Shown one piece after another: positions 1 to 64,000 of a stretch of 64,000 bases of DNA. The stretch comes from Alicyclobacillus pomorum DSM 14955 (GTDB lineage: Bacteria > Bacillota > Bacilli > Alicyclobacillales > Alicyclobacillaceae). Every line of letters starts with the position of its first letter. Position 1 is the first letter of the stretch. The notes beneath the pieces were generated by a model. That model did no database searches. It was not told the DNA's origin and saw nothing but the letters and a program-made list of their open reading frames with translations. The stretch spans positions 1 to 64,000 of the forward strand of contig NZ_AXAR01000002.1 in NCBI RefSeq assembly GCF_000472905.1, in the 5' to 3' direction. The translations under genes were made by a program, and so were the position numbers.

Positions 1-278
1 CCCTGTCTTTTGGGAATGAGTGAAGGAGCCACAACAGTACAAGAGACGTCCATTGCATGGAGCAATCGATACAGGCCATAGCCCGTGGGTCCAGCCTCGT
101 AGCAGAACTCCAGTTTTACTCCCTCGCCGTCGAGTTGACGTACGAGGTTTCTTACGGCCTCTACTGTATGAGGAAACATCCCAATGAACCTGGGCTCACC
201 CCGGCCTTCGTCCGCGACTGCAACTGCGATTTTCTCCTTGGACACATCCAAACCAACGAACTTTGTGATACTCTTCAT
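1..278 (-). mobile_element. IS110-family transposase, N-terminal part (cut by window edge)
   Basis: Reading the minus strand from an ATG at 278 gives an open frame to base 1 with no stop. It starts MKSITKFVGLDVSKEKIAVA and continues through ...FCYEAGPTGYGLYRLLHA. The early GLDVSK aspartate and the later YEAGPTG glutamate fit the first two acids of the DEDD (RuvC-like) catalytic set of IS110-type transposases, which belong to serine-independent, site-biased elements. AAGGGG lies 8 bases before the ATG. About 92 codons are visible; the rest lies beyond the window, so neither integrity nor the far end of the element can be judged. The left-over sequence to the uninterrupted gene at 410 may hold the element's upstream end, but IS110 elements often lack clear inverted repeats and I could not place it. 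Confidence 0.8.
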
Positions 279-409
279 AGTATCGGCCCCTTCGTATGTG
301 GCTCTGCACTGTTTTCGATAGATTCAGTGTAATCCACGACGTGCGAAATGGGGCCGGTGTCGTTCATTATGACTATGTTCCTTATTACAGCTGACGACCT
401 AATTACGAG

Positions 410-1321
410 TTAAGTCTCGATCCGGTGGTATGCACGCAAGATCCGAAGGTTATCGAGGGTTAGAACACCCTTCCACTCCTCCTTGGCCTGCTGCCATTCT
501 TCCTCATATCTTCCCCACTGCCATGTAGGGTTCCAAGCACCATCGTCACTTTGAGTCTCGATCAGGAAGTCGAGGTTCTCGTCTATTGCTGTTTTGAGAA
601 CAGGATAATAATACGCTTTGGGCGAAGGGGCGACCTGGGTCGGTTGAAGTCCGTAGGTGCGCCACTGCTCCGGAGCGGTAGTAACCACCGTGCGCACGTG
701 CGGATCAAGCCGGGTGTATAGTTCCGTTTTCCGATCCTCTGGCAGGCGTTCGGCTAGGCGAAGATAGCATAGCAAATCATGCATTTCCAATGGCTCGGAG
801 CGATTGTCCAACTTTTCGAACGCTTTACGGGTCAGCGTATCCCGCAAACCATTTTGAATCACACCCGGAAATTCATACAGATAACCAATGATTTCTGCAC
901 TCGGATTTGCCCAATACTGTTCCGCCTTCTCCGGGCCCGGATACTCCCACCACATGGCACGTGGAAACTGCGTAACGCTTTCCGGTACGGACTCCCAAAG
1001 TTGATGTTCTGGGTCGAATGTTTGGTGGAGATATTGGAGTGCCTGGACAACCATAACAGGTATCTCTGGTAGCCGTAAACGAGATATATACTGCAAAGCA
1101 ATGGTGGTTGCTATTGCTGACGAATCGGGCAGGCGAAAATCGGGTTCCAGGGCATGTCCAAAGCCACCATCGTCATTCTGAAAGGTCTCCAATTCTTTCA
1201 CTACATCGGCTGCAGACCCTTGTTCAAATTCGAATCGAAGCATAGCTTTGTCTAAGGGTCGAGCTTTCATCAATATAAAATTACGTGCCATTGAGAAGTG
1301 CTCTGATGACAATTTACGCAT
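410..1321 (-). CDS. Putative alpha/alpha-toroid (prenyltransferase/terpenoid-cyclase-like) protein of unknown function
   Basis: This 303-residue protein has no signal peptide or membrane segment. It carries two QW-like signatures typical of alpha/alpha-barrel toroids: FQNDDGGFGHALEPD near residue 47 and ETQSDDGAWNPTWQWG near residue 262. These motifs are shared by squalene-hopene cyclases, protein prenyltransferases and a set of uncharacterised soluble Bacilli proteins often labelled 'prenyltransferase'. The cyclase DXDD catalytic motif is not seen, so a cyclase activity is not supported. The ATG at 1321 follows GGGGGTAA at a good distance. It stands alone: the transposase fragment ends before it, and the upstream oxidoreductase is closed by a terminator. 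Function unknown. Confidence 0.7.
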   Translation of the reverse strand: MRKLSSEHFSMARNFILMKARPLDKAMLRFEFEQGSAADVVKELETFQNDDGGFGHALEPDFRLPDSSAIATTIALQYISRLRLPEIPVMVVQALQYLHQTFDPEHQLWESVPESVTQFPRAMWWEYPGPEKAEQYWANPSAEIIGYLYEFPGVIQNGLRDTLTRKAFEKLDNRSEPLEMHDLLCYLRLAERLPEDRKTELYTRLDPHVRTVVTTAPEQWRTYGLQPTQVAPSPKAYYYPVLKTAIDENLDFLIETQSDDGAWNPTWQWGRYEEEWQQAKEEWKGVLTLDNLRILRAYHRIET

Positions 1322-1582
1322 GATGTGTTACCCCCAAAACAGTTCAGTTCATTAATCCCAATGGAACAATGCCGGAATTCCTGCCCGAGAGCGTAACAAC
1401 GACGGAACACGAGGACGTTAATTATACAAAATTATCGCATAATTAAATGTACGCTACATCTGGGCTTATAGGGCATTCGCCCCCTTTAATTCAAGAAGAA
1501 CAGCCTATAACATTCCATAGCAAAAAAGAAAAAGCCCGCCAACAAACGATATTCATCGCTTGGCGGACTGACGATTACGGAA
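1322..1582. other. Intergenic region
   Basis: Besides the terminator at 1522-1566 this stretch holds A+T-rich sequence upstream of the toroid gene (start 1321) that probably contains its promoter. No convincing small gene or RNA structure was seen. Confidence 0.4.
1522..1566 (-). terminator. Intrinsic terminator of the molybdopterin oxidoreductase gene
   Basis: On the minus strand CCGCCAA pairs with TTGGCGG around a 17-base loop and is followed by TTTTTCTTTTTT. It begins about 17 bases after the stop of the gene at 1583. Confidence 0.75.
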
Positions 1583-3616
1583 TTATGTGAGACTTGTAAC
1601 TTCAACCCGAGTGGAAAAGAATGTTGCACCGCCTCCCATATCGGCGATTCTCTGTGAAGTGAGTACATTTACAGACTGGTAACCAAGTACGTCGTCATCC
1701 CACCACAGCCCCTGTGAAATGACAAGACCAGGCTGTACATCCGGAGTTATGTCAGCTCGGAGAACGATTGATCCCCGGTCGTTAAAAATTTTAACGAGCT
1801 GTCCATGCTCTATTCTGCGCTCCAAAGCATCGACTGGGTGAATCTGGAGGACAGGACGTCGCTCTGCCGCCATTAACGCAGGAACGTTGGCTCCCGTCGA
1901 GTTCAAAAAGTGATGATTAGGTGGTGTTATAAAATACAGTGGGTAGGACGTGTCTTCAGACAGCTCCACATGTGTGGGGAGCGGAGAAAGCCCTGCACGC
2001 TTCATGCTCTCCGAGTACAAGGCGATCTTTTTCCCGGTCGGAGTCGGTGATCCTGCCTCGCGAAGTTCTGTCTCTGAATGTCCCCCCAGCTTCACCCATC
2101 CCTTCTCGCGTAAGGACTGGAGCGAGATGCCGCGCAAATATGGATTGTGCTCATTTTGAAGGGCAGTCTCAATCATTTCTTCTTCCGTATCGTTAAAGCA
2201 AGAATCGGTAAAGCCCATCACCTTTGCCAGTTCTTTAAACAGCGTAAAATTCGATTTACACTCTCCAAGAGGTGGTATCACCGGTTCATGCAGCTGGAGA
2301 TACAAGTGCCAGTAGGATTTGTATAAATCAAGATTTTCAAAGTGACTGGTTGCAGGTAATACGAGATCGGCGTATTTACAGGTGTCCGTAAGAAAGAGGT
2401 CGTGAACAACGGTAAACAGATCCTCTCTCAATAGCCCCTGCCGTACTTTGTTTTGGTCAGGCGCAACCTGCGCTGGGTTTGAGTTATAGACAAAAAGAAC
2501 CTTGACTGGACGTGCTGTTTCAAGTAGGACGTCTCCCAGCCGGTTCATGTTGATGGAACGTGGCAAGGGTTTGGGCAGCAAATCCGGCCTCTGAATCCCT
2601 CGTGTATTCAAAGTGGCATAATAGCTGTTCCCTTTTACTGCCCCTCCTCCACGAATTCCCCATTGTCCGGTGAGAGCCGGCAGGCACGCAATCGCGCGTA
2701 CAATCATGCCGCCATTGTCATGATGCTGGATACCGTTGCCAATTCGAATAAACGAAGGTGTCGTTGTTCCGTACAAATGCGCAAGGGAACGGAGATCTTC
2801 CACAGATACACCGGTAATTGCCGAAACCTTCTCTGGAGTGTATTCGGACGCATGACGTTTCAGCTCGTCGTAGCCTACGGTGTGCTGCTTTAAAAAGTCT
2901 TCTTGAACAAGATGATCACGGATGAGAATGTGCATGATGCCCAGCGCTAATGCTGCATCGGTTCCAGGGCGGATTTGAATAAACCAATCTGCCCACTTGG
3001 CAGAGCGGTTGTTGTGGACGTCAATAACAACAATTTTGGCACCGCGCTTGCGAGCTTCGTTCGCTAGCAGCATTTGGTGCATGTTAGTGCTCACAACGTT
3101 ACAGCCCCAGATGAGAATGAGTTTTGAGTAGATTGTATCTTCTGGATCCGTTCCGGCGTTGGCGCCCATTGTATAGGTAAATCCTGCAGCTCCAGCTGCG
3201 TTGCAAATTGTTCGCTCGAGCCGGCTTGCCCCGAGGCGGTGAAAGAATCGCCGGTCCATTCCTTCCGCGTTTAAAACCCCCATATTTCCGTAAAAACTAT
3301 AGGGAAGAATCGATTCCGCACCATACGTTTCAATCGCAGATTGGAATTGGCGTTTAATTTCGTCGTATGCCTCGCTCCAAGATATGCGTTCAAACTGCAA
3401 AGAACCTTTTGGTCCCGTTCGTCGCAGAGGATAGAGAAGGCGGTCTTTATGATATACCCGCTCTGGAAACCTGCGAACTTTGTGGCAGATCACACCTTTT
3501 GTAACAGGGTGGTCGGGATGACCTGTGACCCGCACGATTTTCCCGTCCTTAACATCAACAAAGAGGCTGCAGGTGTCCGGACAATCGAGGGGACAGACAG
3601 ATCTCACACGTTTCAC
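1583..3616 (-). CDS. Molybdopterin-dependent oxidoreductase (formate dehydrogenase/DMSO reductase family, YyaE-like)
   Basis: The ~677-residue protein begins with an Fe4S4 motif, CPLDCPDTC...GVICHK (Cys spacing 3-3-27), followed by the molybdopterin oxidoreductase core and a C-terminal dinucleotide-binding domain (ITPPNHHFLNST... VKIFNDRGSIVLRA). It therefore belongs to the Mo/W-bis-MGD family and resembles the short single-subunit Bacillus members such as YyaE. ERTICNAAG is the likely region of the metal ligand. No Tat signal is present, so it should be cytoplasmic. No electron-transfer subunit or cofactor gene is adjacent, and the substrate cannot be told. An upstream GTG at 3631 is in frame, but AGGAA lies 7 bases before the GTG at 3616, which I prefer. 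Confidence 0.85.
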   Translation of the reverse strand: MKRVRSVCPLDCPDTCSLFVDVKDGKIVRVTGHPDHPVTKGVICHKVRRFPERVYHKDRLLYPLRRTGPKGSLQFERISWSEAYDEIKRQFQSAIETYGAESILPYSFYGNMGVLNAEGMDRRFFHRLGASRLERTICNAAGAAGFTYTMGANAGTDPEDTIYSKLILIWGCNVVSTNMHQMLLANEARKRGAKIVVIDVHNNRSAKWADWFIQIRPGTDAALALGIMHILIRDHLVQEDFLKQHTVGYDELKRHASEYTPEKVSAITGVSVEDLRSLAHLYGTTTPSFIRIGNGIQHHDNGGMIVRAIACLPALTGQWGIRGGGAVKGNSYYATLNTRGIQRPDLLPKPLPRSINMNRLGDVLLETARPVKVLFVYNSNPAQVAPDQNKVRQGLLREDLFTVVHDLFLTDTCKYADLVLPATSHFENLDLYKSYWHLYLQLHEPVIPPLGECKSNFTLFKELAKVMGFTDSCFNDTEEEMIETALQNEHNPYLRGISLQSLREKGWVKLGGHSETELREAGSPTPTGKKIALYSESMKRAGLSPLPTHVELSEDTSYPLYFITPPNHHFLNSTGANVPALMAAERRPVLQIHPVDALERRIEHGQLVKIFNDRGSIVLRADITPDVQPGLVISQGLWWDDDVLGYQSVNVLTSQRIADMGGGATFFSTRVEVTSLT

Positions 3617-3672
3617 AGCACATTTCCTCACTTTCAGAACAACTGAATATACGAATTATACTCAATGAGATG

Positions 3673-3949
3673 CTATTGAACTCTTATTCTTAGTTCAATA
3701 AGATTGGCGGGTCTCATAACCTTTTTTACGTAGCCTTCTTGCACTAATGCACAGAGCAACAAACCACGGACTTGATTTCTACGAAAATGAGCTATGCCAC
3801 GGGCAATCAAAGCGCCGTATGAATAACCACAAAGGATAAATTGCTCATTTGGGACGAGATCGTCAAGAAAGCGTAACACCGCTGCAACATATCGCCAGAG
3901 TTTTGGATGGACTGTTGAGGCTCAGAGCGACCCATACCTGGCCAATCGA
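3673..3949 (-). pseudogene. Alpha/beta-hydrolase remnant with frameshift
   Basis: Two overlapping minus-strand frames together make a hydrolase fragment. The first reads IDWPGMGRSEPQQSIQNSGDML (about 3949-3885); the second continues VAAVLRFLDDLVPNEQFILCGYSYGALIARGIAHFRRNQVRGLLLCALV. GYSYGA is the nucleophile elbow. The join needs a one-base shift near 3880. The N-terminal beta-sheet and the region with the catalytic His are absent, and the 5' side runs straight into the stop of uxuA at 3954. I read it as a degraded, truncated gene. An inverted repeat (ATTGAAC/GTTCAAT, 3674-3700) lies at its end. Confidence 0.6.
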
Positions 3950-3953
3950 TATA

Positions 3954-5003
3954 TCAAGAATATCGTGCCTTGCGGACAGCTTCCCACAGGCCGTTGAGGT
4001 ACGCCGCGCCGAGCGCCCTGTCGTACAATCCATAGCCCGGCCTTCCGCGCTCTCCCCAGATCATGCGTCCGTGGTCCGGCCGAATGGGCCCCTGGTAGTC
4101 GATGTCGCTGAGCGCGCGAATGTACGCGCACATGTCGATGGAGCCGTCTTCGGATAGGTGGCCAGATTCTACAAACGCCTTTTCGCCCGTAATCTTGATG
4201 TTCCTGGCGTGCACAAAGTTGACCCGTTCCCGCTCTCCGAAGTAACGCAAGATCTCCACCACGTTGTTGGCCGGGTCTGCCCCGAGCGATCCACTGCAAA
4301 TACAGAGCCCGTTACTTGGGCTATCGTACATCTTCGTCAGTCTCTCGAGGTTCTCTTGGTTGGTCATGATTCTCGGTAGGCCGAAGATGGACCAGGGGGG
4401 ATCGTCCGGGTGAATCGCCATTTTCACCTGCAGACGATCCGCCTCTGGCATCACGGCCTGTACGAAATACGTGAGGTGGTCCCACAGTTTGTCCTCGGAG
4501 ACGTCTTCGTAGGCGCGCAGCAATCGGTGCAACTCACCGTCCGGATAACTGGTGTCCCAGCCTGGTAGACGCAGCGAACCCCGGACGGGGTTCATCTGCT
4601 CCACCTGCGCCTGATCAAAGGCCAGGGTGGTGGAGCCGTCCGGTAGGCGGAACGAGAGGTCGGAGCGGGTCCAGTCAAAGACCGGCATAAAATTGTAGCA
4701 GACCACCCGAACGTCCGCCTTGGCCAGGTTGCGCAACGTTTCAATATAGTTCGCGATGTACCTGTCCCGGGTGGGGCGGCCGAGCTTGATATCCTCGTTC
4801 ACAGGGACGCTTTCAATGACGGACAGCTCGAGCCCGTGTGACTCCACTTCTTGCTTCCGTGCGAGAATCGCCTCGTAGGGCCATACCTCGCCGACGGGAA
4901 CGTCGTGCAGTGCGGTGACAATCCCTTTCATACCGGGAATTTGTCGAATGTGCTGCAGTGTGACCGGATCCTCCGGTCCGTACCAGCGAAATGTGAGCTT
5001 CAT
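3954..5003 (-). CDS. uxuA: D-mannonate dehydratase
   Basis: This enzyme dehydrates D-mannonate to 2-keto-3-deoxy-D-gluconate in glucuronate breakdown. The 349-residue product starts MKLTFRWYGPEDPVTLQHIRQ and contains GIVTALHDVPVGEVWPYEAI, HPDDPPWSIFGLPRI and a complete C-terminus (DHGRMIWGERGRPGYGLYDRALGAAYLNGL), all characteristic of UxuA TIM-barrel dehydratases; the length is close to the Bacillus enzyme. GGAGG precedes the ATG. It is the last gene of the hexuronate operon, with kdgK and kdgA upstream to consume its product. Immediately downstream is the hydrolase remnant, which marks the operon's rearranged end. Confidence 0.93.
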   Translation of the reverse strand: MKLTFRWYGPEDPVTLQHIRQIPGMKGIVTALHDVPVGEVWPYEAILARKQEVESHGLELSVIESVPVNEDIKLGRPTRDRYIANYIETLRNLAKADVRVVCYNFMPVFDWTRSDLSFRLPDGSTTLAFDQAQVEQMNPVRGSLRLPGWDTSYPDGELHRLLRAYEDVSEDKLWDHLTYFVQAVMPEADRLQVKMAIHPDDPPWSIFGLPRIMTNQENLERLTKMYDSPSNGLCICSGSLGADPANNVVEILRYFGERERVNFVHARNIKITGEKAFVESGHLSEDGSIDMCAYIRALSDIDYQGPIRPDHGRMIWGERGRPGYGLYDRALGAAYLNGLWEAVRKARYS

Positions 5004-5037
5004 GCCTACCCCACCTCCTCTTTGCCGCTCATGGCCA

Positions 5038-6087
5038 TCAGGGCCACTGACAGGAGATAACGCGGCCCTCTTGACTGCTTTCGAGGGCGTACTCTATCAC
5101 TTGAATGACATGTCTCGCCTCTGTTGCGGTGACGGGAACTGGTCCTTCCCCGCACAGGGCACGGGCCAGTTTCGAATAGTAGACTTCGTAGCAACCGGGA
5201 CGTGTGGATCGCTTCTTGGTGACCAGCCCGGACTCGTCCGCGACGGTCAGATGGCCGTAATAGCGCTCGTCATCCTGGCCCCACTGCGGGTGCCCCGGAC
5301 GGATTCCGGCTTTCAGTTGATCCTCCTGGGGGTCCATCCCGTACTTCAAAAAGCTCCCCTTGTCTCCGTGGACAGCAAAGCGCGGACCGGGATTGGCAAC
5401 GAGGGAACCGGAGTGGAGAACGACGCGCATCCGTCCATACCCCATGACGATGTGGAAGTAGTCCGTTGCTATCCTGGGGTGCCGCTGAGACAGGACGTCC
5501 GCGTACACCGTCTCCGGTAAACCGAACAGTACGAGCGCTTGGTCAATCAAATGCGGGCCCAGGTTGTACAACGTCCCTGCCCCTACCCCGTTTTCTTCTT
5601 GCCAGCGAGGCCGCACCTCCGGCCGATAGCGGTCAAAATGCGCTTCATAAGTGGAAATGGTTCCGAGCGTACCGTTCTCCACGAGTTCCTTAACCGTGAG
5701 AAAGTCTCCGTCCCATCGGCGGTTGTGGAATACGCTGAGAATCAGATTTTGGCTTTCCGCGAGCTGAATCAGTTCATCCGCTTCTGCGACCTGAAGGGTG
5801 AACGGTTTTTCGACAACCACGTGTTTTCCGTGCGTCAGCGCCAGTTTGGCAATCCGGTAGTGTTCCGCATGCGGATAGGCCACAACTACCAAGTCGACTT
5901 CCGCGTCACGACATAACTCTTCCGGAGACGTAAACACCCGGGCACCGGGGAGGGTGGCTTCCACCCGGTCCCGACGACTCGTGACCACAGCGCGTATCTC
6001 AAAGTCGTCCAAGGACTGCAACAGGGGTGCGTGAAACGTCGCACCGGACAATCCGTATCCAATCAAGCCAACGCGTATCTTCGCCAT
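5038..6087 (-). CDS. Gfo/Idh/MocA oxidoreductase, IolW/YdgJ-like
   Basis: This is a 349-residue NAD(P)-dependent sugar or polyol dehydrogenase. A Rossmann motif GLIGYGLSGATFHAPLL opens the protein, the VVEKPF motif with the conserved Lys is near residue 96, and the C-terminal domain carries YNLGPHLIDQALVLFG. The GxGLSGxxFHxPLL start is typical of the branch with B. subtilis IolW (scyllo-inositol dehydrogenase) and E. coli YdgJ. It lies between kdgA (4-base gap) and uxuA in the hexuronate operon. A reduction or oxidation of a uronate-linked sugar is likely. Because the operon lacks a dedicated fructuronate reductase of the SDR type, that is one possible role (inference). Confidence 0.85.
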   Translation of the reverse strand: MAKIRVGLIGYGLSGATFHAPLLQSLDDFEIRAVVTSRRDRVEATLPGARVFTSPEELCRDAEVDLVVVAYPHAEHYRIAKLALTHGKHVVVEKPFTLQVAEADELIQLAESQNLILSVFHNRRWDGDFLTVKELVENGTLGTISTYEAHFDRYRPEVRPRWQEENGVGAGTLYNLGPHLIDQALVLFGLPETVYADVLSQRHPRIATDYFHIVMGYGRMRVVLHSGSLVANPGPRFAVHGDKGSFLKYGMDPQEDQLKAGIRPGHPQWGQDDERYYGHLTVADESGLVTKKRSTRPGCYEVYYSKLARALCGEGPVPVTATEARHVIQVIEYALESSQEGRVISCQWP

Positions 6088-6090
6088 ACC

Positions 6091-6768
6091 TTATCGCCTC
6101 TTCTCTGCGGTTTCTTGCTGTACACCTGACTGAACTTCGCGTATCCGCCGCATCAGTTCAGAAGCCCGCCGGGTGATGGAAGACCAGTCTCCCGCCTCCA
6201 CTTCGTGCTTCGGAACCAATGCGCTGCCCATGCCCACGCCGATGGCACCGGCGCGGAGGAAGTCTGCCGCGTTGTCCACGGTGATGCCCCCGGTCGGAAT
6301 AAAAGAGGTACCATGAAATGGGCCCAAGAGGTCCTTCAGGTACGCAGGGCCAAGCGGGCCGGCTGGGAACAATTTGAGGGTGTCCGCACCAGCTCGGGTG
6401 GCCTGCACAATTTCTGTGGGCGTCACAATCCCCGGAATCATGACCGCCCCCAACGATGCGGCCGTTTCAACCAGTGTCACATCCAAATGTGGACTCAGCA
6501 ATACATCTGCCCCCGCCTCCACCGCTTGACGGACTTGGGCGGGGGTCATCAAAGTACCGGCGCCGATGAAAAGGTCCTGTCCAAACGTCCTTCTCAGGGA
6601 TTGTATCAGTTCCTGCGCGCCTTCTGAGTCGAACGTCACTTCAATCGCCGTGATGCCGCCTGCCATCAGGGCGTCCACGACGGACAATACCGAGTGGATA
6701 GGCTGTCTTCTCAGGATGGCAATGGCGCCAGCCTGTTTGACGCGCGCCTGTAAAACCATGTGGTTCAT
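6091..6768 (-). CDS. kdgA: 2-dehydro-3-deoxyphosphogluconate (KDPG/KHG) aldolase
   Basis: The enzyme cleaves 2-keto-3-deoxy-6-phosphogluconate to pyruvate and glyceraldehyde-3-phosphate. The 225-residue TIM barrel shows AIEVTFDS with catalytic Glu43 and the Schiff-base lysine in TLKLFPAGPLG (Lys132), plus the phosphate-binding FIPTGGI. The frame is open further upstream to 6927, but the family start is the ATG at 6768, which overlaps the kdgK stop (ATGA) and has GGGAG 10 bases before it. Translation is probably coupled to kdgK. Confidence 0.93.
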   Translation of the reverse strand: MNHMVLQARVKQAGAIAILRRQPIHSVLSVVDALMAGGITAIEVTFDSEGAQELIQSLRRTFGQDLFIGAGTLMTPAQVRQAVEAGADVLLSPHLDVTLVETAASLGAVMIPGIVTPTEIVQATRAGADTLKLFPAGPLGPAYLKDLLGPFHGTSFIPTGGITVDNAADFLRAGAIGVGMGSALVPKHEVEAGDWSSITRRASELMRRIREVQSGVQQETAEKRR

Positions 6769-7751
6769 CGCAATACATTCTCCCTTCCATCCAGTTCCTG
6801 TAGCGCTTCGGCCCAGGTTGGATACCCGTCGTGATCTCCCACGCTCGTCACGGCAAACGCGCCCACCACAGCACCCAGGCGAAACGCATCTTCGATGGAC
6901 CAACCACGCAACATGCCCGCTATCCACCCGGCATTAAACCCATCGCCAGCGCCCACCGTGTCCACGACGTTTGTCACCGCTTTGGCGGGCACACGGGTCA
7001 CTTCGCCTCGGCAGGATAGTTCTGCGCCTTGTATCCCGCGCTTGAGAAGGACGCCTTCCCCGGTAAAGCCAAGGTTGCGAATGGCCGTTTCCAACACCGT
7101 GGCAGACTCCGTGTGAAAGAGCAAGCTCGCCTCCTCGTCCCCGAGAAGAAACCAGGTGAGATACGGAAGGACTTCGGCTACGATGCTGTGCCAGGTGTCG
7201 AGATAGGCCAGTTTTCTCCGGACGTTCACATCAAAAGAGGTAGGGATGCCCACTTCGTGACTGGACTTCAGAATCGCGGTCGCGTGACGTCGACTCTGCT
7301 CGCCAATCGCCCACGTGATGCCGGTGCTATGTACCCACGCAAATGTGTTCGGCGTCAAGTCTTTGTACAAGGCCTCAGGTTCCCAACTCCCGATGGCCAT
7401 GGGAGAGGTGGATCGATAGTAGAAAACGGACGTGGACGCCTGCAGTCCCGTCCACTGTTTAAACAAGACCCCCGTGCTACCGGGTGTCACTTCTTCCACG
7501 TATTGCGCGTCCACCCCCTCGGCTTGCACCGCCTTACGGATGAGCGTACCAAATGGGTCCTGTCCAACGCCGCACGCGTACGCCACCGGGATGCCCAATC
7601 GAGCGAGCCCGATGGCCGTGTTGAGCTCCGCCCCCGCGGCGTACGGCCGAAACTGGTGCGACGCCGAAATTACCCCCGGTGCACTGGGTACCCACGCAAT
7701 CAGGGGTTCACCGAAGGTCAATACTTTGGTTCCATGGGTGATTTTGCTCAA
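6765..7751 (-). CDS. kdgK: 2-keto-3-deoxygluconate kinase (PfkB family)
   Basis: It phosphorylates KDG, the joint product of UxuA and UxaA, to KDPG. The 328-residue protein opens with a typical PfkB N-terminus (VLTFGEPLIAWVP) and has the PfkB signature 2, DTVGAGDGFNAGW, with the catalytic Asp at about residue 270. The start is TTG at 7751, chosen because AGGGGG lies 8 bases before it and no alternative exists nearby. Its stop overlaps the kdgA start. Gap to uxaB upstream is 28 bases. Confidence 0.92.
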   Translation of the reverse strand: MSKITHGTKVLTFGEPLIAWVPSAPGVISASHQFRPYAAGAELNTAIGLARLGIPVAYACGVGQDPFGTLIRKAVQAEGVDAQYVEEVTPGSTGVLFKQWTGLQASTSVFYYRSTSPMAIGSWEPEALYKDLTPNTFAWVHSTGITWAIGEQSRRHATAILKSSHEVGIPTSFDVNVRRKLAYLDTWHSIVAEVLPYLTWFLLGDEEASLLFHTESATVLETAIRNLGFTGEGVLLKRGIQGAELSCRGEVTRVPAKAVTNVVDTVGAGDGFNAGWIAGMLRGWSIEDAFRLGAVVGAFAVTSVGDHDGYPTWAEALQELDGRENVLR

Positions 7752-7779
7752 TCTTCAGTCCCCCTCTTCGGGTTCACCG

Positions 7780-9273
7780 TTACCGGTGCACGGTCTTCGC
7801 GATACACGGCCTGACGCCTTCGCTACGTAGGGACGCTATGTCGCGCGTCACGCGCTCTGCAAACTGAGGGATGGTGTTCAAGTCCTGGCCCCAAATCTCG
7901 GTCACGGCGAGCAAGCGCTCGACGGTCGCCGACAACCCTCGCGCGGATTCACGGGACCAGATCTCCTGCAGCAACTGAACGTGTTCCTGGTTGTCCGGGA
8001 TCTCCCAGCGGTGCTCCGGCTGGTCCGCATTTCGGAAATACAGGAGCAAAGCCGCGATGGCGAAGGTCAAGCGCTCCGGCAGTTTCCCTCTGCGGCGCAC
8101 GTATTCGGTCAGCGTGGGGAGCAAACGGACTCGGATTTTGGACAATCCGTTCAGCATGAGAGATTGAATCTCGTGGCGCACGTACGGATTGGCAAACCGC
8201 TCCAGGACCGAGTCAGCAAACGCGTTCAAACTCTGTCTGTCGAGCGCCTTCGATTCCAACGTCGGAAGGATCTCCTGGAATATCAGGTCGCGAATGAACG
8301 CGCCCAAGTCTGGGTCTTCCACCACTTCCCGAACCGTGGGAATCCCGGCAAAGTGGGCGATGGCCGACATGGCCGTGTGCGCACCATTGAGGATCCGCAC
8401 TTTGCGCAACCGGTACGGCTTGGGGTCCGCGTACTTCACATTCAACCCAAGCTGCTCAAACGGCCACACCGCAGACAAGGCGCCGTCCCCTTGAATCACC
8501 CACAGGTGAAACGGCTCTGCAACGGTGAGCAAGTGGTCTTCGTACCCCAAGTTGGCAAACACTTCCGACTTATTTTCGGATTCTGGAAATCCGGTAACAA
8601 TCCGGTCTACCAAGGTATTGCAAAAGCGGTTGGCCGTACGTATCCAATCGACAAATCCATCCGGCAGTCTCCAGTCCGCCGCATACCGCTCCACCAACTT
8701 GCGGAGCAGAATTCCGTTGTCATCCACCAATTCGCAAGGAATGACCGTGACTCCCGCCGATGGATCCCCACCAAAGTGCCGATACCGATGGTACAGATAC
8801 GCGGTCAGTTTCCCTGGGTTCGAGGTGATAGGGCGTCCACGCTCATATGGCTCGGGTACGTACACCAGGCCAGACTCCGTCGTGTTGGAAAGGATGATAT
8901 CGATATTTCGGTTTTCCGCACACGCGAGGAACTCGTTCCAGTGCGTGTACGGGTTGATGCCGCGCCGTACGGACGTGACCATGTCCTTCCGGTCCACGCG
9001 CTGACCGTCGTGCAGCCCGCGCAGCCAGACGGTGTACAGTCCATCCTGTCGATTCAGGCGGTCGATGTTGTGACCTCCACTCGGCCGCGGCGCAACCACC
9101 ACGATGCTCCCCTGAAACAGCCCGTGTTGATTTAATTGATGGATCAGCCAATCCGCGAAGCCGCGCAGGAAGTTTCCCTCCCCGATTTGCAGGACGCGCT
9201 CCGGGAAGGAGGCATTGTCAAGAGGGTCTTGGATGTCCTCACCATGTCGGATAAACGCTCTAGATAACAGCAT
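7780..9273 (-). CDS. uxaB: Tagaturonate reductase (altronate oxidoreductase)
   Basis: It interconverts D-tagaturonate and D-altronate with NADH, the second step of galacturonate breakdown. The ~497-residue protein is of the mannitol-dehydrogenase family. It matches the UxaB branch through VLQIGEGNFLRGFADWLIHQLNQ, DGLYTVWLRGL, IILSNTTESGLVYVPEP, VIPCELVDDNGILLRKLVERYAADW, NRFCNTLVDRIVTGFP and KVRILNGAHTAM. An in-frame GTG at 9291 exists, but the ATG at 9273 is better placed after AGGGG. In Firmicutes fructuronate reductase is normally a separate short-chain enzyme; none is seen here, so this protein or the neighbouring Gfo/Idh enzyme may serve the glucuronate branch too (inference). Confidence 0.88.
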   Translation of the reverse strand: MLLSRAFIRHGEDIQDPLDNASFPERVLQIGEGNFLRGFADWLIHQLNQHGLFQGSIVVVAPRPSGGHNIDRLNRQDGLYTVWLRGLHDGQRVDRKDMVTSVRRGINPYTHWNEFLACAENRNIDIILSNTTESGLVYVPEPYERGRPITSNPGKLTAYLYHRYRHFGGDPSAGVTVIPCELVDDNGILLRKLVERYAADWRLPDGFVDWIRTANRFCNTLVDRIVTGFPESENKSEVFANLGYEDHLLTVAEPFHLWVIQGDGALSAVWPFEQLGLNVKYADPKPYRLRKVRILNGAHTAMSAIAHFAGIPTVREVVEDPDLGAFIRDLIFQEILPTLESKALDRQSLNAFADSVLERFANPYVRHEIQSLMLNGLSKIRVRLLPTLTEYVRRRGKLPERLTFAIAALLLYFRNADQPEHRWEIPDNQEHVQLLQEIWSRESARGLSATVERLLAVTEIWGQDLNTIPQFAERVTRDIASLRSEGVRPCIAKTVHR

Positions 9274-9378
9274 GGGACCCCTCACTTTCACATTTGTGTG
9301 TCAGGCCCGGTGGTAATCGGACTTTTCATCCGGTTCCTTCCGGATGTCTCGGATGTGCGGTGCGGCCTGTCCGTTGGG

Positions 9379-10176
9379 TTATTGGCGGACCCAGGTGTGC
9401 TGTGGATCGTCATTGGGAATCATCACGCGATCCACATCCCCCGCCATCACCCACAAGTAGTACAACTCGTAGCCGGCCCCTGCACAGACGGGATGGTACC
9501 CGTACGGAATCATGAACGTATCCTTGTCTTGCACTCTGTACACCTCGTCAGTGGATCCGTCGGCGGTGTACAGGGACTGCAGACCGAACCCGTGACTCGG
9601 GTTCAAACGGTAGTGGTAGACCTCTTCCATGCAGGCTTCCACGCCCGGTTTGTAGTCGTCGTGCTTATGCGGTGGATAGCTGGACCAGTTACCCGGCAGG
9701 TTGAACGTCTCGCCGACAATGATACGTTGCACTTTCCCTTCTGCGTTGTTCACCACGATGTCGTGCACGTGGCGGAGGAAGTTGTCGCGTCCAACGGGTC
9801 TGTCCCAAACTTCCTCTGGCCGCACGATGAACGGACTGTACTTTGTGTCTGCCGGCGTTTTGCAGACGGCCACTTCCAGCGGCTTCGCGCCGGTGTTCTT
9901 CACGGTGTACGTCGTTGCAATGGGCACATACACCGCGGTGGCTTTTTCCTGAAAGACGTTTTCCCGGGTCAGTCCGGAAAACGACGCTTCCCCCGCTTCA
10001 ATGTCACAAGCGCCTTCCAGCAGGACCAAGACGACTTCGTGGGTCTCCGTCTCCCCCGTGAAGGACTCCCCGGGATTCAGCCGTAACAATCCAAATCGAA
10101 GCCATTTCAACCCCGCTGCGTTGTCCGCTCCGACAATTTCCTGGTATCCTGGTTGTTCCACCGCGCGCAACAACAT
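9379..10176 (-). CDS. IolB-family cupin isomerase (5-deoxy-glucuronate isomerase-like)
   Basis: The 265-residue bicupin matches IolB: HDIVVNNAEGKVQRIIVGETFNLPGNWSSYPPHKHD, then EEVYHYRLNPSHGFGLQSLYT and PYGYHPVCAGAGYELYYLWVMAGDVDR. HKH, the following Glu and the late YHP histidine are the metal-binding set. IolB converts 5-deoxy-D-glucuronate to 2-deoxy-5-keto-D-gluconate, an aldose-ketose isomerisation. No other myo-inositol catabolic gene is near. It sits between uxaA and uxaB, exactly where a uronate isomerase (UxaC) would be expected, and UxaC is absent. An in-frame GTG at 10230 exists, but GGAGG stands 8 bases before the ATG at 10176. Family assignment is firm; a uronate-isomerase role is inference. 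Confidence 0.85.
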   Translation of the reverse strand: MLLRAVEQPGYQEIVGADNAAGLKWLRFGLLRLNPGESFTGETETHEVVLVLLEGACDIEAGEASFSGLTRENVFQEKATAVYVPIATTYTVKNTGAKPLEVAVCKTPADTKYSPFIVRPEEVWDRPVGRDNFLRHVHDIVVNNAEGKVQRIIVGETFNLPGNWSSYPPHKHDDYKPGVEACMEEVYHYRLNPSHGFGLQSLYTADGSTDEVYRVQDKDTFMIPYGYHPVCAGAGYELYYLWVMAGDVDRVMIPNDDPQHTWVRQ

Positions 10177-10296
10177 GAAACATCCCTCCGTCCACGTGAC
10201 GTTGTTGATTTGCGATGCATTTTCAGTCACAATCTCAATCTATTACACTTTTCAGTGAATATGTAGTAGTCTACGACTTCAGCCATACTTCAGGGC

Positions 10297-11433
10297 TCAC
10301 AACGTCACTCCGTCTTTCCAGATGGCTATCTCCCGAAACCCGTTTCTTTCATTCCGCGTCATCACGCGGCCGGACGCGACGTCTATGACACGCTGATAGA
10401 GGTCTCGAGCCAGCTCTTGGATATCACTGCCCTCCAACAAACCTCCCGCGTTCACGTCAATCCAGTTCGGTTTTTTCTCGTACAGTTGCGTGTTTGTGGA
10501 GATTTTCACCGTGGGCACGGCGCCTCCCATCGGCGTTCCACGCCCCGTGGTGAACAGGACCAGGTGTGCCCCCGCCATCGCTAAAGCGGTGACTGAGACC
10601 ATGTCGTTCCCTGGCGCCTGGACGAGGTGAAGCCCCGGCTGGTCCACCTGTTGACCGTACTCGAGCACGCCCGCGACAGGGCTGAATCCCCCCTTTTGAA
10701 TACAGCCCAGGGACTTTTCCTCGAGCGTCGTGATGCCGCCGTCTTTGTTTCCCGGAGACGGATTTTCGTAGATCACCTGCCCATGACGGACATAGTAATC
10801 CTTGAAACCATTGATGAGAGACACAATATCCTGAAACACGCCTTCGTTCACTGCGCGGTTCATGAGGATGGTCTCTGCGCCGAACATCTCCGGAACTTCT
10901 GTCAGCAGCGTTGTCGCTCCCTGCTCAACCAACAAGTCGGAGACAGCGCCCACAAGCGGATTGGCAGTCATGCCTGAAAACGCATCGGATCCTCCGCACT
11001 TGAGACCCACCTTGAGCTTGGAAACCGGAACTTGCGTGCGCTGAAAGGTCCGCGCGTAATCCACGAGATGCGACAGTAGTTGCATGCCGACTTCCATTTC
11101 GTCCGTCACGGACTGCAAGGAGAGAAACTTGACGTGTTTGTCAGAGACAGGCCCCAACACCTTGGCAAACTCGTCTACGCGATTGTTTTCACATCCCAGT
11201 CCAATCACGAGGACGCCGGCCGCATTCGGATGTTTGACAAGGCCTGCGAGCGCCTTTTGTGTATATTTGAGATCATCCCCTAATTGAGAGCATCTGTAGG
11301 GATGGGGAAAATGATAGACACCGTCAATCCCGTCGCCAGCAAACCGGTCGTTGGCCATCTTCGCCAACATCTCCGCCGTCTTGTTCACGCAACCGACGGT
11401 ATTGAGGACCCAGATCTCATTCCGGATGCCCAC
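10297..11433 (-). CDS. uxaA: Altronate dehydratase, large (C-terminal) subunit
   Basis: With the small SAF-domain protein upstream it forms altronate dehydratase, which turns D-altronate into 2-keto-3-deoxygluconate. The 378-residue protein is the D-galactarate dehydratase/altronate hydrolase C-terminal family: NTVGCVNKTAEMLA, GLKCGGSDAFSGMTANPLVGAVSDLLVEQGATTLLTEVPEMFGAE, GNKDGGITTLEEKSLGCIQKGG and VLFTTGRGTPMGG. Conserved cysteines in these motifs fit the Fe-dependent active site. The start lies 18 bases after the small-subunit stop. In E. coli the two parts are fused in one ~495-residue protein; the split form is known in other Firmicutes and Thermotogae. Confidence 0.9.
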   Translation of the reverse strand: MGIRNEIWVLNTVGCVNKTAEMLAKMANDRFAGDGIDGVYHFPHPYRCSQLGDDLKYTQKALAGLVKHPNAAGVLVIGLGCENNRVDEFAKVLGPVSDKHVKFLSLQSVTDEMEVGMQLLSHLVDYARTFQRTQVPVSKLKVGLKCGGSDAFSGMTANPLVGAVSDLLVEQGATTLLTEVPEMFGAETILMNRAVNEGVFQDIVSLINGFKDYYVRHGQVIYENPSPGNKDGGITTLEEKSLGCIQKGGFSPVAGVLEYGQQVDQPGLHLVQAPGNDMVSVTALAMAGAHLVLFTTGRGTPMGGAVPTVKISTNTQLYEKKPNWIDVNAGGLLEGSDIQELARDLYQRVIDVASGRVMTRNERNGFREIAIWKDGVTL

Positions 11434-11451
11434 CGAACCATCCTCACGTAT

Positions 11452-11823
11452 CTACCCGTCAAAATGCGTGGCGAGCGGGCCCGATACGTCGGTGAACACA
11501 GTGGGCATAGCAGGCGCCACCGGGTGGAATTCGTATTCGTGCTTTCCGGATAGATTCGTAGCCACATTGTGCGTATGTACCCACGCCCCGGTTGCAATCT
11601 GCGACGTGGCATGCCCAAACGGATACCCGTATTTCATCACGTTTTGGCCTTTCAAAATCTCTGCCAGTGCCACTTTGTGCCCACGTGGGATGTCCTCAAG
11701 CACGGTGATGGTCTTGCCCGCAACATCGAAGGCTTCCCCTTTCACCAGGGGCACCAGAGCTACAGCGACGTTGTCATCTGGATGGTTTTGCAACACCACT
11801 TGTTTGGCTGACATAAAGGTCAC
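11452..11823 (-). CDS. uxaA: Altronate dehydratase, small SAF-domain (N-terminal) subunit
   Basis: The 123-residue protein corresponds to the UxaA/GarD N-terminal SAF domain: VVLQNHPDDNVAVALVPLVKGEAF, IPRGHKVALAEILKGQNVMKYGYPFGHATSQIATGAWVHTHNV. It is the first gene of the hexuronate operon. AGAGGTGA precedes the ATG at 11823. It needs the 10297-11433 partner for activity (family knowledge). Confidence 0.88.
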   Translation of the reverse strand: MTFMSAKQVVLQNHPDDNVAVALVPLVKGEAFDVAGKTITVLEDIPRGHKVALAEILKGQNVMKYGYPFGHATSQIATGAWVHTHNVATNLSGKHEYEFHPVAPAMPTVFTDVSGPLATHFDG

Positions 11824-11920
11824 CTCTGATAAGAGAGCCGCTCGCTCTTCCTCCTTCGCGAGTGGCCTACATGTATCAATGTATCATAGAGAATGAATAT
11901 TTCGATTTCTGAATAGAGCT
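11824..11920 (-). promoter_or_regulatory. Upstream region of the hexuronate operon with tandem octamer
   Basis: A direct repeat of ATGTATCA (TGATACAT on the transcribed strand) occurs twice head to tail at 11871-11886, about 50 bases before the first gene. It is a candidate operator for a uronate repressor or activator, but no regulator gene is in the operon. Site function is inferred only from repetition and position. Confidence 0.35.
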
Positions 11921-12019
11921 TTGTTCCCAGCATGGACACACAATCTTTATGAAAGCGACGATCGGTATATACTAATTGGAGCAGGGTATCGTACAACCAT
12001 AACTAACAGGAGGTACACC

Positions 12020-12643
12020 ATGACTGTTCGCAAGACCGATGAATTGACCACCAAAGTCGCGGAGCATCGAACACCTACATATGAAATTGAACCGATTTTC
12101 CTGAACCGTTGGTCACCACGAGCATACAGTGAACAACCCATCGACGACGAAACGTTATTTCGTATATTTGAAGCCGCCCGTTGGGCACCGTCTTCGTATA
12201 ATTTGCAGCCGTGGAGGTTCATTGTCGCAAAATCAGAGGAAGACCGCAGCAAGTTCTTGTCGTTCATCTTTGAAGGCAACGTGACTTGGTGCAAAAAAGC
12301 GCCTGTCCTGGCAGTCTTGGTATCTCATACAGTGAATTCAAACGGTGAACCAAATCATAAACATGCATTTGACGCAGGCGCTGCATGGGGATATCTCGCG
12401 CTTCAAGCGACACAGTTAGGGATCTACACCCATGCAATGGGTGGTTTCGATAGGGAAAAAGCACGAGAAGTTTTGCAGCTGCCGGCAGAATATGAACCAC
12501 AGATAGTCATTAGTCTTGGTTATTATGGAGACCCACAAGACTTGCCTGAAGCGTTACGAGCAAGAGAAGTTCCATCCACACGACGCCCACTGAGCGAAAT
12601 CGTTTTTGAAGGTCAATTTGGGGGAAAAATGAAATCACTTTGA
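12020..12643 (+). CDS. Nitroreductase-family protein
   Basis: This 207-residue flavin-dependent nitroreductase-fold protein has the FMN-contact segment NRWSPRAYSEQPIDDE, the AARWAPSSYNLQPWRFIVA helix-loop and GAAWGYLALQATQLGIYTHAMGGFD. Such enzymes reduce nitro, quinone or enal groups with NAD(P)H; the substrate is unknown. The frame is open from 11921, but a perfect AGGAGGT at 12008-12014 sets the start at the ATG at 12020. It is a single gene divergent from the hexuronate operon. Confidence 0.85.
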   Translation: MTVRKTDELTTKVAEHRTPTYEIEPIFLNRWSPRAYSEQPIDDETLFRIFEAARWAPSSYNLQPWRFIVAKSEEDRSKFLSFIFEGNVTWCKKAPVLAVLVSHTVNSNGEPNHKHAFDAGAAWGYLALQATQLGIYTHAMGGFDREKAREVLQLPAEYEPQIVISLGYYGDPQDLPEALRAREVPSTRRPLSEIVFEGQFGGKMKSL

Positions 12644-12658
12644 TGTCAACAGACCTGG

Positions 12659-12699
12659 CCGACTCGTTCAGCCCCAGTTTGAGGGGCTGAATTGGTCGG
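12659..12699. terminator. Long stem-loop between convergent genes
   Basis: An 8-base perfect stem TCAGCCCC/GGGGCTGA (12668-12675 with 12683-12690) is extended outward by CCGAC/GTCGG. It lies 15 bases after the nitroreductase stop and before the convergent gene at 12748. No U-tract follows on either strand, so termination is only probable. Confidence 0.45.
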
Positions 12700-12747
12700 T
12701 GCCCTGAGGAAACATGCAGTCGGAAACGGGGCGGATTGCCCCTCTTT

Positions 12748-13281
12748 TCACGTTTCTTCGTAAACCGTAATGAAAAGACAGCCATCATCTTCTTCAAACA
12801 CACTGACCACGATTTTTCTCCCAGGAAACCTATGTCTAAAGCTCAGCGTCCAAAAGAGTTTTAAAGCTTCCCCAAGACCGTGAACTTGTTCATCTGTCTC
12901 GTCATCTCGATGATTGATGTGAAAAAAATCATTGACCTCATAAAGGTTCATCATCTTCTCGACACTCTGTTTGCCATGCTTGCGGTCCGCTTTCCATTCC
13001 TCAAAAATCTCCGGCTTGTATTTATCCTTGAGGAGGAAATACCCTTCCACTTCCAAAACATCTGGATAAAAGAATTTTGCAAACCCTAATGCTGTCTGTA
13101 GGTCCGCCCGCAAATTTACGTAGTCCCACCATGAAAAGTCATCACCATTTGTGTCTTTCCATTGCACAAACTCTGGAATCAGACTATCGTGGAACATGAT
13201 TTTCACCGTCGCTTTCAGGTCGACTGATTTACCTCTGATGGTTCGACATTTAACACGGTGACTTGATATTGTATTGCACAT
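12748..13281 (-). CDS. Conserved hypothetical protein
   Basis: A 177-residue acidic soluble protein that I do not recognise. It is rich in aromatic and charged residues (WWDYVNLRADLQTALGFAKFFYPDVLEVEGYFLLKDKYKPEIFEEWKADRKHGKQSVEKMMNLYEVND) with a beta-rich C-terminus (RHRFPGRKIVVSVFEEDDGCLFITVYEE). No signal peptide, membrane span or metal motif is evident. AAGGGG lies 5 bases before the ATG at 13281, supporting that start over the internal ATG at 13197. It is a single gene between nitroreductase and thioesterase. Confidence 0.6.
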   Translation of the reverse strand: MCNTISSHRVKCRTIRGKSVDLKATVKIMFHDSLIPEFVQWKDTNGDDFSWWDYVNLRADLQTALGFAKFFYPDVLEVEGYFLLKDKYKPEIFEEWKADRKHGKQSVEKMMNLYEVNDFFHINHRDDETDEQVHGLGEALKLFWTLSFRHRFPGRKIVVSVFEEDDGCLFITVYEET

Positions 13282-13397
13282 TTCTACCCCTTAGTACGAC
13301 AACGGGTGCCCATGGCATTATCGCATAAGCCCCGTTGCAATAAGGGTTCCTTGATTAAGTCATCCTCTAGTGAGATACGGAATTTCGTGACCGAGCT

Positions 13398-13778
13398 CTA
13401 TACATGCCTCATGAAAAAGGTTCCCGTTCCCTTCGCCACAACTTCGTCTTTGTCGTCGTATACCACACAATCGGCATACATGAGCGTTCTGGCTTGCTTT
13501 ACGATGTATGCGTCTGCAAGAAGCACTTCCCCTTTTGCCCCCTGAAGGAATGTCATGTGCAAGTCAACGGTTACGGCTGTTTGCACACCGTTGTGCTCGG
13601 CTTCTACTAGATTTGACATAGCGACGTCAACAAGCGACGAGATCACGCCGCCATGTACAACACCAACGCTGTTAAAGTACAAGGGCTTTAGGGGCAAACG
13701 AACACGGATATTGGTGGGACTCATTCTTTCATATTGGAAACCTAAGAACTCATCAAATGGTTGTTTTATGAAAGTCAT
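13398..13778 (-). CDS. Hotdog-fold thioesterase, PaaI-like
   Basis: The 126-residue protein shows the PaaI-type acyl-CoA thioesterase core: NSVGVVHGGVISSLVDVAMSNLVE with the oxyanion-hole HGG, then VTVDLHMTFLQGAKGEVLLADAYIVKQARTLMYADCVVYD. It probably hydrolyses acyl- or aryl-CoA thioesters in the cytoplasm; the acyl group is unknown. GGAGG precedes the ATG. No functional link to its neighbours is visible. Confidence 0.85.
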   Translation of the reverse strand: MTFIKQPFDEFLGFQYERMSPTNIRVRLPLKPLYFNSVGVVHGGVISSLVDVAMSNLVEAEHNGVQTAVTVDLHMTFLQGAKGEVLLADAYIVKQARTLMYADCVVYDDKDEVVAKGTGTFFMRHV

Positions 13779-13831
13779 GGGTTACCTCCATCACAGATAA
13801 CTAGATACGGAACAGACTACATATATGCCGT

Positions 13832-14590
13832 TCAATTTTTTACAGCAACAATTCGTAGACGTTTATAGTCAACAAACCACTGACCATCCCTATAGAGTTG
13901 GGAACGTGTGGCTTCCTTGACCATGTGTATCACATGAAGTCTTTCGGTATCATTGAGACCATGCAAGAAGTGTCCTGCGAAGGCATGTATCCAATGGTCC
14001 AAGCCCCGTTCTCCATCCTCCAGCGGTGTTGGACGGTCAAAATGGAGTGCATAAGTGACTCGAAAGCCTTGCTTCTCAAGCAAAGAGGCATACTCTCCAA
14101 CACTCGGATAAAACCAAGGGTTTCTCTCTGCTGCAGATATTCCAAACGCATGTAAGGCGTTTTCTAATCCTTTGATCACCAACTCAACGTTTCCCTTTCC
14201 CCCAAATTCAGCAACAAACCGCCCACCAGGCTTCAGTGCAATCCAAACAGACTCGATAACATTTGCAGCACGCTTCATCCAGTGCAATGCAGCATTCGAA
14301 AATACGGCATCAAATTTTTCCTCAGTACGGAATTCTTCTCCATTCTCCACCTTAAATTGCAGGTTAGGATACTTTGCAAGTGCCTCTTGAATCATCGAAT
14401 GAGATAGATCCATTCCAACGACTGAGGCACCCGATTTTGATATTTCAAAACTTAGATCCCCTGTTCCGCAACCTAAATCTAGAATTTTCTCTCCCGTTTT
14501 TGGATGTAACAATGCAACAACGTCTTTCCCGAACTCTGATACAAATCGAAGCTTACTGTCGTACAGTTGTGCGTTCCAATCGTTTTTCAT
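13832..14590 (-). CDS. Class I SAM-dependent methyltransferase
   Basis: A 252-residue methyltransferase with SAM motif I at ILDLGCGTGDLSFEIS, an acidic motif II (VVGMDLSHSMIQEA), FDAVFSNAALHWM and LKPGGRFVAEFGGKGN. The HWM and FGGKGN patterns resemble trans-aconitate 2-methyltransferase and related small-molecule methyltransferases. The substrate cannot be told. It is divergently transcribed from the DinB gene at 14755; the 164 bases between them should carry both promoters. Confidence 0.85.
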   Translation of the reverse strand: MKNDWNAQLYDSKLRFVSEFGKDVVALLHPKTGEKILDLGCGTGDLSFEISKSGASVVGMDLSHSMIQEALAKYPNLQFKVENGEEFRTEEKFDAVFSNAALHWMKRAANVIESVWIALKPGGRFVAEFGGKGNVELVIKGLENALHAFGISAAERNPWFYPSVGEYASLLEKQGFRVTYALHFDRPTPLEDGERGLDHWIHAFAGHFLHGLNDTERLHVIHMVKEATRSQLYRDGQWFVDYKRLRIVAVKN

Positions 14591-14754
14591 CTAAACACCT
14601 CCGCTTAGGCGCGTTCAACAGACGTAATTTTACGAAAACTTTGCATATATGTCGAAGTATAGGCCTACCGTATCTTCGCTTACTTTATGTGCTATAAAAA
14701 CTGTGATACCATACTGGAACGGTTCCGAAATTTTTATAGAAAGCAGGTCAAATC

Positions 14755-15291
14755 ATGTTGGCAGCGATTCGAGAACAGTGTAACGCTACGCGGTCGCGTC
14801 TACTGTCCATGCTCGACGGACTCACTGACCATCAACTCAACTGGAAACCGGACGATTTTACTTGGAGTATCGCACAAGTCGTACAGCACATTGCCACCGT
14901 TGAGGGTGGCGCAGCGCAGACGATTACACTTGGTCTTGCACAGGAACCAAACTTTGTACCGAGAGATATACCGCTCAAACAACTACTATTGGATCGTTCT
15001 AAAAAAGTAAACGCCCCAGACCGTCTACGTCCTTCCGCAGACCCGAAGACAATGGCACAGCTCAAAGAAATTTTAGATACCAGTCGAGAGAAGTTCCTTG
15101 GTGCTCTCGACAGCATTAAAAACATTGCACTTCTTGATAAGACATCTCCACCAATATCCCACCCCGTTTTTGGACAGATGAGTACAAGGCAGTGGATTAC
15201 AGCGGCTCTGTTTCACGAAGAGCGACACATCCAACAGATTGAAGAATTAAAGAAACGACTCGACTCAAAAGGTCGTCAGTGCATGGATTGA
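14755..15291 (+). CDS. DinB-superfamily protein
   Basis: The 178-residue four-helix-bundle protein of the DinB/YfiT type has FTWSIAQVVQHIATVEGGAA with the first metal His and LFHEERHIQQIEELKK with the second His pair. DinB-like proteins are metal-binding and include thiol transferases; many respond to damage or redox stress, but this one's reaction is unknown. AGCAGGTC precedes the ATG. A second unrelated DinB protein is at 53605. Confidence 0.8.
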   Translation: MLAAIREQCNATRSRLLSMLDGLTDHQLNWKPDDFTWSIAQVVQHIATVEGGAAQTITLGLAQEPNFVPRDIPLKQLLLDRSKKVNAPDRLRPSADPKTMAQLKEILDTSREKFLGALDSIKNIALLDKTSPPISHPVFGQMSTRQWITAALFHEERHIQQIEELKKRLDSKGRQCMD

Positions 15292-15412
15292 CGTTGTTCA
15301 CGTGGACTCAATTTCATTTTTGAACACGATGGGGCAGCCCCTCAGCACATCTTACGATAACTCGTGGGACGGCCCTATCGTATTGAAAGCATTTCGTTCC
15401 GTCCAAGTTTTC

Positions 15413-17281
15413 TTAATGCGTGACCTTGGACAACGTTGCATTGGTTGAGAGGATGTACCCGGACTCCGGAGTTCCGCTCAAAAGGTCATTAAACTGAATC
15501 TGGGTTTTGCCGCCAACCGTTTGCCCCGTTGACACCACATAGTCTCCGGCATGCAAAATGGCGATTTGTTTTCCATTTTCTGCCATAACAGGTACAGACA
15601 CATACTTCGCAGACGACGGATTGGGCACCGTGATCTTGTACACGTTGTTGAGCGTTACATCCATTGAGTTGATCCAGCCATTCACACTCGGAATGTGGTA
15701 CCACTCCGTCACTTGGTTACCGACCATACCCTGAACGATTTCGTCAATTTGTACGGGTTGTCCGGCACTGACTGTCGTTTCGGGTTGGGAAAGGTTGAGG
15801 CTGTTCCACGTGTTGAAGTCCACCACACCAGGCGTTCCAGACAATCCATGGTTCGTCTGATAGTCGGCCACTGCTTGCGCCGTTTGTGGACCAAAAATAC
15901 CGTCCGTGTCCAACTGCGTCCCCAGTTGTTGGTTGAGTGCTGCCTGAAGCGTCTCTACGTCATCCCCTTGATCACCTTGATGCAGCACACGTGCGAACAT
16001 GTGCTGATGCCCCAAACCAGCATTTGCATAGACGGGTACAGTCGATTGATAGTAAGCATCGGGCGTTACCGTTCCTGTCACGCCGTTTATATAGTAAACG
16101 GGCGGGCTGTCAACGTCCGTTGGAGCCGGTGGTTGATTGGACGCGTTGTACTGCTGATAACTTGTCACGTTGTCCCCTAAGTAAATCGCGAACTGATTCA
16201 TTAGGTCGTTTACGTGGTACTCCCAATCTGGATCAGAAGCATAGTTGGCTGCTTTCATGCCATCCAAAGTCGGTTTCACATAGTGTGATGAGCCCGGGTT
16301 GAGGTAATTGTTCCGAACTTCCCATGCTTGAAACAGGATTGCGTATGCCTCGCTTGGAAACGTGCCCGCATACGCCGACACATTATCGTCATAGGCGCCG
16401 TATCCATAGAGATTGTTTTTGCTCAGCGCGATAGGATTGACGTTTCCACCGCTGCCTGTCTCCTCCATGGCATGAGAGACTAGATAGTTTGCATCCACAT
16501 GATAGGTGGACTGAGCTTTCATGAACACGGATCCGAGTCCCGCCATGATGGAATTGTGATAGGACAAATACTTATCAATCGAAGCCGCATTGACATTGGA
16601 AGGTGCGTCAAAGCGCAAGTCGACATTCACAAATGACGGTTCAGTCCAAACTGGTGTCCCCGTTACTTTTGAATAATCCATCACCTTTCCGCCCGGATAC
16701 TGAAGTAGTCCCGCCTTCGCATCGGATAAGTTTGTAAAGGACCCGAGCACCGATCCAGGTTTGGTTGCGGTGTCCTTGGTATAGTCCGTATAATTCGCCT
16801 CTACGTTCCACGTAGTTCCATTCCACGAACTTTGCAATCCGATGGCCTGCAAGGCTTTCATAATGTACCAGATGGGGATGAACGTCGTGGCTTTGTGAGA
16901 TGATGGGTCATCGGTGACGATTTTGTTTACATGTGCAAACCATTTGTTGTTGATTATGATTCCCATCGGTCCTCTCGTCGTCGTCATCGTTATCGTAGGC
17001 TGTGACGAAAACGGTGTGCTGATGCTCCATGTATTTGTATTTCCGTTCCAAGTGTTGTTTACCTTAAGAGCATTCAATAACTGTTGCACGTAGAACAGCG
17101 GCATGTACGTAGTGTTCTGATACACGAATCCTGAAGGCTTGGACAAGGGCGTACCATTTAGTTCAGTGCACTTCGTCTGCATACTATATGATGTACCAGC
17201 AAAAGTAATAGATGCGGGAGACAGGGTAGTTAGAATGGCGGCCGCGCTTGCAGCCGCGCCTACAGCTTTTTTGACTTTCAA
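15413..17281 (-). CDS. Secreted glucosaminidase-like cell-wall hydrolase with copper-amine-oxidase-like N-domains and PG-binding domain
   Basis: The ~622-residue exported protein starts with a signal peptide (LKVKKAVGAAASAAAILTTLSPASITFAG). Two stalk/'copper amine oxidase N-like' repeats follow (FVYQNTTYMPLFYVQQLLNALKVNNTWNG...; TTFIPIWYIMKALQAIGLQSSWNGTTW). A glucosaminidase (LytD/GH73-like) domain shows SHAMEETGSGGNVNPIALSKNNLYGYGAYD with the probable catalytic Glu, then a peptidoglycan-binding repeat (LHQGDQGDDVETLQAALNQQLGTQLDTDGIFGPQTAQAVADYQ). The frame is open to 17362, but AAGGAGG lies 8 bases before a TTG at 17281 that begins the signal peptide. It probably cleaves glycan strands in the wall. 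A paralogue lies at 37867. Confidence 0.85.
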   Translation of the reverse strand: MKVKKAVGAAASAAAILTTLSPASITFAGTSYSMQTKCTELNGTPLSKPSGFVYQNTTYMPLFYVQQLLNALKVNNTWNGNTNTWSISTPFSSQPTITMTTTRGPMGIIINNKWFAHVNKIVTDDPSSHKATTFIPIWYIMKALQAIGLQSSWNGTTWNVEANYTDYTKDTATKPGSVLGSFTNLSDAKAGLLQYPGGKVMDYSKVTGTPVWTEPSFVNVDLRFDAPSNVNAASIDKYLSYHNSIMAGLGSVFMKAQSTYHVDANYLVSHAMEETGSGGNVNPIALSKNNLYGYGAYDDNVSAYAGTFPSEAYAILFQAWEVRNNYLNPGSSHYVKPTLDGMKAANYASDPDWEYHVNDLMNQFAIYLGDNVTSYQQYNASNQPPAPTDVDSPPVYYINGVTGTVTPDAYYQSTVPVYANAGLGHQHMFARVLHQGDQGDDVETLQAALNQQLGTQLDTDGIFGPQTAQAVADYQTNHGLSGTPGVVDFNTWNSLNLSQPETTVSAGQPVQIDEIVQGMVGNQVTEWYHIPSVNGWINSMDVTLNNVYKITVPNPSSAKYVSVPVMAENGKQIAILHAGDYVVSTGQTVGGKTQIQFNDLLSGTPESGYILSTNATLSKVTH

Positions 17282-18027
17282 GACCAATTCCTCCTTATTG
17301 GTATACCGGTATTCCTTTAACCCCGGTACATGAAACTCCCTTCTATTTGACGTTGTAGTCATCTGCTTTGTTACGAAATAATTGATTTTTCAAAGAGGAT
17401 GTTAAACTCTGAGTACGGTTGCAACACGGAAATCATGGCACATTTTACCTGACTTACCAAAATATTAACTCTAACTTAACTAGAAATTTAACAGCATTCC
17501 TTAGACTGATTTCGTGTACAAATACTTTCCAAAGTATGGATTTTCAAACAGACTATTACATCATGAATAAGGTCTTACAGCGTCCGGCATGGGCGTTGTC
17601 CATACGGGAAAGTCTGGAATGACAAAAACAGCCGTATCCGCACAACATCGTCGATGGCGACAACACCTACACGGTGTGGGATTGACACAAAAAAGACGCC
17701 CACAGTAGTGAGCGCGATAGAGGAAAATGAGATGGGGAAAGTGTTACTGGACTCACTTTCACCATGGAGGAGCCGAAACTACTGTACCCTCTGGAAATAA
17801 AAAATATGCGTAGATTTCGTATAGGTTTTGTTTGATTTTCATGAAGCAGTGATTACAAAAACCCCCACTCATGTCATCGTGAGGGTCATTGTGAGGGCCA
17901 CTGTACACGTTACGCATATTGTTTCCTCTACATCACGGCGATAGCATAGTACTGGTCATAAGTCGTACTGCATCGGTTCATTTCTTGTGGTTCTTGACGT
18001 TTGCGATGAGTGAATGTGTTTGTCAAA
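17282..18027. other. Long intergenic region with several hairpins
   Basis: About 750 bases without a credible gene. A hairpin at 17689-17716 (minus-strand poly-T after CGCTCAC...GTGGGCG) resembles one at 19389-19423. A second hairpin GAAAGTG/CACTTTC lies at 17737-17760, and a minus-strand terminator-like stem with T5 at 17857-17897. The two first hairpins lie in the probable 5' leader of the gene starting at 17281; a regulatory leader is possible but I recognise no riboswitch class. Confidence 0.4.
17857..17897 (-). terminator. Probable terminator of the polysaccharide deacetylase gene
   Basis: On the minus strand a C-rich arm (CCCTCAC) and a G-rich arm (GTGGGGG) flank a short loop and are followed by TTTTT, about 130 bases after the stop at 18028. 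Pairing is imperfect. Confidence 0.4.
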
Positions 18028-19308
18028 TTACTTTGGTGTACCTTCCGTGGTGTTCCCTATCACATTTCCGCCGGGGGTTACCGTGTTGTTTCCACTTTTA
18101 TATGCGGTTGTATTCCCGATATTTGCAGGGGTATTCCCGATTCGATTCTCCGTTTTACTTCCGGTGGAATGGCCTATCGCGTTTTCACTTGAACCTCCCG
18201 TTGTATGCTCTTGTCTACTTCCCGTAACATTCCCAGACGAGCTTCCATTTCCGGGCGCTTTACCCGTTGTGGTGTTACTTGTTGACCAAGTCGAAGTGTT
18301 GTGCGATGTACTGACTTTCGCCTCGTAAGACAACGCTCCCGATGAAACGTACTGCTGGTGGTGTGTATGTACTCCGGTCGAAGTCACCACATGTGAGCCC
18401 ACGCTCGCGTGTAAACGAGAGCCCGAACCTGAAGCAGAACCTGCACTAGAGCTCGTACCTGAACCAAACCCTGTGCTGGAGCTCGAACCCGAACCGGAAC
18501 CTGCACTAGAGATTGAAACGTAGGAATAGGTCGGTACTTCCCCTAATACAACAAAATGCAATCCCCGCTGCTGAAGCGTTTGAATGATGGTAGGTAACGC
18601 CTCCAAGGTCACACGGTTGTCGTGCATATCGAAGATGCCCCCAGATGGGTTGCCGTTGACGACTGCATCAATCACTTGTTGTGGTGACGAAGTCGCCCAG
18701 TCCCGCGGATCGCGATTCCAAAGAGCCAGGATGAGATGGTCCTTCGACAAGATTTGCTCCGTGACGTTGTTGAAGGCCCCATACGGTGGTCGGTAAAACA
18801 TGGGCGAGGGATCTCCGTATTGCTTGAGCTGCTGCTCGGTCGTCTCAATTTGTTGCTGTTGCTGTTCCAGTGACAGGTCAGTCATCAGTGGGTGGGTTTC
18901 ACTATGGTTCCCCACCACATCGCCGGCATTGACAGCGTCACGAACCGCATTCGGGTACATCTTCAGTCGGTCACCGATAAAGAAAAAGGTTGCATGTACA
19001 CCAAATCGCTTCAAAACCTCAATGATTTGATCCGTATAGGAACTTGGTCCATCGTCAATCGTTATCGCGACGTCCCCTTGTGGAACGGAATAAATTTCCG
19101 GAACCAAACCTGCTGTGGAAAACTTCGGGTAACTCGTCTGCGGTTTCGGCATGGGCTCCGTGAGAGGGACCCTGGTTGGCGTATTGCTACTTTGATTTTG
19201 TACTGCAGGTCCAACGACGGCACGGTCGGATGAGCAGCCGTCCAGAACCAATACGGTCATAGCAACACCAACCACCATCGTCGTCAATAAACGTGTTTGT
19301 CGCAGCAA
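18028..19308 (-). CDS. Lipoprotein polysaccharide deacetylase with long low-complexity tail
   Basis: The 426-residue protein has a lipoprotein signal peptide ending in VLDGC (Cys25). A NodB/CE4 domain follows: TIDDGP (Asp85-Asp86), NHSETHP (His135, His139 of the metal triad), RPPYG near residue 173 and a late FDMHD. CE4 enzymes remove N-acetyl groups from peptidoglycan or other polysaccharides; as a lipoprotein it acts outside the membrane. After about residue 263 comes a ~160-residue Ser/Gly/Thr-rich tail with a long SGSGSS tract and repeated IGNT/IGHSTG units. Such tails may span the wall (inference). It is transcribed alone. Confidence 0.85.
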   Translation of the reverse strand: MLRQTRLLTTMVVGVAMTVLVLDGCSSDRAVVGPAVQNQSSNTPTRVPLTEPMPKPQTSYPKFSTAGLVPEIYSVPQGDVAITIDDGPSSYTDQIIEVLKRFGVHATFFFIGDRLKMYPNAVRDAVNAGDVVGNHSETHPLMTDLSLEQQQQQIETTEQQLKQYGDPSPMFYRPPYGAFNNVTEQILSKDHLILALWNRDPRDWATSSPQQVIDAVVNGNPSGGIFDMHDNRVTLEALPTIIQTLQQRGLHFVVLGEVPTYSYVSISSAGSGSGSSSSTGFGSGTSSSAGSASGSGSRLHASVGSHVVTSTGVHTHHQQYVSSGALSYEAKVSTSHNTSTWSTSNTTTGKAPGNGSSSGNVTGSRQEHTTGGSSENAIGHSTGSKTENRIGNTPANIGNTTAYKSGNNTVTPGGNVIGNTTEGTPK

Positions 19309-19906
19309 AGGTTAGTTCTCCTCTAAAAAGTCATGATATCTACATTAGATTATACATTTGAAATCTCAACACACGATGAGGGATACTCGAAAAAAAGACG
19401 CTCAGACAAGTGAGCGTGAAAAAAAGGTAAAGGAGAGAGGGAATCATCACTGGCCTACGCCAGCGACCATGAAGACAACCCATGGCACTCAGCTCATGGA
19501 AGAATGTACAGGCCAAATGTTAAGCATCTGTATAGTCGGTGTGAAAAGTTCGTGGTTATGGTGTAAATCCAGCACACAACCTCGAGTGTGTACATAAGAT
19601 GGGTTTAGGGATGTTGGCAAGTGACACCTTTCCGTATGGCGTGGTCAATGACTGCGCCTTTATTATTTCCGGCTTACGACGTCAGATTGCCACGTATATC
19701 CACAGTTTGCTGCAGAACGAAGTTTATCCCCTGAACTGATTATCCCTGTGCCATCTGCCCTACGCATAATGAAAAAGACTTTATGACTGATTCATACGAG
19801 CAACGCGAATTTGTAGTCCAAGCACACAGGTATTGTTCAAGGTAAGGAGGAATACAGCGTACGTTAACGAATGTATTATGAGTTCGTGACTACAAGGAGG
19901 ATGACA
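19309..19906. other. Long intergenic region between divergent genes
   Basis: About 600 bases separate the deacetylase (minus) and alcohol dehydrogenase (plus) starts. A perfect hairpin ACGCTCA/TGAGCGT lies at 19398-19418, flanked by A7 on both sides, and on the minus strand it looks like an intrinsic terminator 80 bases before the deacetylase start. No credible gene was found; the short open frames lack ribosome binding sites and family features. Confidence 0.4.
19389..19423 (-). terminator. Terminator-like hairpin upstream of the deacetylase gene
   Basis: Minus strand: ACGCTCA, 6-base loop, TGAGCGT, then CTTTTTTT. It stands in the likely 5' leader of the gene starting at 19308, so it could be an attenuator or just the end of an upstream short transcript. 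A diverged copy lies at 17689-17716. Confidence 0.45.
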
Positions 19907-20950
19907 ATGATGAAAGCGCTTACCTATCAAGGACCTGGCAAGAAGGTGTTGACCGAAAAGCCGAAACCGCAGATCCAACATCCGACAGACGTCATCGTGA
20001 AGATCACCAAGACAACCATCTGTGGAACGGATCTCCACATCCTGAAGGGGGATGTCCCTGAGGTCGAAGAGGGACGCATTCTTGGACACGAAGGTGTCGG
20101 TATTGTTGAAGAGGTTGGAAGCGGAGTTCAACAATTTCGTCCTGGCGACAGGGTCTTGATTTCCTGCATCACTTCCTGTGGAAAATGTGATTACTGTAAG
20201 AAGGGAATGTACTCTCATTGTGAAGACGGGGGATGGATCCTCGGTCACCTTATTGATGGAACCCAAGCGGAGTATGTTCGGATTCCATATGCGGATACCA
20301 GCTTGTATCCATTGCCATCAGGAGTAGACGAAGAGGCGCTGGTGATGCTCAGCGATATTCTACCCACGGGCTTCGAAGTTGGGGTGTTAAAGGGACAAGT
20401 ACAGCCCGGCAGTACGGTAGCCATCGTAGGCGCTGGACCTGTTGGTCTGGCTGCGCTGTTAACTGCACAATTTTATTCTCCTTCCGAAATTATTGTTGTG
20501 GATTTGGACGACAATCGGTTAGAGGTGGCACGGCAGTTTGGCGGTACGCAAACTGTTAACAGCGCTGATGGTAAGGCTCCTGAGAAAGTGATGGAATTAA
20601 CGGGCGGCAAAGGCGTGGACGTGGCTATAGAAGCCGTTGGAATACCCGCAACATTTGGAATTTGCCAAGACATTGTCGCTGCGGGTGGGCACATTGCCAA
20701 TGTCGGTGTTCACGGAAAGAGCGTGGATTTACATTTGGAGAAATTATGGACACGTAACATTACGTTAACAACTGGTTTAGTCGATACCTATTCGACCCCT
20801 ATGTTACTCAAGACGGTTATGTCTCAAAAATTGGATCCCAAGAAGCTCATTACGCATCACTTTAACTTGTCCGATGTGATAAAAGCCTACGACGTATTCT
20901 CCAATGCATCTGCCGAGAAGGCGTTGAAAGTCATACTGAATGTAGGTTGA
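19907..20950 (+). CDS. Zinc-dependent alcohol dehydrogenase (medium-chain family)
   Basis: The ~347-residue MDR protein carries ICGTDLHILKGD with the catalytic zinc Cys, GHEGVGIVEEVG with His-Glu, the structural zinc cysteines CITSCGKCDYCKKGMYSHC, and the Rossmann motif VAIVGAGPVGLAALL. The acidic VVDLDD after the second strand suggests NAD rather than NADP. Substrates are likely primary or secondary alcohols. Upstream in-frame starts exist at 19871 and 19901; AAGGAGG at 19894-19900 puts the ATG at 19907 at the best spacing (6). No partner gene is adjacent. Confidence 0.88.
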   Translation: MMKALTYQGPGKKVLTEKPKPQIQHPTDVIVKITKTTICGTDLHILKGDVPEVEEGRILGHEGVGIVEEVGSGVQQFRPGDRVLISCITSCGKCDYCKKGMYSHCEDGGWILGHLIDGTQAEYVRIPYADTSLYPLPSGVDEEALVMLSDILPTGFEVGVLKGQVQPGSTVAIVGAGPVGLAALLTAQFYSPSEIIVVDLDDNRLEVARQFGGTQTVNSADGKAPEKVMELTGGKGVDVAIEAVGIPATFGICQDIVAAGGHIANVGVHGKSVDLHLEKLWTRNITLTTGLVDTYSTPMLLKTVMSQKLDPKKLITHHFNLSDVIKAYDVFSNASAEKALKVILNVG

Positions 20951-21002
20951 GCACATGATAGTGGTTTGTGTTGACTAAGTACAAATAGAAAAGTGGTGAG
21001 AA

Positions 21003-21059
21003 CGTGTCGGGCCTATGAGGAATGAGGAATAAAAAAACTCGTCCGAATGGTCCGACACG
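21003..21059. repeat. Inverted repeat after the alcohol dehydrogenase gene
   Basis: CGTGTCGG at 21003-21010 and CCGACACG at 21052-21059 form an 8-base stem with a 41-base loop. It lies 50 bases after the stop; function unclear. Confidence 0.3.
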
Positions 21060-21120
21060 GACTCTGTGTTGATGTTGTACAGAGAAATCTTCTGCATTGA
21101 CAGACGTCTGCCTATTGAAA

Positions 21121-21148
21121 GGGGACTCCCTGCGAACAGAGAGTCCCC
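21121..21148. terminator. Bidirectional terminator between adh and lysP
   Basis: GGGGACTC (21121-21128) pairs perfectly with GAGTCCCC (21141-21148) around a 12-base loop; a short T-run follows on the minus strand. It sits between two convergent genes. Confidence 0.6.
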
Positions 21149-21229
21149 CACCGTTGGTATAGCACTTCCTCCACTACAGAACGCGAACTTCCAGAAGTCC
21201 TTATCCTGGGTCTTGTCGTAGTCAGTGGC

Positions 21230-22705
21230 TTACAGATGATTATCAAAATCACATTCTTGCAAAGGAACCATTTTTGTCTTTTTGACCAACTTGTAGCCTA
21301 ACCACAGCATGATGAACAACGGGATTCCGATGTACGTCGCGATGACCCCTGCCCAGTTAATCGATCCTCCGGTGAAGCCACTATAGTCCTGTCCAATGAT
21401 GACAGTCGCACATAACACGAAAGCGAAAATGGGACCAAACGGATACCACTTTGCTCGATAAGCCAATTGTTTTAAGTCCCTACCCTGTGCTACGTACGCT
21501 TTTCTAAAGCGATAATGGCTGATGGCAATGCCCAACCAGACGAGAAAGCCACTGAGTCCAGATGCGTTGACCATCCAGGTATACACAACCCCGTTTCCAT
21601 ACAAGGAGGACAGGAATGCAACGAACCCGACAAGAAGGTTTACGAATAGAGCATTCATGGGAACACCACGGCCATTGACCTTCGTAAATAGACGCGGCGC
21701 CTTCCCGCTTTTTGCTAAGGCCCACAACATGCGGGTCGAAGCATAGAGCGCTGAATTGCCGGCGGATAGTACAGCAGTAAGAATGACAGCATTCATGACG
21801 GACGCGGCCAGTGCGAGTCCAGCCCGCTGAAATACAAGGGTAAACGGACTGATGGCAACGTTGTCAATGCTGGCCTTCAATAAATTTGGGTCTGTGTACG
21901 GAATCAACATCCCAATGATGAAAATGGTCAAGACGTAGAATATCAGGATGCGCCAAAATACTTGGTTAATGGCTTTCGGGACATTTCGTGCAGGATTTTC
22001 GCTCTCACCTGCGGCAAGCCCAACCAATTCAGTGCCTTGAAACGCAAAACCAGCGACCAAGACGGTACTAAAGATGGCTAGCGCACCACCGTGAAAAGGC
22101 GTTCCTCCAAGTGTGAACGTATGAAAATCGATGGGGTGTCCATTGAAAATGCCAAAAATCATCAATACACCCACGACGAGGAACACCAAAACGGTTACCA
22201 CTTTAATACCGGCAAACCAGTACTCGCCTTCTCCATATCCCTTTACTGATAAAACGTTGAGCAAAAACAACAAGGCTAAGAAAATTGCGCTCCACAGAAC
22301 GGAAGAGCTGTGGGGAAACCAATACTTCATAACCAAGGAGCCTGCTGACAGCTCAGCAGGGATGGTGATGGCCCAATTGTACCAATAGTTCCAACCTAAG
22401 GCGAAACCTAAAGCAGGGTCGACAAATCTCGACGCGTACGTCTCGAATGAGCCTGATACGGGAAGAAAGCTTGCCATTTCACCCAGGCTGGTCATCACGA
22501 AATACACCATAACGCCCACTACGAAGTAAGCGAGTAATGCACCGCCGGGTCCAGCTGTACTGATGGAAGACCCACTCGCCACGAATAGACCTGTTCCGAT
22601 GGCACCACCAATGGCAATCATGGACAGATGTCTAGATTTCAAACCCCGGTGCAATTGTTCACTACTTCTGTCGGCCATTTCCGAAGATTGACAATTTTGT
22701 TCCAT
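21230..22705 (-). CDS. lysP: Lysine-specific amino acid permease
   Basis: The 491-residue APC-family (AAT) transporter has about 12 membrane segments and the family start LKSRHLSMIAIGGAIGTGLFVASGSSISTAGPGGALLAYFVVGVMVYFVMTSLGEMASFLPVSGSFETYASRFVDPALGFALGWNYWYNW, which is close to LysP. The substrate call rests mainly on the lysine riboswitch in its leader (22768-23015), which also predicts that expression is shut off when lysine is plentiful. GGAGG lies 12 bases before the ATG, slightly far. GabT is encoded upstream on the same strand. Confidence 0.85.
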   Translation of the reverse strand: MEQNCQSSEMADRSSEQLHRGLKSRHLSMIAIGGAIGTGLFVASGSSISTAGPGGALLAYFVVGVMVYFVMTSLGEMASFLPVSGSFETYASRFVDPALGFALGWNYWYNWAITIPAELSAGSLVMKYWFPHSSSVLWSAIFLALLFLLNVLSVKGYGEGEYWFAGIKVVTVLVFLVVGVLMIFGIFNGHPIDFHTFTLGGTPFHGGALAIFSTVLVAGFAFQGTELVGLAAGESENPARNVPKAINQVFWRILIFYVLTIFIIGMLIPYTDPNLLKASIDNVAISPFTLVFQRAGLALAASVMNAVILTAVLSAGNSALYASTRMLWALAKSGKAPRLFTKVNGRGVPMNALFVNLLVGFVAFLSSLYGNGVVYTWMVNASGLSGFLVWLGIAISHYRFRKAYVAQGRDLKQLAYRAKWYPFGPIFAFVLCATVIIGQDYSGFTGGSINWAGVIATYIGIPLFIMLWLGYKLVKKTKMVPLQECDFDNHL

Positions 22706-22767
22706 CTTCTACGAGTGCCTCCTATCGGTTTGATGTCGCCGATAAGTGAGAACCTTAGGATGAGCGC

Positions 22768-22797
22768 AAAAAAGCCTTGAGCATTTCACTCAAGGCT
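22768..22797 (-). terminator. Riboswitch-controlled terminator of lysP
   Basis: Nine-base perfect stem AGCCTTGAG/CTCAAGGCT, 7-base loop and six Ts on the minus strand, 62 bases before the lysP start. Confidence 0.85.
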
Positions 22798-23015
22798 AGC
22801 AAGACCCACGTTACAACGCGTGTGCCGTAGCAAAGAATGATAGCTCTCCACAAAAATCCTTGTGGCAGTGTTACACATATTCTGTGCAACCCCAGCTGTA
22901 CCGTGGTAAAGCGCCCACGATACGCTTCGGCAGCATTTCCTTTCCTGCCACTTCATCGCCGCTTTCACTCTGTGACAGTACTCTTAAAGGCTGCGCCTCT
23001 ATCCTAATTATTCAC
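22768..23015 (-). promoter_or_regulatory. Lysine riboswitch (L-box) with terminator
   Basis: The minus-strand leader of lysP contains the class's conserved blocks in order: GATAGAGGCGC (22993-23003), AAGAGTA (22979-22985), GCTGCCGAAGCGTA (22921-22934), the P4-type stem TGCCACAAGG...TTGTGG and the closing GTGGAGAGCTATC (22837-22849), whose CTATC pairs with the opening GATAG to make P1. It aligns block by block with the B. subtilis lysC leader. A strong terminator follows: AGCCTTGAG/CTCAAGGCT with T6 (22768-22797). Lysine binding should favour termination before lysP. Confidence 0.9.
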
Positions 23016-23122
23016 TTATACATCGATAGTATTTCCGAGAATACGGCGTGCGTCAATGTTAAATGTTTCTTTTAGCGTTTGATCCATCCAAGCGTAACAC
23101 CATTGGCTACCCATACTAAATC

Positions 23123-23146
23123 AGGCCTACCCTTTCAGGTAGACCT
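23123..23146 (-). terminator. Probable terminator of gabT
   Basis: AGGTCTACC and GGTAGGCCT form a nearly perfect stem on the minus strand about 35 bases after the gabT stop; the following T-run is weak (GATTTA). It would separate gabT from the lysP leader. Confidence 0.5.
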
Positions 23147-23180
23147 CATTTCGGTCACTTCTTCACGAGCGAACAGAACA

Positions 23181-24530
23181 TCAAGCAAGAGCTGCTGCAA
23201 ACGCTTCATTCATGACGTCCAGCGCCTCTTCTAACTGGTCATCCGTAATCACAAGCGGACAAAGCGTGCGAATGACGTTTCCGTACAGTCCCGCACTGAG
23301 AACGATGACGCCTCGTTGATAGCACTCTTGAACAATGCGACTCGTTAACGCTTTGTCCGGCTCTTTGGTTTCGGGATCTTTCACGATTTCAATGGCACAC
23401 ATCGCGCCAAGTCCACGTACGTCACCGATGCAGGGATAGGTCTCTTGCAACTTCCTGAAATGGGACAGAATCTTTTCGCCAATGACGTTCGCTCTGTCGG
23501 GCAGCCGCTCCTCTTCCATCATCCGAATGACCTCTAGTGCCGCAACACAACCCAATGGGCTGCCGCCGTATGTGCCGCCGATTTCTCCCGGTGCTGCCGC
23601 GTCCATGATTTCAGCTCGGCCTGTCACTGCGCTGATGGGCAATCCAGCGGCAATCGATTTGGACATGGTCATCAAATCTGGGGTGACGCCGTAGTGTTCC
23701 ATCGCGAACATCTTCCCAGTACGGCCGAAGCCTGTCTGCACTTCATCCGCAATGAAGAGAATTCCGTGTTTTTCGCAAATGGCCTTGACACCCTGCACAA
23801 ACGCCTTCGACGGGACGATAAATCCGCCCTCGCCTTGCACAGGCTCCATGATGACGGCTGCAACTTCTTCTGCCGGGACTTCGGCAAGGAAGAAATCCTC
23901 GAGCTGCTGCAGAACGTATTGATCCACTTGTTCCTCGGTCCAACCCTGAGGGGCACGGTAGTAATACGGATAGCGCATCTTGTACGTGTCCGGCGCAAAT
24001 GGGCCAAATTCGAATTTGTACGGCTTGACCTTGCTGGTCAGAGACATCGTTAACAGAGTCCGTCCATGGAACCCTCTCTCGAAAGAAATGATAGCTTTCC
24101 GCTTTGTGTATTTGCGGGCAATCTTGACGGCGTTTTCAACCGCCTCCGCTCCGCTGTTCAAGAAAAATGTTTTCTTTTCGTGTGTACCCGGTGTAATCTG
24201 GTTGAGCTTTTCCGCCAATCGAATGTACGGCTCGTACATCATGACGTTAAAACCGGGATGAATGTAGTTCTCGAGCTGCGCTTTTAACGCTTCCACAACG
24301 TTTGGCGGACAATGTCCAGCGTTTAATGTACCAATAGCTCCGGCGAAATCAATAAACGTGTTATCATCTACGTCCGTTAACAGTGCGCCGCTGCCTTTCT
24401 TCGCAAAAGTCGGGACCGTATTGGACACACCTCGAGGAACATTGTGCTGTCGCGCCTCGAGCAATGCTTGTGCTTTAGGACCAGGAACCGGTGTGTTCAA
24501 GCGAATCCATTTTCTTTGTACAGTTTGCAA
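23181..24530 (-). CDS. gabT: 4-aminobutyrate (or 5-aminovalerate) aminotransferase
   Basis: The ~449-residue class III PLP aminotransferase shows FLNSGAEAVENAVKIAR, FHGRTLLTMSLT, EPVQGEGGF, ADEVQTGFGRTGKMFAMEH and the PLP lysine in MSKSIAAGLPISAVTG. This pattern is the GabT/DavT group, which moves the amino group of GABA or 5-aminovalerate to 2-oxoglutarate. The frame is open to 24644, but GGAGG followed by 8 bases and a TTG at 24530 fits the family N-terminus (LQTVQRKWIRLNTPVPGPKAQ). Lying next to a lysine permease it could act in lysine catabolism through 5-aminovalerate, though no DavAB is seen. Confidence 0.87.
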   Translation of the reverse strand: MQTVQRKWIRLNTPVPGPKAQALLEARQHNVPRGVSNTVPTFAKKGSGALLTDVDDNTFIDFAGAIGTLNAGHCPPNVVEALKAQLENYIHPGFNVMMYEPYIRLAEKLNQITPGTHEKKTFFLNSGAEAVENAVKIARKYTKRKAIISFERGFHGRTLLTMSLTSKVKPYKFEFGPFAPDTYKMRYPYYYRAPQGWTEEQVDQYVLQQLEDFFLAEVPAEEVAAVIMEPVQGEGGFIVPSKAFVQGVKAICEKHGILFIADEVQTGFGRTGKMFAMEHYGVTPDLMTMSKSIAAGLPISAVTGRAEIMDAAAPGEIGGTYGGSPLGCVAALEVIRMMEEERLPDRANVIGEKILSHFRKLQETYPCIGDVRGLGAMCAIEIVKDPETKEPDKALTSRIVQECYQRGVIVLSAGLYGNVIRTLCPLVITDDQLEEALDVMNEAFAAALA

Positions 24531-24714
24531 CCGATGCTCCTCCTCAGTACACCCGTTCATGTTCGGTAGGTTGGATATCTTCACGCAGAACAGTACGTCA
24601 CCTTCACCAATTCCGATATTAACGGAATTCAGAACCTTATTCAAATACTGTTACCGCAGCCACACTCACACCGCCGCTTGACCGTGAAGCAACGGTGTGA
24701 GGCAGCACGCGCAT

Positions 24715-25887
24715 TCATCCGCGGATGGAATCGTAAAAACTGACGCCAATCTTTGGTTTTGGCACTTGAAAGATGTCAGCCAGCGTCGCGCCAATGTCGC
24801 CAAACGTTTTTCTCGTGCCCAGGTCGACACCCCGCTTCGCTCTCTTTCCATAGACCAACAGCGGAACGTCTTCGCGGGAGTGGTCTGTTCCCGGTGTCGT
24901 CGGATCACAGCCATGGTCGGCTGTAATGATGAGCAGATCATCCTCTCGCATGGCTCCTTCAATCTCCGGAAGCCGCTGGTCAAAGGCTTCAATCGCCTTG
25001 GCAAAGCCGTGTGGATCGTTCCGGTGACCATACAACATATCGAAGTCCACCAGATTGGTAAAGATCAATCCCTTTTCGACATCGCTCATATATTTCAGCG
25101 TCTGGTCGACGCCGTCCATGTTTCCGTTGGTGTGCCTTCCTTCCGTAATGCCCGAACCACCGTAGATGTCTTCAATTTTTCCAATGCCAATCACGGGATA
25201 TCCTGCATCGGCCAGCTCGTTGAGCACCGTTCGTCCGAAGTCCAGGGAATAGTCCCGTCGATTACTGGTGCGTACATATTGACCGTGACTGCCGATAAAA
25301 GGCCTGGCGATGACACGGCCCACCCCGTGTTCCCCCACCAGGAGAGAACGCGCAACTTCGCAGATGTGATACAGTTCCTCCACAGGAATCACTTCTTCAT
25401 GAGCAGCCACCTGAAAGACCGAGTCCGCCGACGTGTAGACGATGGGATAGCCCGTCCGTACATGTTCGTCGCCCAACTCTTTGATGATCTCGGTTCCCGA
25501 AGCTGGTTTGTTCCCTAAGGTTCTGCGTCCAATCTGCCGTTCAAATTCATCCATCAGCTCCCGAGGAAACCCGTTGGGGTACGTCGGCAAAGGGCGTTCC
25601 AAACGCACACCGACCATTTCCCAGTGTCCGTTTGTCGTATCCTTTCCGACCGATTGCTCCTCCATTTTTCCGTAGCAGCCCACAACATTCTCGGTAGAGG
25701 CCCCAAGAATGGGGTGAATGCGTCCCAGACCGAGCTGGGATAAGTGAGGAATGTTCAAGCCTCCCACTGCCTTGGCAATATTGGCGAGGGTGTTTGCGCC
25801 GACATCGCCATACGAGGCAGCATCTTTTGCCTCACCAATGCCTACACTGTCCAGCACAATGAGAATGACACGCCGAAATTCTGACAC
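24715..25887 (-). CDS. deoB: Phosphopentomutase
   Basis: It interconverts (deoxy)ribose-1-phosphate and (deoxy)ribose-5-phosphate in nucleoside salvage. The 390-residue alkaline-phosphatase-fold protein starts [24 protein letters not shown] (metal Asp), has [13 protein letters not shown] with the phosphorylated Thr, [19 protein letters not shown] and [22 protein letters not shown]. The start is GTG at 25887 after GGGAGG. It is the last gene of the nupC-pdp-deoC-deoB operon and feeds DeoC. Confidence 0.95.
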
Positions 25888-25937
25888 ACAATTTTCCTCC
25901 CTTCCTATTCTTCGTTTCCGACTTTCCCGAGCATGTA

Positions 25938-26603
25938 CTATTCTTTCTCCCGAAGCTGAGCTTCTTTCGCAATGGCGACCCCGTTGCTCGTCCCGATGCG
26001 TGTTGCACCCGCCTCAATCATGCTGAGCGCCTGTTCATAGGTGCGAATGCCGCCTGAAGCCTTCACTCCAATATCTGATCCTACCACTTTCCGCATCAGG
26101 GCCACATCCTCCACCTTGGCCCCCGAGCTAGCAAAACCAGTTGAGGTTTTCACAAAATCGGCGCCCGCTTTCACGGCCAAGCGGCAAGCACGCTCCTTTT
26201 CCTCATCGGTCAAGAGAGCAGTCTCAATGATGACCTTTACCAAGGCTTTGCCTTTGGCGGCATCCACGACCGAACGGATGTCCTGCTCCACCCGTTCATC
26301 GTCCCGGCCTTTCAAAGCGCCCACATCAATCACCATATCCACCTCCTGAGCCCCGTGTTCGATGGCGTCCCTCGTCTCAAATACTTTCACGGACGAAGTG
26401 GAGGCTCCCAGGGGAAAACCAATCACGGTGCAGACCTTCACCGGCGTCCCCCTCAATACTTCAGAGACCGTCGACACCCACACCGGGTTCACGACGACCG
26501 ATGCAAATTGATACTGCTTTGCTTCCTCGGCGAGACGAAGGATGTCATCCCGTGTCGCTTCGGGCTTTAAGTACGTGTGATCAATCATTTGCGCAATCTT
26601 CAT
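25938..26603 (-). CDS. deoC: Deoxyribose-phosphate aldolase
   Basis: DeoC splits 2-deoxyribose-5-phosphate into acetaldehyde and glyceraldehyde-3-phosphate. The 221-residue TIM barrel has [43 protein letters not shown] with the catalytic Lys, and DFVKTSTGF with the Schiff-base Lys, then [33 protein letters not shown] precedes the ATG. It lies between pdp (15 bases) and deoB. Confidence 0.95.
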
Positions 26604-26618
26604 GAACAGTTGCTCCTC

Positions 26619-27923
26619 TCACTCACGAATGGTTTCGTAAATCAAGGTCGGCCGATGTACCGGCTCTTTCTTGAAGGAATAGGCTGCGTACACTCGCTCA
26701 CGGATCTCTTCGACGTCCTCTCGGTTGCTGTGCAGTGTGGCTAAGGGCTCTCCCTTGCTTATCCGGTCACCAATCTTTTTGTGCAGAACCAATCCTACCG
26801 CCAGATCAATGGGTGAATCCTTTGTCGCCCTGCCCGCGCCGAGAATCATCGCTGCTGTTCCAATGTCCTCCGCTCGAATCCCGGCAACAAAGCCGTCTTC
26901 TTTCGCCGGAATATCAAACGTGAATCGAGCCGTGGGCAACTTGCCGGGTTCGTCCACGACTGTGGGATCACCCCCTTGAGCAGCGACAAAAGTCCTGAAG
27001 GTTTCCAGGGCTTTCCGACTCGCGATAGCTTCCTCCAATTGGCTCCGTGCCTCTTCGGGACTGGCAGCCATTTTCCCTAGATAGACCATATAGCTGCCAA
27101 GCGTCAAGCAGAGCTCGTATACATCTGCGGGACCCTGACCCTTCAAGGTATCAATGGCTTCACGCACTTCCAGGGCATTCCCCACCGCATTCCCAAGCGG
27201 TTGATTCATATCCGAGATGACTGCCATCGTTCTCCGCCCGATTAACTTTCCGATATCCACCATCGCTCGTGCCAATTCAAGGGCCTGATCCAAGGTCTTC
27301 ATGAAAGCACCGTTGCCCGTTTTCACATCCAGCACAATGGCGTCCGCTCCAGAGGCGATTTTTTTGCTCATGATGGAGCTCGCAATCAATGGAATGGAGT
27401 CGACGGTGGCGGTTACGTCACGCAGCGCGTACAACTTTTTGTCGGCTGGTGTCAAATTTCCACTTTGGCCGACCACCGCAATTTTATTCCTGTTGACGAG
27501 TTCAATAAACTGATGTTCTTCCAATTCGACTTGAAATCCAGGAATGGACTCCAGCTTGTCAATGGTACCACCCGTGTGACCCAATCCGCGACCAGACATC
27601 TTGGCTACCGGAACGCCGAGCGATGCGACCATCGGAGCGAGCACCAGTGTCGTTTTATCGCCCACACCGCCTGTGCTGTGCTTGTCCACCTTGACGCCAT
27701 CGATAGATGACAAATCCAACTGGTCTCCGGATGCCGCCATGGCCAGGGTCAAATGTGCCCGCTCCACAGGTGTCATACCGCGAAATAACACAGCCATCGC
27801 AAAAGCAGACATCTGGTAATCGGGAATTTCACCCGTGGTGAATCCTTGCACGATAAACTCGATTTCCGCTTTGCTCAACTCACCGCCATCACGCTTTTTC
27901 TTGATGAGGTCAATCATTCTCAT
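26619..27923 (-). CDS. pdp: Pyrimidine-nucleoside phosphorylase
   Basis: It phosphorolyses uridine, thymidine and deoxyuridine to base and (deoxy)ribose-1-phosphate. The 434-residue protein begins [50 protein letters not shown] and contains [52 protein letters not shown], the glycosyltransferase-family-3 signature. Its length fits the broad-specificity Bacillus enzyme. The product goes to DeoB. AAGGTGA precedes the ATG. Confidence 0.95.
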
Positions 27924-27959
27924 GGAATCACCTTCCCATCGCTGACACTTCCACTATGT

Positions 27960-29171
27960 TTAACGAATCAGCATGCCGACAATCGCTGCGTTCAACAGGT
28001 TAGCGAGCGTCCCCGCTAACAGCGCGCGCACCCCTAAGGCCGCCACGTCATGTCTGCGCTTCGGTTCCAGGCCGCCGAATGTGCCAATTTGGATGGCGAT
28101 GGATGAAATGTTGGCAAAGCCGCATAGAGCAAATGTCACGATGGCTACCGTTTTTGCTGTCAGGTGATGCAGTTGAGGCGCCAGAGATGTGTACGCTACA
28201 AACTCGTTCACCGCCAGCTTTTCGCCGATAAAGCCGCCCGCTGTGACCGCTTCGTGCCAAGGCACGCCAATCAAAAACGCGATGGGCGAGAACAGATACC
28301 CCAAAATCTCTTGCAACGTAAGGTGAGAATGACCGAACCAACCGCCAACGCCGCCAAGTATGCCGTTGATGAGCCCAATGAGCGAGATGAATGCGATTAA
28401 GAGGGCACCCACGTTTACAGCCAGCTTCAGACCGCTCAATGCGCCGTTTGCAGCTGCATCAATGATGTTTTTCGATTCGGTATCCTTCTCCATCCGCACC
28501 GTCTCACCGGTCAGCGGTGTATCTGTTTCCGGAAACATGATCTTCGCGATGCAAATCGCGGCAGGGGCATCCATGATGCTGGCGGTCAGCAGATACTTCA
28601 GAGGGATTCCGAGCATGGAATAACCAATCAACGTGGATCCCGCAACCGAAGTAAAGCCGCATACCATCACCTGAAACAGTTCAGCCTGGGTTAGCCGCCC
28701 CACATATGGCCGAATCAGCAACGGCGCCTCCGATTGGCCCAAGAAAACGGTCGAAATGGCAGACAGAGATTCCAGTTTGCTTGTCCCCAGCAACCGTTCG
28801 ATGGCTCCGCCAATGATGAGAATGAGCCACTGAATTATGCGCAGGTAGTAAAGTATGCCAATGAGTGAACCTAAGAAGATAATGACAGGCAAGACCTGGA
28901 ATGCAAAAATCGTTCCATGGAGTTGAACAACCGGGCCAAAGAGGAAGGAGATACCCTGATTCACGTAACTGACGACATTCTCCACCAGATTCGTCACCCA
29001 GTTTAACGCTGCACGTCCAGGCGACCACAGCAAGACCAGAACTGCAAACAGGACTTCAAGTAAAAGGCTAAGGAGAACGGTTCTCCATTTGATTCGCCGT
29101 TTGTTGTTTGAAAGCAGAAAAGCCAGCAACAGAAGGACCACAATACCCACGAGTCCTCGCAAGATATCCAT
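27960..29171 (-). CDS. nupC: Concentrative nucleoside transporter
   Basis: The ~403-residue CNT-family protein has an N-terminal membrane anchor, a gate region (FQVLPVIIFLGSLIGILYYLRIIQW), the signature FLGQSEAPLLIRPYVGRLTQAELFQVMVCGFTSVAGSTLIGY and a late SSIAIQIGTFGGLEPKRR. It imports nucleosides by cation symport and supplies pdp. An in-frame GTG at 29183 exists, but AAAGGTGA is 8 bases before the ATG at 29171. It is the first gene of the salvage operon; no DeoR gene is present, so control may come from the candidate cre site upstream. Confidence 0.92.
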   Translation of the reverse strand: MDILRGLVGIVVLLLLAFLLSNNKRRIKWRTVLLSLLLEVLFAVLVLLWSPGRAALNWVTNLVENVVSYVNQGISFLFGPVVQLHGTIFAFQVLPVIIFLGSLIGILYYLRIIQWLILIIGGAIERLLGTSKLESLSAISTVFLGQSEAPLLIRPYVGRLTQAELFQVMVCGFTSVAGSTLIGYSMLGIPLKYLLTASIMDAPAAICIAKIMFPETDTPLTGETVRMEKDTESKNIIDAAANGALSGLKLAVNVGALLIAFISLIGLINGILGGVGGWFGHSHLTLQEILGYLFSPIAFLIGVPWHEAVTAGGFIGEKLAVNEFVAYTSLAPQLHHLTAKTVAIVTFALCGFANISSIAIQIGTFGGLEPKRRHDVAALGVRALLAGTLANLLNAAIVGMLIR

Positions 29172-29207
29172 GGGAATACTCACCTTTCAAATTAAAATTT
29201 CCGTAAA

Positions 29208-29225
29208 CCAGAAAGCGCTTTACTA
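29208..29225 (-). promoter_or_regulatory. Candidate cre (CcpA) site upstream of nupC
   Basis: The palindromic core AAAGCGCTTT with flanks (AGTAAAGCGCTTTCTG on the minus strand) matches most of the cre consensus and lies about 40 bases before the nupC start. Match is partial at the outer positions. Confidence 0.4.
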
Positions 29226-29506
29226 TGTAAGTGATTTAAAAAACTACCTCCTTTGACCATTCCTTACCGTACAGGGGATGGGATAGATTGTGCCCATTCT
29301 AAACGCGATGCTGCCTATATCGTTCACGCTTGTTACGGGTTGTGAATTCGGTTTCATCAGTGTACGAACCCCATAATGTACCGCCGCCCATTCCCCCGCA
29401 ATCTTCCATTGAGATACTACGTCGACTCGCTCAGACAATCAAGAGGTATTATGTGTATTATTTTTACATGATCCGAAACCCAATCAGAAAAAACGATATC
29501 ATACGG

Positions 29507-29541
29507 AAAATGGGCCGAAGTGCAAAACCTCGACCCGTTTT
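29507..29541 (-). terminator. Terminator of the sigma-54 operon (repeat copy 1)
   Basis: A 35-base hairpin (AAAAYGGG-CGARGT ... ACCTCG-CCCGTTTT pattern) about 30 bases after the aldehyde dehydrogenase stop. It is 33/35 identical to the hairpin at 37811-37845. Confidence 0.65.
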
Positions 29542-29572
29542 CCCTCCAGTTTGCATCCCATGCTTCTCGTCA

Positions 29573-31042
29573 TTACACCCGCTGTGTGTCTCGAAACCAC
29601 CCGACTTTTGCCACAGTCCGATTGAGGTTTGTGTGCTTCACTTCTGAAAACGCTGCGAGGCCGTAAATACCAAGTTCGCGTCCGATGCCGCTTCGTTTAA
29701 ACCCGCCCCAAGCGGTATCGACATGGGGTGTGTGATAACCATTGATCCATACCGTACCAGCCCGGATGTTCTTCGCGACACGTTCGGCACGATGGATATC
29801 TGCACTCAGAACACCGGCTGCCAATCCATAGACTGTCCCATTCGCCAAATCAACAGCCTCTTCTTCACTCGAAAAAGACTGCACCGTGACCACCGGTCCA
29901 AATATTTCCTCTTGTACAATTCTCATATCCTGGCGAACGTTGATGAATACAGCTGGAGACACATACAATTCACCGAGTGCGAGTAACCTTTCGCCTCCGC
30001 AGAACAGTGTGGCACCTTCCTCAATCCCAATGTGAATGTAATTCAGAACCTTGTCTAGATGCTGTTCACTGATGAGCGGACCCAGCTCGGTCTCTTCATT
30101 GAGCGGATTTCCAATGTGCACGTCAGCCATTCTCTGCGCCAACCTTTCCAAGAAAGGTTCATAGATGCTTTCCTGCACCAACAAGCGGGAGGATGCCACA
30201 CAGACTTGTCCCTGGTTGTAAAAAGCACCAAACAACGCCAGGTCGACAGCGATATCTACGTCTACATCGTCAAATACGATGAGAGGCGACTTACCGCCAA
30301 GTTCGAGCGATACACGCTTCAACGACTTGGCACACTCCATATAGACGCGTGTGCCAGACTCTGTACCTCCTGTAAAGGACACTTTATCGACGTCGGGATG
30401 GGAAACCAGTGCTTGTCCAACCGCCCCATCCCCCAACACGATGTTGAACACACCGCCAGGAATACCACTTTCATCTGCGAGAACCCCCAGCTTCAGCATG
30501 GTCAACGGAGTGAGCTCTGAGGGCTTCAACACGACTGTATTGCCTGCGGCCAAAGCCGGCGCTAATTTCCAGATTCCAAGCAACAACGGGAAGTTCCAGG
30601 GCACAATCAATGCGCATACCCCGATGGGTTCCTCTGTGATGGTGCTGTTTGTCCCGTCAAACATCTCTTTTGTCCACGGCTGTTTTGATTCGATGAAATC
30701 TGCGTAGTACCGCAAACAAGTGATGGAATCTGCAACGTCTAGCTGTGATTCACGGAGCGGTTTTCCTGTGTTTTTCGTCTCCAGGCGGGCAAACTCATCC
30801 GCTGAAATTTCCAATAGCTCTGCCATGCGGCGAAGCACGTGCACACGAGTTGAAACATCATGCGCCCACTCAGAGCGAAGGAAGGCATTCTTTGCAGAGC
30901 GGACCGCAAAGTCTACTTGCTCATGACTCGACTCCAGCACCTTCGTGATGACCTCGCCAGTGGCCGGGTTGCGCAGCACGCGCTCTGGACCTTTACCAAC
31001 GACCCATGTCCCAGCGATATACGTCTGAAGTGATTCTTTCAA
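29573..31042 (-). CDS. NAD(P)-dependent aldehyde dehydrogenase (amino- or guanidino-aldehyde type)
   Basis: The 489-residue ALDH has VPWNFPLLLGIWKLAPALAAGNTVVLKPSELTP, VSFTGGTESG, SLELGGKSPLIVF with the general base Glu, and YNQGQVCVASSR with the nucleophile Cys (about residue 285), then PHVDTAWGGFKRSGIGRELG. It resembles betaine/4-aminobutyraldehyde/PuuC-type dehydrogenases. The TTG start at 31042 follows GGAGGGG and overlaps the stop of the nitrilase gene, so translation is coupled. As last gene of the sigma-54 operon it probably oxidises an aldehyde made from the imported substrate; the exact aldehyde is unknown. Confidence 0.87.
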   Translation of the reverse strand: MKESLQTYIAGTWVVGKGPERVLRNPATGEVITKVLESSHEQVDFAVRSAKNAFLRSEWAHDVSTRVHVLRRMAELLEISADEFARLETKNTGKPLRESQLDVADSITCLRYYADFIESKQPWTKEMFDGTNSTITEEPIGVCALIVPWNFPLLLGIWKLAPALAAGNTVVLKPSELTPLTMLKLGVLADESGIPGGVFNIVLGDGAVGQALVSHPDVDKVSFTGGTESGTRVYMECAKSLKRVSLELGGKSPLIVFDDVDVDIAVDLALFGAFYNQGQVCVASSRLLVQESIYEPFLERLAQRMADVHIGNPLNEETELGPLISEQHLDKVLNYIHIGIEEGATLFCGGERLLALGELYVSPAVFINVRQDMRIVQEEIFGPVVTVQSFSSEEEAVDLANGTVYGLAAGVLSADIHRAERVAKNIRAGTVWINGYHTPHVDTAWGGFKRSGIGRELGIYGLAAFSEVKHTNLNRTVAKVGWFRDTQRV

Positions 31043-31929
31043 ATCGATCCCCTCCCAGCGGGATGTCCGCCAGACTTCGCGACAAGCGGTTCATATAACT
31101 GAGGCTGTCGATGACGAAAGTACCCTAACGATTCATCTAAGCACTTCAAATCGTCCATGTGAATGTCACATGTATACAACCCTGGGGCAGGGCCGGCCTC
31201 TATCAGCCAGCGTCCTTCCGGGTGAGCGACACAAGAGCCCCCGCAAAACTGGAGATTGCCCTCAACCCCAGTGCGATTCACAGTCGCAACGAACATTGCA
31301 TTCTCCATCGCGCGCGCCATCGTGTAGATTCGGTGATACTCCCCAAATGGGGCCATATTGTTTGCAGGATAAATTAACATGTCTGCCCCATGTAGCGCGG
31401 CGACGCGCGCTCCTTCCGGAAACTCAAGGTCATAGCAGATTTGGATTGCAACCTTGCCCCACGGTGTTTCCCAAACCGGAAACGCGTCGCCACGGGCAAA
31501 CGTTGCCGGTTCATTCCCGAACAAATGGACTTTTGCATAGGTGCCTACGAGCCCGTGAGGAGATATCAGTGACACTGCGTTGTACAGCGGCAGATGCGCG
31601 TCGTCACCGTGCAAAGAACGGGCCAATTCGCTCTTGGCAGACGCGTTTACTGCCATGCAATAGGAAGGGTGACCGTAGATAATCCAAATGCCTTCCCGTT
31701 TTGCGAGTTCGTGAACTCGGCTCTGCCATGCCTGCTCGTCTTGGCGTGTCGGGCGTCGTTTCCAATACGCCGGTGAATAGCCTGTGACACACAACTCCGG
31801 AAAGACAAGCAGGTCGACTTGCTCACCGGTGGTTCCAGCCCGTTGAACCATTTCGTCCATCAACGACAAGTTGGCTTCAACATCCCCTGGTGTCGGGGCC
31901 ATCTGCACAAGTCCCAGTCGGAATTTCAA
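31039..31929 (-). CDS. Nitrilase-superfamily amidohydrolase (carbamoyl-amidase-like)
   Basis: The ~296-residue protein carries the Glu-Lys-Cys triad of the family: LLVFPELCVTGYSP, TYAKVHLFG and VAIQICYDLEFPEGAR. Members nearest in plan hydrolyse N-carbamoyl amines (putrescine, beta-alanine) or omega-amides; context suits a carbamoyl or amide product in amine breakdown (inference). The frame opens at 31962 without a ribosome binding site. I place the start at a TTG (31929) because AAGGCGGGGG precedes it and MKFRLGLVQMAPTPGDVEANL is the usual family start. Confidence 0.83.
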   Translation of the reverse strand: MKFRLGLVQMAPTPGDVEANLSLMDEMVQRAGTTGEQVDLLVFPELCVTGYSPAYWKRRPTRQDEQAWQSRVHELAKREGIWIIYGHPSYCMAVNASAKSELARSLHGDDAHLPLYNAVSLISPHGLVGTYAKVHLFGNEPATFARGDAFPVWETPWGKVAIQICYDLEFPEGARVAALHGADMLIYPANNMAPFGEYHRIYTMARAMENAMFVATVNRTGVEGNLQFCGGSCVAHPEGRWLIEAGPAPGLYTCDIHMDDLKCLDESLGYFRHRQPQLYEPLVAKSGGHPAGRGSI

Positions 31930-31967
31930 AGCATCGCCCCCGCCTTCCATCCACTCGAACAACGAAC

Positions 31968-32627
31968 TTACAGTGAATCCACCTTCATTGCGACGGCTCG
32001 TACGGGGGAACCGTCACAGCCCACAAGCTTCAGAGGGAAGAGCGAGATCAACGGGTCCGGGAAATCAATGCCTTCAAAATTGGTTAGGTTTTCCGCAATG
32101 ATTCCATTCACCGCTGCAATCGCTTCGTGTGCTGGAAAATCCGTGCCACCTGTGTAATCAAGATTGATGCAGTCGATACAAAACGTTCGGACGCCTTGCT
32201 CTAGAAGAACTTGAATCACTTCTACGTCCACAAACGGGTGGCGGAAATACTTTTCTTGTCCCGCAAACTTCGACCACCCCGTATGGAACAGCACAATGTG
32301 CCCCGGTTCCACCTTCTCAACGTAGGGCTCAACGTCTTTCAAGGTGATTCGTTCTTGTTCGCCCTTCCCTAGAACCGGGACCACGAGACCCGTCCCAATA
32401 AACAAGCTCAAATCCGACTCGTGGATCCGCTCTCCAGATTCTAAGAAGTGGTATGGAGCATCGACGTGAGATCCGGTTTGCGATCCGATATGCACATGAT
32501 GCAAATTGTAGCCGTCGTGTTCGAGTGTGGTGGCTACGGAGATATTGGGAACCGGATCGCCAGGGTAGATTGGCGTATCATTCGTTAGATTCAATGACAA
32601 GTCTACTATCTTGGAAGGTTTGAACAC
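31968..32627 (-). CDS. Cyclase-family metal-dependent hydrolase (kynurenine formamidase-like)
   Basis: The 219-residue protein has the cyclase-family signature: DLSLNLTNDTPIYPGDPVP and the metal motif HIGSQTGSHVDAPYHFLESG, then HTGWSKFAG and CIDCINLDYTGG. Relatives hydrolyse N-formyl-kynurenine, isatin and other amides or cyclic imides. No tryptophan genes are nearby, so an amide or cyclic ureide substrate linked to the NCS1 permease is more likely (inference). GTG start at 32627, 6 bases after the permease stop. Confidence 0.82.
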   Translation of the reverse strand: MFKPSKIVDLSLNLTNDTPIYPGDPVPNISVATTLEHDGYNLHHVHIGSQTGSHVDAPYHFLESGERIHESDLSLFIGTGLVVPVLGKGEQERITLKDVEPYVEKVEPGHIVLFHTGWSKFAGQEKYFRHPFVDVEVIQVLLEQGVRTFCIDCINLDYTGGTDFPAHEAIAAVNGIIAENLTNFEGIDFPDPLISLFPLKLVGCDGSPVRAVAMKVDSL

Positions 32628-32633
32628 CTTGTC

Positions 32634-33995
32634 TCACTCTCCTAGTGATTCAACTGAGGGTAGAGTCAGTCTGACGCCCACGGTCTTCATCAATCCGAAG
32701 TAAATGACCGCTGTGATCACGAACGTGAGGATGGTTGCACCTGTCCACAGCGGGTGCACGTAGGTGAAGCAGTACGCGAAAACTGCGCCGATGATGTAGG
32801 CAAGGTACGACAGGTAATTGACCCCTCCCGAGTACCAGTACTTTCGTTTCGCACCTGAGATGATTTCCTCTGCCTCGTAATGGCCGCGTTTTAACACGTA
32901 GTAGTCGACAAGCACGATGGCGCTGACAGGGATAAACAGCGTACCGACCATCAGCAGGAAGTTTTCAAAGTGGTCGAGCAGCCACCCTTTGAGGAGCGCA
33001 CCAAAGATTGCAATGATGCCCATGACGAGCGTTGGCATAAAGAACTTACTTTTCGGAAAAATCGCGAGATAAGACATGGAGGCGCTGTACAATGCCATCA
33101 CGTTCGTCGACAACACCGACAGGAAAATCACAATGCCCGCGACGAATCCAAGCGTTGGATTAATTCCGCCAATCAAATCGGTCGGATCGTACGTTTGTGT
33201 GGTGTGACTAAGCAAAGAAAATCCGGAGACAGCCGCTCCCAGTCCCATGGCCACAACGGTAGCCACGGTATAGCCAAGCCATGTTCCCAGAAGACTCGTG
33301 CGCTGGTCTACGCAATTTCGATTGTAGTCGCCAGAGGAAGTCATCCAAGAAAAGGCTGTGGCCACAACGATATCAAAGGCAACCATCGTCGTCATGACCG
33401 GATGTGCACTGGTCGGCATACTGAGAAGATTGGAAATATGAAAATGAACAAACATGAAACTAAAAACGACGACCGACAGAATGAGCATTAAAGTTGCCAC
33501 AATGTTTTCGGTCTTCTCAATGGCATGGTGGCCATACACGGTAATGGCAACGACGAAGACCTCAGTGAGAATGACAAACAAGTTGATGTTACTGTAACCG
33601 GTTGCATATTTGACAGCGTGATCTAAACTCAAACCGCCCATGTAAGCCTGTATCCAGCTCCACCCAATGAGCACCAACGTATTGACCGCGGAAGGCAAGG
33701 CAGACCCACGGTGGCCAAACGAACCTCGAGTCAAAATCATGGTTGGCAGCCCCGTCCGGGTCCCGATGTTTCCAGTCAAAATGAGAGGAATGCCACCAAT
33801 GAGGGACCCGATGAGGACAATCAGCATCGCGGTGGTAAACTTCAAATCCGGAACGAACAACATGCCCGTAAAGACCGTCGTCACAACCACATTCGCGCCA
33901 ATCCATAACGAAAATGTGGAAAACATTTTCATCGAACGTTCCGACTGAGGCACGGGGCGTACGCTGTCACGAACAAACCCAACTTCTGTACTCAT
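32634..33995 (-). CDS. NCS1-family permease (cytosine/purine/allantoin/hydantoin type)
   Basis: The ~453-residue membrane protein with about 12 spans matches NCS1: FSLWIGANVVVTTVFTGMLFVPDLKFTTAMLIVLIGSLIGGIPL, GTRTGLPTMILTRGSFGHRGSALPSAVNTLVLIGWSWIQAYMGGLSLDHAV and WMTSSGDYNRNC. NCS1 carriers import nucleobases, hydantoins, allantoin or small ureides by cation symport. The frame extends to 34163, but AAAGGCGGTGA right before the ATG at 33995 fixes the start. It is the second gene of the sigma-54 operon and its substrate is presumably degraded by the flanking enzymes. Confidence 0.87.
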   Translation of the reverse strand: MSTEVGFVRDSVRPVPQSERSMKMFSTFSLWIGANVVVTTVFTGMLFVPDLKFTTAMLIVLIGSLIGGIPLILTGNIGTRTGLPTMILTRGSFGHRGSALPSAVNTLVLIGWSWIQAYMGGLSLDHAVKYATGYSNINLFVILTEVFVVAITVYGHHAIEKTENIVATLMLILSVVVFSFMFVHFHISNLLSMPTSAHPVMTTMVAFDIVVATAFSWMTSSGDYNRNCVDQRTSLLGTWLGYTVATVVAMGLGAAVSGFSLLSHTTQTYDPTDLIGGINPTLGFVAGIVIFLSVLSTNVMALYSASMSYLAIFPKSKFFMPTLVMGIIAIFGALLKGWLLDHFENFLLMVGTLFIPVSAIVLVDYYVLKRGHYEAEEIISGAKRKYWYSGGVNYLSYLAYIIGAVFAYCFTYVHPLWTGATILTFVITAVIYFGLMKTVGVRLTLPSVESLGE

Positions 33996-34011
33996 CTTCG
34001 CGTCACCGCCT

Positions 34012-35004
34012 TTAAATGGTGGTATTGGCGTTCGAAACAAATTGTGATTCTTGGTCCCTTTCAGCACGCTTGCGCAACGCCAGGAGTGTAATGAACTCAT
34101 AGATAATGTTGGCGGCAGACATCGCAGTGATTTGACCGTGGTCGAATTGTGGAAGCACTTCAACGAGGTCGAATGCCACGAAACGAATGTCCGTCAACCC
34201 ACGCACCAGCGCCAGCGCGTCGTCAATACTCACACCAGCAACCTCGGGCGTTCCGGTTCCCGGTGCATAAATCGGATCCAGAAAGTCGATATCAAACGAC
34301 AGGAATGCCGGTCCGCTGCCAACCCGTTCCTTGATGATGTCCAGCGTCCGCTCCACCCCGAGTTTCTTGAACTGGTTGGTTGAGTAGACCTCAAACCCAA
34401 GGTTTCGAGCGTCATTTAAATCTTCAGGGCCGTACAGTGATCCGCGCATGCCCACTTGAATGGATCTCGAAACATCCAACAGCCCTTCCTCCAACGCGCG
34501 CCGGAACGGCGTACCATGGTTGTACTTCTGGCCAAAGTAGATGTCCCACGTATCGGAGTGTGCATCGAAGTGTACCAGCGCCACTGGGCCGTATTGTCTG
34601 GCGACTGCGCGCAATTCTCCCAGCGTAATGGAGTGATCTCCCCCCATTGCAATCGGTATAATGCCGCGCTCTAAAACGGGCGTCAGTCCCTCCACAATCT
34701 TGTCGTATGTTTCCTGGATGTACCCTGGGATAACGGGGATATCGCCGTAGTCTACGCCTGACACGTAGTCAAACACATTGATGTCCTGTTCTGGATTGTA
34801 CGGCCGCAACAGAATAGAAAAGTCCCGAATCGCACCTGGGCCGAACCGCTGTCCAGTACGGAATGAAGCGCCCGAATCAAACGGAATCCCTGTAATGACA
34901 AAGTCCAAGTCGCCATCCAGTGATTCAACGTATGGCATGCGAGCAAATGTCCGAGGTCCACAGAATCTCGGAGACTGAAAAGAGTCCTTTGGTTGGTAGT
35001 GCAT
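34012..35004 (-). CDS. speB: Agmatinase-family ureohydrolase
   Basis: The 330-residue enzyme has all manganese ligands of the arginase/agmatinase fold: MGGDHSITLGE (His124), VHFDAHSDTWD (Asp147, His149, Asp151) and SFDIDFLDPIYAPGTGTPEVAG. It hydrolyses a guanidino compound to an amine and urea. Agmatine, 4-guanidinobutanoate or 3-guanidinopropionate are the possible substrates; the gene symbol is only for the family. GAGGAGG precedes the ATG at 35004; the open frame upstream to 35262 runs through the sigma-54 promoter and is not coding. It is first in the operon. Confidence 0.85.
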   Translation of the reverse strand: MHYQPKDSFQSPRFCGPRTFARMPYVESLDGDLDFVITGIPFDSGASFRTGQRFGPGAIRDFSILLRPYNPEQDINVFDYVSGVDYGDIPVIPGYIQETYDKIVEGLTPVLERGIIPIAMGGDHSITLGELRAVARQYGPVALVHFDAHSDTWDIYFGQKYNHGTPFRRALEEGLLDVSRSIQVGMRGSLYGPEDLNDARNLGFEVYSTNQFKKLGVERTLDIIKERVGSGPAFLSFDIDFLDPIYAPGTGTPEVAGVSIDDALALVRGLTDIRFVAFDLVEVLPQFDHGQITAMSAANIIYEFITLLALRKRAERDQESQFVSNANTTI

Positions 35005-35054
35005 CGAAATTCCTCCTCGTACCCCTGTGAATTGGTTCTTACACCTCTCAGACA

Positions 35055-35070
35055 TGCAAATTCCGTGCCA
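35055..35070 (-). promoter_or_regulatory. Sigma-54 (-24/-12) promoter
   Basis: Minus strand TGGCACGGAATTTGCA matches the TGGCAC-N5-TTGCA consensus at every position. It lies about 50 bases before the ureohydrolase start, and a sigma-54 activator gene is directly upstream. Confidence 0.88.
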
Positions 35071-35286
35071 AACCAGATTGTCGCCGCGACAATGCACGGT
35101 TCGCGGAAGTGGAGATGGAGAGGAAAACATGGACTGACTTGTCGCTATACGCAACATCACGGGCCATTCCGACGGATCCGGGAGATATCTTATAAGGACT
35201 TTCCAGTTCATCCCCTCGTTCTGGACGTTCCTTATACGTTTTTGAATAACTTGCGTCGGCATCCCGGAAAGGACGTTCGTCCACTC

Positions 35287-35312
35287 TTATACAACATCGT
35301 ATAGGTATACAA
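35287..35312. promoter_or_regulatory. Candidate enhancer (activator-binding) repeats
   Basis: Clustered TATAC/GTATA half-sites in partly palindromic arrangement, about 220 bases upstream of the sigma-54 promoter, a normal distance for an upstream activating sequence. Evidence is only symmetry and position. Confidence 0.35.
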
Positions 35313-35322
35313 AATTGCATAA

Positions 35323-36738
35323 TCACCTTCCCTTGGTAATCCCGTAACGCTGAAGTTTTCGAACCACGGAGGCTTGGCTAATTCCTAATTCCCGCGCCAT
35401 TTGTGTTGTGCTCTTACCTGCATTTCTCGCCTCCAATAAAATCTGTTTCTCAACTTCAGCTAACATTTCCGGTAAGGTTCCACCCGGACGATGAGGCTTC
35501 CTCCGAACGTCAGATGGTTCAAAGAACTCACGGGGAAGCATAGGTTCGTCGATGATAGGTCCGTCCACCGTCACGATGAGCCGTTCAATCAAATGTTCGA
35601 GCTCTCGAACATTCCCAGGCCACGCGTAATTCCTTAATCGCTCGTAGACGTTCTCTGAAATCGTCTTCCGAAGCCCGTATTGCGTGTTGAATTTCTCGAG
35701 CATCTGCTCGGCGAGCACGCGAATATCATTCGAGCGTTCCCGCAGTGGAGGAATTCGGATGGGTACAACGTTGAGGCGGAAATAGAGGTCTTCACGAAAT
35801 CTTCCTTTCTGAACAAGGTTCTCTAAGTTTCGATTGGTCGCCGCAATAATCCGAACATCGCTCTTCATTTCTTGCGTCCCGCCAACACGCCGAAAACGCT
35901 TTTCCTGGATGACTTTCAACAGCTTCACTTGAATGGATAAGGGTAATTCCCCAATCTCATCCAGAAAAATTGTGCCTTTGTTCGCGAGTTCAAACAGGCC
36001 TATCTTTCCGCCCTTTCTCGCACCCGTAAACGCCCCCGACTCATAGCCAAACAACTCGGATTCGAACAACGACTCCGGAATGGCGCCACAGTTCACCTCA
36101 ATGAACGGGCCGTCCGCTCGAGCGCTCAGCTGGTGAATGTAACGCGCATACAAGCTCTTCCCAACGCCCGACTCGCCGAGCAGCAACAAGGTGACGTCAA
36201 TTTTTGCAACACGGTGCATGATCTCCACGGTTTTCGCCATGTCATCCCCAAATACAACGGCTTCGCCGCCACTGAGTTCTCTTTTTCGCAGAAGCTCCAG
36301 TTCACTGGTCATCCGCATCATTTCCTGTCGAAGCTCACCGAGATGTTGCTGCAGCTCCATCATCTCCGTGACGTCATGTGTGTAGCTGACCACCCGCATA
36401 ATGCCCCCTGACTCGTCAAAGACAGGTACCGCAGTGACTAAAACCTTTTTGTTATCCCGTGCCTGCTGGACCATTGAAATGCGTTTGCGTTCTTGTAGGA
36501 CCTTTTTCGTAATGGAAGGTTTGAAAACCCCTTGACGTTCCAGCTCTTCCACATTCTTTCCAATAAACGCTTCCTTGGATAACCCATACAATCGCTCACA
36601 CGACCGACTGACATTTAAGATATGGCCATTTCCATCAGTAATCACGAGATCGCCATGGAACGAGTTCAATATCGCTTCCAGGTCAATCTGCGCTTGAAGC
36701 AGACGCTCGTAGTCCCTGCGTTCTGGCAGCGTCATCAT
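35323..36738 (-). CDS. Sigma-54-dependent transcriptional activator (PAS-AAA+-Fis HTH)
   Basis: The 471-residue enhancer-binding protein has an N-terminal PAS sensor (about 20-130: LVITDGNGHILNVSRSCERLYGLSKEAFIGKNVEEL), an AAA+ domain with Walker A GESGVGKS, the sigma-54 contact loop GAFTGAR, Walker B IFLDEIGELP and arginine-finger region, and a Fis-type helix-turn-helix at the end (STTQMARELGISQASVVRKLQRYGI). GGAGG is 6 bases before the ATG at 36738; the frame upstream to 36918 has no support. It very probably activates the adjacent sigma-54 promoter when its PAS domain senses the operon's substrate. Confidence 0.9.
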   Translation of the reverse strand: MMTLPERRDYERLLQAQIDLEAILNSFHGDLVITDGNGHILNVSRSCERLYGLSKEAFIGKNVEELERQGVFKPSITKKVLQERKRISMVQQARDNKKVLVTAVPVFDESGGIMRVVSYTHDVTEMMELQQHLGELRQEMMRMTSELELLRKRELSGGEAVVFGDDMAKTVEIMHRVAKIDVTLLLLGESGVGKSLYARYIHQLSARADGPFIEVNCGAIPESLFESELFGYESGAFTGARKGGKIGLFELANKGTIFLDEIGELPLSIQVKLLKVIQEKRFRRVGGTQEMKSDVRIIAATNRNLENLVQKGRFREDLYFRLNVVPIRIPPLRERSNDIRVLAEQMLEKFNTQYGLRKTISENVYERLRNYAWPGNVRELEHLIERLIVTVDGPIIDEPMLPREFFEPSDVRRKPHRPGGTLPEMLAEVEKQILLEARNAGKSTTQMARELGISQASVVRKLQRYGITKGR

Positions 36739-37049
36739 TCGCTCCCCTCCATTTACCCGATTCTTCCGATATCTTTCATCTCGAAAATATAATTTTTGAT
36801 ATGCCTTCTGCACGCGCAGAGGTAGAGGTGCGCATGGAACACCCGTATCTACAGAGGCTGCTACAATGGAACATAGGCACGTTTCCCTTGATACATGGAC
36901 TGTCTCGCGGTCCGTCACGTGCGAAGGATTTTGTCACGCACATCCGTGCACTTGGTTTCTCGATGAATGACCATAAACCCTTGTCGCTCCTGGGCATTCG
37001 ACTACGGATGGCGTGCCTCACCTTCACCTTCTGAACCCAAGGAGTGCAT
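36739..37049. other. Intergenic region between the activator gene and the nat pseudogene
   Basis: 311 bases with divergent gene starts on both sides. Promoters are expected but no confident box, repeat or RNA fold was found. Short open frames on both strands lack family features. Confidence 0.35.
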
Positions 37050-37812
37050 ATGATGGATGCAACAGCGTATTTAGAACGCATAAACGCAAAAGTTGGATCA
37101 ACAGATCTTCAGTATTTACGTTATCTACAACAGCAGCACTTGTGCCATATTCCTTTTGAGAACCTAGATGTGTTATAGAGAAACGAAATCATTTTGGACC
37201 AAAACCGTTTCTTTACGAAAATTGTTGAAAGAAAACGCGGGAGGTTTGTGTTACGAACTAAATCGTTTATTTCAATGGTTGTTAACAGAACTAGGATACC
37301 GGGCGAAATTAGTCGCTGCTACGGTACTCAATGAACAGGGTGAATGGGTACATCAGGACAGCCATGCGACGACCATTGTGTCCCTTGATGAAAAGAGTTA
37401 CGTAGTAGATGTTGGGTTTGGAGATTGTGTTCGAGAACCTCTACCTCTTTCAGGAGAAGAAATTCACGATGTAAGTGGTACGTATCGGATTATTCCTGTT
37501 ATAGGTACAGCGCTGTTCGACTTACAAAACAAGCAGGGCGAAAAGTGGATCACAAAGTTCCGTTTTTCAACCGAAGAGAAGCAACTCAAACAGTTTCATG
37601 AAGCCTCTCGGTTTATCCAAACATCGGATAAATCCCCTTTTACGCAAGGCCGCATTGTAACCATTGCGACGCCTGACGGCCGCATTACACTTTCTGGTCA
37701 CACGTTGACGATGACACACGGCGACAAGAAAATGAGAAAGAGAATACGGGAAGATGACGTTCCTGCGATTCTGCGCCAGTATTTTGGAATGGATGAATTC
37801 GTCCCCATGTAA
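37050..37812 (+). pseudogene. Arylamine N-acetyltransferase, disrupted by a stop and a frameshift
   Basis: From the ATG at 37050 (AAGGAG before it) the frame reads MMDATAYLERINAKVGST ... HIPFENLDVL, then hits TAG at 37176-37178 where the family continues; the same frame goes on as RNEIILDQNRFFTKIVERKRG. A +1 shift at the GGG run 37239-37241 moves to the frame coding GGLCYELNRLFQWLL with the catalytic Cys, DSHATTIVSL (His) and VVDVGFGD (Asp). The C-terminus is intact to 37812. A one-base G insertion and a point mutation explain the damage. Sequencing error is possible for either, less likely for both. Confidence 0.8.
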
Positions 37813-37845
37813 AACGGGCCGAGGTGCAAAACCTCGACCCGTTTT
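37811..37845. terminator. Bidirectional terminator (repeat copy 2)
   Basis: AAAACGGG and CGAGGT pair perfectly with ACCTCG and CCCGTTTT around GCAAA, between convergent genes. It overlaps the TAA of the nat pseudogene. Nearly identical to the hairpin at 29507-29541. Confidence 0.85.
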
Positions 37846-37866
37846 CCTTCCTCTATTGCGATGTAC

Positions 37867-40086
37867 CTACCACTGAGAAACGGCCTCGTCGTATGGTACG
37901 AGTTCGTATTGGGATGTATTGATGGTTGCCGACGCAGGAACGACGACGTTGTCGCTGCCAGTATACTGCTGATAGCTGTATTGAACCGTACTTGAGCTAG
38001 GACTGGAGGCCACTACGTAGTCGCCAGCGTGCAATGTACTCGAGATTTCAGCCTCTTTGGCATAAGCTGAGCTCCCTGGCGCAACACCTTTCGGAACCAC
38101 TCGATAGACATTGGTCAGGTGTACGTAACGGCCATCAATCCATACACTGCCTTGTCCATTGACTTGTGGCACCTGGTAAAGGTCAACCACTACGCCACCC
38201 ACGAAACCAATCCGGATGGCACTGACAGAGACGCTGCTCGGCAGTCCTTTCGTCAGCGCATTCCACGTCGTTACATCACAGATCCCATTTGCAGTTAAGC
38301 CAGGAGTGGACGCCTGGAATTCCTTTAGCGCCGAGAAAGTCGCCGGACCAAAATCACCATCAGCCCCGCTGCTGCCCACAGAGTATCCGTTGAGAATCAA
38401 CAGCGTTTGTAAGGCTCTGACACCGGCACCCTGTGCGTTTTGCTGCAACTGGCCGGGATAGGCGAGCAAGTTGAGTTGCGCATTCCCTCCGAACTGCCCT
38501 TGTGCTCCGTTTGTCAGATAGATGGGTTCTCCCTCGTTCTTCACCGTCGAGATGGTCGGTACGGACGCAGAGGTGGCAAAGGTGCTCACGTGTTCATCAA
38601 CCATGAATTGATTGACCACCGCAGCAATCGTTGGTGACCAGTTGTCATCCGTCGCGTAGTGTTCGTTCATGCCATCCAGCGTGCCACCGGTGGTTGCATC
38701 GTAGAATGGCCCGGACGGATCCAGATAACTGGTACGTACCATGTAAGCCTGGTAGTGTATGGCGTAATCCTCAGAGGGAAATATCCCTGCGAGACTTGCC
38801 GGATTGGAGTCATAGGCACCGTAGCCATAGATGTTGTTTTTGGCTAGTGCAATACTGCTGTTGCCACCCGCCGATTCTTCCACGGCATGGGCCATCAAGT
38901 ATGTGGCGTTGACGCCGTAACCGTTTTGCGCGTCAATCATGGAGGACCCGAGTCCGTACAGAGCGTATCCATGGCTTCCTAACCAAGCATCAATAGTGCT
39001 TGCACTTTCTGGCGCCTTTGAGACCAATGGGGCGGTCCGATACGGATTTTCCCATTTTCCAGCAAATGCACCGTTAAAGACGGGAACCCCGCTGGAATTC
39101 TTGTGGTCTGAAAGCACATAGTAGTTCACGTAATGTGGAGAATCCTGTGTATTGGTTGCGAAATACAGTACGTTTGGCTTGGCGAACGATGGCACTGTAC
39201 TGCTGCGGAAAAAGTCGATTCCATTTAAGTTCATGTACCACTGGCCATTGACCTCGTGATAATACTGGCTCGGCATATCCACAATGGTATTCGAGGCCAG
39301 ATTGACGACAAATCCATCCGCCTTATGGCTTTCTGCCGTCGCTAAAGACGAATACTTCGCTCCAGTTAGTGTCCCGGCACTGCTACTGTAATAGGCTTCG
39401 TAGGATAAGGATACGGTACTCGTCGTGATGCCAAACAGCGCATTCCAAGTCTGCGGACCGACTTGTCCATCCACCGTTAACCCTTTGCTTTGCTGAAAGG
39501 ATTTAACTGCTGCCACAGTCATTGGACCAAAATCCCCGTCAGCGGTACCACAGTTATAGCCCAAGTGGTTCAACTGGTTCTGAATTTCCTTCACGGCAGT
39601 ACCGGTTGCGCCTTCTTGGATGACCGTGCCGGGATACGCCGGTGCGGAACTGGAGGAAGTGGGTGTTGAACCGCTTGCACTGGAATTTCTGCCACTGCTA
39701 GAACTAGAGCTGCTCTTACGGACGGTGGAAGGGGTACTGGAACCACTTGCACTGGACGATGAGGTCCCGAACAGTTTTGACCAGGTCTGCGGACCAACCT
39801 GTCCGTCTACTGTAATCTTCATTGCCTTCTGGAATCTTTCCACGGCAGATTTGGTCTTAGGGCCAAAAATCCCGTCCGCGGTGCCACAGCTGTAACCCAG
39901 TTTATTGAGCTGCGTCTGAATGGCCTTCACTGCGGTACCGGTAGACCCTTCTTGAATGATTTGACCCGGATACCTCGGTGTCGATTGCGTTGCCGCTTGC
40001 ACCGTTGTCGGAGCGGCAACGGTCACACCTAACGGACTCAGTAAGAAACTTGCGGTACACAACGCTACGAATGATTTCCGTTTCAC
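37867..40086 (-). CDS. Secreted glucosaminidase-like cell-wall hydrolase with three PG-binding domains
   Basis: The ~739-residue protein starts with a signal peptide (KRKSFVALCTASFLLSPLGVTVAAPTTVQAA). Two PG_binding_1 repeats follow (GSTGTAVKAIQTQLNKLGYSCGTADGIFGPKTKSAVERFQ; GATGTAVKEIQNQLNHLGYNCGTADGDFGPMTVAAVKSFQ), joined by a Ser/Thr-rich linker. The glucosaminidase domain has AHAVEESAGGNSSIALAKNNIYGYGAYD with the likely catalytic Glu, and a third PG-binding repeat is near residue 560. GTG at 40086 is chosen since AAGGAG lies 8 bases before it. Domain plan and motifs mark it as a paralogue of the protein at 15413. Confidence 0.86.
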   Translation of the reverse strand: MKRKSFVALCTASFLLSPLGVTVAAPTTVQAATQSTPRYPGQIIQEGSTGTAVKAIQTQLNKLGYSCGTADGIFGPKTKSAVERFQKAMKITVDGQVGPQTWSKLFGTSSSSASGSSTPSTVRKSSSSSSSGRNSSASGSTPTSSSSAPAYPGTVIQEGATGTAVKEIQNQLNHLGYNCGTADGDFGPMTVAAVKSFQQSKGLTVDGQVGPQTWNALFGITTSTVSLSYEAYYSSSAGTLTGAKYSSLATAESHKADGFVVNLASNTIVDMPSQYYHEVNGQWYMNLNGIDFFRSSTVPSFAKPNVLYFATNTQDSPHYVNYYVLSDHKNSSGVPVFNGAFAGKWENPYRTAPLVSKAPESASTIDAWLGSHGYALYGLGSSMIDAQNGYGVNATYLMAHAVEESAGGNSSIALAKNNIYGYGAYDSNPASLAGIFPSEDYAIHYQAYMVRTSYLDPSGPFYDATTGGTLDGMNEHYATDDNWSPTIAAVVNQFMVDEHVSTFATSASVPTISTVKNEGEPIYLTNGAQGQFGGNAQLNLLAYPGQLQQNAQGAGVRALQTLLILNGYSVGSSGADGDFGPATFSALKEFQASTPGLTANGICDVTTWNALTKGLPSSVSVSAIRIGFVGGVVVDLYQVPQVNGQGSVWIDGRYVHLTNVYRVVPKGVAPGSSAYAKEAEISSTLHAGDYVVASSPSSSTVQYSYQQYTGSDNVVVPASATINTSQYELVPYDEAVSQW

Positions 40087-40278
40087 AACCACGTCTCCTT
40101 ACGAACTAGACACAAAAGAATTGCCTAACATCATGGACGCGCTGCACCATCCCTTTCCAGTGGGACCTGCACAACCATAACTGTGGATAAATTAGGCATA
40201 TTGCTCCATAATTCGACAAGAAGCCTCATTTTCCTACAAATCAATAAAAAAACTTTAGAAAATACGGGTGAAATTCAT

Positions 40279-41928
40279 TCAGGTACGAATCACCGGGAGA
40301 ATCAGAGCCGACGGGTACTTGTTATGGTGATAGACGGTTTGCTTCGCGGATTGGAATCGGATGGCCCACGCGATGTCTTCACCCGTATTGGGGTTTCTAT
40401 CGTATTTCGGAAAGGCGCTGGACGCGACATGCAACCGGATGCGGTGTCCGGGCAGAAACACGTGGGCGGTACTCCAACAGTCGATGGTCAACTGCACAAC
40501 CTCTCCCGGCCTCACGAGCTCCGGGGTGTCCAGTCCATGCCGAAATCGCACGCGGACCATGCCGTCGCACAACCGCTGTGCGAACCCATTGGGCCAGACA
40601 TCATGGAGTTGCACCATAAAATCGGTGTCCGGGGCGCTGGACGCGGCAAACAGTTCTACGGTAATCGGCCCGGCGATGTGCAGCGGATCTTCCATGGCCG
40701 CACTGGTGTAGACGAGGACATCGTCCCGTTGGTGAACTTGGCTGTAATCGTCGGGACCGCCAATCTGTTCAGACGTAGGCTTCATGATATACGGCACGGG
40801 GTTGTGCGGATTGTACACGTATGTGTCTGGGGGCTCTCCCGCAGTAGGCGCCTCCAGCGACAACATGCCGTCGTCGGAGCTGTTGTGTGCCTGTCCCCGG
40901 CTGTGCAAATACCAGCGCTGGTAGTCCGCTCGCATGGACGGCCACGCCCGTTCACTTTGCCACTCGTTGATCCCCATAACGAAAATGCGTACAGGATCCT
41001 CCATGTCCGCCCCGTTGTCCATCCCTTTCAACCAGCGGTCAAAAAAGCGTCGTTCGTACGCCTGCAAATCGATGACCGAGTTCCATCCGAAGTCGATGGC
41101 GCCAAGCTTCGTGGACGCGTTGACCTGATGCGGCCAAGGGCCTATCAGTAGCCGCTGCGCCTTGCGAACCCACTCGCTCGGAGCATGTTGCATCATTCCC
41201 ATATAGTTGATGGTGGTTCCCACGAGCTGGTCGTCGTACCACCCGGAGATGTGCAGCACCGGCACGTCAATGTCGTGAAATCGGTTTTGGTAACAAACAG
41301 GTTCCCACCACTGGTCTCCGTACGGATGTTCACACTCTTCTCTCCACACCGGAATGGAACGCCCGACCGCCTCGTCCATGTGGATGAGCGGAAGGTGTTC
41401 GTACACCTTCGCCCAGTCCACGGCGTGGATGTTCTGGACCATTCGGCCACTGGTCAGAAACAGCCAGCACAAATGGGGTGGCTGAGGCACGCCCGTCGGC
41501 CATTCGACAAACGGGTCCGAAGGCGATACGAGGGGAATCATGGCCCGGAGGTGCGGCGGTTTCTCCAGCGCGCAGAGCCACTGTGCTTTCGCCAGATAGG
41601 AGGCTCCCAGCGTCCCCACGGCCCCGCTGCACCACGGCTGTGCCGCTGCCCACTCCACGGTGTCGTACCCGTCTTTTCCTTCGTTTCGATACGGCACAAA
41701 TTCCCCTTCGCTGTCTCCCCGGCCGCGCACATCCACGTTGAGCACCGCGTACCCACAGGTCGCGAAGTAGCGAGCCTGTTCCACCAGGGCGTTGGTCTGT
41801 CGACCGTACGGCGTGCGAACCACAATCACCGGTGCCGACTCCACCCGCTCGTTTGGAAAAAACAAGTCCGCCGCCAACCGCACGCCATCCCGTATGGGAA
41901 TCTCCATACCCCACTTGATGTTCACCAT
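40279..41928 (-). CDS. CocE/NonD-family alpha/beta hydrolase (S15 X-Pro peptidase-like)
   Basis: The 549-residue protein has the CocE/S15 layout: an alpha/beta-hydrolase domain starting IPIRDGVRLAADLFFP, VDVRGRGDSEGEF, the nucleophile Ser in GTLGASYLAKAQW, Asp in ISGWYDDQ and His in LLIGPWPHQV, then a C-terminal jelly-roll domain (DPLHIAGPITVELFAASSAPDTDFMVQLHDVWP). Relatives cleave cocaine esters, X-Pro dipeptides and beta-lactam side chains. No signal peptide, so cytoplasmic. As last gene of the MurR-linked ABC operon, 8 bases after the NlpC/P60 gene, it probably acts on an imported muropeptide part (ester or peptide; inference). Confidence 0.85.
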   Translation of the reverse strand: MVNIKWGMEIPIRDGVRLAADLFFPNERVESAPVIVVRTPYGRQTNALVEQARYFATCGYAVLNVDVRGRGDSEGEFVPYRNEGKDGYDTVEWAAAQPWCSGAVGTLGASYLAKAQWLCALEKPPHLRAMIPLVSPSDPFVEWPTGVPQPPHLCWLFLTSGRMVQNIHAVDWAKVYEHLPLIHMDEAVGRSIPVWREECEHPYGDQWWEPVCYQNRFHDIDVPVLHISGWYDDQLVGTTINYMGMMQHAPSEWVRKAQRLLIGPWPHQVNASTKLGAIDFGWNSVIDLQAYERRFFDRWLKGMDNGADMEDPVRIFVMGINEWQSERAWPSMRADYQRWYLHSRGQAHNSSDDGMLSLEAPTAGEPPDTYVYNPHNPVPYIMKPTSEQIGGPDDYSQVHQRDDVLVYTSAAMEDPLHIAGPITVELFAASSAPDTDFMVQLHDVWPNGFAQRLCDGMVRVRFRHGLDTPELVRPGEVVQLTIDCWSTAHVFLPGHRIRLHVASSAFPKYDRNPNTGEDIAWAIRFQSAKQTVYHHNKYPSALILPVIRT

Positions 41929-41936
41929 GCATCACC

Positions 41937-43196
41937 TCACTCTTGTGCCGTTGCAAAGACGTCGAGTACGCCTGTGATGGACTCCAGGTACGTTTTCTCG
42001 CTGTCAGCACCCAGTTCGAGGGGAGACACCATCACTTGGTGGACAGGTACCCGAACGCGCTGGCCATCCACCATGGTGTGGTAGCCGGAAAAATCGTGAA
42101 TTACGTAGTGCTGATGTCCGACTTTGCCGAGGTACATCATGACGTGGCCGCGCATGAACAAGAGGTCTCCGGCCGACAGCGTTGCCAGCACCTGAACTCT
42201 ATCGGCCACCGACGCCGCTTCTGGGACCATCCGTGTGCTGGGCAACGCCCGCTCCTGATCTCCGGTGTTGCGGGGAAGCTGTACCCCGAGCAACCGATAG
42301 ACATCCATCACCAGACTGGAACAATCGTGCAGACCACAACGGCTGCCCCAGCCATAGCGCTCGCCGAGTAACTGAAACGCTATCTCCACCACGGATTCCC
42401 GTGAAAACGGCAAATACCCGCGCCGGATGTGCGGCGTTTTCCGAATCAGCACCTGGTGCGGAGAGAACGCCCCCGTAGCGTCTCGGTCCGGCCAGACCGC
42501 CGCAACGTCGCCAATGGGTGCAGCGTAAGGACTGGGAACAGGCAAAGCGGCAGCAAACTCCACCGGTTGTCGCGAGACAGAGAGATGAAACGAATCTGGC
42601 TGTGTGGTCACCCCCGTGTCCGTGACCAGCCACAAGTCCTGTGATTGCACGTATTGCTCAAACTGTGTTGGAGATGCGTGCGCAATCCGTTCGCTCTGCA
42701 CCCAACCGGAATACGTGCAAGACACCACATATTGCCACATCCTGTCGGCACTGGTCCCCAAACACAACACCGGCTCAAACGTGTGAAGTGCGGTCTCTTG
42801 AAACTGATTGAATTCCACATCCTCTGGTGTCCGAAAAGCCATTGTGTGGGTGGGGTATGTCCGCACGTCCGCCTGGCCCACGGTGAACCCTGGCATCCAC
42901 GTTGGGAACGGTGTCAGTTGCGCGTTGTCTCGGATGCGATCCCAGAAGGTATGGTCCAACAGGGTTCCGATTTCATCGTAGAGCGTACGCGCATCACGCT
43001 TGAATTCGGGAAGATAGTCCATGGGTGACTCGTGGTGAAAGGCGTGCAGTAGGTCCACCAGTGCCGGACTGTGGCGCCGTATGGCGTGGTTGCAGGCTTC
43101 CCGCGTCCACCCAGGGGTTGCACGTCGGGGGATTCTTTCCATCCAGTATTCGGCTGACAGCATGTCGTCGGAGACGCCCGGAATCCACTCTGTCAA
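41937..43196 (-). CDS. Cytoplasmic NlpC/P60 peptidase, YkfC-like (gamma-D-glutamyl-diamino acid endopeptidase)
   Basis: The 419-residue protein has N-terminal SH3b-type domains (about 60-290, MPGFTVGQADVRTYPT, VVSCTYSGWVQSERI) and a C-terminal NlpC/P60 domain with RYGWGSRCGLHDCSSLVMDVYRLLGVQLPRNT (Cys), MRGHVMMYLG (His) and HDFSGYH (third His). This matches YkfC/DPP VI enzymes that cut murein peptides at gamma-D-Glu-diaminopimelate after L-Ala. No signal peptide is present, so it works on imported peptides in the cytoplasm. It follows the ABC binding protein in the operon. Confidence 0.85.
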   Translation of the reverse strand: MTEWIPGVSDDMLSAEYWMERIPRRATPGWTREACNHAIRRHSPALVDLLHAFHHESPMDYLPEFKRDARTLYDEIGTLLDHTFWDRIRDNAQLTPFPTWMPGFTVGQADVRTYPTHTMAFRTPEDVEFNQFQETALHTFEPVLCLGTSADRMWQYVVSCTYSGWVQSERIAHASPTQFEQYVQSQDLWLVTDTGVTTQPDSFHLSVSRQPVEFAAALPVPSPYAAPIGDVAAVWPDRDATGAFSPHQVLIRKTPHIRRGYLPFSRESVVEIAFQLLGERYGWGSRCGLHDCSSLVMDVYRLLGVQLPRNTGDQERALPSTRMVPEAASVADRVQVLATLSAGDLLFMRGHVMMYLGKVGHQHYVIHDFSGYHTMVDGQRVRVPVHQVMVSPLELGADSEKTYLESITGVLDVFATAQE

Positions 43197-43239
43197 TGCG
43201 CTCCCCTGCCTTTCCAGTGCCTCATCTCCACAAACGCAA

Positions 43240-43256
43240 GCGGGGCACTGTGCCCC
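43240..43256 (-). terminator. Hairpin between the ABC binding-protein and peptidase genes
   Basis: GGGGCA/TGCCCC with a 3-base loop. No clean T-run follows, so it may stabilise the binding-protein mRNA or cause partial termination, as is common after solute-binding-protein genes. Confidence 0.45.
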
Positions 43257-43274
43257 ACTTGGTTTGATATATCT

Positions 43275-44573
43275 TTATTTGAAGTACCAGCTGAGTGTGT
43301 TTTGAATGTCTTGCGCCGCCTGTTCCGGTGTCTTCTGCTTGGTCAGGAGCGGCAACAACACTTTTTGTTCCGCCGAGAAAATGCCGTTGTCGTCGTTCAC
43401 GGATTTGGACGAGGTGACCGGTGTCGGAGGCGGAGTGTCCATTGGGCTGCGAATGCCGAAGATGGGGTTGATGGCCTCTTGTTGATACCATTGATACGCC
43501 TGAATTGACAGCGGGTACTTGGACGGAATGCTGACGCCGGAAATCGGCGAGATTTCGCCCGCGATGTTAGAGAAGTCCTGGCCGAATGGCTGACTTCCCA
43601 CAAACTTCATGATATCTTCCGCAGCTTTTTCCACCTTGGGATCTTTGATGTTGTTGTTCATCGCAATATTGCCGTCGACGTACCAGTCAATCTTTGTCTG
43701 CTGATTGGATTTGGCCGGCGGAACCAGGAACGCCCCCATGTGAATGTTCGGATTGTCCTTCTGAATGGTCGGGACGTCGAAGATGCCGTCCATCACCATG
43801 GCGGACTTGCCCAGCGCGAAGTCCGTTTCCTGCTCGTTCCCACCAGAACCGACGGCTTTAAAGTTCGGTTCAAAGTAGTCCGCGAGTTGCTGATAATGGG
43901 CCAACGCGTCGACGTACGGTGGGTCTGTGTACTTCGCTTCCTTGGCCACGAGCTTTTTCGTGAAGTCGTTACCCAGGAACGTCGCGCCGACTTCGTCAAA
44001 GTTCAGCGCCAACATCCAACTCTGAATGCCCATGGTGGAGATGGGCGTGACGCCGTTTTGCTTCAACACTTGGCAAATGTGAATGAAGTCGTCCCACGTC
44101 TTTGGCGGCTGTAGGTTGTATTTCGCGAAGATATCCTTGTTGTAGAAAATCTCCATCGTTTGAATCGCGAACGGAACGCCGTATGTCTTTCCTTGGTACT
44201 GCGCCGACTGCAGCGAAGCCTTGTTATTGATGCTGGAGAAGTTCACCACGTTGTCCAGCGGTTTCAGCATGTTGGCTGCGGCGTATTTCAGCGTACCTTC
44301 CCCGGCGCGCGTGTACATGATGTCGGGCCCCTTACCCCCGTCCATCGCGGTCTGCAGAACCGAGTCGTAACTGGTCGGCTGAACTGGCCTGAAGCTGATT
44401 TTGATGTTCTCTCCTTTTTGGTTGAGTGCGTCCTGAACTTGCTGCCACAGCTGCTTGTCTTGGGAACGCCATGTCCAAACGGTGATAGTGGTTGCACCAG
44501 ACCCTGACCCACAGCCGGTGAGCAGCATGCCGCTCGTGGCGAAGATGCCCAATACCGCAAGTGCCTTTTTCAT
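43275..44573 (-). CDS. ABC transporter substrate-binding lipoprotein (sugar/muropeptide)
   Basis: The 432-residue extracellular binding protein has a lipobox LLTGC, the family-1 (MalE/MsmE-type) core ITVWTWRSQDKQLWQQVQDALNQ, TAMDGGKGPDIMYT, QGKTYGVPFAIQTMEIFYNKDIFAKYNLQPPKTWDDF and ALGKSAMVMDGIFDVP. It captures a carbohydrate and hands it to the permeases at 44675 and 45571. Context with murR, murQ and namZ points to MurNAc-containing saccharides or muropeptides. Confidence 0.88.
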   Translation of the reverse strand: MKKALAVLGIFATSGMLLTGCGSGSGATTITVWTWRSQDKQLWQQVQDALNQKGENIKISFRPVQPTSYDSVLQTAMDGGKGPDIMYTRAGEGTLKYAAANMLKPLDNVVNFSSINNKASLQSAQYQGKTYGVPFAIQTMEIFYNKDIFAKYNLQPPKTWDDFIHICQVLKQNGVTPISTMGIQSWMLALNFDEVGATFLGNDFTKKLVAKEAKYTDPPYVDALAHYQQLADYFEPNFKAVGSGGNEQETDFALGKSAMVMDGIFDVPTIQKDNPNIHMGAFLVPPAKSNQQTKIDWYVDGNIAMNNNIKDPKVEKAAEDIMKFVGSQPFGQDFSNIAGEISPISGVSIPSKYPLSIQAYQWYQQEAINPIFGIRSPMDTPPPTPVTSSKSVNDDNGIFSAEQKVLLPLLTKQKTPEQAAQDIQNTLSWYFK

Positions 44574-44674
44574 TCATAGTCCCCCTCGGGTTTGTTTTGT
44601 TGTGAAACTCAGGCTGACTTCACAAGCCCAGCGATTTGCAAACGTGCATCACTCCCTTTGCGTTGCAACGCATT

Positions 44675-45496
44675 TCATAATTTGATAGCGCCTTCCGTCA
44701 TGTTTCTGATGAATTGACGCGATGCGAAGATAAAGACAATGACGGTCGGCAGCATGACCATCACAAGTGCTGGCAAAAGCAAATTCCACTGGGTCGCGTA
44801 CTGTCCGACAAACGACAGGACACCGACAGCGACCGTCATCTGGTTCGGATCGGACAAAAGAATCAGCGGGAAGAAGAAGCCGTTCCAAGCGGATACGAAG
44901 TTGAGCAAAGCCACCGTACTCAGCGCTGGCCGGACGAGCGGCAAAATCACACGGTAGAACGTCTGGAAGTGGCTTGCGCCGTCTAACAGAGCGGCCTCCT
45001 CCAGGTCTTTCGGGACGGACCGGATAAAGTTGACGAGCAAAAACACGCTGAACGACAGACCGCTCGCCGAGTAGACAAGGATGACGGACAAGAGGCTGTC
45101 GAGCATATGCAGTTGCTTCATCAAGACAAACAGGGGCACTGCAATCATCTGGATGGGGAGCGCTAGGCCCGCCAGAAACGTCAGGTAGATCAGCTGGTTA
45201 CCGCGAAATTCAAATCGTGCAATGACGTACGCAGCCATGGATGAACACACCACAATGATGACCACCGACACCACAGCGACAATGGCTGTATTGACGAGGA
45301 AGGTGCCAATATTCCCTTCGGACCAAGCGTCGGCATAGTTGGACCACTGAATGGATGTCGGAATACTGAACGGATGGCTAATGATGCCCGGCAAGTCTTT
45401 GAATGACATCGATACCAAGTCCAACAGCGGCAGTAGGACAATAAGCGCGTAGAGGGCCAGCAACACGTACGAGATGACCGGTCGCTTTGTCTGCAT
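44675..45496 (-). CDS. ABC sugar permease, MalG type
   Basis: A 273-residue inner-membrane protein with six spans. It has the EAA loop EEAALLDGASHFQTFYRVILPLVRPA that contacts the ATPase, and the MalG-type ending FIFASRQFIRNMTEGAIKL. TTG at 45520 also opens the frame, but GAAGGGAG lies before the ATG at 45496. It pairs with the MalF-type permease upstream. Confidence 0.9.
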   Translation of the reverse strand: MQTKRPVISYVLLALYALIVLLPLLDLVSMSFKDLPGIISHPFSIPTSIQWSNYADAWSEGNIGTFLVNTAIVAVVSVVIIVVCSSMAAYVIARFEFRGNQLIYLTFLAGLALPIQMIAVPLFVLMKQLHMLDSLLSVILVYSASGLSFSVFLLVNFIRSVPKDLEEAALLDGASHFQTFYRVILPLVRPALSTVALLNFVSAWNGFFFPLILLSDPNQMTVAVGVLSFVGQYATQWNLLLPALVMVMLPTVIVFIFASRQFIRNMTEGAIKL

Positions 45497-45570
45497 GGGC
45501 CGAACTCCCTTCGTTGACAAATCGCTGGAAGAAGGTAGAAATTAGCAAGTGCGTGTCCGAATCGGTGCCT

Positions 45571-46485
45571 CTACAAATCTGCCGAGGCACGTTTTTGCAT
45601 GAGCACCAGAATGGCGGACGCCATCATCACGATGATGAAGCCGAGGACCGCGAGCGCCGTCGCCAGACCCATGCCCTGCGCTGTGGTGCCGAAGCCGCCG
45701 AATGCCGTCCGGTAGAACAAGGTGCCAATGACATCGGTGGCGTAGTTGGGACCGGCCTGCGTGCCCTCCATGATGAAGATGTAGTCGAACACGCCGAATG
45801 CACCGACGAAGTTTAGCGTGGTGATGGTCAGGAACGTCGGTTTAATCATGGGGAACACGACGGAAAAGAACGTGCGGAATTCGCTGGCACCGTCCACCTT
45901 CGCGGCTTCCAACACTTCGCTGGGCACGCCAATGAGCGCTGCGATGAAAATCAGGATAGGCAGCCCCATACCGGCCCATGCAGTGATGACGGCAATCACC
46001 GGCAACGCCCATTGCTCGCTGCCAAGAAAGGCGATGTTCAGGAAATTGAGGTGCAATGCCTTGAGCAGTACCGGGATGGCTCCATCGTTCGGCTCGAGGT
46101 ACATCGCCCACAGGTACGCGACAACGATAGGCGGCACAACCATGGGGATGAAGTAAATTACTTGCAGCCAACGCGAGGCCGTTTCTCGGATCCGCATCAA
46201 TAGGTAAGCAAGTCCCAAGCCGATGATGCTCGTCAGAATCATAGACAGGACAAAGAAGTACACGTTGTGATATACGGCGCGCCAGAACTGCCCGGCAAAT
46301 TGAGGTGAAAACAGGATGTAGGTGAAGTTCTTCAGCCCGACAAAGTCTTTCAGCGGGCCGACGCCGTCCCAATTGTAGAGACTGTAGCGCAAGCTCGAGA
46401 GAAACGGGTACACGATGAACACGAGATAGAGCAGTACGGCAGGGGCCAGAAACACGGCAATCACGGTTCGATTTTTTCGTTGCAA
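45571..46485 (-). CDS. ABC sugar permease, MalF type
   Basis: A 304-residue inner-membrane protein with six spans: VFLAPAVLLYLVFIVYPFLSSLRYSLYNWDG at the start and the EAA loop EVLEAAKVDGASEFRTFFSVVFPMIKPT. It is the first transport gene after murR in the operon. No ATPase gene is in the operon, so a shared MsmX-type ATPase encoded elsewhere must energise it. Confidence 0.9.
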   Translation of the reverse strand: MQRKNRTVIAVFLAPAVLLYLVFIVYPFLSSLRYSLYNWDGVGPLKDFVGLKNFTYILFSPQFAGQFWRAVYHNVYFFVLSMILTSIIGLGLAYLLMRIRETASRWLQVIYFIPMVVPPIVVAYLWAMYLEPNDGAIPVLLKALHLNFLNIAFLGSEQWALPVIAVITAWAGMGLPILIFIAALIGVPSEVLEAAKVDGASEFRTFFSVVFPMIKPTFLTITTLNFVGAFGVFDYIFIMEGTQAGPNYATDVIGTLFYRTAFGGFGTTAQGMGLATALAVLGFIIVMMASAILVLMQKRASADL

Positions 46486-46510
46486 GCGGTTTCACTCCCG
46501 TTGATGGACA

Positions 46511-47389
46511 TCATGGAGAAGGCTGGTCTCCGGAGCGCTCCAATTTGTGGCTGGCCACAGCTTTTCTCGACGATTCCAAAGGCGCATAAATCTTTTCATC
46601 AAAATGGTTGGCGAGATAGATAAAGAGCGTATCAATGATGGCGAGTGCCGAAATCCGAGAGGCCGTTGCGGCGACTCGGAAACGGGGTTCCACGGCGCTG
46701 GTGCAAAGCCGCGTGTTGGCGATGCGGTGGAGTGGCGTGTCTCCAAAGCACGTGATGGCAATGATGTGCGCACCGTTGTCCGATGCCATTTGAGCCACTT
46801 CCACTACGTCAGACGTCTTCCCAGAATGGGACACGGCAACCATGGTATCCTTCGATCCCAACTGCGCGGCCACTGTCGCTGCCGTGTGAAAGTCACTGGA
46901 CGCCTGCACGGAAAACCCAATACGGAGCAACTTTTGCGCCAAGTCATTGGCCACCATCCCGGACGCGCCAACGCCAAATGTGAGAATGCGACGCGCGTTC
47001 ACCAAATGATGTACGGCCGTTTCCACGTCCGTTTCGCGAAGCAAGCGAAACGTATTCTGGATGGTCTGGTTCAGACTCTCCTCCACGGCCAGCACTATGG
47101 ATCCGAACGACCCGTCCAACTGCAACTCCGTGTATTCCCCGGTGGCATTGGACTGGACGTCGCTGGCCACACGAAGCTTGAAGTCGTTGTACCCCTCAAA
47201 GCCGAGCGATTTCCACAGGCGAACCACCGCCGCCGGGCTTCCCCCGCTCCTTTGCGCCAGTTCTTGCACCGTGAGGTTCACGATATCCGCGGGGTGGCGG
47301 AGGACGTAATCTGCAATCTTTGCTTCAGACTCGGACAGCGATGCCAGCGATTCTTTCAATCGAACAAGCCCACCACCCGGGATGTACAT
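46511..47389 (-). CDS. murR: RpiR-family transcriptional regulator, MurR-like
   Basis: The ~292-residue protein has an N-terminal RpiR helix-turn-helix (SESEAKIADYVLRHPADIVNLTVQELAQRSGGSPAAVVRLWKSLGFEGYNDFKLRVASD) and a SIS sugar-phosphate domain (RILTFGVGASGMVANDLAQKLLRIGF, VAVSHSGKTSDVVEVAQMASDNGAHIIAIT). MurR regulators sense MurNAc-6-phosphate. The frame opens at 47488, but GGGGTGA sits just before the ATG at 47389. It is divergent from namZ-murQ and heads the ABC operon. Confidence 0.87.
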   Translation of the reverse strand: MYIPGGGLVRLKESLASLSESEAKIADYVLRHPADIVNLTVQELAQRSGGSPAAVVRLWKSLGFEGYNDFKLRVASDVQSNATGEYTELQLDGSFGSIVLAVEESLNQTIQNTFRLLRETDVETAVHHLVNARRILTFGVGASGMVANDLAQKLLRIGFSVQASSDFHTAATVAAQLGSKDTMVAVSHSGKTSDVVEVAQMASDNGAHIIAITCFGDTPLHRIANTRLCTSAVEPRFRVAATASRISALAIIDTLFIYLANHFDEKIYAPLESSRKAVASHKLERSGDQPSP

Positions 47390-47508
47390 CCTATCACCCC
47401 TGAAAAAATTTTTTACACAATTTACTCTATATTTGAAACATATTATTATGCTTTTAACAGCGTTGGTCAATTCTAAATTTTCAATCATCAGTTTGGAGGC
47501 GGCAAACG
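47390..47508. promoter_or_regulatory. Divergent murR-namZ promoter region with palindrome
   Basis: 119 A+T-rich bases. A near-perfect palindrome TGAAAAAATTTTTTACA lies at 47401-47417 in the murR leader, a possible MurR operator. Toward namZ, TTTACT and TATTAT are spaced by 17 bases (47421-47449), a plausible sigma-A promoter. Both are inferred from sequence only. Confidence 0.4.
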
Positions 47509-48660
47509 GTGGTTTTACTAGGCATTGAAGCGTTGTTGGAAAGGCAGCGCAGACTTCTCGTCGGCAAGCGAATTGGACTCGTCACGAACTACAACGTCAT
47601 GGATAGATACTTTCGCTCCACCGTCCATCTGCTGACTCAAGAACGAGGCTGGGAAGTCAAGAAGCTGTTTGGGCCGGAACACGGCGTGCGCAACTGTGCC
47701 AAGGAAGGCGAACAGGTGTCTTCTGAAGTAGATCCTTACACCGGACTGGTCGCCTACAGCCTGTACGGAGACACTCACAAGCCCACCTCCGAGATGTTGC
47801 AAGGGATGGACGTCTTGGTCTTTGACTTGGTGGACGTGGGTGCCCGCTACTACACGAACATCGGGACCATGGTGCATTGCCTGGAATCCTGCGCGGAACT
47901 CGGGTTGCCACTGGTTGTACTGGATAGACCCAACCCGTTGAATGGCCTCACCCGCGAAGGGAACATCTTGTCCCCATCGTTTGCGTCTCTGGTCGGCATG
48001 TTCCCGATGCCAAACCGCCACGGTCTGACCCTCGGTGAACTGGCGATGCTCTACAACCAACAGCTGCCTCGGCCCTGCGACTTGACCGTCGTACGCGCGG
48101 AAGGCTGGCAACGACAGATGATGTGGCCCGAAACCGGTCTCCCGTTTGTACCGCCTTCTCCCAACACCACGTGTTTTGACATGGTCCTCCTCTATCCAGG
48201 CACCTGTTTGGTGGAAGGCACCAACCTGAGCGAGGGTCGTGGCACCACCCGTCCCTTCGAAATTATCGGTGCTCCCTTCGCGGATGCCCACCGCGTGGCA
48301 AACGTGTTCTCAGAATATGGCCTGCCCGGCGTCATCGCGCGCCCGACCTACTTTGTCCCGACGTACAAGAAATACGTCGGCGTACTGTGCCAAGGCGTAC
48401 AGTTGCACGTGACCGACGCAGCGGCATTGCAACCCGTGAAGACAGGCCTCCTTCTCCTTGAAACGTTCGCCAAACTGTATCCGAACGAATTTTCTATATT
48501 AGAGCCCCGGCCAAACGACCGTCGATTCCTGGATTTGTTAGCGGGTACCGATGAACTCGGAGACCTCATCTTCGAGGGGCGTGCCACCGAGTACCTGGAG
48601 CAGTCAAAAGCGGAACTGGAAGCATTCAACGACAAGGTTTCCCCATTCTATCTTTACTAG
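47509..48660 (+). CDS. namZ: Exo-beta-N-acetylmuramidase (DUF1343/GH171), cytoplasmic form
   Basis: The 383-residue protein is DUF1343 (YbbC/NamZ): GIEALLERQRRLLVGKRIGLVTNYN, LFGPEHGVRNCAKEGEQVSSEVDPYTGLVAYSLYG, DLVDVGARYYTNIGTMVHCLE, VLDRPNPLNG and YPGTCLVEGTNLSEGRGTTRPFEIIGAPF. NamZ removes MurNAc from the non-reducing end of MurNAc-GlcNAc chains. B. subtilis NamZ is exported, but this one begins directly with the catalytic domain and has no signal peptide, so its substrate must be imported. GGAGGCGG precedes the GTG/first Met; it heads the namZ-murQ-amidase-kinase operon. Confidence 0.9.
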   Translation: MVLLGIEALLERQRRLLVGKRIGLVTNYNVMDRYFRSTVHLLTQERGWEVKKLFGPEHGVRNCAKEGEQVSSEVDPYTGLVAYSLYGDTHKPTSEMLQGMDVLVFDLVDVGARYYTNIGTMVHCLESCAELGLPLVVLDRPNPLNGLTREGNILSPSFASLVGMFPMPNRHGLTLGELAMLYNQQLPRPCDLTVVRAEGWQRQMMWPETGLPFVPPSPNTTCFDMVLLYPGTCLVEGTNLSEGRGTTRPFEIIGAPFADAHRVANVFSEYGLPGVIARPTYFVPTYKKYVGVLCQGVQLHVTDAAALQPVKTGLLLLETFAKLYPNEFSILEPRPNDRRFLDLLAGTDELGDLIFEGRATEYLEQSKAELEAFNDKVSPFYLY

Positions 48661-48673
48661 GAGCGAAATCGAC

Positions 48674-49603
48674 ATGAGTGACCTCGACGTGATTTGGACA
48701 GAGCTCCTCACTGAGCAGCCGAATCCGGACACCCCGGACTTAGACAGCTTCTCCGCGCTGGACATTGTCACCAAGATGAACGAATTTGACCGGTCGGTGC
48801 CGGACGCCGTAGGCAAGGTATTGCCGACGGTCGCCCAAGCCATCAATTGTATTGTGGATAAACTGAAGGAAGGCGGTCGGCTGTTTTACGTCGGTGCCGG
48901 AACCAGCGGCAGACTCGGGATTCTCGATGCGGCGGAGTGCCCCCCGACGTTTAATACGCCGCCCGATTTGGTGCAGGCGGTCATCGCCGGAGGCACCGGC
49001 GCCATCTTTCAAGCCCTAGAACATGCGGAGGACCACCCTGAGTTCGGCGCGGCGGACTTGCGTGATGGAGGTGTCTGTGGCGCCGATGTGGTGGTTGGGA
49101 TTGCAGCCAGCGGCCGAACGCCCTACGTGATTGGCGCGCTTCAGTACGCGCGGAGCGTTGGGGCGGCCACCATTTCCTTAGCCTGCAATGTGAACGCACG
49201 GGTCAGCCAATACGCAGACATTGCCATTGAAGTCAACACGGGCCCGGAAATTCTGATGGGCTCCACCCGGTTGAAGGCAGGCACCGCGCAGAAGTTGGTC
49301 CTGAACATGTTGAGCACCGGCACCATGATTCGGCTCGGCAAAGTTTACCGAAACTTGATGGTGGATGTGAAAGCGACCAACGAGAAGTTGGTGGAACGGT
49401 CTAAGCGCATCATCATGCTCGCCACCGGCGTGCCCTACGATGTGGCCGCACGCGCGCTGTCGGACGCAGAGGGTCACGTCAAGCTCGCCATCATCATGCT
49501 TCAAAAGCAGGTCGACAAGCCAACAGCCCGCTCTTTACTGGACCGCGCGGACGGATTCCTCCGGAAAGCCCTTCAAGCGGACGCCCATCCAAGGGAGGTG
49601 TGA
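48674..49603 (+). CDS. murQ: N-acetylmuramic acid 6-phosphate etherase
   Basis: MurQ splits MurNAc-6-phosphate into GlcNAc-6-phosphate and D-lactate. The 309-residue SIS-domain protein has FYVGAGTSGRLGILDAAECPPTF with Glu88 and ALEHAEDHPEFGA with Glu119, matching the two catalytic glutamates of the E. coli enzyme, then GIAASGRTPYVIGAL and NMLSTGTMIRLGKVYRNLMVDVKATNEKL. The frame is open from 48551 inside namZ; AGGAG sets the ATG at 48674, 13 bases after the namZ stop. Confidence 0.95.
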   Translation: MSDLDVIWTELLTEQPNPDTPDLDSFSALDIVTKMNEFDRSVPDAVGKVLPTVAQAINCIVDKLKEGGRLFYVGAGTSGRLGILDAAECPPTFNTPPDLVQAVIAGGTGAIFQALEHAEDHPEFGAADLRDGGVCGADVVVGIAASGRTPYVIGALQYARSVGAATISLACNVNARVSQYADIAIEVNTGPEILMGSTRLKAGTAQKLVLNMLSTGTMIRLGKVYRNLMVDVKATNEKLVERSKRIIMLATGVPYDVAARALSDAEGHVKLAIIMLQKQVDKPTARSLLDRADGFLRKALQADAHPREV

Positions 49604-49605
49604 GG

Positions 49606-50670
49606 ATGCGCATTCATCCCAAAGGGTTTCAACAGATGACGGCACTGCTCGAACGCCAAACCTCTGACCTGCGCATTCCAGGCGCGGTGGTGGCGGTGGG
49701 TATCGGATGCGACGTCCTCTACCGCGAGGCGTTTGGATACGCGGAAAACCTGAGAGGTCACGTGCGGGCGATGCACCACGACACCATTTTCGATCTCGCC
49801 TCTCTCACGAAAGTTGTGGCCACACTGCCAAGCATCCTGACGTTGATTGACAACGGCCACATCCGCTTGAACGACCCTGTTTCCCTGTTCCTTCCCGAGT
49901 TTACAACGGAAGCGAAATCAACGGTTACCCTCCGCCATTTATTGACCCATACCTCTGGCCTCCCGGCATCCCGCCTGTTTTATAAAATGCACACCACTCC
50001 ACACGCTATCCTTGAGGCAGTACGTCGCGAACCGCTGGAACACGCACCTGGGGCGCAGGTGGTGTACAGCGACCTGGGGTTTGTTCTCCTCGGCGACATT
50101 GTGCGAGCAGTGACCGGGATGCCTCTGGATCAGTACGCAGAGAAACAGATCTTCCAGCCCTTTGGAATGAAAACCACCGGGTACTGCCCATCCCCCGAAT
50201 TCAAACCGTGGATTGCCGCGACGGAAGAAATGGACGGCCAACCGGCGAAAGTGGGCGTTGTGCACGATGAGAACGCCGAAGCACTCGGCGGCGTCGCAGG
50301 TCATGCTGGTCTGTTTGCCTCCATGTCAGACCTGATTCAATATGTATCCATGTGGCTCAATCCAACGTCGGACTTGTTATCCCCAGCCGTTCGACGCGTT
50401 GCGGTACAATGTCACACCGAAGGATTGAACGGGCGGCGCGGCATCGGTTGGGTGTGTCGACACGACGCGTATGACCACACCGGTGATTTGTGGCCGGAAA
50501 CGACCGTCGGCCACACGGGATTCACCGGAACGAGCCTCGCGTTTGATCCGGTGTCGAAGTTGTGGATGATCCTTTTGACAAACGACGTCCACTACGGGCG
50601 AGAAAAGAAACACATTGTGCGCTTGCGAGGGCTCCTACACAACCTCATTGGGAGCAGCTTGATAGAGTAA
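49606..50670 (+). CDS. Beta-lactamase-fold serine hydrolase, AmiE-like (MurNAc-L-Ala amidase candidate)
   Basis: The 354-residue class C beta-lactamase-family protein shows the SxxK motif SLTK (Ser66-Lys69), YSDLG for the YxN position and GHTGFTGT for the KTG-type triad. The B. subtilis counterpart in the MurNAc cluster is AmiE (YbbE), an N-acetylmuramoyl-L-alanine amidase that is exported; this protein has no signal peptide and should act in the cytoplasm on imported muropeptides. ATG at 49606 overlaps no murQ codon beyond a few bases (murQ stops at 49603) and follows GGGAGG by 7 bases. Confidence 0.82.
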   Translation: MRIHPKGFQQMTALLERQTSDLRIPGAVVAVGIGCDVLYREAFGYAENLRGHVRAMHHDTIFDLASLTKVVATLPSILTLIDNGHIRLNDPVSLFLPEFTTEAKSTVTLRHLLTHTSGLPASRLFYKMHTTPHAILEAVRREPLEHAPGAQVVYSDLGFVLLGDIVRAVTGMPLDQYAEKQIFQPFGMKTTGYCPSPEFKPWIAATEEMDGQPAKVGVVHDENAEALGGVAGHAGLFASMSDLIQYVSMWLNPTSDLLSPAVRRVAVQCHTEGLNGRRGIGWVCRHDAYDHTGDLWPETTVGHTGFTGTSLAFDPVSKLWMILLTNDVHYGREKKHIVRLRGLLHNLIGSSLIE

Positions 50671-50722
50671 TGCGAGCATGGCAAAGAACGATTGAATTCA
50701 AAGCATACGAGGGGCGAAGCCA

Positions 50723-51688
50723 ATGTCAGTGTATTTGGGTGTAGACGCAGGAGGTACAAAGACGCAGACATTTCTGGTGAACACTGAGGCGAAGCGCGCG
50801 GTTTCGATTGTGGGCGAATCGGCCAACCCAGGCACTGTGGGCTGGGCCACGGCCCGAGACACCGTTCTCCAGCTGATTTTCCAGACTCTACAGGCCGCTG
50901 GTGCATCTCCCGAACAGCTGAGTGGACTCTCCATCGGCATGGCCGGCATCGACAGGCCGCAACAGGTGGAGCGCATGACGCAGGAGCTGTCCTCCCACCT
51001 CCCGGCCGGATTGAACATGGAGGTGGTCAACGATGCACTCCCCGCCTTGACAGCCGGGACGAGAGGTGCCTCCGGGGTGGTGCTCATTGCTGGAACCGGA
51101 TCTATTGCGGTGGGCGAAGACACAGAAGGCCATATGGTCCGGTCTGGAGGATTTGGAAACTTAATCGGCGACGAAGGCAGCGGATGTGACATCGGACGCC
51201 GCGGTCTCATGGCCGCTGTGCAAGCTGCAGAAGGGCGCGGACCGCAAACGCAACTCTGGGAACGCGCTGCGGACTTCTTCCAAGTGTCGCAACCTGGCGA
51301 TATCATTCCACAGATCTATGAATCCAACAACCCTGTCGGCACCGTCGCCTCCTTCGCCCGCGAAGTCATCGCGCTCGGCGACGTCGACGAGGTGGCGTCC
51401 AATATTTTGTCCCAAGCCATCTCAAGTTACGTACAATTGGTGGAATCCGTGTTTTCTCGCTTCCCGGGTCCGGCAGACAATCACGTCGTGTTGGCGGGTG
51501 GACTGTTTACCCACGCAGCCATGCTGCGAGACGGCCTCATCGCGCGGTTGCCAGAGCGGCACTTTACACTGCTGGACTGCAGTGCAGCTGCTGGCGCGGC
51601 ATTGCGGGCCATGCGAAACGCAGAGGACAGAAAGAGCATGGCATTGTGGGAAGAGGTCGTGCGCCAGCAAATCCCTTCGTCGGAATAA
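50723..51688 (+). CDS. BadF/BadG-family sugar kinase, probable MurNAc/GlcNAc kinase (MurK-like)
   Basis: The 321-residue ASKHA ATPase has GVDAGGTKTQTFLV, SIGMAGIDRP, VVNDALPALTAGT, GVVLIAGTGSIAVG and GGFGNLIGDEGSG. This pattern is the GlcNAc-kinase branch of the BadF family, which includes Clostridium MurK that phosphorylates MurNAc and GlcNAc at O6. Placed after murQ, it supplies MurNAc-6-phosphate in a system without the PTS carrier MurP. GAGGGGCG precedes the ATG, 52 bases after the amidase-like gene. Confidence 0.85.
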   Translation: MSVYLGVDAGGTKTQTFLVNTEAKRAVSIVGESANPGTVGWATARDTVLQLIFQTLQAAGASPEQLSGLSIGMAGIDRPQQVERMTQELSSHLPAGLNMEVVNDALPALTAGTRGASGVVLIAGTGSIAVGEDTEGHMVRSGGFGNLIGDEGSGCDIGRRGLMAAVQAAEGRGPQTQLWERAADFFQVSQPGDIIPQIYESNNPVGTVASFAREVIALGDVDEVASNILSQAISSYVQLVESVFSRFPGPADNHVVLAGGLFTHAAMLRDGLIARLPERHFTLLDCSAAAGAALRAMRNAEDRKSMALWEEVVRQQIPSSE

Positions 51689-51860
51689 TAAGTTACTATT
51701 GGCCAGCATTTTTGTCTGGCCCTCAAAATATGACACACGTTCATCCTGCATATTCCACGTTCATCCGCGAATATCGACGTATATCTACAAGCAAAGACAA
51801 AGACTTTTCTGAGATCTATACTCGGACCTAGTAGGAAAGCGTTTTCGAGGTGATGAAGGG

Positions 51861-53387
51861 ATGTTGGAAAGCCGTATTCGGCACACCGGGTTACGGTCGA
51901 GGGTTGTCACGGCCGAGGAAGCTCAGCAGTGGATTCAAGACGGCATGACCATCGGTGTGAGTGGATTCACAAAGTCTGGGGACGCGAAGGCCGTGCTGCA
52001 GGCCTTGGTAAACCGCGTTCGAGAAACTGGGGAACAGCTTTCAATCAATCTGTATTCTGGGGCTTCTTTGGGAGAAACTGACGCACTACTCGCAATGCAT
52101 CACGTGGTTGCCCGCAGGTTACCGTACCAATCGGATTCCGTGCTGAGGAAGCAGATTAATCTCGGCGGTGTCGGATATACGGATCAACACCTCAGCCACA
52201 CGGCAGAGCTCATTCGCAGCGGCTACCTCGGGGAAATTGATTTGGCCATCATTGAAGCGACCTGCATCACCGAAGATGGTGGCATTGTTCCGACGACGTC
52301 CGTCGGCAACAGTCCCATCTTTGTAGAGAAAGCGAAGCGTGTCATTGTTGAAATCAACGAGACCATCCCGGAAGCGTTCGAGGGCGTTCACGATATCTAT
52401 CAGCCGGAATCCCGGCCGAACCGCTCCCCGATTCCTATCACACAGGTTCGAGATAGAATTGGCACAACGTATATTCCATGCGATCCAGACAAAATTGTCG
52501 GCATTGTCTTCACACGACTGCAAGATACACCGTCCAACATTGTCGAGCCAGATGCAGAGACAGAGCGCATGGCCGGCTACATTTTGGACTTTTTGAGCCA
52601 CGAAGTCCGTTATGGACGTCTGCCGCAGAACTTGGCTCCACTGCAAAGCGGCGTAGGGTCTGTCTCCAACGCGGTACTCAGTGGGCTCGCCACTGCTCCT
52701 TTTGAGAACCTCGAGATTTACACGGAAGTCATGCAGGACGCAGTGTTTGAACTGTTCGACGCAGGAAAGGTCAGCTTTGCTTCTGCGTGCTCGTTCTCAC
52801 TGTCCAAAAGGATGGTTGAGCGGGTCACGTCGTCGATATCGCAATACAAAGACAAGATGATCCTCCGCCCACAGGAAATCTCAAACCATCCGGAAGTCGT
52901 GCGGCGCCTTGGCGTGATTGCGATGAACACCGCACTCGAAGTGGACATTTACGGAAATGTCAACTCGACACACGTCAGCGGGACGCGCATGATGAACGGA
53001 ATTGGTGGATCCGGCGATTTTGCGCGCAATGCCGGATTGACCATCTTTGTCACCAAGTCGGTGGCGAAAGACGGCCGGATTTCCAGCGTCGTGCCGTTTG
53101 TCACCCACGTGGATCACACGGAACACGACGTGGATGTCCTCGTCACCGAGCAAGGCATTGCTGACTTGCGTGGGCTGACACCCCGTGAACGGGCGAAGGC
53201 CATCATCCAAAATCTCGCCCATCCGTGCTATCGAGATGAATTGCTCGATTACTTCAAACGCGCGAGTGCTCGCGGTGGACACACGCCCCACCTGTTGGAG
53301 GAAGCGCTCAGCTGGCACCAACGTTTCGCCGAAACCGGAGACATGCGCAAAGCGCAACCGCAATTGGTTCATGAACACGCATTGTGA
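51861..53387 (+). CDS. Acetyl-CoA hydrolase/succinyl-CoA:acetate CoA-transferase family protein
   Basis: The 508-residue class I CoA-transferase has MTIGVSGFTKSGDAKAVLQAL, INLYSGASLGETDALLAMH, GVGSVSNAVLSGLATAPFENLEIYTEV with the probable CoA-linked Glu289, and the late VVPFVTHVDHTEHDVDVLVTEQGIADLRGLTPRERAKAII. It matches the AarC/ACH group that moves CoA between succinate or propionate and acetate. GAGGTGAT precedes the ATG. It is monocistronic, closed by the terminator at 53411, and shows no clear link to the MurNAc genes. Confidence 0.88.
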   Translation: MLESRIRHTGLRSRVVTAEEAQQWIQDGMTIGVSGFTKSGDAKAVLQALVNRVRETGEQLSINLYSGASLGETDALLAMHHVVARRLPYQSDSVLRKQINLGGVGYTDQHLSHTAELIRSGYLGEIDLAIIEATCITEDGGIVPTTSVGNSPIFVEKAKRVIVEINETIPEAFEGVHDIYQPESRPNRSPIPITQVRDRIGTTYIPCDPDKIVGIVFTRLQDTPSNIVEPDAETERMAGYILDFLSHEVRYGRLPQNLAPLQSGVGSVSNAVLSGLATAPFENLEIYTEVMQDAVFELFDAGKVSFASACSFSLSKRMVERVTSSISQYKDKMILRPQEISNHPEVVRRLGVIAMNTALEVDIYGNVNSTHVSGTRMMNGIGGSGDFARNAGLTIFVTKSVAKDGRISSVVPFVTHVDHTEHDVDVLVTEQGIADLRGLTPRERAKAIIQNLAHPCYRDELLDYFKRASARGGHTPHLLEEALSWHQRFAETGDMRKAQPQLVHEHAL

Positions 53388-53410
53388 ACTCATCTGAACC
53401 GGGTATTCTA

Positions 53411-53450
53411 AAATCCATTGCCCTACGATATCGTTAGGGCAATGGATTTG
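53411..53450 (+). terminator. Terminator of the CoA-transferase gene
   Basis: AAATCCATTGCCCT pairs perfectly with AGGGCAATGGATTT around a short loop; T-rich sequence follows. Confidence 0.88.
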
Positions 53451-53604
53451 CTTATTTACGAACATATGTTCTATAATCGTCAAGTAGGAAAAGCAAGCGT
53501 GCTCCATTCGGAATTGCATCGATGTCGAGCGGCTACGCTACAAAAACAGCAGGTCAGACAAGGTATATCGAATCCAATTGTGTGAAAAACAAAGGGGTGC
53601 CAAA

Positions 53605-54108
53605 ATGTATACCACAATCGCGGAATTTCTCGAGGAGTGGAACCAAGAAGCGACCGCTACGCAGAAGGTGTTAGACGCATTGACGGATGCGTCCCTTCAA
53701 CAACAAGTTTCGCCGAATGGTCGCACTCTGGGGAGAATTGCATGGCACATCATCACCAGTATCCCTGAACTTCTTTCCCACTTCGGATTGAAGATTGAAA
53801 TGGTGAAAGACGCAGCCACTGTTCCATCCTCAGCGAAGGAAATCGCTGAGCGCTTTCGGAAAGTCAGTGCCGACGCAGCGGAAACAGTGAAGCAGCAGTG
53901 GACCGATGAATCCCTAAAGCAAGTTCAGAATGCATTCGGAAGGGATATGTCGAATGCTGCATTCCTTGCACTGATCATCAAGCATATCATTCATCACCGT
54001 GGACAAATGACGGTTCTCATGCGCCAAGCCGGGCTAAAAGTTCCTGGAGTTTACGGGCCTGCAAGGGAAGAATGGAGTCAGATGGGGATGGAAGCGCCCA
54101 CGATTTAA
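53605..54108 (+). CDS. DinB-family protein
   Basis: The 167-residue four-helix-bundle protein has LGRIAWHIITSIPELLSHFGL with the first metal His and LALIIKHIIHHRGQMTVLMRQAG with the second pair, as in DinB/YisT-type proteins. Its exact role is unknown. AAAGGGGTG sets the ATG at 53605 rather than the earlier in-frame start at 53578. Single gene followed by a strong terminator. Confidence 0.83.
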   Translation: MYTTIAEFLEEWNQEATATQKVLDALTDASLQQQVSPNGRTLGRIAWHIITSIPELLSHFGLKIEMVKDAATVPSSAKEIAERFRKVSADAAETVKQQWTDESLKQVQNAFGRDMSNAAFLALIIKHIIHHRGQMTVLMRQAGLKVPGVYGPAREEWSQMGMEAPTI

Positions 54109-54142
54109 CCATAAGAGTCTACTTTCGAGTAGAGTGCTCAAC

Positions 54143-54180
54143 GAGCCTTAGAAGCGATTCTAAAGGCTCTTTTTTATGAG
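54143..54180 (+). terminator. Terminator of the DinB gene
   Basis: GAGCCTTAGAA and TTCTAAAGGCTC form a stem with one bulge, followed by T6. Confidence 0.88.
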
Positions 54181-54396
54181 CAAAAAGTCACCCACCCACC
54201 GCGAGTGCCTACTGTTTGTCACGCCAAGTCTAGCAGCGTCTAGAATATGACCTGAATCAAGATCATAAACAGGAGCCGTGATATTTTAATATTCTAAAAT
54301 CAGGTAGACAGGCTGGTCGTGTTGGGTTACATTGATCCCGGGCGTTTCTTACGCATTCGGTGAATACGTTACGAAAGCTGGCTAGGAGGGACGATT

Positions 54397-55773
54397 GTGC
54401 AGAACGTTGAGCCAAAAGGCGGGTTCAAGCGGGTGCTTGGGATTCGGCAAGTGTTGGCGATTGCGATTGCCGCAATCTCGCCGACAACCTCTGTCTTTCT
54501 CGTCTACCAGGATGGCCTGAAGCACGCAGGTACTGGCGTCTTTTGGGCGTTTGTGATTGGCGCGTGCATTGCCATATCCATGGCATTTTGCTACGCGGAG
54601 CTGGGTTCCCAGTACCCTGGCGCTGGTGGAGCGTACACGATTGTCCGCCGGGCCTTAGGGAAACCGATGGGGTTTGTCGCCGTCCTGCTCTTTCTGGTGT
54701 TGGGATTGGTTATCACCGCGAGTATTCTCGTATCGGCCGCGACCTATTTACATGCGCTCATCCCACAGATTCCAGCGAACTGGGCCGCCGTGGTGATGAT
54801 GCTGGTGGTCACGTGGTTTTCGTTGGAGCGAATCGGGGCGGCCAGTTGGGTTGCTGCGGTCATGCTGATTGTTGAACTGGTCGTCATTTTTGCGTTCATC
54901 ATTGTGACCTTTGTTGGAGCACAGCACCCGCTGTCATTCCTTCTTCACCCCATCGCTGCAGACAGCTCTGGTACCGTCACCGGAATCAGCTGGAGCGCAT
55001 TGCTCGCCGCTGTGGTGCCTGCACTGTTTGCTTTCAACGGCTACGACTGGCCGCTGTACTTTGCTGAAGAAACGGTAGAACCCCGGCGGGTCCTGCCACG
55101 CGCTGTGATGATTGCGGTACTCGCATCCGTGGTGATTGAAGTCCTGGCCGTCGTTTCCGCGACGCTCGCCATTCCCAACCTCTCAGACGCCATGAAGTCG
55201 GAATCCGCTCTCACCTACATCGCGCAGTCTGTTGCCGGCCACGGTGCGGCAACGGTCTTGCTCATTGGGGTCATCATCGCGATGTTTGACACGGGTTTGA
55301 GCGGCAACCTCGCCTATGCCCGAATCTACCTGGACTCTGCTCGCGACAACAGCTGGCCTGAACCCATAAACCGCTTCTTTGCGAGTATGAACCGGCATAA
55401 CGTTCCAAAATGGGGATTTGTCTTTCTCGCCATTGGGAACGCGTTGCTGTGCTACTTTTCGTCCCTGAACAGCCTCATCACGTTCACGGGCGTGATTATC
55501 GTGGTGATTTACCTGCTCATTGCCATATCTGCGATTGTCAGCCGGCTCAAGAATGCATCCGGTGAGCGCCCCTTCCGCATGCCACTCTGGCCGCTGCCGC
55601 CCATCATTGCCATCATCGGGGTGATTCTCGCACTGGCGCAACAAGACGCGGGAGATTTGCTCAAGACGGCCATTATGATTGTGGTGGGTCTGGTGTACTG
55701 GCTCGCATATCTTCGCACTCGAGCAGACCGTCGCGCCAGCCAGGTAGGAGAAGCGGAAGCGCGAGTCGAATAA
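54397..55773 (+). CDS. APC-superfamily amino acid/amine permease
   Basis: The 458-residue membrane protein has about 12 spans and the APC pattern: LAIAIAAISPTTSVFLVY, CYAELGSQYPGAGGAYTIVRRALG, ALFAFNGYDWPLYFAEETVEPRRVLPRAVM. Substrate unknown (amino acid or polyamine). It is a GTG start after AGGAGG. A terminator follows and then the broken XRE-cupin regulator gene, which may once have controlled it. Confidence 0.85.
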   Translation: MQNVEPKGGFKRVLGIRQVLAIAIAAISPTTSVFLVYQDGLKHAGTGVFWAFVIGACIAISMAFCYAELGSQYPGAGGAYTIVRRALGKPMGFVAVLLFLVLGLVITASILVSAATYLHALIPQIPANWAAVVMMLVVTWFSLERIGAASWVAAVMLIVELVVIFAFIIVTFVGAQHPLSFLLHPIAADSSGTVTGISWSALLAAVVPALFAFNGYDWPLYFAEETVEPRRVLPRAVMIAVLASVVIEVLAVVSATLAIPNLSDAMKSESALTYIAQSVAGHGAATVLLIGVIIAMFDTGLSGNLAYARIYLDSARDNSWPEPINRFFASMNRHNVPKWGFVFLAIGNALLCYFSSLNSLITFTGVIIVVIYLLIAISAIVSRLKNASGERPFRMPLWPLPPIIAIIGVILALAQQDAGDLLKTAIMIVVGLVYWLAYLRTRADRRASQVGEAEARVE

Positions 55774-55795
55774 AAGGGGTGTGCGGCACGGACAG

Positions 55796-55826
55796 GTGCG
55801 CCGCGTAAGTCTGCGGCGCACTTTTT
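55796..55826 (+). terminator. Terminator of the APC permease gene
   Basis: GTGCGCCGC pairs perfectly with GCGGCGCAC around an 8-base loop, followed by T5. Confidence 0.9.
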
Positions 55827-55925
55827 GATGAAAACATTTTCTCGCAGCGACAGCCAGATGTTGATTCCGCACGACGTCCAAGGTGTCGCTGCACGTACAG
55901 TCCCATGTCCGAAAGGAAGCATCAC

Positions 55926-56470
55926 ATGGAGTTTGACTACGCAAAGCTGCGCCAAGTTCGACAACAAAAAGGTCTCACCATCAAGGAATTGGCGGACGCT
56001 TGTGATGTCAGCCCAAGTCTCATTAGCCAGGTCGAACGGGGCAAGGTGACGCCCACGTTGACCGTGTTTTGGCGGATCTGTCAGGCACTCGACATCCCCA
56101 TGCATTACTTTTTGGACATCATCGCTCCGAAAGCATGGTCGTCCGCAAGCATCAGCGAAAAATCATCCAATTCCCGAACTCTCACGTCAAATACCAACTG
56201 CTCAGTCCGAACTTGCAGGGGCAGATTGAGTTCTTGCTCGTGGAAATTGAGCCCGGCACTGCGCATGATCCAGAAGGTATGGTGACCCACACTGGAGAAG
56301 AGTGCGGTGTGATTCTCGAAGGTGAGTTGATTGTACGGCTCGGTACCCAGGAAATTCACCTGAATGAAGGAGACAGCATTTGTTTTCCCTCGTCCACGCC
56401 GCATCGATTTGTGAACCCCGGTGACACTGTGTGCCGGTCCATCTGGGCGATGACACCGCCGAGTTTCTAG
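55926..56470 (+). pseudogene. XRE-cupin transcriptional regulator with a frameshift
   Basis: The first frame (ATG at 55926 after AAAGGAAG) encodes an XRE helix-turn-helix, LRQVRQQKGLTIKELADACDVSPSLISQVERGKVTPTLTVFWRICQALDIPMHYFLDIIA. The cupin part, SMVVRKHQRKIIQFPNSHVKYQLLSPNLQGQIEFLLVEIEPGTAHDPEGMVTHTGEECGVILEGELIVRLG...NEGDSICFPSSTPHRFVNPGD, is in the -1 frame. The shift falls within about 56124-56140. PuuR/YdcN-like regulators of this plan control amine or amino-acid genes. No slippery sequence of the usual type is present, so mutation or sequencing error is more likely than programmed shifting. Confidence 0.78.
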
Positions 56471-56514
56471 GGGTATGGCCCATCCATTGACTCACATTGT
56501 GGTTCTCACAGAGA

Positions 56515-56558
56515 AAGGCCCTGCCCATCCGAACGAGTGCTGTCGGAGGCAGGGCTTT
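56515..56558. terminator. Bidirectional terminator
   Basis: AAGGCCCTGCC and GGCAGGGCTTT form a long stem between the convergent XRE-cupin gene and the sugar operon ending at 56581. Confidence 0.7.
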
Positions 56559-56580
56559 GCTACGTGTCATTCCAATATCT

Positions 56581-57555
56581 CTACAACCGCACTGGCTTTC
56601 TCAACCTCGCAGATTCATAGGCGGCGAGTGCAACTTGCAAGGCACGTAGGCCGTCCTCTCCCGTGATGGACGGCGTACGTCCCTCTCGGACACACGAAAT
56701 AAAGTCCGCCACCAGACCCAGGTCCATCTCGTCGCCCCAGAAGTCGTGCTTCACCTTGTTGTCCAAGTCGCTGTAGACGGTCAAATGCTGGGCGAACGCA
56801 TCCACTCGCGTCACCCCCTGGGTTCCGACAATCTCTAGGGTCACATCCCCCCAGGTGGGAAACGTCTCGCTTCTGGACCAGCTCGGATCGTGAGAGGCAA
56901 TCACCCCATTCTCAAACTCCAGCATCAATAGGCCGCAGTCATCGCACGCGATGTCAGAGAAGCGGGTGTCCACTTCTGCGTACACTTCCTTGACCTCGCT
57001 GTTCAGGTACCACCGCATGATGTCAATGACGTGTACGGTGTGATCCAATACCGCTCCGCCCCCGGACAGTTCCTTCTGCACAAACCAACCGCCGGGGTTT
57101 TGCCCACGATTCGTCCCCCGCATGGCGACAATTCGCCCCAATTGTCCTTCATCAATCATCTGCTTGACGCGGCGCATCGGCGTGTTGAAGCGGACGGGGA
57201 ACGCAATCTGCAAGATGACCCCATGTTCTCGACACGCGTCAATCATCCGGTGCGCATCATCCAACGTGGTCGCGATGGGCTTCTCGCAGAGCACGTGTTT
57301 CCCTGCCTTGGCGGCATCCACGACCACATCCGCGTGCTTTGCGTTTTCTGTACAAACCACAACGGCGTCGACATCGGTTGCGAGCAATTCCCGGTAGTCA
57401 CTGTAGTACGCGCATCCGAACTGTTTGGCTGCCTCTGTCACCCGCAACGGATTGTCGTCGGCAACTGCAACCAGTTCGACGTTGTCCAACTGCTTCAGAC
57501 ACGTGGCGTAGCTGTACGCATGCATGTGGGCAAAACTGATGATGCCGACTTTCAC
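56581..57555 (-). CDS. Gfo/Idh/MocA-family oxidoreductase (sugar operon, last gene)
   Basis: The 324-residue NAD(P)-dependent enzyme has VGIISFAHMHAYSYATCLKQL as a variant Rossmann start, VLCEKPIAT with the catalytic Lys, and SGGGAVLDHTVHVIDIMRWYL. The usual GxGxxG is replaced by SFAHMHAY, seen in a subset of the family. It overlaps the stop of the upstream Gfo/Idh gene by 4 bases (ATGA). Probable role: oxidation or reduction of a keto-sugar in the operon's pathway. Confidence 0.85.
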   Translation of the reverse strand: MKVGIISFAHMHAYSYATCLKQLDNVELVAVADDNPLRVTEAAKQFGCAYYSDYRELLATDVDAVVVCTENAKHADVVVDAAKAGKHVLCEKPIATTLDDAHRMIDACREHGVILQIAFPVRFNTPMRRVKQMIDEGQLGRIVAMRGTNRGQNPGGWFVQKELSGGGAVLDHTVHVIDIMRWYLNSEVKEVYAEVDTRFSDIACDDCGLLMLEFENGVIASHDPSWSRSETFPTWGDVTLEIVGTQGVTRVDAFAQHLTVYSDLDNKVKHDFWGDEMDLGLVADFISCVREGRTPSITGEDGLRALQVALAAYESARLRKPVRL

Positions 57556-58553
57556 TGCAACCCCTCCCTCAGAAAGACAGGCTCGCCGGTTTGCACAGAT
57601 TGAAGCGCCGCCAAGCTGATTCTCAGGGCTTCATACGCGTCTTCCGCCGTGACGAGCGGCGTGTGCCCCGTGATGAGACAGTCTATGAAGTGTTCCAATT
57701 CCACCTGGTACGGGCTCTTCACGAGCGGGCTCTCCGGGACCGCGACGCCTGTCGTGCCCGACTCCGACGCTCGCAAATCCGTATGGATGGACGTCGCCTC
57801 GTCACTCGCATGCTGAATGATGCCGCCCGTGCCGGCAATTTCGAACGCTGTGCGGAATCCGCTGGGTGCGGCCCAGGTTCCTTCCACGTGGGCAATCACC
57901 CCACTCGAGAACCGCAGACTGACGAGCGCGTGATCCATTCGGTTGAACGCTTGTTTCCACAAGCTTTTTGCGTACACCCTCGCGACCTCTCCAAACGTCC
58001 AGCGCAGGAAGTCGAAGTCGTGGATGCACAGGTCTGTGATGAGGGTCCCGCTCTTGTCTGCGCTTGCATACCAATCGTTCCATGCGATAGGAAATGCGCC
58101 GCCACGAAACGTTCGGACTGTCCCCACGGGTCCGACCGCCCCCAATTGGACCAGATGATGGGCCCGCTGATACTCCGGGAAGAATCGCACCACGTGCCCA
58201 ATCAGCAGTCGAACCCCTTCGCGCGCACAAACCTCCATCATGGCGTTGGCGTCTTCCGCGGTCAGGGCGATAGGTTTTTCGCAAATCACGTGTTTCTTGG
58301 CCCGCGCGGCTTGTTCTACGTAACCTCTATGTAAGTAAGTGGGCACGCAAACATCGACGACCTGCACGTCCTCCTGTAGCAAGGCATCTTCCAACCGGAG
58401 GTAGTGCCGCGCCCCGTACCGGTCTGCCAGCGCGGTACCCACGTCTTCTCGAATGTCAACGACCGCGACCAGTCTGGCCTGTGTCATGCGTTGATATGCC
58501 TCTGCGTGCACGGTTCCCATGGTGCCCGCACCAACCACGACAACGTTTAACAT
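57552..58553 (-). CDS. Gfo/Idh/MocA-family oxidoreductase (sugar operon)
   Basis: The 333-residue enzyme has VVVGAGTMGTVHAEAYQRMTQARLVAVVDI, HVICEKPIALT with the catalytic Lys near residue 96, and GTLITDLCIHDFDFLRWTFGE. The plan matches myo-inositol/scyllo-inositol or glycoside 3-dehydrogenases. Start overlaps the TIM-barrel gene by 7 bases and its end overlaps the next Gfo/Idh gene, so the three are translationally coupled. Confidence 0.87.
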   Translation of the reverse strand: MLNVVVVGAGTMGTVHAEAYQRMTQARLVAVVDIREDVGTALADRYGARHYLRLEDALLQEDVQVVDVCVPTYLHRGYVEQAARAKKHVICEKPIALTAEDANAMMEVCAREGVRLLIGHVVRFFPEYQRAHHLVQLGAVGPVGTVRTFRGGAFPIAWNDWYASADKSGTLITDLCIHDFDFLRWTFGEVARVYAKSLWKQAFNRMDHALVSLRFSSGVIAHVEGTWAAPSGFRTAFEIAGTGGIIQHASDEATSIHTDLRASESGTTGVAVPESPLVKSPYQVELEHFIDCLITGHTPLVTAEDAYEALRISLAALQSVQTGEPVFLREGLQ

Positions 58554-59395
58554 GGAATACCGCCTCCTCTGCGAATGACGTCCAGTGCCCGGGACATCTC
58601 CGCCAGTGACTCAGACGGAAAACGGGGATTGGGTGGTATCTCCGCTGTCAGGTAACTGTCATACCCAACGTCCCGCAACGCCTTCATGACCACAGTCCAG
58701 TCGACGTCGCCATGCAGGAGTGACGTAAACCCGTGCACGTTGCCAACGTCCTGGCGAAAATCCTTCACGTGCACGCGTCGAATGAGACCTCCCAAGATGC
58801 GGATCCATTGTTCCGGAAACCCGAAAGCCAACACGTTTCCCACATCAAAGTACACCTGGAGCGCCGGGTGGTGGATTTCCTCGACAAACCGCTTCATCTC
58901 CAAGGGGCTTAACAAAAATCGATTCCAGACGTTTTCAACCGCAATCACAACGGAGTGCGCCGCCGCGTAGTCTGACAGTTCAGCGAGTGCGCTCTGCGCA
59001 CGCTCGTAGGCCGCGTCGTACGGCGTGTGTTCGTCCACCACGCCCGGTACCACCAACACCGTGTCCACCCGAAGCGCGGAAGCCACCTCTATCAGTCGCT
59101 TGCAAATGTCCAAGGCACGCCGCCGAACAGCCATGTCCGGGTCCGTGAACCGATAACGCCAAAACAGAGCGGTCGATACACTGGGCAACTCCAGTTGAAA
59201 CGACGCGGCAAGCTCCGCAATCCGAGCCAGTTCCTTGTCGCTCGTATCCAGCGTCACGATGCCGTTCTCCGTTAGGTCCAGTTCCACGCCGTCAAATCCG
59301 GCTTCCTTCGCGGTTTGAAAGACTCGCTCAACAGACCACTCGCTGGGGAAACAGCACTCGCTGGGGAAACAGTACAGATTGGCACCTTTTTTCAC
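58547..59395 (-). CDS. Sugar phosphate isomerase/epimerase-family TIM barrel
   Basis: The 282-residue AP-endonuclease-2-type TIM barrel has GFDGVELDLTENG, VVPGVVDEHTPY, VIAVENVWNRFLLS, VYFDVGNVLAFG and RRVHVKDFRQDVG, carrying the usual Glu-Asp-His-Glu metal ligands. Relatives are isomerases, epimerases, dehydratases (IolE) and keto-glycoside lyases. The N-terminus holds a 6-residue tandem duplication, CFPSEC-CFPSEW, made by an 18-base repeat at 59337-59372. It lies between a ROK kinase gene and two Gfo/Idh genes. Confidence 0.83.
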   Translation of the reverse strand: MKKGANLYCFPSECCFPSEWSVERVFQTAKEAGFDGVELDLTENGIVTLDTSDKELARIAELAASFQLELPSVSTALFWRYRFTDPDMAVRRRALDICKRLIEVASALRVDTVLVVPGVVDEHTPYDAAYERAQSALAELSDYAAAHSVVIAVENVWNRFLLSPLEMKRFVEEIHHPALQVYFDVGNVLAFGFPEQWIRILGGLIRRVHVKDFRQDVGNVHGFTSLLHGDVDWTVVMKALRDVGYDSYLTAEIPPNPRFPSESLAEMSRALDVIRRGGGIPC

Positions 59396-59440
59396 AAACT
59401 CAGTCTCCTTCCCCCGCCGATACTGCGTCTTGGATGGCGT

Positions 59441-60448
59441 TCACCGATATTCCCTCAAGGTCTGTGATGCTTGAGGAGTGCCGTATGTGAAACACTGATA
59501 GGCAGCTCCAAGAACCCCCGCGTCCGCCCCGTGCGTGGACAAGACAATCTGGACTGGATCCACCAGGGACCGCACGCCGAGGGTTCGAACCTGCCGCTCC
59601 ACCAGAGCGCGCAGCCACTCACCGTCCTCCATCACGCCGCCCCCGAGTACGACGATGGTGGGATTGAACGTGTGGATGAGGGTCACCACACCGAACGCCA
59701 ATGCCTGCACCGTTTCCGAGATGACCGCTGTGGCCAGCGGATCGCCTTCCTTGAACCACTGAAACACAGCACGGCTGGTCACGCAGTCCGGGTCCTTGTG
59801 ATACGCGCGAACCGCAGGCGTGTCAGCGTCGCCGACTGCCAGTGCCAACTGGTGCTTCATCCGCCGCGCAATGGCGACGCCGGACGCGTACGCCTCGAGG
59901 CACCCGCGAAACCCGCAGCTGCAGTCCGGCCCATTCATGTCCACCGTGATGTGCCCGAGTTCACAAGCGCCACCCCACGCGCCGCGCACCAGATGGCCCC
60001 CCGAAATGACACCGCCTCCGACACCCGTGCCCAACGCCAGGCAGACCACGTCGTCATGCCCTTTGGCTGCGCCCAACGACCGCTCCGCGAGTGCCATGAC
60101 GTTCACGTCGTTGTCTACCCACACAGGTAAGTCGTATGATTCGGACAATATGTCGCGCAGCGGAACGTCATTCCAGTCGGGGATATTGGTGGTTCCGGAC
60201 AGAACTCGCCCGCGCGCAAAGTCAATCTGACCAGCCGTGCCAATCCCGATGCCGACAAGCGGGTTTACCCCGAGTCTCGCAGCCTCTTCGAGGAGCGCAT
60301 CCAAGAGAAGCCGCAGTGACTGCAACACGGCATGCCGACCTTTCTCCGGCGTCGGCACTGTTTTCCGGGTTACAATTCGCCCTTCTTGATGAACAATGGC
60401 CCCGGCGATTTTCGTGCCTCCGATGTCAATCCCGATACTGTACTCCAT
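59441..60448 (-). CDS. ROK-family sugar kinase (glucokinase-like)
   Basis: The 335-residue protein has the ATP motif GIDIGGTKIAGAIV, the ROK zinc and signature region CELGHITVDMNGPDCSCGFRGCLEAYASG, LGTGVGGGVISGG and VWVDNDVNVMALAE. The EIGH-type motif appears here as ELGH, as in hexokinase-active ROK proteins. It likely phosphorylates glucose or another hexose released by the neighbouring enzymes. GAGGGGG precedes the ATG. Confidence 0.88.
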   Translation of the reverse strand: MEYSIGIDIGGTKIAGAIVHQEGRIVTRKTVPTPEKGRHAVLQSLRLLLDALLEEAARLGVNPLVGIGIGTAGQIDFARGRVLSGTTNIPDWNDVPLRDILSESYDLPVWVDNDVNVMALAERSLGAAKGHDDVVCLALGTGVGGGVISGGHLVRGAWGGACELGHITVDMNGPDCSCGFRGCLEAYASGVAIARRMKHQLALAVGDADTPAVRAYHKDPDCVTSRAVFQWFKEGDPLATAVISETVQALAFGVVTLIHTFNPTIVVLGGGVMEDGEWLRALVERQVRTLGVRSLVDPVQIVLSTHGADAGVLGAAYQCFTYGTPQASQTLREYR

Positions 60449-60469
60449 CCGCCGTCCCCCTCGCTCCGG

Positions 60470-61309
60470 CTACAGCGTGCGCAGGATTTCCACCAGATTG
60501 TCAATGCTATCAGTCGATCCGCGCTTTGGCTCTTCCTCCCCTTCAAACTCGACGGTCAGCCACCCGTTGTAATTGGCGTCTTTCAACGCGCGGAGAATAT
60601 ACCGGAGATCCACCTCTCCTTCGCCGGCGATTTTGCCCACGTACTTCTCGCCGGTGGTGGATGCGTACGCGTGACCGGGGTAATCGTCGTCCACCTTCTG
60701 GAAGTCCTTAAAGTGCACGTGAGACACGTAGTCCTTGAGCTTACCGATGGCCTCGCTGGGGTTCTCGCCGACCAACAGGAAGTTGCCCGTGTCGAACGTG
60801 GACCGTAACGCAGGCGAGCCCACCGCCTCAATCACTTCCCGCACTTGATGCGCCTTGCCGGCAAACAGTCCGTGGTTTTCCAGGCAGAGCGTGACGCCCT
60901 GAGCTTGTGCGTACTCGGCCGCTTTCTTCAGCCCCTTGATAATCTGAGACTTGGCTTCTTCAAAGGACGTATCTCCCGCTTTATCGCCTGAGAACACACG
61001 CACCACCTTGGCACCAAAGCGGACGGCCATGTCCACGGAATCCGTGATGTCCTTCACTTGCTCCTGCCACCGCACTTCATCGGTGATGGCCAGGTTATTG
61101 GAAGCTGAGAAGCTCGCAACCTGTAGGCTGGTCCGCTGCAAAGCCTGTTCCACCCGCGGAATCTCCTCTTCTTTGTTGCGCCAAAACATGCTTAACAGCT
61201 CAACACCCTCTGCCTTCGTGGTGCTGACGAACTCAATGAAGTCCACCATATCCCACGTGTTGTCGTACCAGTACTGATGGACACTCCACATACTGAGCGC
61301 AATCTTCAT
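60470..61309 (-). CDS. Sugar phosphate isomerase/epimerase-family TIM barrel
   Basis: The 279-residue TIM barrel has EFVSTTKAEGVELLSMFW, CLENHGLFAGK, LRSTFDTGNFLLVGEN, VSHVHFKDFQKVDDDYPGHAY and LTVEFEGEEEPKRG, with the full metal-binding set (Glu, Asp, His, Glu). It differs clearly from the barrel at 58547. In keto-glycoside and levoglucosan pathways pairs of such proteins catalyse beta-elimination and hydration. It lies 15 bases after the first Gfo/Idh gene of the operon. Confidence 0.85.
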   Translation of the reverse strand: MKIALSMWSVHQYWYDNTWDMVDFIEFVSTTKAEGVELLSMFWRNKEEEIPRVEQALQRTSLQVASFSASNNLAITDEVRWQEQVKDITDSVDMAVRFGAKVVRVFSGDKAGDTSFEEAKSQIIKGLKKAAEYAQAQGVTLCLENHGLFAGKAHQVREVIEAVGSPALRSTFDTGNFLLVGENPSEAIGKLKDYVSHVHFKDFQKVDDDYPGHAYASTTGEKYVGKIAGEGEVDLRYILRALKDANYNGWLTVEFEGEEEPKRGSTDSIDNLVEILRTL

Positions 61310-61324
61310 CCGTCTCCACTCCCG

Positions 61325-62395
61325 TCAGAATGTGATTTCTCGACCTTGTTCAGACGACGCCGCAATGGCGACGAGCATGTGCACCACGTCCCTCCCTTGC
61401 GCCACGTCGCTGCATGGGGGGGCACCGGTGTGCACGCATTCAAGGAAATGGTCAATCTCCCGTTGGTACAGGGGGCCCATCCCCACCGACGGCGTGGTAC
61501 TGGTCAGCACGCCGTGGGCTGTGCTGTAGAAGCGAAGCGGATGGAGTGACATGCCGCCTTGGGCGCCAAAGAGATCCACCTGCAACGCGTCGTCCTCCGG
61601 GCCGTTGATGGCCCACGAGACTTCCAGTTGCAACACACTGCCGTTGGCGAAGCGAATGAAGGCGGAAGCAAAGTCCTCCGTGGTGTATATCTCGTTGTTT
61701 TCATTACCCTGCGCCTTGGCCTTCCACGTTTGGATAAAGTCGAGCTTGTCGTTGCCAATCCCCTGGTACAGGAAACCGCTGACCGATTTCACCTCCGGCT
61801 TGCCCATCAGCCACCAGGTGACATCCAGCGCATGCACGCCAATGTCCAGCAGCGGCCCGCCACCGGACACCGCTTTGTCGGTGAACCAGCCCTTTGGCGT
61901 GCCCCTCCGCCGCAAAATGCGCGTCTTTGCGTAATACACCTGCCCGAGGTCCCCCGCCTCCACATACCGCTTCATCACCGCTACGTCATCTCGGTAGCGG
62001 TGGGACATGCCCACCATCAGCACTTTGCCAGACTCCGTCACCTTGTCGACCAGCGCCTGCGCCTGGTCCAATTGCGTGGCCATCGGCTTCTCAAGGAGCA
62101 CGTGCACGCCGGCGTCGAGGGCCTTCAACGCGAGATGGACGTGCGAGGTGTTGGGCGTGCAAATGCTGACCGCGTCCAGTGACTCGCTGGCCAGCATCTC
62201 CTCGGCACTGCCGTACACACAAGGCCGAGGCCGACCGGTCTCTTTGGCAAATGCCGCGGCTGCAGCAGACACCCGCTCCACTTCAGGATCCGCAAACGCC
62301 ACGACCTCCACGTCCTGTCGAGCTGCGTAACTGGGCAAATGCGCCGCGAGCGCAATGGATCCAACCCCAATGATGCCTACGCGAGTTGTTTTCAT
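61325..62395 (-). CDS. Gfo/Idh/MocA-family oxidoreductase (sugar operon, first enzyme gene)
   Basis: The 356-residue enzyme has VGIIGVGSIALAAHLPSYAARQDVEVVAFADP, VHVLLEKPMATQ with the catalytic Lys, and GGGPLLDIGVHALDVTWWLMGKPEVKSV. It has an insert with TTEDFASAFIRFANG common in glycoside/inositol dehydrogenases. The frame runs up to 62470 but GGGGTGGTG sets the ATG at 62395. A candidate sigma-A promoter and an inverted repeat lie upstream. Confidence 0.87.
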   Translation of the reverse strand: MKTTRVGIIGVGSIALAAHLPSYAARQDVEVVAFADPEVERVSAAAAAFAKETGRPRPCVYGSAEEMLASESLDAVSICTPNTSHVHLALKALDAGVHVLLEKPMATQLDQAQALVDKVTESGKVLMVGMSHRYRDDVAVMKRYVEAGDLGQVYYAKTRILRRRGTPKGWFTDKAVSGGGPLLDIGVHALDVTWWLMGKPEVKSVSGFLYQGIGNDKLDFIQTWKAKAQGNENNEIYTTEDFASAFIRFANGSVLQLEVSWAINGPEDDALQVDLFGAQGGMSLHPLRFYSTAHGVLTSTTPSVGMGPLYQREIDHFLECVHTGAPPCSDVAQGRDVVHMLVAIAASSEQGREITF

Positions 62396-62424
62396 CGATG
62401 CACCACCCCATCCGTTGTTCAACG

Positions 62425-62476
62425 AGCGATTTGCAAATGTCCAGAGCAGTGGATCGTCACGATGATGCAAATCGCT
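62425..62476. repeat. Inverted repeat upstream of the sugar operon
   Basis: AGCGATTTGCA (62425-62435) and TGCAAATCGCT (62466-62476) are perfect complements separated by 30 bases, 30-80 bases before the gene start. It may be a pair of operator half-sites or an mRNA stem. Confidence 0.5.
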
Positions 62477-62674
62477 GGAATGATTTCCATGCCTCTTTGA
62501 AGTCTGTCGCCGTGATGCCTGTGATGTGGTTGAAAGGGTAGATTCAAGATGGAGTCACTATGGAGTACACATTTTTAGAGGTTTACGATTTGAACACGAA
62601 TTCGTTGACTGATATTTGTAGAGCGGAGTTCATATCCATAAAAATACATTTTGCCGGATATTTTCTTTACAGAG

Positions 62675-62703
62675 AGCGTAACCTAGCTGTAGATATGTGT
62701 CAA
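62675..62703 (-). promoter_or_regulatory. Candidate sigma-A promoter of the sugar operon
   Basis: TTGACA (perfect -35) and TACGCT (weak -10) with a 17-base spacer on the minus strand, about 280 bases before the first Gfo/Idh start. Confidence 0.45.
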
Positions 62704-62763
62704 TACTCATTCAATTCTCACTTTTTATTTGAGCCATTCGACGTCTTGGCCTCAGGTGGGTTG

Positions 62764-63963
62764 CTAAAACACATCCCCTCCGCGCTTCACCATCCAGGTA
62801 AAACCACCGAGGCTGACGAAACAGGTGACGAAAGCAACCGCGTACAGCACGCTTCCTCCAGCTTTATCGAATATCGTGCCACCCACCAGACTACCGATAA
62901 TGGCAGCAATCCCCGTGTTCGTTGCACTGTACACCATTTGCGAGGTGACGCGATTGGACTCATTGCTCACCCGGGCAGCCAGGGATATCCCCGCCGCCAG
63001 CGCGAGGCCGAAGGAGGCGCCGTGCAGAAGTTGCAACAAAATCATGACAACGGTGGGTGGATTCAGGCAGAGAACGGCCCACCGAAAGGCGAATACGGCG
63101 GTGGATAGCCACAGCACGCGCAGCGGCCCAATCTTTTGAATCAGTCGCCCGGACAAGAAGAATAGCGGCAACTCACTCATGGCCCCCAGTGCGTAGATGA
63201 GCCCCAGCCATGACTGGGGTCTCCCTAAATCCACGTAGTACAGCGAGAAAAAGTTGCTGTTCATCCACTGCGTCACCGACATGAGGAACGACAGAACCAA
63301 GATCTGAACGAACTGGCTGTTCCGCAGCACGCTGGACAGCCGATGGACCCCGCGTACCTCGCGCCGCCCCAACCACGGTGTACTCGGATAACCTGCTAAC
63401 CCGAACAAGGCCAGCGCAGTGGCGACCAAGTAGGATGGAATGAGCCAATGAATGCCAAAATACTGATACACAAGTGCTGCCGCGTTCGCAGCCATGGCAT
63501 ACCCGAGCGATCCAAACATGCGAATCTTCCCGTACAGACGGATACCCGTGTTGTACACCGTCATACTGTCGGACAGTGGGATCAAGCTCGTCTGAAAGAT
63601 GGCCATCACCCCCGTCGCGAAGGCAAAAGCCCAAACGCTGTGAAGGTTCGGCAACAAGAGATAGGCCGCCAACGGGCCCATCAGCATGCCGACGAAAAGG
63701 CTACGCCTAGGTACATTGTACCGGTCGTTCAGCACGCCCCAAAGGGGTTGAACCAGCATTCCCACCGCAGGGATGACGGCTAACACCCTTCCAATTTGGG
63801 TGTCGTTGGGGCCGTGAGATCTCAAAAACAAGCTGTAGTACGGCGAAAAAACACCGACTGTTGTGTAGAAGAGGAAATAATACGCGGACATACGAGCGTA
63901 CCGCGCCGGACCCACCGGAGCCAACTCGGACGGTTTCAGCGATTGCACGTTTACTTTTGGCAT
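62764..63963 (-). CDS. MFS transporter
   Basis: The ~399-residue carrier has 12 predicted spans, the start YARMSAYYFLFYTTVGVFSPYYSLFLRSHGPNDTQIGRVLAVIPAVGMLVQPLWGVLNDRYNVPRRSLFVG with the motif-A loop GVLNDRYNVPRR, and a second half beginning SVLRNSQFVQILVLSFLMSV. It fits the MFS_1-like/sugar symporter group (LacY/NHS-like plan). The frame is open to the window edge; AGGCAGG precedes the ATG at 63963. It probably imports the substrate of the downstream operon. Confidence 0.82.
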   Translation of the reverse strand: MPKVNVQSLKPSELAPVGPARYARMSAYYFLFYTTVGVFSPYYSLFLRSHGPNDTQIGRVLAVIPAVGMLVQPLWGVLNDRYNVPRRSLFVGMLMGPLAAYLLLPNLHSVWAFAFATGVMAIFQTSLIPLSDSMTVYNTGIRLYGKIRMFGSLGYAMAANAAALVYQYFGIHWLIPSYLVATALALFGLAGYPSTPWLGRREVRGVHRLSSVLRNSQFVQILVLSFLMSVTQWMNSNFFSLYYVDLGRPQSWLGLIYALGAMSELPLFFLSGRLIQKIGPLRVLWLSTAVFAFRWAVLCLNPPTVVMILLQLLHGASFGLALAAGISLAARVSNESNRVTSQMVYSATNTGIAAIIGSLVGGTIFDKAGGSVLYAVAFVTCFVSLGGFTWMVKRGGDVF

Positions 63964-64000
63964 GCATGTACCTGCCTTAGTAGATTTTATCCACCACACT

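Follow-up and report, generated by a model that had tools for sequence, protein, structure and literature searches.

A run of seven genes near one end of the window, the 64,000-nucleotide stretch of Alicyclobacillus pomorum DSM 14955 DNA that we analysed, raises the question of which sugar it consumes and what product it delivers. Open reading frames and Pfam families place all seven genes on the minus strand at 56581-63963 (Table 1). They encode an MFS carrier, three Gfo/Idh/MocA oxidoreductases, two xylose-isomerase-like TIM barrels and a ROK kinase in one direction, just as the original prediction had described, and Pfam assigns no glycoside hydrolase family to any of the seven proteins. 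That prediction proposed a hydrolase-free glycoside pathway ending in phosphorylated glucose. Our results suggest that the cluster probably acts on an unusual amino sugar, reshaping it by way of oxidised intermediates and passing it to the N-acetylmannosamine (ManNAc) route, rather than turning plain glycosides into glucose.

Table 1. Genes of the operon and the adjoining regulator, in window coordinates.
Feature	Position	Strand	Basis
MFS carrier, LacY/MFS_1_like type	62764-63963	-	Pfam MFS_1_like, LacY_symp
GfoC, predicted C3 dehydrogenase for sugar/glycoside, DgpA/YcjS-like	61325-62395	-	PDB DgpA, YcjS kinship, motifs
TIM2, xylose-isomerase-like barrel, Art22-type isomerase	60470-61309	-	profile, model fold, alignments
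ROK sugar kinase, predicted N-acetylmannosamine (or N-acetylhexosamine) kinase	59441-60448	-	Pfam, motifs, clade
TIM1, ketose-3-epimerase-like barrel	58547-59395	-	profile, fold, alignments
GfoB, second Gfo/Idh protein	57552-58553	-	Pfam, relatives, motifs
GfoA, third Gfo/Idh protein	56581-57555	-	Pfam, 37-sequence alignment
RpiR/MurR-type regulator (HTH_6 + SIS), 3' end in window	63977..64000	-	ORF, Pfam, NCBIfam

The expectation that the genes overlap holds at two junctions only, GfoA/GfoB (4 bases) and GfoB/TIM1 (7 bases); the other junctions have gaps, with 45 bases between TIM1 and ROK, 21 between ROK and TIM2 and 15 between TIM2 and GfoC. Because the MFS and GfoC genes are 368 bases apart, with ATG starts taken as the boundaries of both and longer GTG/TTG frames set aside, gfoC-tim2-rok-tim1-gfoB-gfoA may be a separate unit from the MFS gene. 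The RpiR-type regulator, whose end lies 13 bases from the MFS start, extends beyond the window to occupy C2:63977-64837 from its likely ATG (equivalent to L009:3978-4838) and was scanned from two codons ahead of that ATG. Among the family models searched, no enzyme of the operon reached an equivalog cut-off. Large parts of the gene set recur jointly in relatives, which indicates that it is beyond chance, and gfoB adjoins gfoA in many related loci.

The best PDB match of GfoC is DgpA (3.4e-56, residues 3-290). In full-length BLAST, GfoC shares 34% identity over 98% coverage (1e-62) with E. coli YcjS, which is annotated as a D-glucoside 3-dehydrogenase, and both the EKP and the D-x3-H motifs are present. 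Judged by sequence, GfoC is a relative of the glycoside C3-dehydrogenases DgpA and YcjS. Near its N-terminus, where a glycine-rich loop is usual, GfoA instead carries S-[FV]-A-H-[ML]-H-A. His10 and His12 of this motif are conserved at 95% or more in a 37-sequence alignment that omits rows interrupted by a stop, and the full motif is present in the 26 rows listed. When scored by BLAST against E. coli NanY and YcjS, GfoA reached 97.4 versus 93.6 bits and GfoB 98.6 versus 76.3 bits. GH109, a Gfo-related family, has a GGHGG loop that none of the eight Gfo proteins examined contains, and a GH109 identity was rejected.

Family alignments show that E144, D173, H199 and E254 are invariant in TIM2 and that E154, D184, H209 and E252 are invariant in TIM1 (one row, L039, was dropped from the latter). 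These E-H-D-E residues are common to TIM1, TIM2 and the keto-sugar epimerases YcjR and UlaE, and we take them to be metal ligands, as in metal-dependent TIM-barrel epimerases. The TIM1 profile matched UlaE (3.4e-19) and D-tagatose 3-epimerase (3.4e-17), with neither DgpC nor HYD among its matches up to E 0.01, and YcjR ranked 14th for TIM1 in Foldseek. By profile and predicted fold, TIM1 is closest to keto-sugar 3-epimerases. The TIM2 profile matched Art22 (6.5e-46), DgpC1 in part (1.6e-13, profile positions 2-177) and, weakly, AtHYD (2e-5). Foldseek with the predicted TIM2 model (pLDDT 85.9) also placed Art22 nearest, with AtHYD at ranks 6-7 and YcjR at rank 9. The AtHYD and YcjR ranks carry little weight because neither is among the best 50 VIA-align entries listed for TIM2, where Art22 comes first (Z 32.6) and D-tagatose 3-epimerases and xylose isomerases follow (Z 27.1-28.6). 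BLASTP of TIM1 or TIM2 did not find YcjR at 1e-3. Art22, the closest solved relative of TIM2, is an "isomerase" according to its PDB title, and the literature searched (the best 20 of 135 in one search) yielded no description of its reaction.

The window ROK contains the motifs DND, ELGH and CxCGxxGCxE. To our knowledge, these motifs do not discriminate glucose kinases from ManNAc kinases, and we therefore addressed specificity with a tree (FastTree support, midpoint root). The window protein groups with 10 others in an 11-member clade supported at 0.996. Nine of these 10 come from NanE-holding loci, and for the remaining one (L058) the distance to a NanE gene is 8.8 kb. The clade includes none of the E. 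coli kinases NanK, NagK, Mak and AlsK and so has no biochemically characterised member. The glucokinase model gave 246.4 bits, slightly below its cut-off of 260.35, and two ManNAc-kinase models gave 151.3 and 142.5 bits, the latter from the NanK equivalog with a cut-off of 450. By BLAST score, E. coli NagK and Mak are nearer to the window ROK than NanK is.

We examined how frequently NanE lies near relatives of these genes. Neighbourhoods were fetched for 12 of 28 TIM2 places and, in addition, 31 of 54 GfoA places, picked before their neighbours were seen and with near-identical genomes thinned. The linkage test covered 42 neighbourhoods, namely 41 of those fetched plus 19 kb surrounding the window operon. 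Two genomes represented in the 43 loci, G007 and G057, lie outside the 40 genomes of the NanE, UxuA and NagB counts. Strong NanE genes were those above 190 bits (n = 29), leaving out one short additional match in G348 that passed the family cut-off at 37.6 bits. Twelve of the 29 fall inside the neighbourhoods in these 40 genomes, compared with 0.12 expected, a Poisson figure that assumes independent genomes and random gene placement, neither of which holds. None of 22 UxuA control genes (above 400 bits, weaker rows left out) falls inside (Fisher p = 5e-4 versus NanE). The linkage is weakened by G004, G019 and G025, where UxuA genes lie beyond the neighbourhoods by 10-15 kb, which marks these as sugar-gene-rich regions. 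It is also weakened by the NagB family PF01182: by hand count, only 3 of the 64 matches listed lie inside, and a fourth lies 0.7 kb outside.

By tblastn, the 12 NanE loci contain RpiR in 11, ROK in 11, GfoA in 11, TIM2 in 10 and TIM1 in 7. NanE is absent from 31 of the 43 neighbourhoods, including 25 of the 31 picked by GfoA. NagB occurs in L034, L040 and L042, and NagA in L042. The hydrolase-free character of the window operon does not extend to all relatives, since GH20-type genes occur in L040 and L052 and GH36-type genes in L069 and L073. Relatives of the MFS carrier were found in L034 (45%), L041 (47%) and, as a 42-residue piece, L038. TIM2 relatives stand without the rest of the set in L032 and L043 and with a GfoC-type gene only in L035. 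L032 and L033, which the 43-locus counts leave out, hold TIM2 relatives with no adjoining operon genes except a substrate-binding-protein match in L032. Taken together, the recurring neighbourhood is of the amino-sugar type, with NanE, RpiR and, in a few loci, NagA, NagB or GH20.

Pfam detects no NanE in the window operon itself. The genome encodes one strong NanE at C1:345277, in a separate cluster on another contig, where its neighbour is a paralogue of GfoC (51% identical). NagA is likewise encoded outside the operon, as is a NagB-type gene. No sialate lyase NanA passed the cut-off in this genome (best 144.5 versus 382 bits), a strict threshold that only 1 of 14 control genomes passes, and the genome may contain a divergent lyase. 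Without a lyase over the cut-off, ManNAc would have to come from the Gfo and TIM steps. The closest genome of the same genus lacks NanE, TIM2 and GfoA at the thresholds used, which makes the system accessory. A comparison of inverted repeats upstream of 33 genes revealed no RpiR operator common to the window operon and the NanE cluster. A palindrome 94 bases upstream of gfoC was considered as a regulatory site and set aside as uninformative, as it occurs at 6 places in the genome, fewer than its reversed control pattern (9).

We see an even chance that the operon catabolises an N-acetylhexosamine derivative, either a glycoside or a stereoisomer of GlcNAc or ManNAc, by a route running from C3 oxidation to ManNAc phosphorylation. 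The MFS carrier would import the substrate, and GfoC, given its kinship to DgpA and YcjS, would oxidise C3 of the amino sugar. TIM1 and TIM2, using a metal and two glutamates, would then shift the acidic hydrogen beside the 3-ketone. The outcome could be epimerisation at C2 or C4, comparable to E. coli YcjR at C4, or expulsion of the C1 substituent, comparable to Lgd and AtOGE; we slightly favour epimerisation because TIM1 is nearest to epimerases. GfoB and/or GfoA would reduce the ketone and return the cofactor, and the ROK kinase, as its clade suggests, would phosphorylate the resulting ManNAc. NanE, NagA and NagB, whose genes are present elsewhere in the genome, would lead on to fructose-6-phosphate. 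The RpiR regulator may sense a phosphosugar, perhaps ManNAc-6-phosphate, the ligand of the pneumococcal RpiR protein NanR according to the available portion of a preprint (PMC12713135).

More tentatively, this would amount to a way of reaching ManNAc-6-phosphate independently of a lyase. The starting N-acetylhexosamine compound, a glycoside or a stereoisomer, would be oxidised at C3, inverted at C2 or C4 or cleaved at C1 via a 2-acetamido-3-keto intermediate, re-reduced to ManNAc and phosphorylated. If true, the route would parallel the ycjQRS and levoglucosan pathways on the amino-sugar side, would account for NanE in genomes without an evident sialate lyase, including this one, and would alter how such NanE genes are read. 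Catabolism through 3-keto sugars is already known for glucosides, gulosides and levoglucosan; with a conserved set that joins this chemistry to NanE, amino sugars would be added to the list, and GfoA, GfoB, TIM1 and TIM2, unassigned Gfo/Idh and TIM-barrel subfamilies that recur in the class, would gain a function open to testing. The literature searched yielded no amino-sugar version of a 3-keto pathway, its sole 3-keto-N-acetyl match being, from the part of the text available, a paper on a UDP-sugar 2-epimerase.

The pathway originally envisaged would take levoglucosan or an O- or C-glucoside through C3 oxidation, elimination, hydration and reduction to glucose, followed by a glucokinase-type ROK. 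The kinds of parts agree. The Lgd cluster of Bacillus smithii (LgdA-LgdB1-LgdB2-LgdC) groups Gfo dehydrogenases with two TIM-barrel 'isomerases', in a pathway of two Gfo and two TIM proteins (available portion of PMC7676230), and the A. tumefaciens GlycDH/OGE/HYD operon has two oxidoreductases and two TIM barrels (accessible text of PMC10628242). DgpA, from the puerarin C-deglycosylation system DgpA-DgpBC, is the nearest PDB entry to GfoC, and the ROK gives 246 bits with the glucokinase model. However, the levoglucosan dehydrogenase (LgdA) model NF052479 is reached by none of the window Gfo proteins, which score 89.6-128.5 bits (GfoA 128.5, GfoB 89.6, GfoC 101.8) against a cut-off of 650. The Lgd cluster encodes an ABC transporter and is accompanied by a LacI regulator (same portion of PMC7676230), whereas the genes here come with a kinase and an RpiR regulator. 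Hydration is proposed for AtHYD, as in the Lgd pathway (same text of PMC10628242), but the match of TIM2 to HYD is weak and the neighbours differ. The barrels are remotely DgpC-like, in partial matches from TIM2 and none from the TIM1 profile at the E-value used, and all seven window genes belong to other Pfam families, leaving none for a DgpB-like small subunit. The NanE linkage and the ROK clade point to amino sugars. We regard the glucoside pathway as improbable. Keto-sugar chemistry is retained from the original prediction, on the kinship of GfoC to DgpA and YcjS and the metal-epimerase residues kept by the barrels, with levoglucosan disfavoured by the Gfo scores; the glucose end point is not retained, given a ROK in a NanE-linked clade and neighbourhoods of the amino-sugar type.

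Scavenging of sialic or anhydro-sialic acid, by a Gfo protein like NanY or RgNanOx followed by a lyase, a ROK and NanE, appears highly improbable. GfoA and GfoB do score higher with NanY than with YcjS, and the NanE and RpiR context resembles nan operons; the ROK and the RpiR regulator recall the nanK-nanE branch, as do the NanE, NagA and NagB-type genes located elsewhere in the genome. Yet no sialate lyase passes its strict cut-off, NanE lies outside the window operon, and other Gfo proteins in the PDB match GfoA and GfoB better than YjhC or RgNanOx do. Two TIM barrels and three Gfo proteins would also not obviously be needed. We give even less credence, very little indeed, to an inositol or inosamine pathway of IolG-like dehydrogenases and IolE-like or IolI-like barrels, a case the original prediction had itself raised. 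The IolG model gives 178.7 bits for GfoA and 211.3 for GfoB and the IolE model 66.7 for TIM2, but all scores fall far under the cut-offs of 355 (IolG, 112.5-211.3 across the three Gfo proteins) and 290 (IolE, 21.4 for TIM1). The seven genes leave no room for further inositol genes, and neither the ROK nor the NanE linkage suits such a pathway.

The operon could also be a broad-range converter of several rare monosaccharide stereoisomers into one phosphorylatable hexose, with NanE linkage in some lineages only. Many loci that lack NanE carry relatives of GfoA and GfoB alongside sugar ABC transporters and other ROKs, and E. coli ycjQRS performs like chemistry in converting D-gulosides to D-glucosides via 3-keto sugars. 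The window ROK, however, sits inside the NanE-linked clade, and RpiR and NanE travel with these genes; we consider such a converter rather unlikely. The window operon resembles the ycjQRS system in its predicted Gfo C3 dehydrogenase and in TIM barrels that have the fold and the E-H-D-E residues of the metal-dependent epimerase YcjR. The window differs in having two TIM barrels rather than one, two extra Gfo proteins, a ROK kinase and an RpiR regulator, and by Pfam its seven genes include no Zn alcohol dehydrogenase. A Zn alcohol dehydrogenase, the YcjQ kind of enzyme, is present in 7 of the 43 related neighbourhoods, and the one compared is 24% identical to YcjQ.

Seven complete genes, all on the minus strand, occupy positions 56581-63963 in the order MFS carrier, GfoC, TIM2, ROK kinase, TIM1, GfoB and GfoA. 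This confirms the one-directional set of a carrier, three Gfo/Idh/MocA proteins (GfoA, GfoB and GfoC), two isomerase/epimerase-type TIM barrels (TIM1 and TIM2) and a ROK kinase described in the original prediction. Its lack of a glycoside hydrolase also holds, as a Pfam search matched none of the seven proteins to such a family. The genes were also said to overlap, which is true of GfoB/GfoA and TIM1/GfoB but not of the other junctions; between the MFS gene and GfoC there is a gap of 368 bases. An RpiR-type regulator lies directly upstream of the MFS gene, past the window end.

To examine relatives, we collected TIM2 matches at 1e-20 (20 of 61 genomes) and GfoA matches at 1e-80 (44 of 398 genomes of the class), the own genome included in both. 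In 43 neighbourhoods of at most 20 kb, NanE (N-acetylmannosamine-6-phosphate 2-epimerase) was present in 12, comprising 6 of the 12 picked by TIM2 and 6 of the 31 picked by GfoA, and absent from 31. RpiR, ROK and GfoA each occur at 11 of the 12 NanE loci, TIM2 at 10 and TIM1 at 7, and several loci, including L042 and L040, carry a near-complete set in a single run. TIM2 relatives are also found away from the gene set.

Features of the operon, its surroundings and fetched neighbourhoods (L-numbers; L010 and L049 are stretches of contig C1 of the own genome)
Feature	Location	Strand	Content
MFS carrier	62764-63963	-	
GfoC	61325-62395	-	
TIM2	60470-61309	-	
ROK kinase	59441-60448	-	
TIM1	58547-59395	-	
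GfoB	57552-58553	-	
GfoA	56581-57555	-	
HTH_3 frame	55905-56285	+	
Cupin-like frame	56069-56470	+	another frame; by eye
Possible split regulator	55905-56470	+	both frames
Amino-acid permease	54397-55773		
UxuA cluster	3954-6087	-	UxuA mannonate dehydratase, another Gfo/Idh gene
Gene run	L042		NagB, NagA, RpiR, NanE, ROK, GfoC-type gene, TIM2, GfoB-like gene, GfoA
Gene run	L040		NanE, NagB, ROK, Gfo, TIM2, Gfo, Zn alcohol dehydrogenase, GH20 protein, unassigned protein, TIM1, GfoB, GfoA
Second Gfo/TIM cluster	L049:10486 to L010:17755 (C1)		DUF4855-type proteins with F5/8-type domains, sugar ABC transporter genes, NanE, five Gfo, MFS-like gene, two TIM barrels
GH36	L069:12260-14524; L073		
GH20	L040:12424-14472; L052		
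BadF/BcrAD-type kinase	L057:6275-7276; L061		
DUF4855, metallophosphoesterase	L038:13531-15231; L039; L041; L010:8962-10797; L049:10486-12342		between RpiR and NanE

Across 40 genomes, 12 of 29 NanE genes scoring above 190 bits fall inside 42 neighbourhoods that make up 0.42% of the sequence, where 0.12 would be expected. As a control, the sugar-acid enzyme UxuA is encoded in these 40 genomes by 22 genes scoring above 400 bits. None of them falls inside (0/22; Fisher P = 5e-4), although three genomes have a UxuA gene 10-15 kb past the neighbourhood edge. For the broader NagB family, a hand count placed 3 of 64 inside, among the matches listed. The association is NanE-specific but does not hold everywhere.

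No NCBIfam model reaches its curated cut-off with any of the Gfo proteins, the two barrels or the ROK. In the PDB, GfoC is closest to DgpA (3.4e-56) and then DgpA1 (1.1e-49), and it is related over its full length (34% identity, 98% coverage) to E. coli YcjS, annotated as a D-glucoside 3-dehydrogenase. GfoA and GfoB are closest to assorted Gfo dehydrogenases, several of them unassigned. The EKP lysine and a D-x3-H pair are conserved in GfoA, GfoB and GfoC. At a site where Gfo proteins usually carry a glycine-rich loop, members of the GfoA subfamily show S-[FV]-A-H-[ML]-H-A (26 rows displayed of a 37-sequence alignment), with both histidines kept in at least 95% of the 37 sequences; cofactor use in this subfamily may differ from that of ordinary Gfo dehydrogenases.

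The TIM2 family profile (18 sequences) best matched Art22 (6.5e-46), then unassigned barrels, with IolE at 5e-14 and DgpC1 at 1.6e-13, the last over profile positions 2-177 only. The predicted TIM2 structure (pLDDT 85.9) is likewise closest to Art22 (Foldseek 1.1e-19; in a second comparison Z 32.6, rmsd 2.4 over 267). Foldseek places AtHYD and YcjR, which is the 3-keto-D-glucoside 4-epimerase of E. coli, at ranks 6-9, but neither is among the 50 entries listed for the second comparison; there the next matches after Art22 are D-tagatose 3-epimerases and xylose isomerases, at Z 27-29. The TIM1 profile (12 sequences) matched UlaE (3.4e-19) and D-tagatose 3-epimerases, as did its poorer model (pLDDT 74.9). 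When 30 members of both families were aligned with YcjR and UlaE, a glutamate, histidine, aspartate and glutamate fell at the same places, and for this reason both barrels look able to act beside a ketone. The reaction could be epimerisation, elimination or hydration, among which sequence does not choose. Aspartate D184 of TIM1 (D173 of TIM2), at a position that binds the metal in barrels of this type, does not vary within either family, although YcjR is gapped there in the joint alignment.

The original prediction had levoglucosan or another glycoside oxidised at C3, followed by elimination, hydration, reduction and phosphorylation of glucose. Given the likeness of GfoC to DgpA and YcjS and the barrel residues shared with YcjR and UlaE, the chemistry is half right: these are probably 3-keto-sugar enzymes, but glucose production from levoglucosan-type glycosides is unlikely. 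By family scores alone, the ROK protein would favour glucokinase (246.4 versus 151.3 bits). It belongs, however, to a clade of 11 (support 0.996) in which 9 of the 10 other members come from NanE-holding loci; for the tenth (L058), a NanE gene lies 8.8 kb away (computed by hand), a little beyond the stretch that was fetched. NanK, NagK, Mak and AlsK of E. coli are placed elsewhere in the tree, so none of the clade's members has been characterised. The gene set is best interpreted as an operon for amino sugars feeding N-acetylmannosamine (ManNAc)-6-phosphate, and weighing the clade's NanE context above the glucokinase score is the weakest point of this interpretation. Among the papers listed by literature searches, none describes such a pathway, which does not prove that there is none.

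The own genome has a single strong NanE, on C1, adjoining a GfoC paralogue (51% identity) and several more Gfo and TIM genes. Since it also has NagA (contig C4), a NagB-type gene (contig C35) and four ROK genes, all steps from ManNAc to fructose-6-phosphate appear to be encoded. Sialate lyase, the usual ManNAc source, is not evident, with no NanA above a strict cut-off, and the Gfo and TIM genes are natural candidates for making ManNAc.

In the simplest predicted course, GfoC would oxidise C3, TIM1 and TIM2 would carry out proton chemistry adjacent to the ketone, GfoB or GfoA would reduce it, and ROK would phosphorylate the product ahead of NanE. E. coli YcjQ-YcjR-YcjS, from its annotation and PMC11543891, offers a precedent for oxidation-epimerisation-reduction, as do LgdA-B1-B2-C (PMC7676230) and AtOGE/HYD (PMC10628242) for oxidation-elimination-hydration-reduction. 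PMC11239390 describes D3dgpA as purified with bound NAD(H) and shuttling hydride between glycoside and 3-oxo sugar; if GfoC is similar, it could close the oxidation/reduction cycle alone. An RpiR protein, pneumococcal NanR, is able to read ManNAc-6-phosphate, according to PMC12713135.

Near the operon, overlapping HTH_3 and cupin-like frames resemble one HTH-cupin regulator gene split by a frameshift, which could be a genuine break or an assembly error; a permease gene adjoins them. The window's UxuA cluster is separate, about 50 kb from the operon. In some relatives, GH36, GH20 or BadF/BcrAD-type kinase genes adjoin GfoA/GfoB, hinting at varied amino-sugar or galactoside inputs. Secreted-looking DUF4855 proteins, which may be an uncharacterised glycan-active family, recur with a metallophosphoesterase between RpiR and NanE at related loci.
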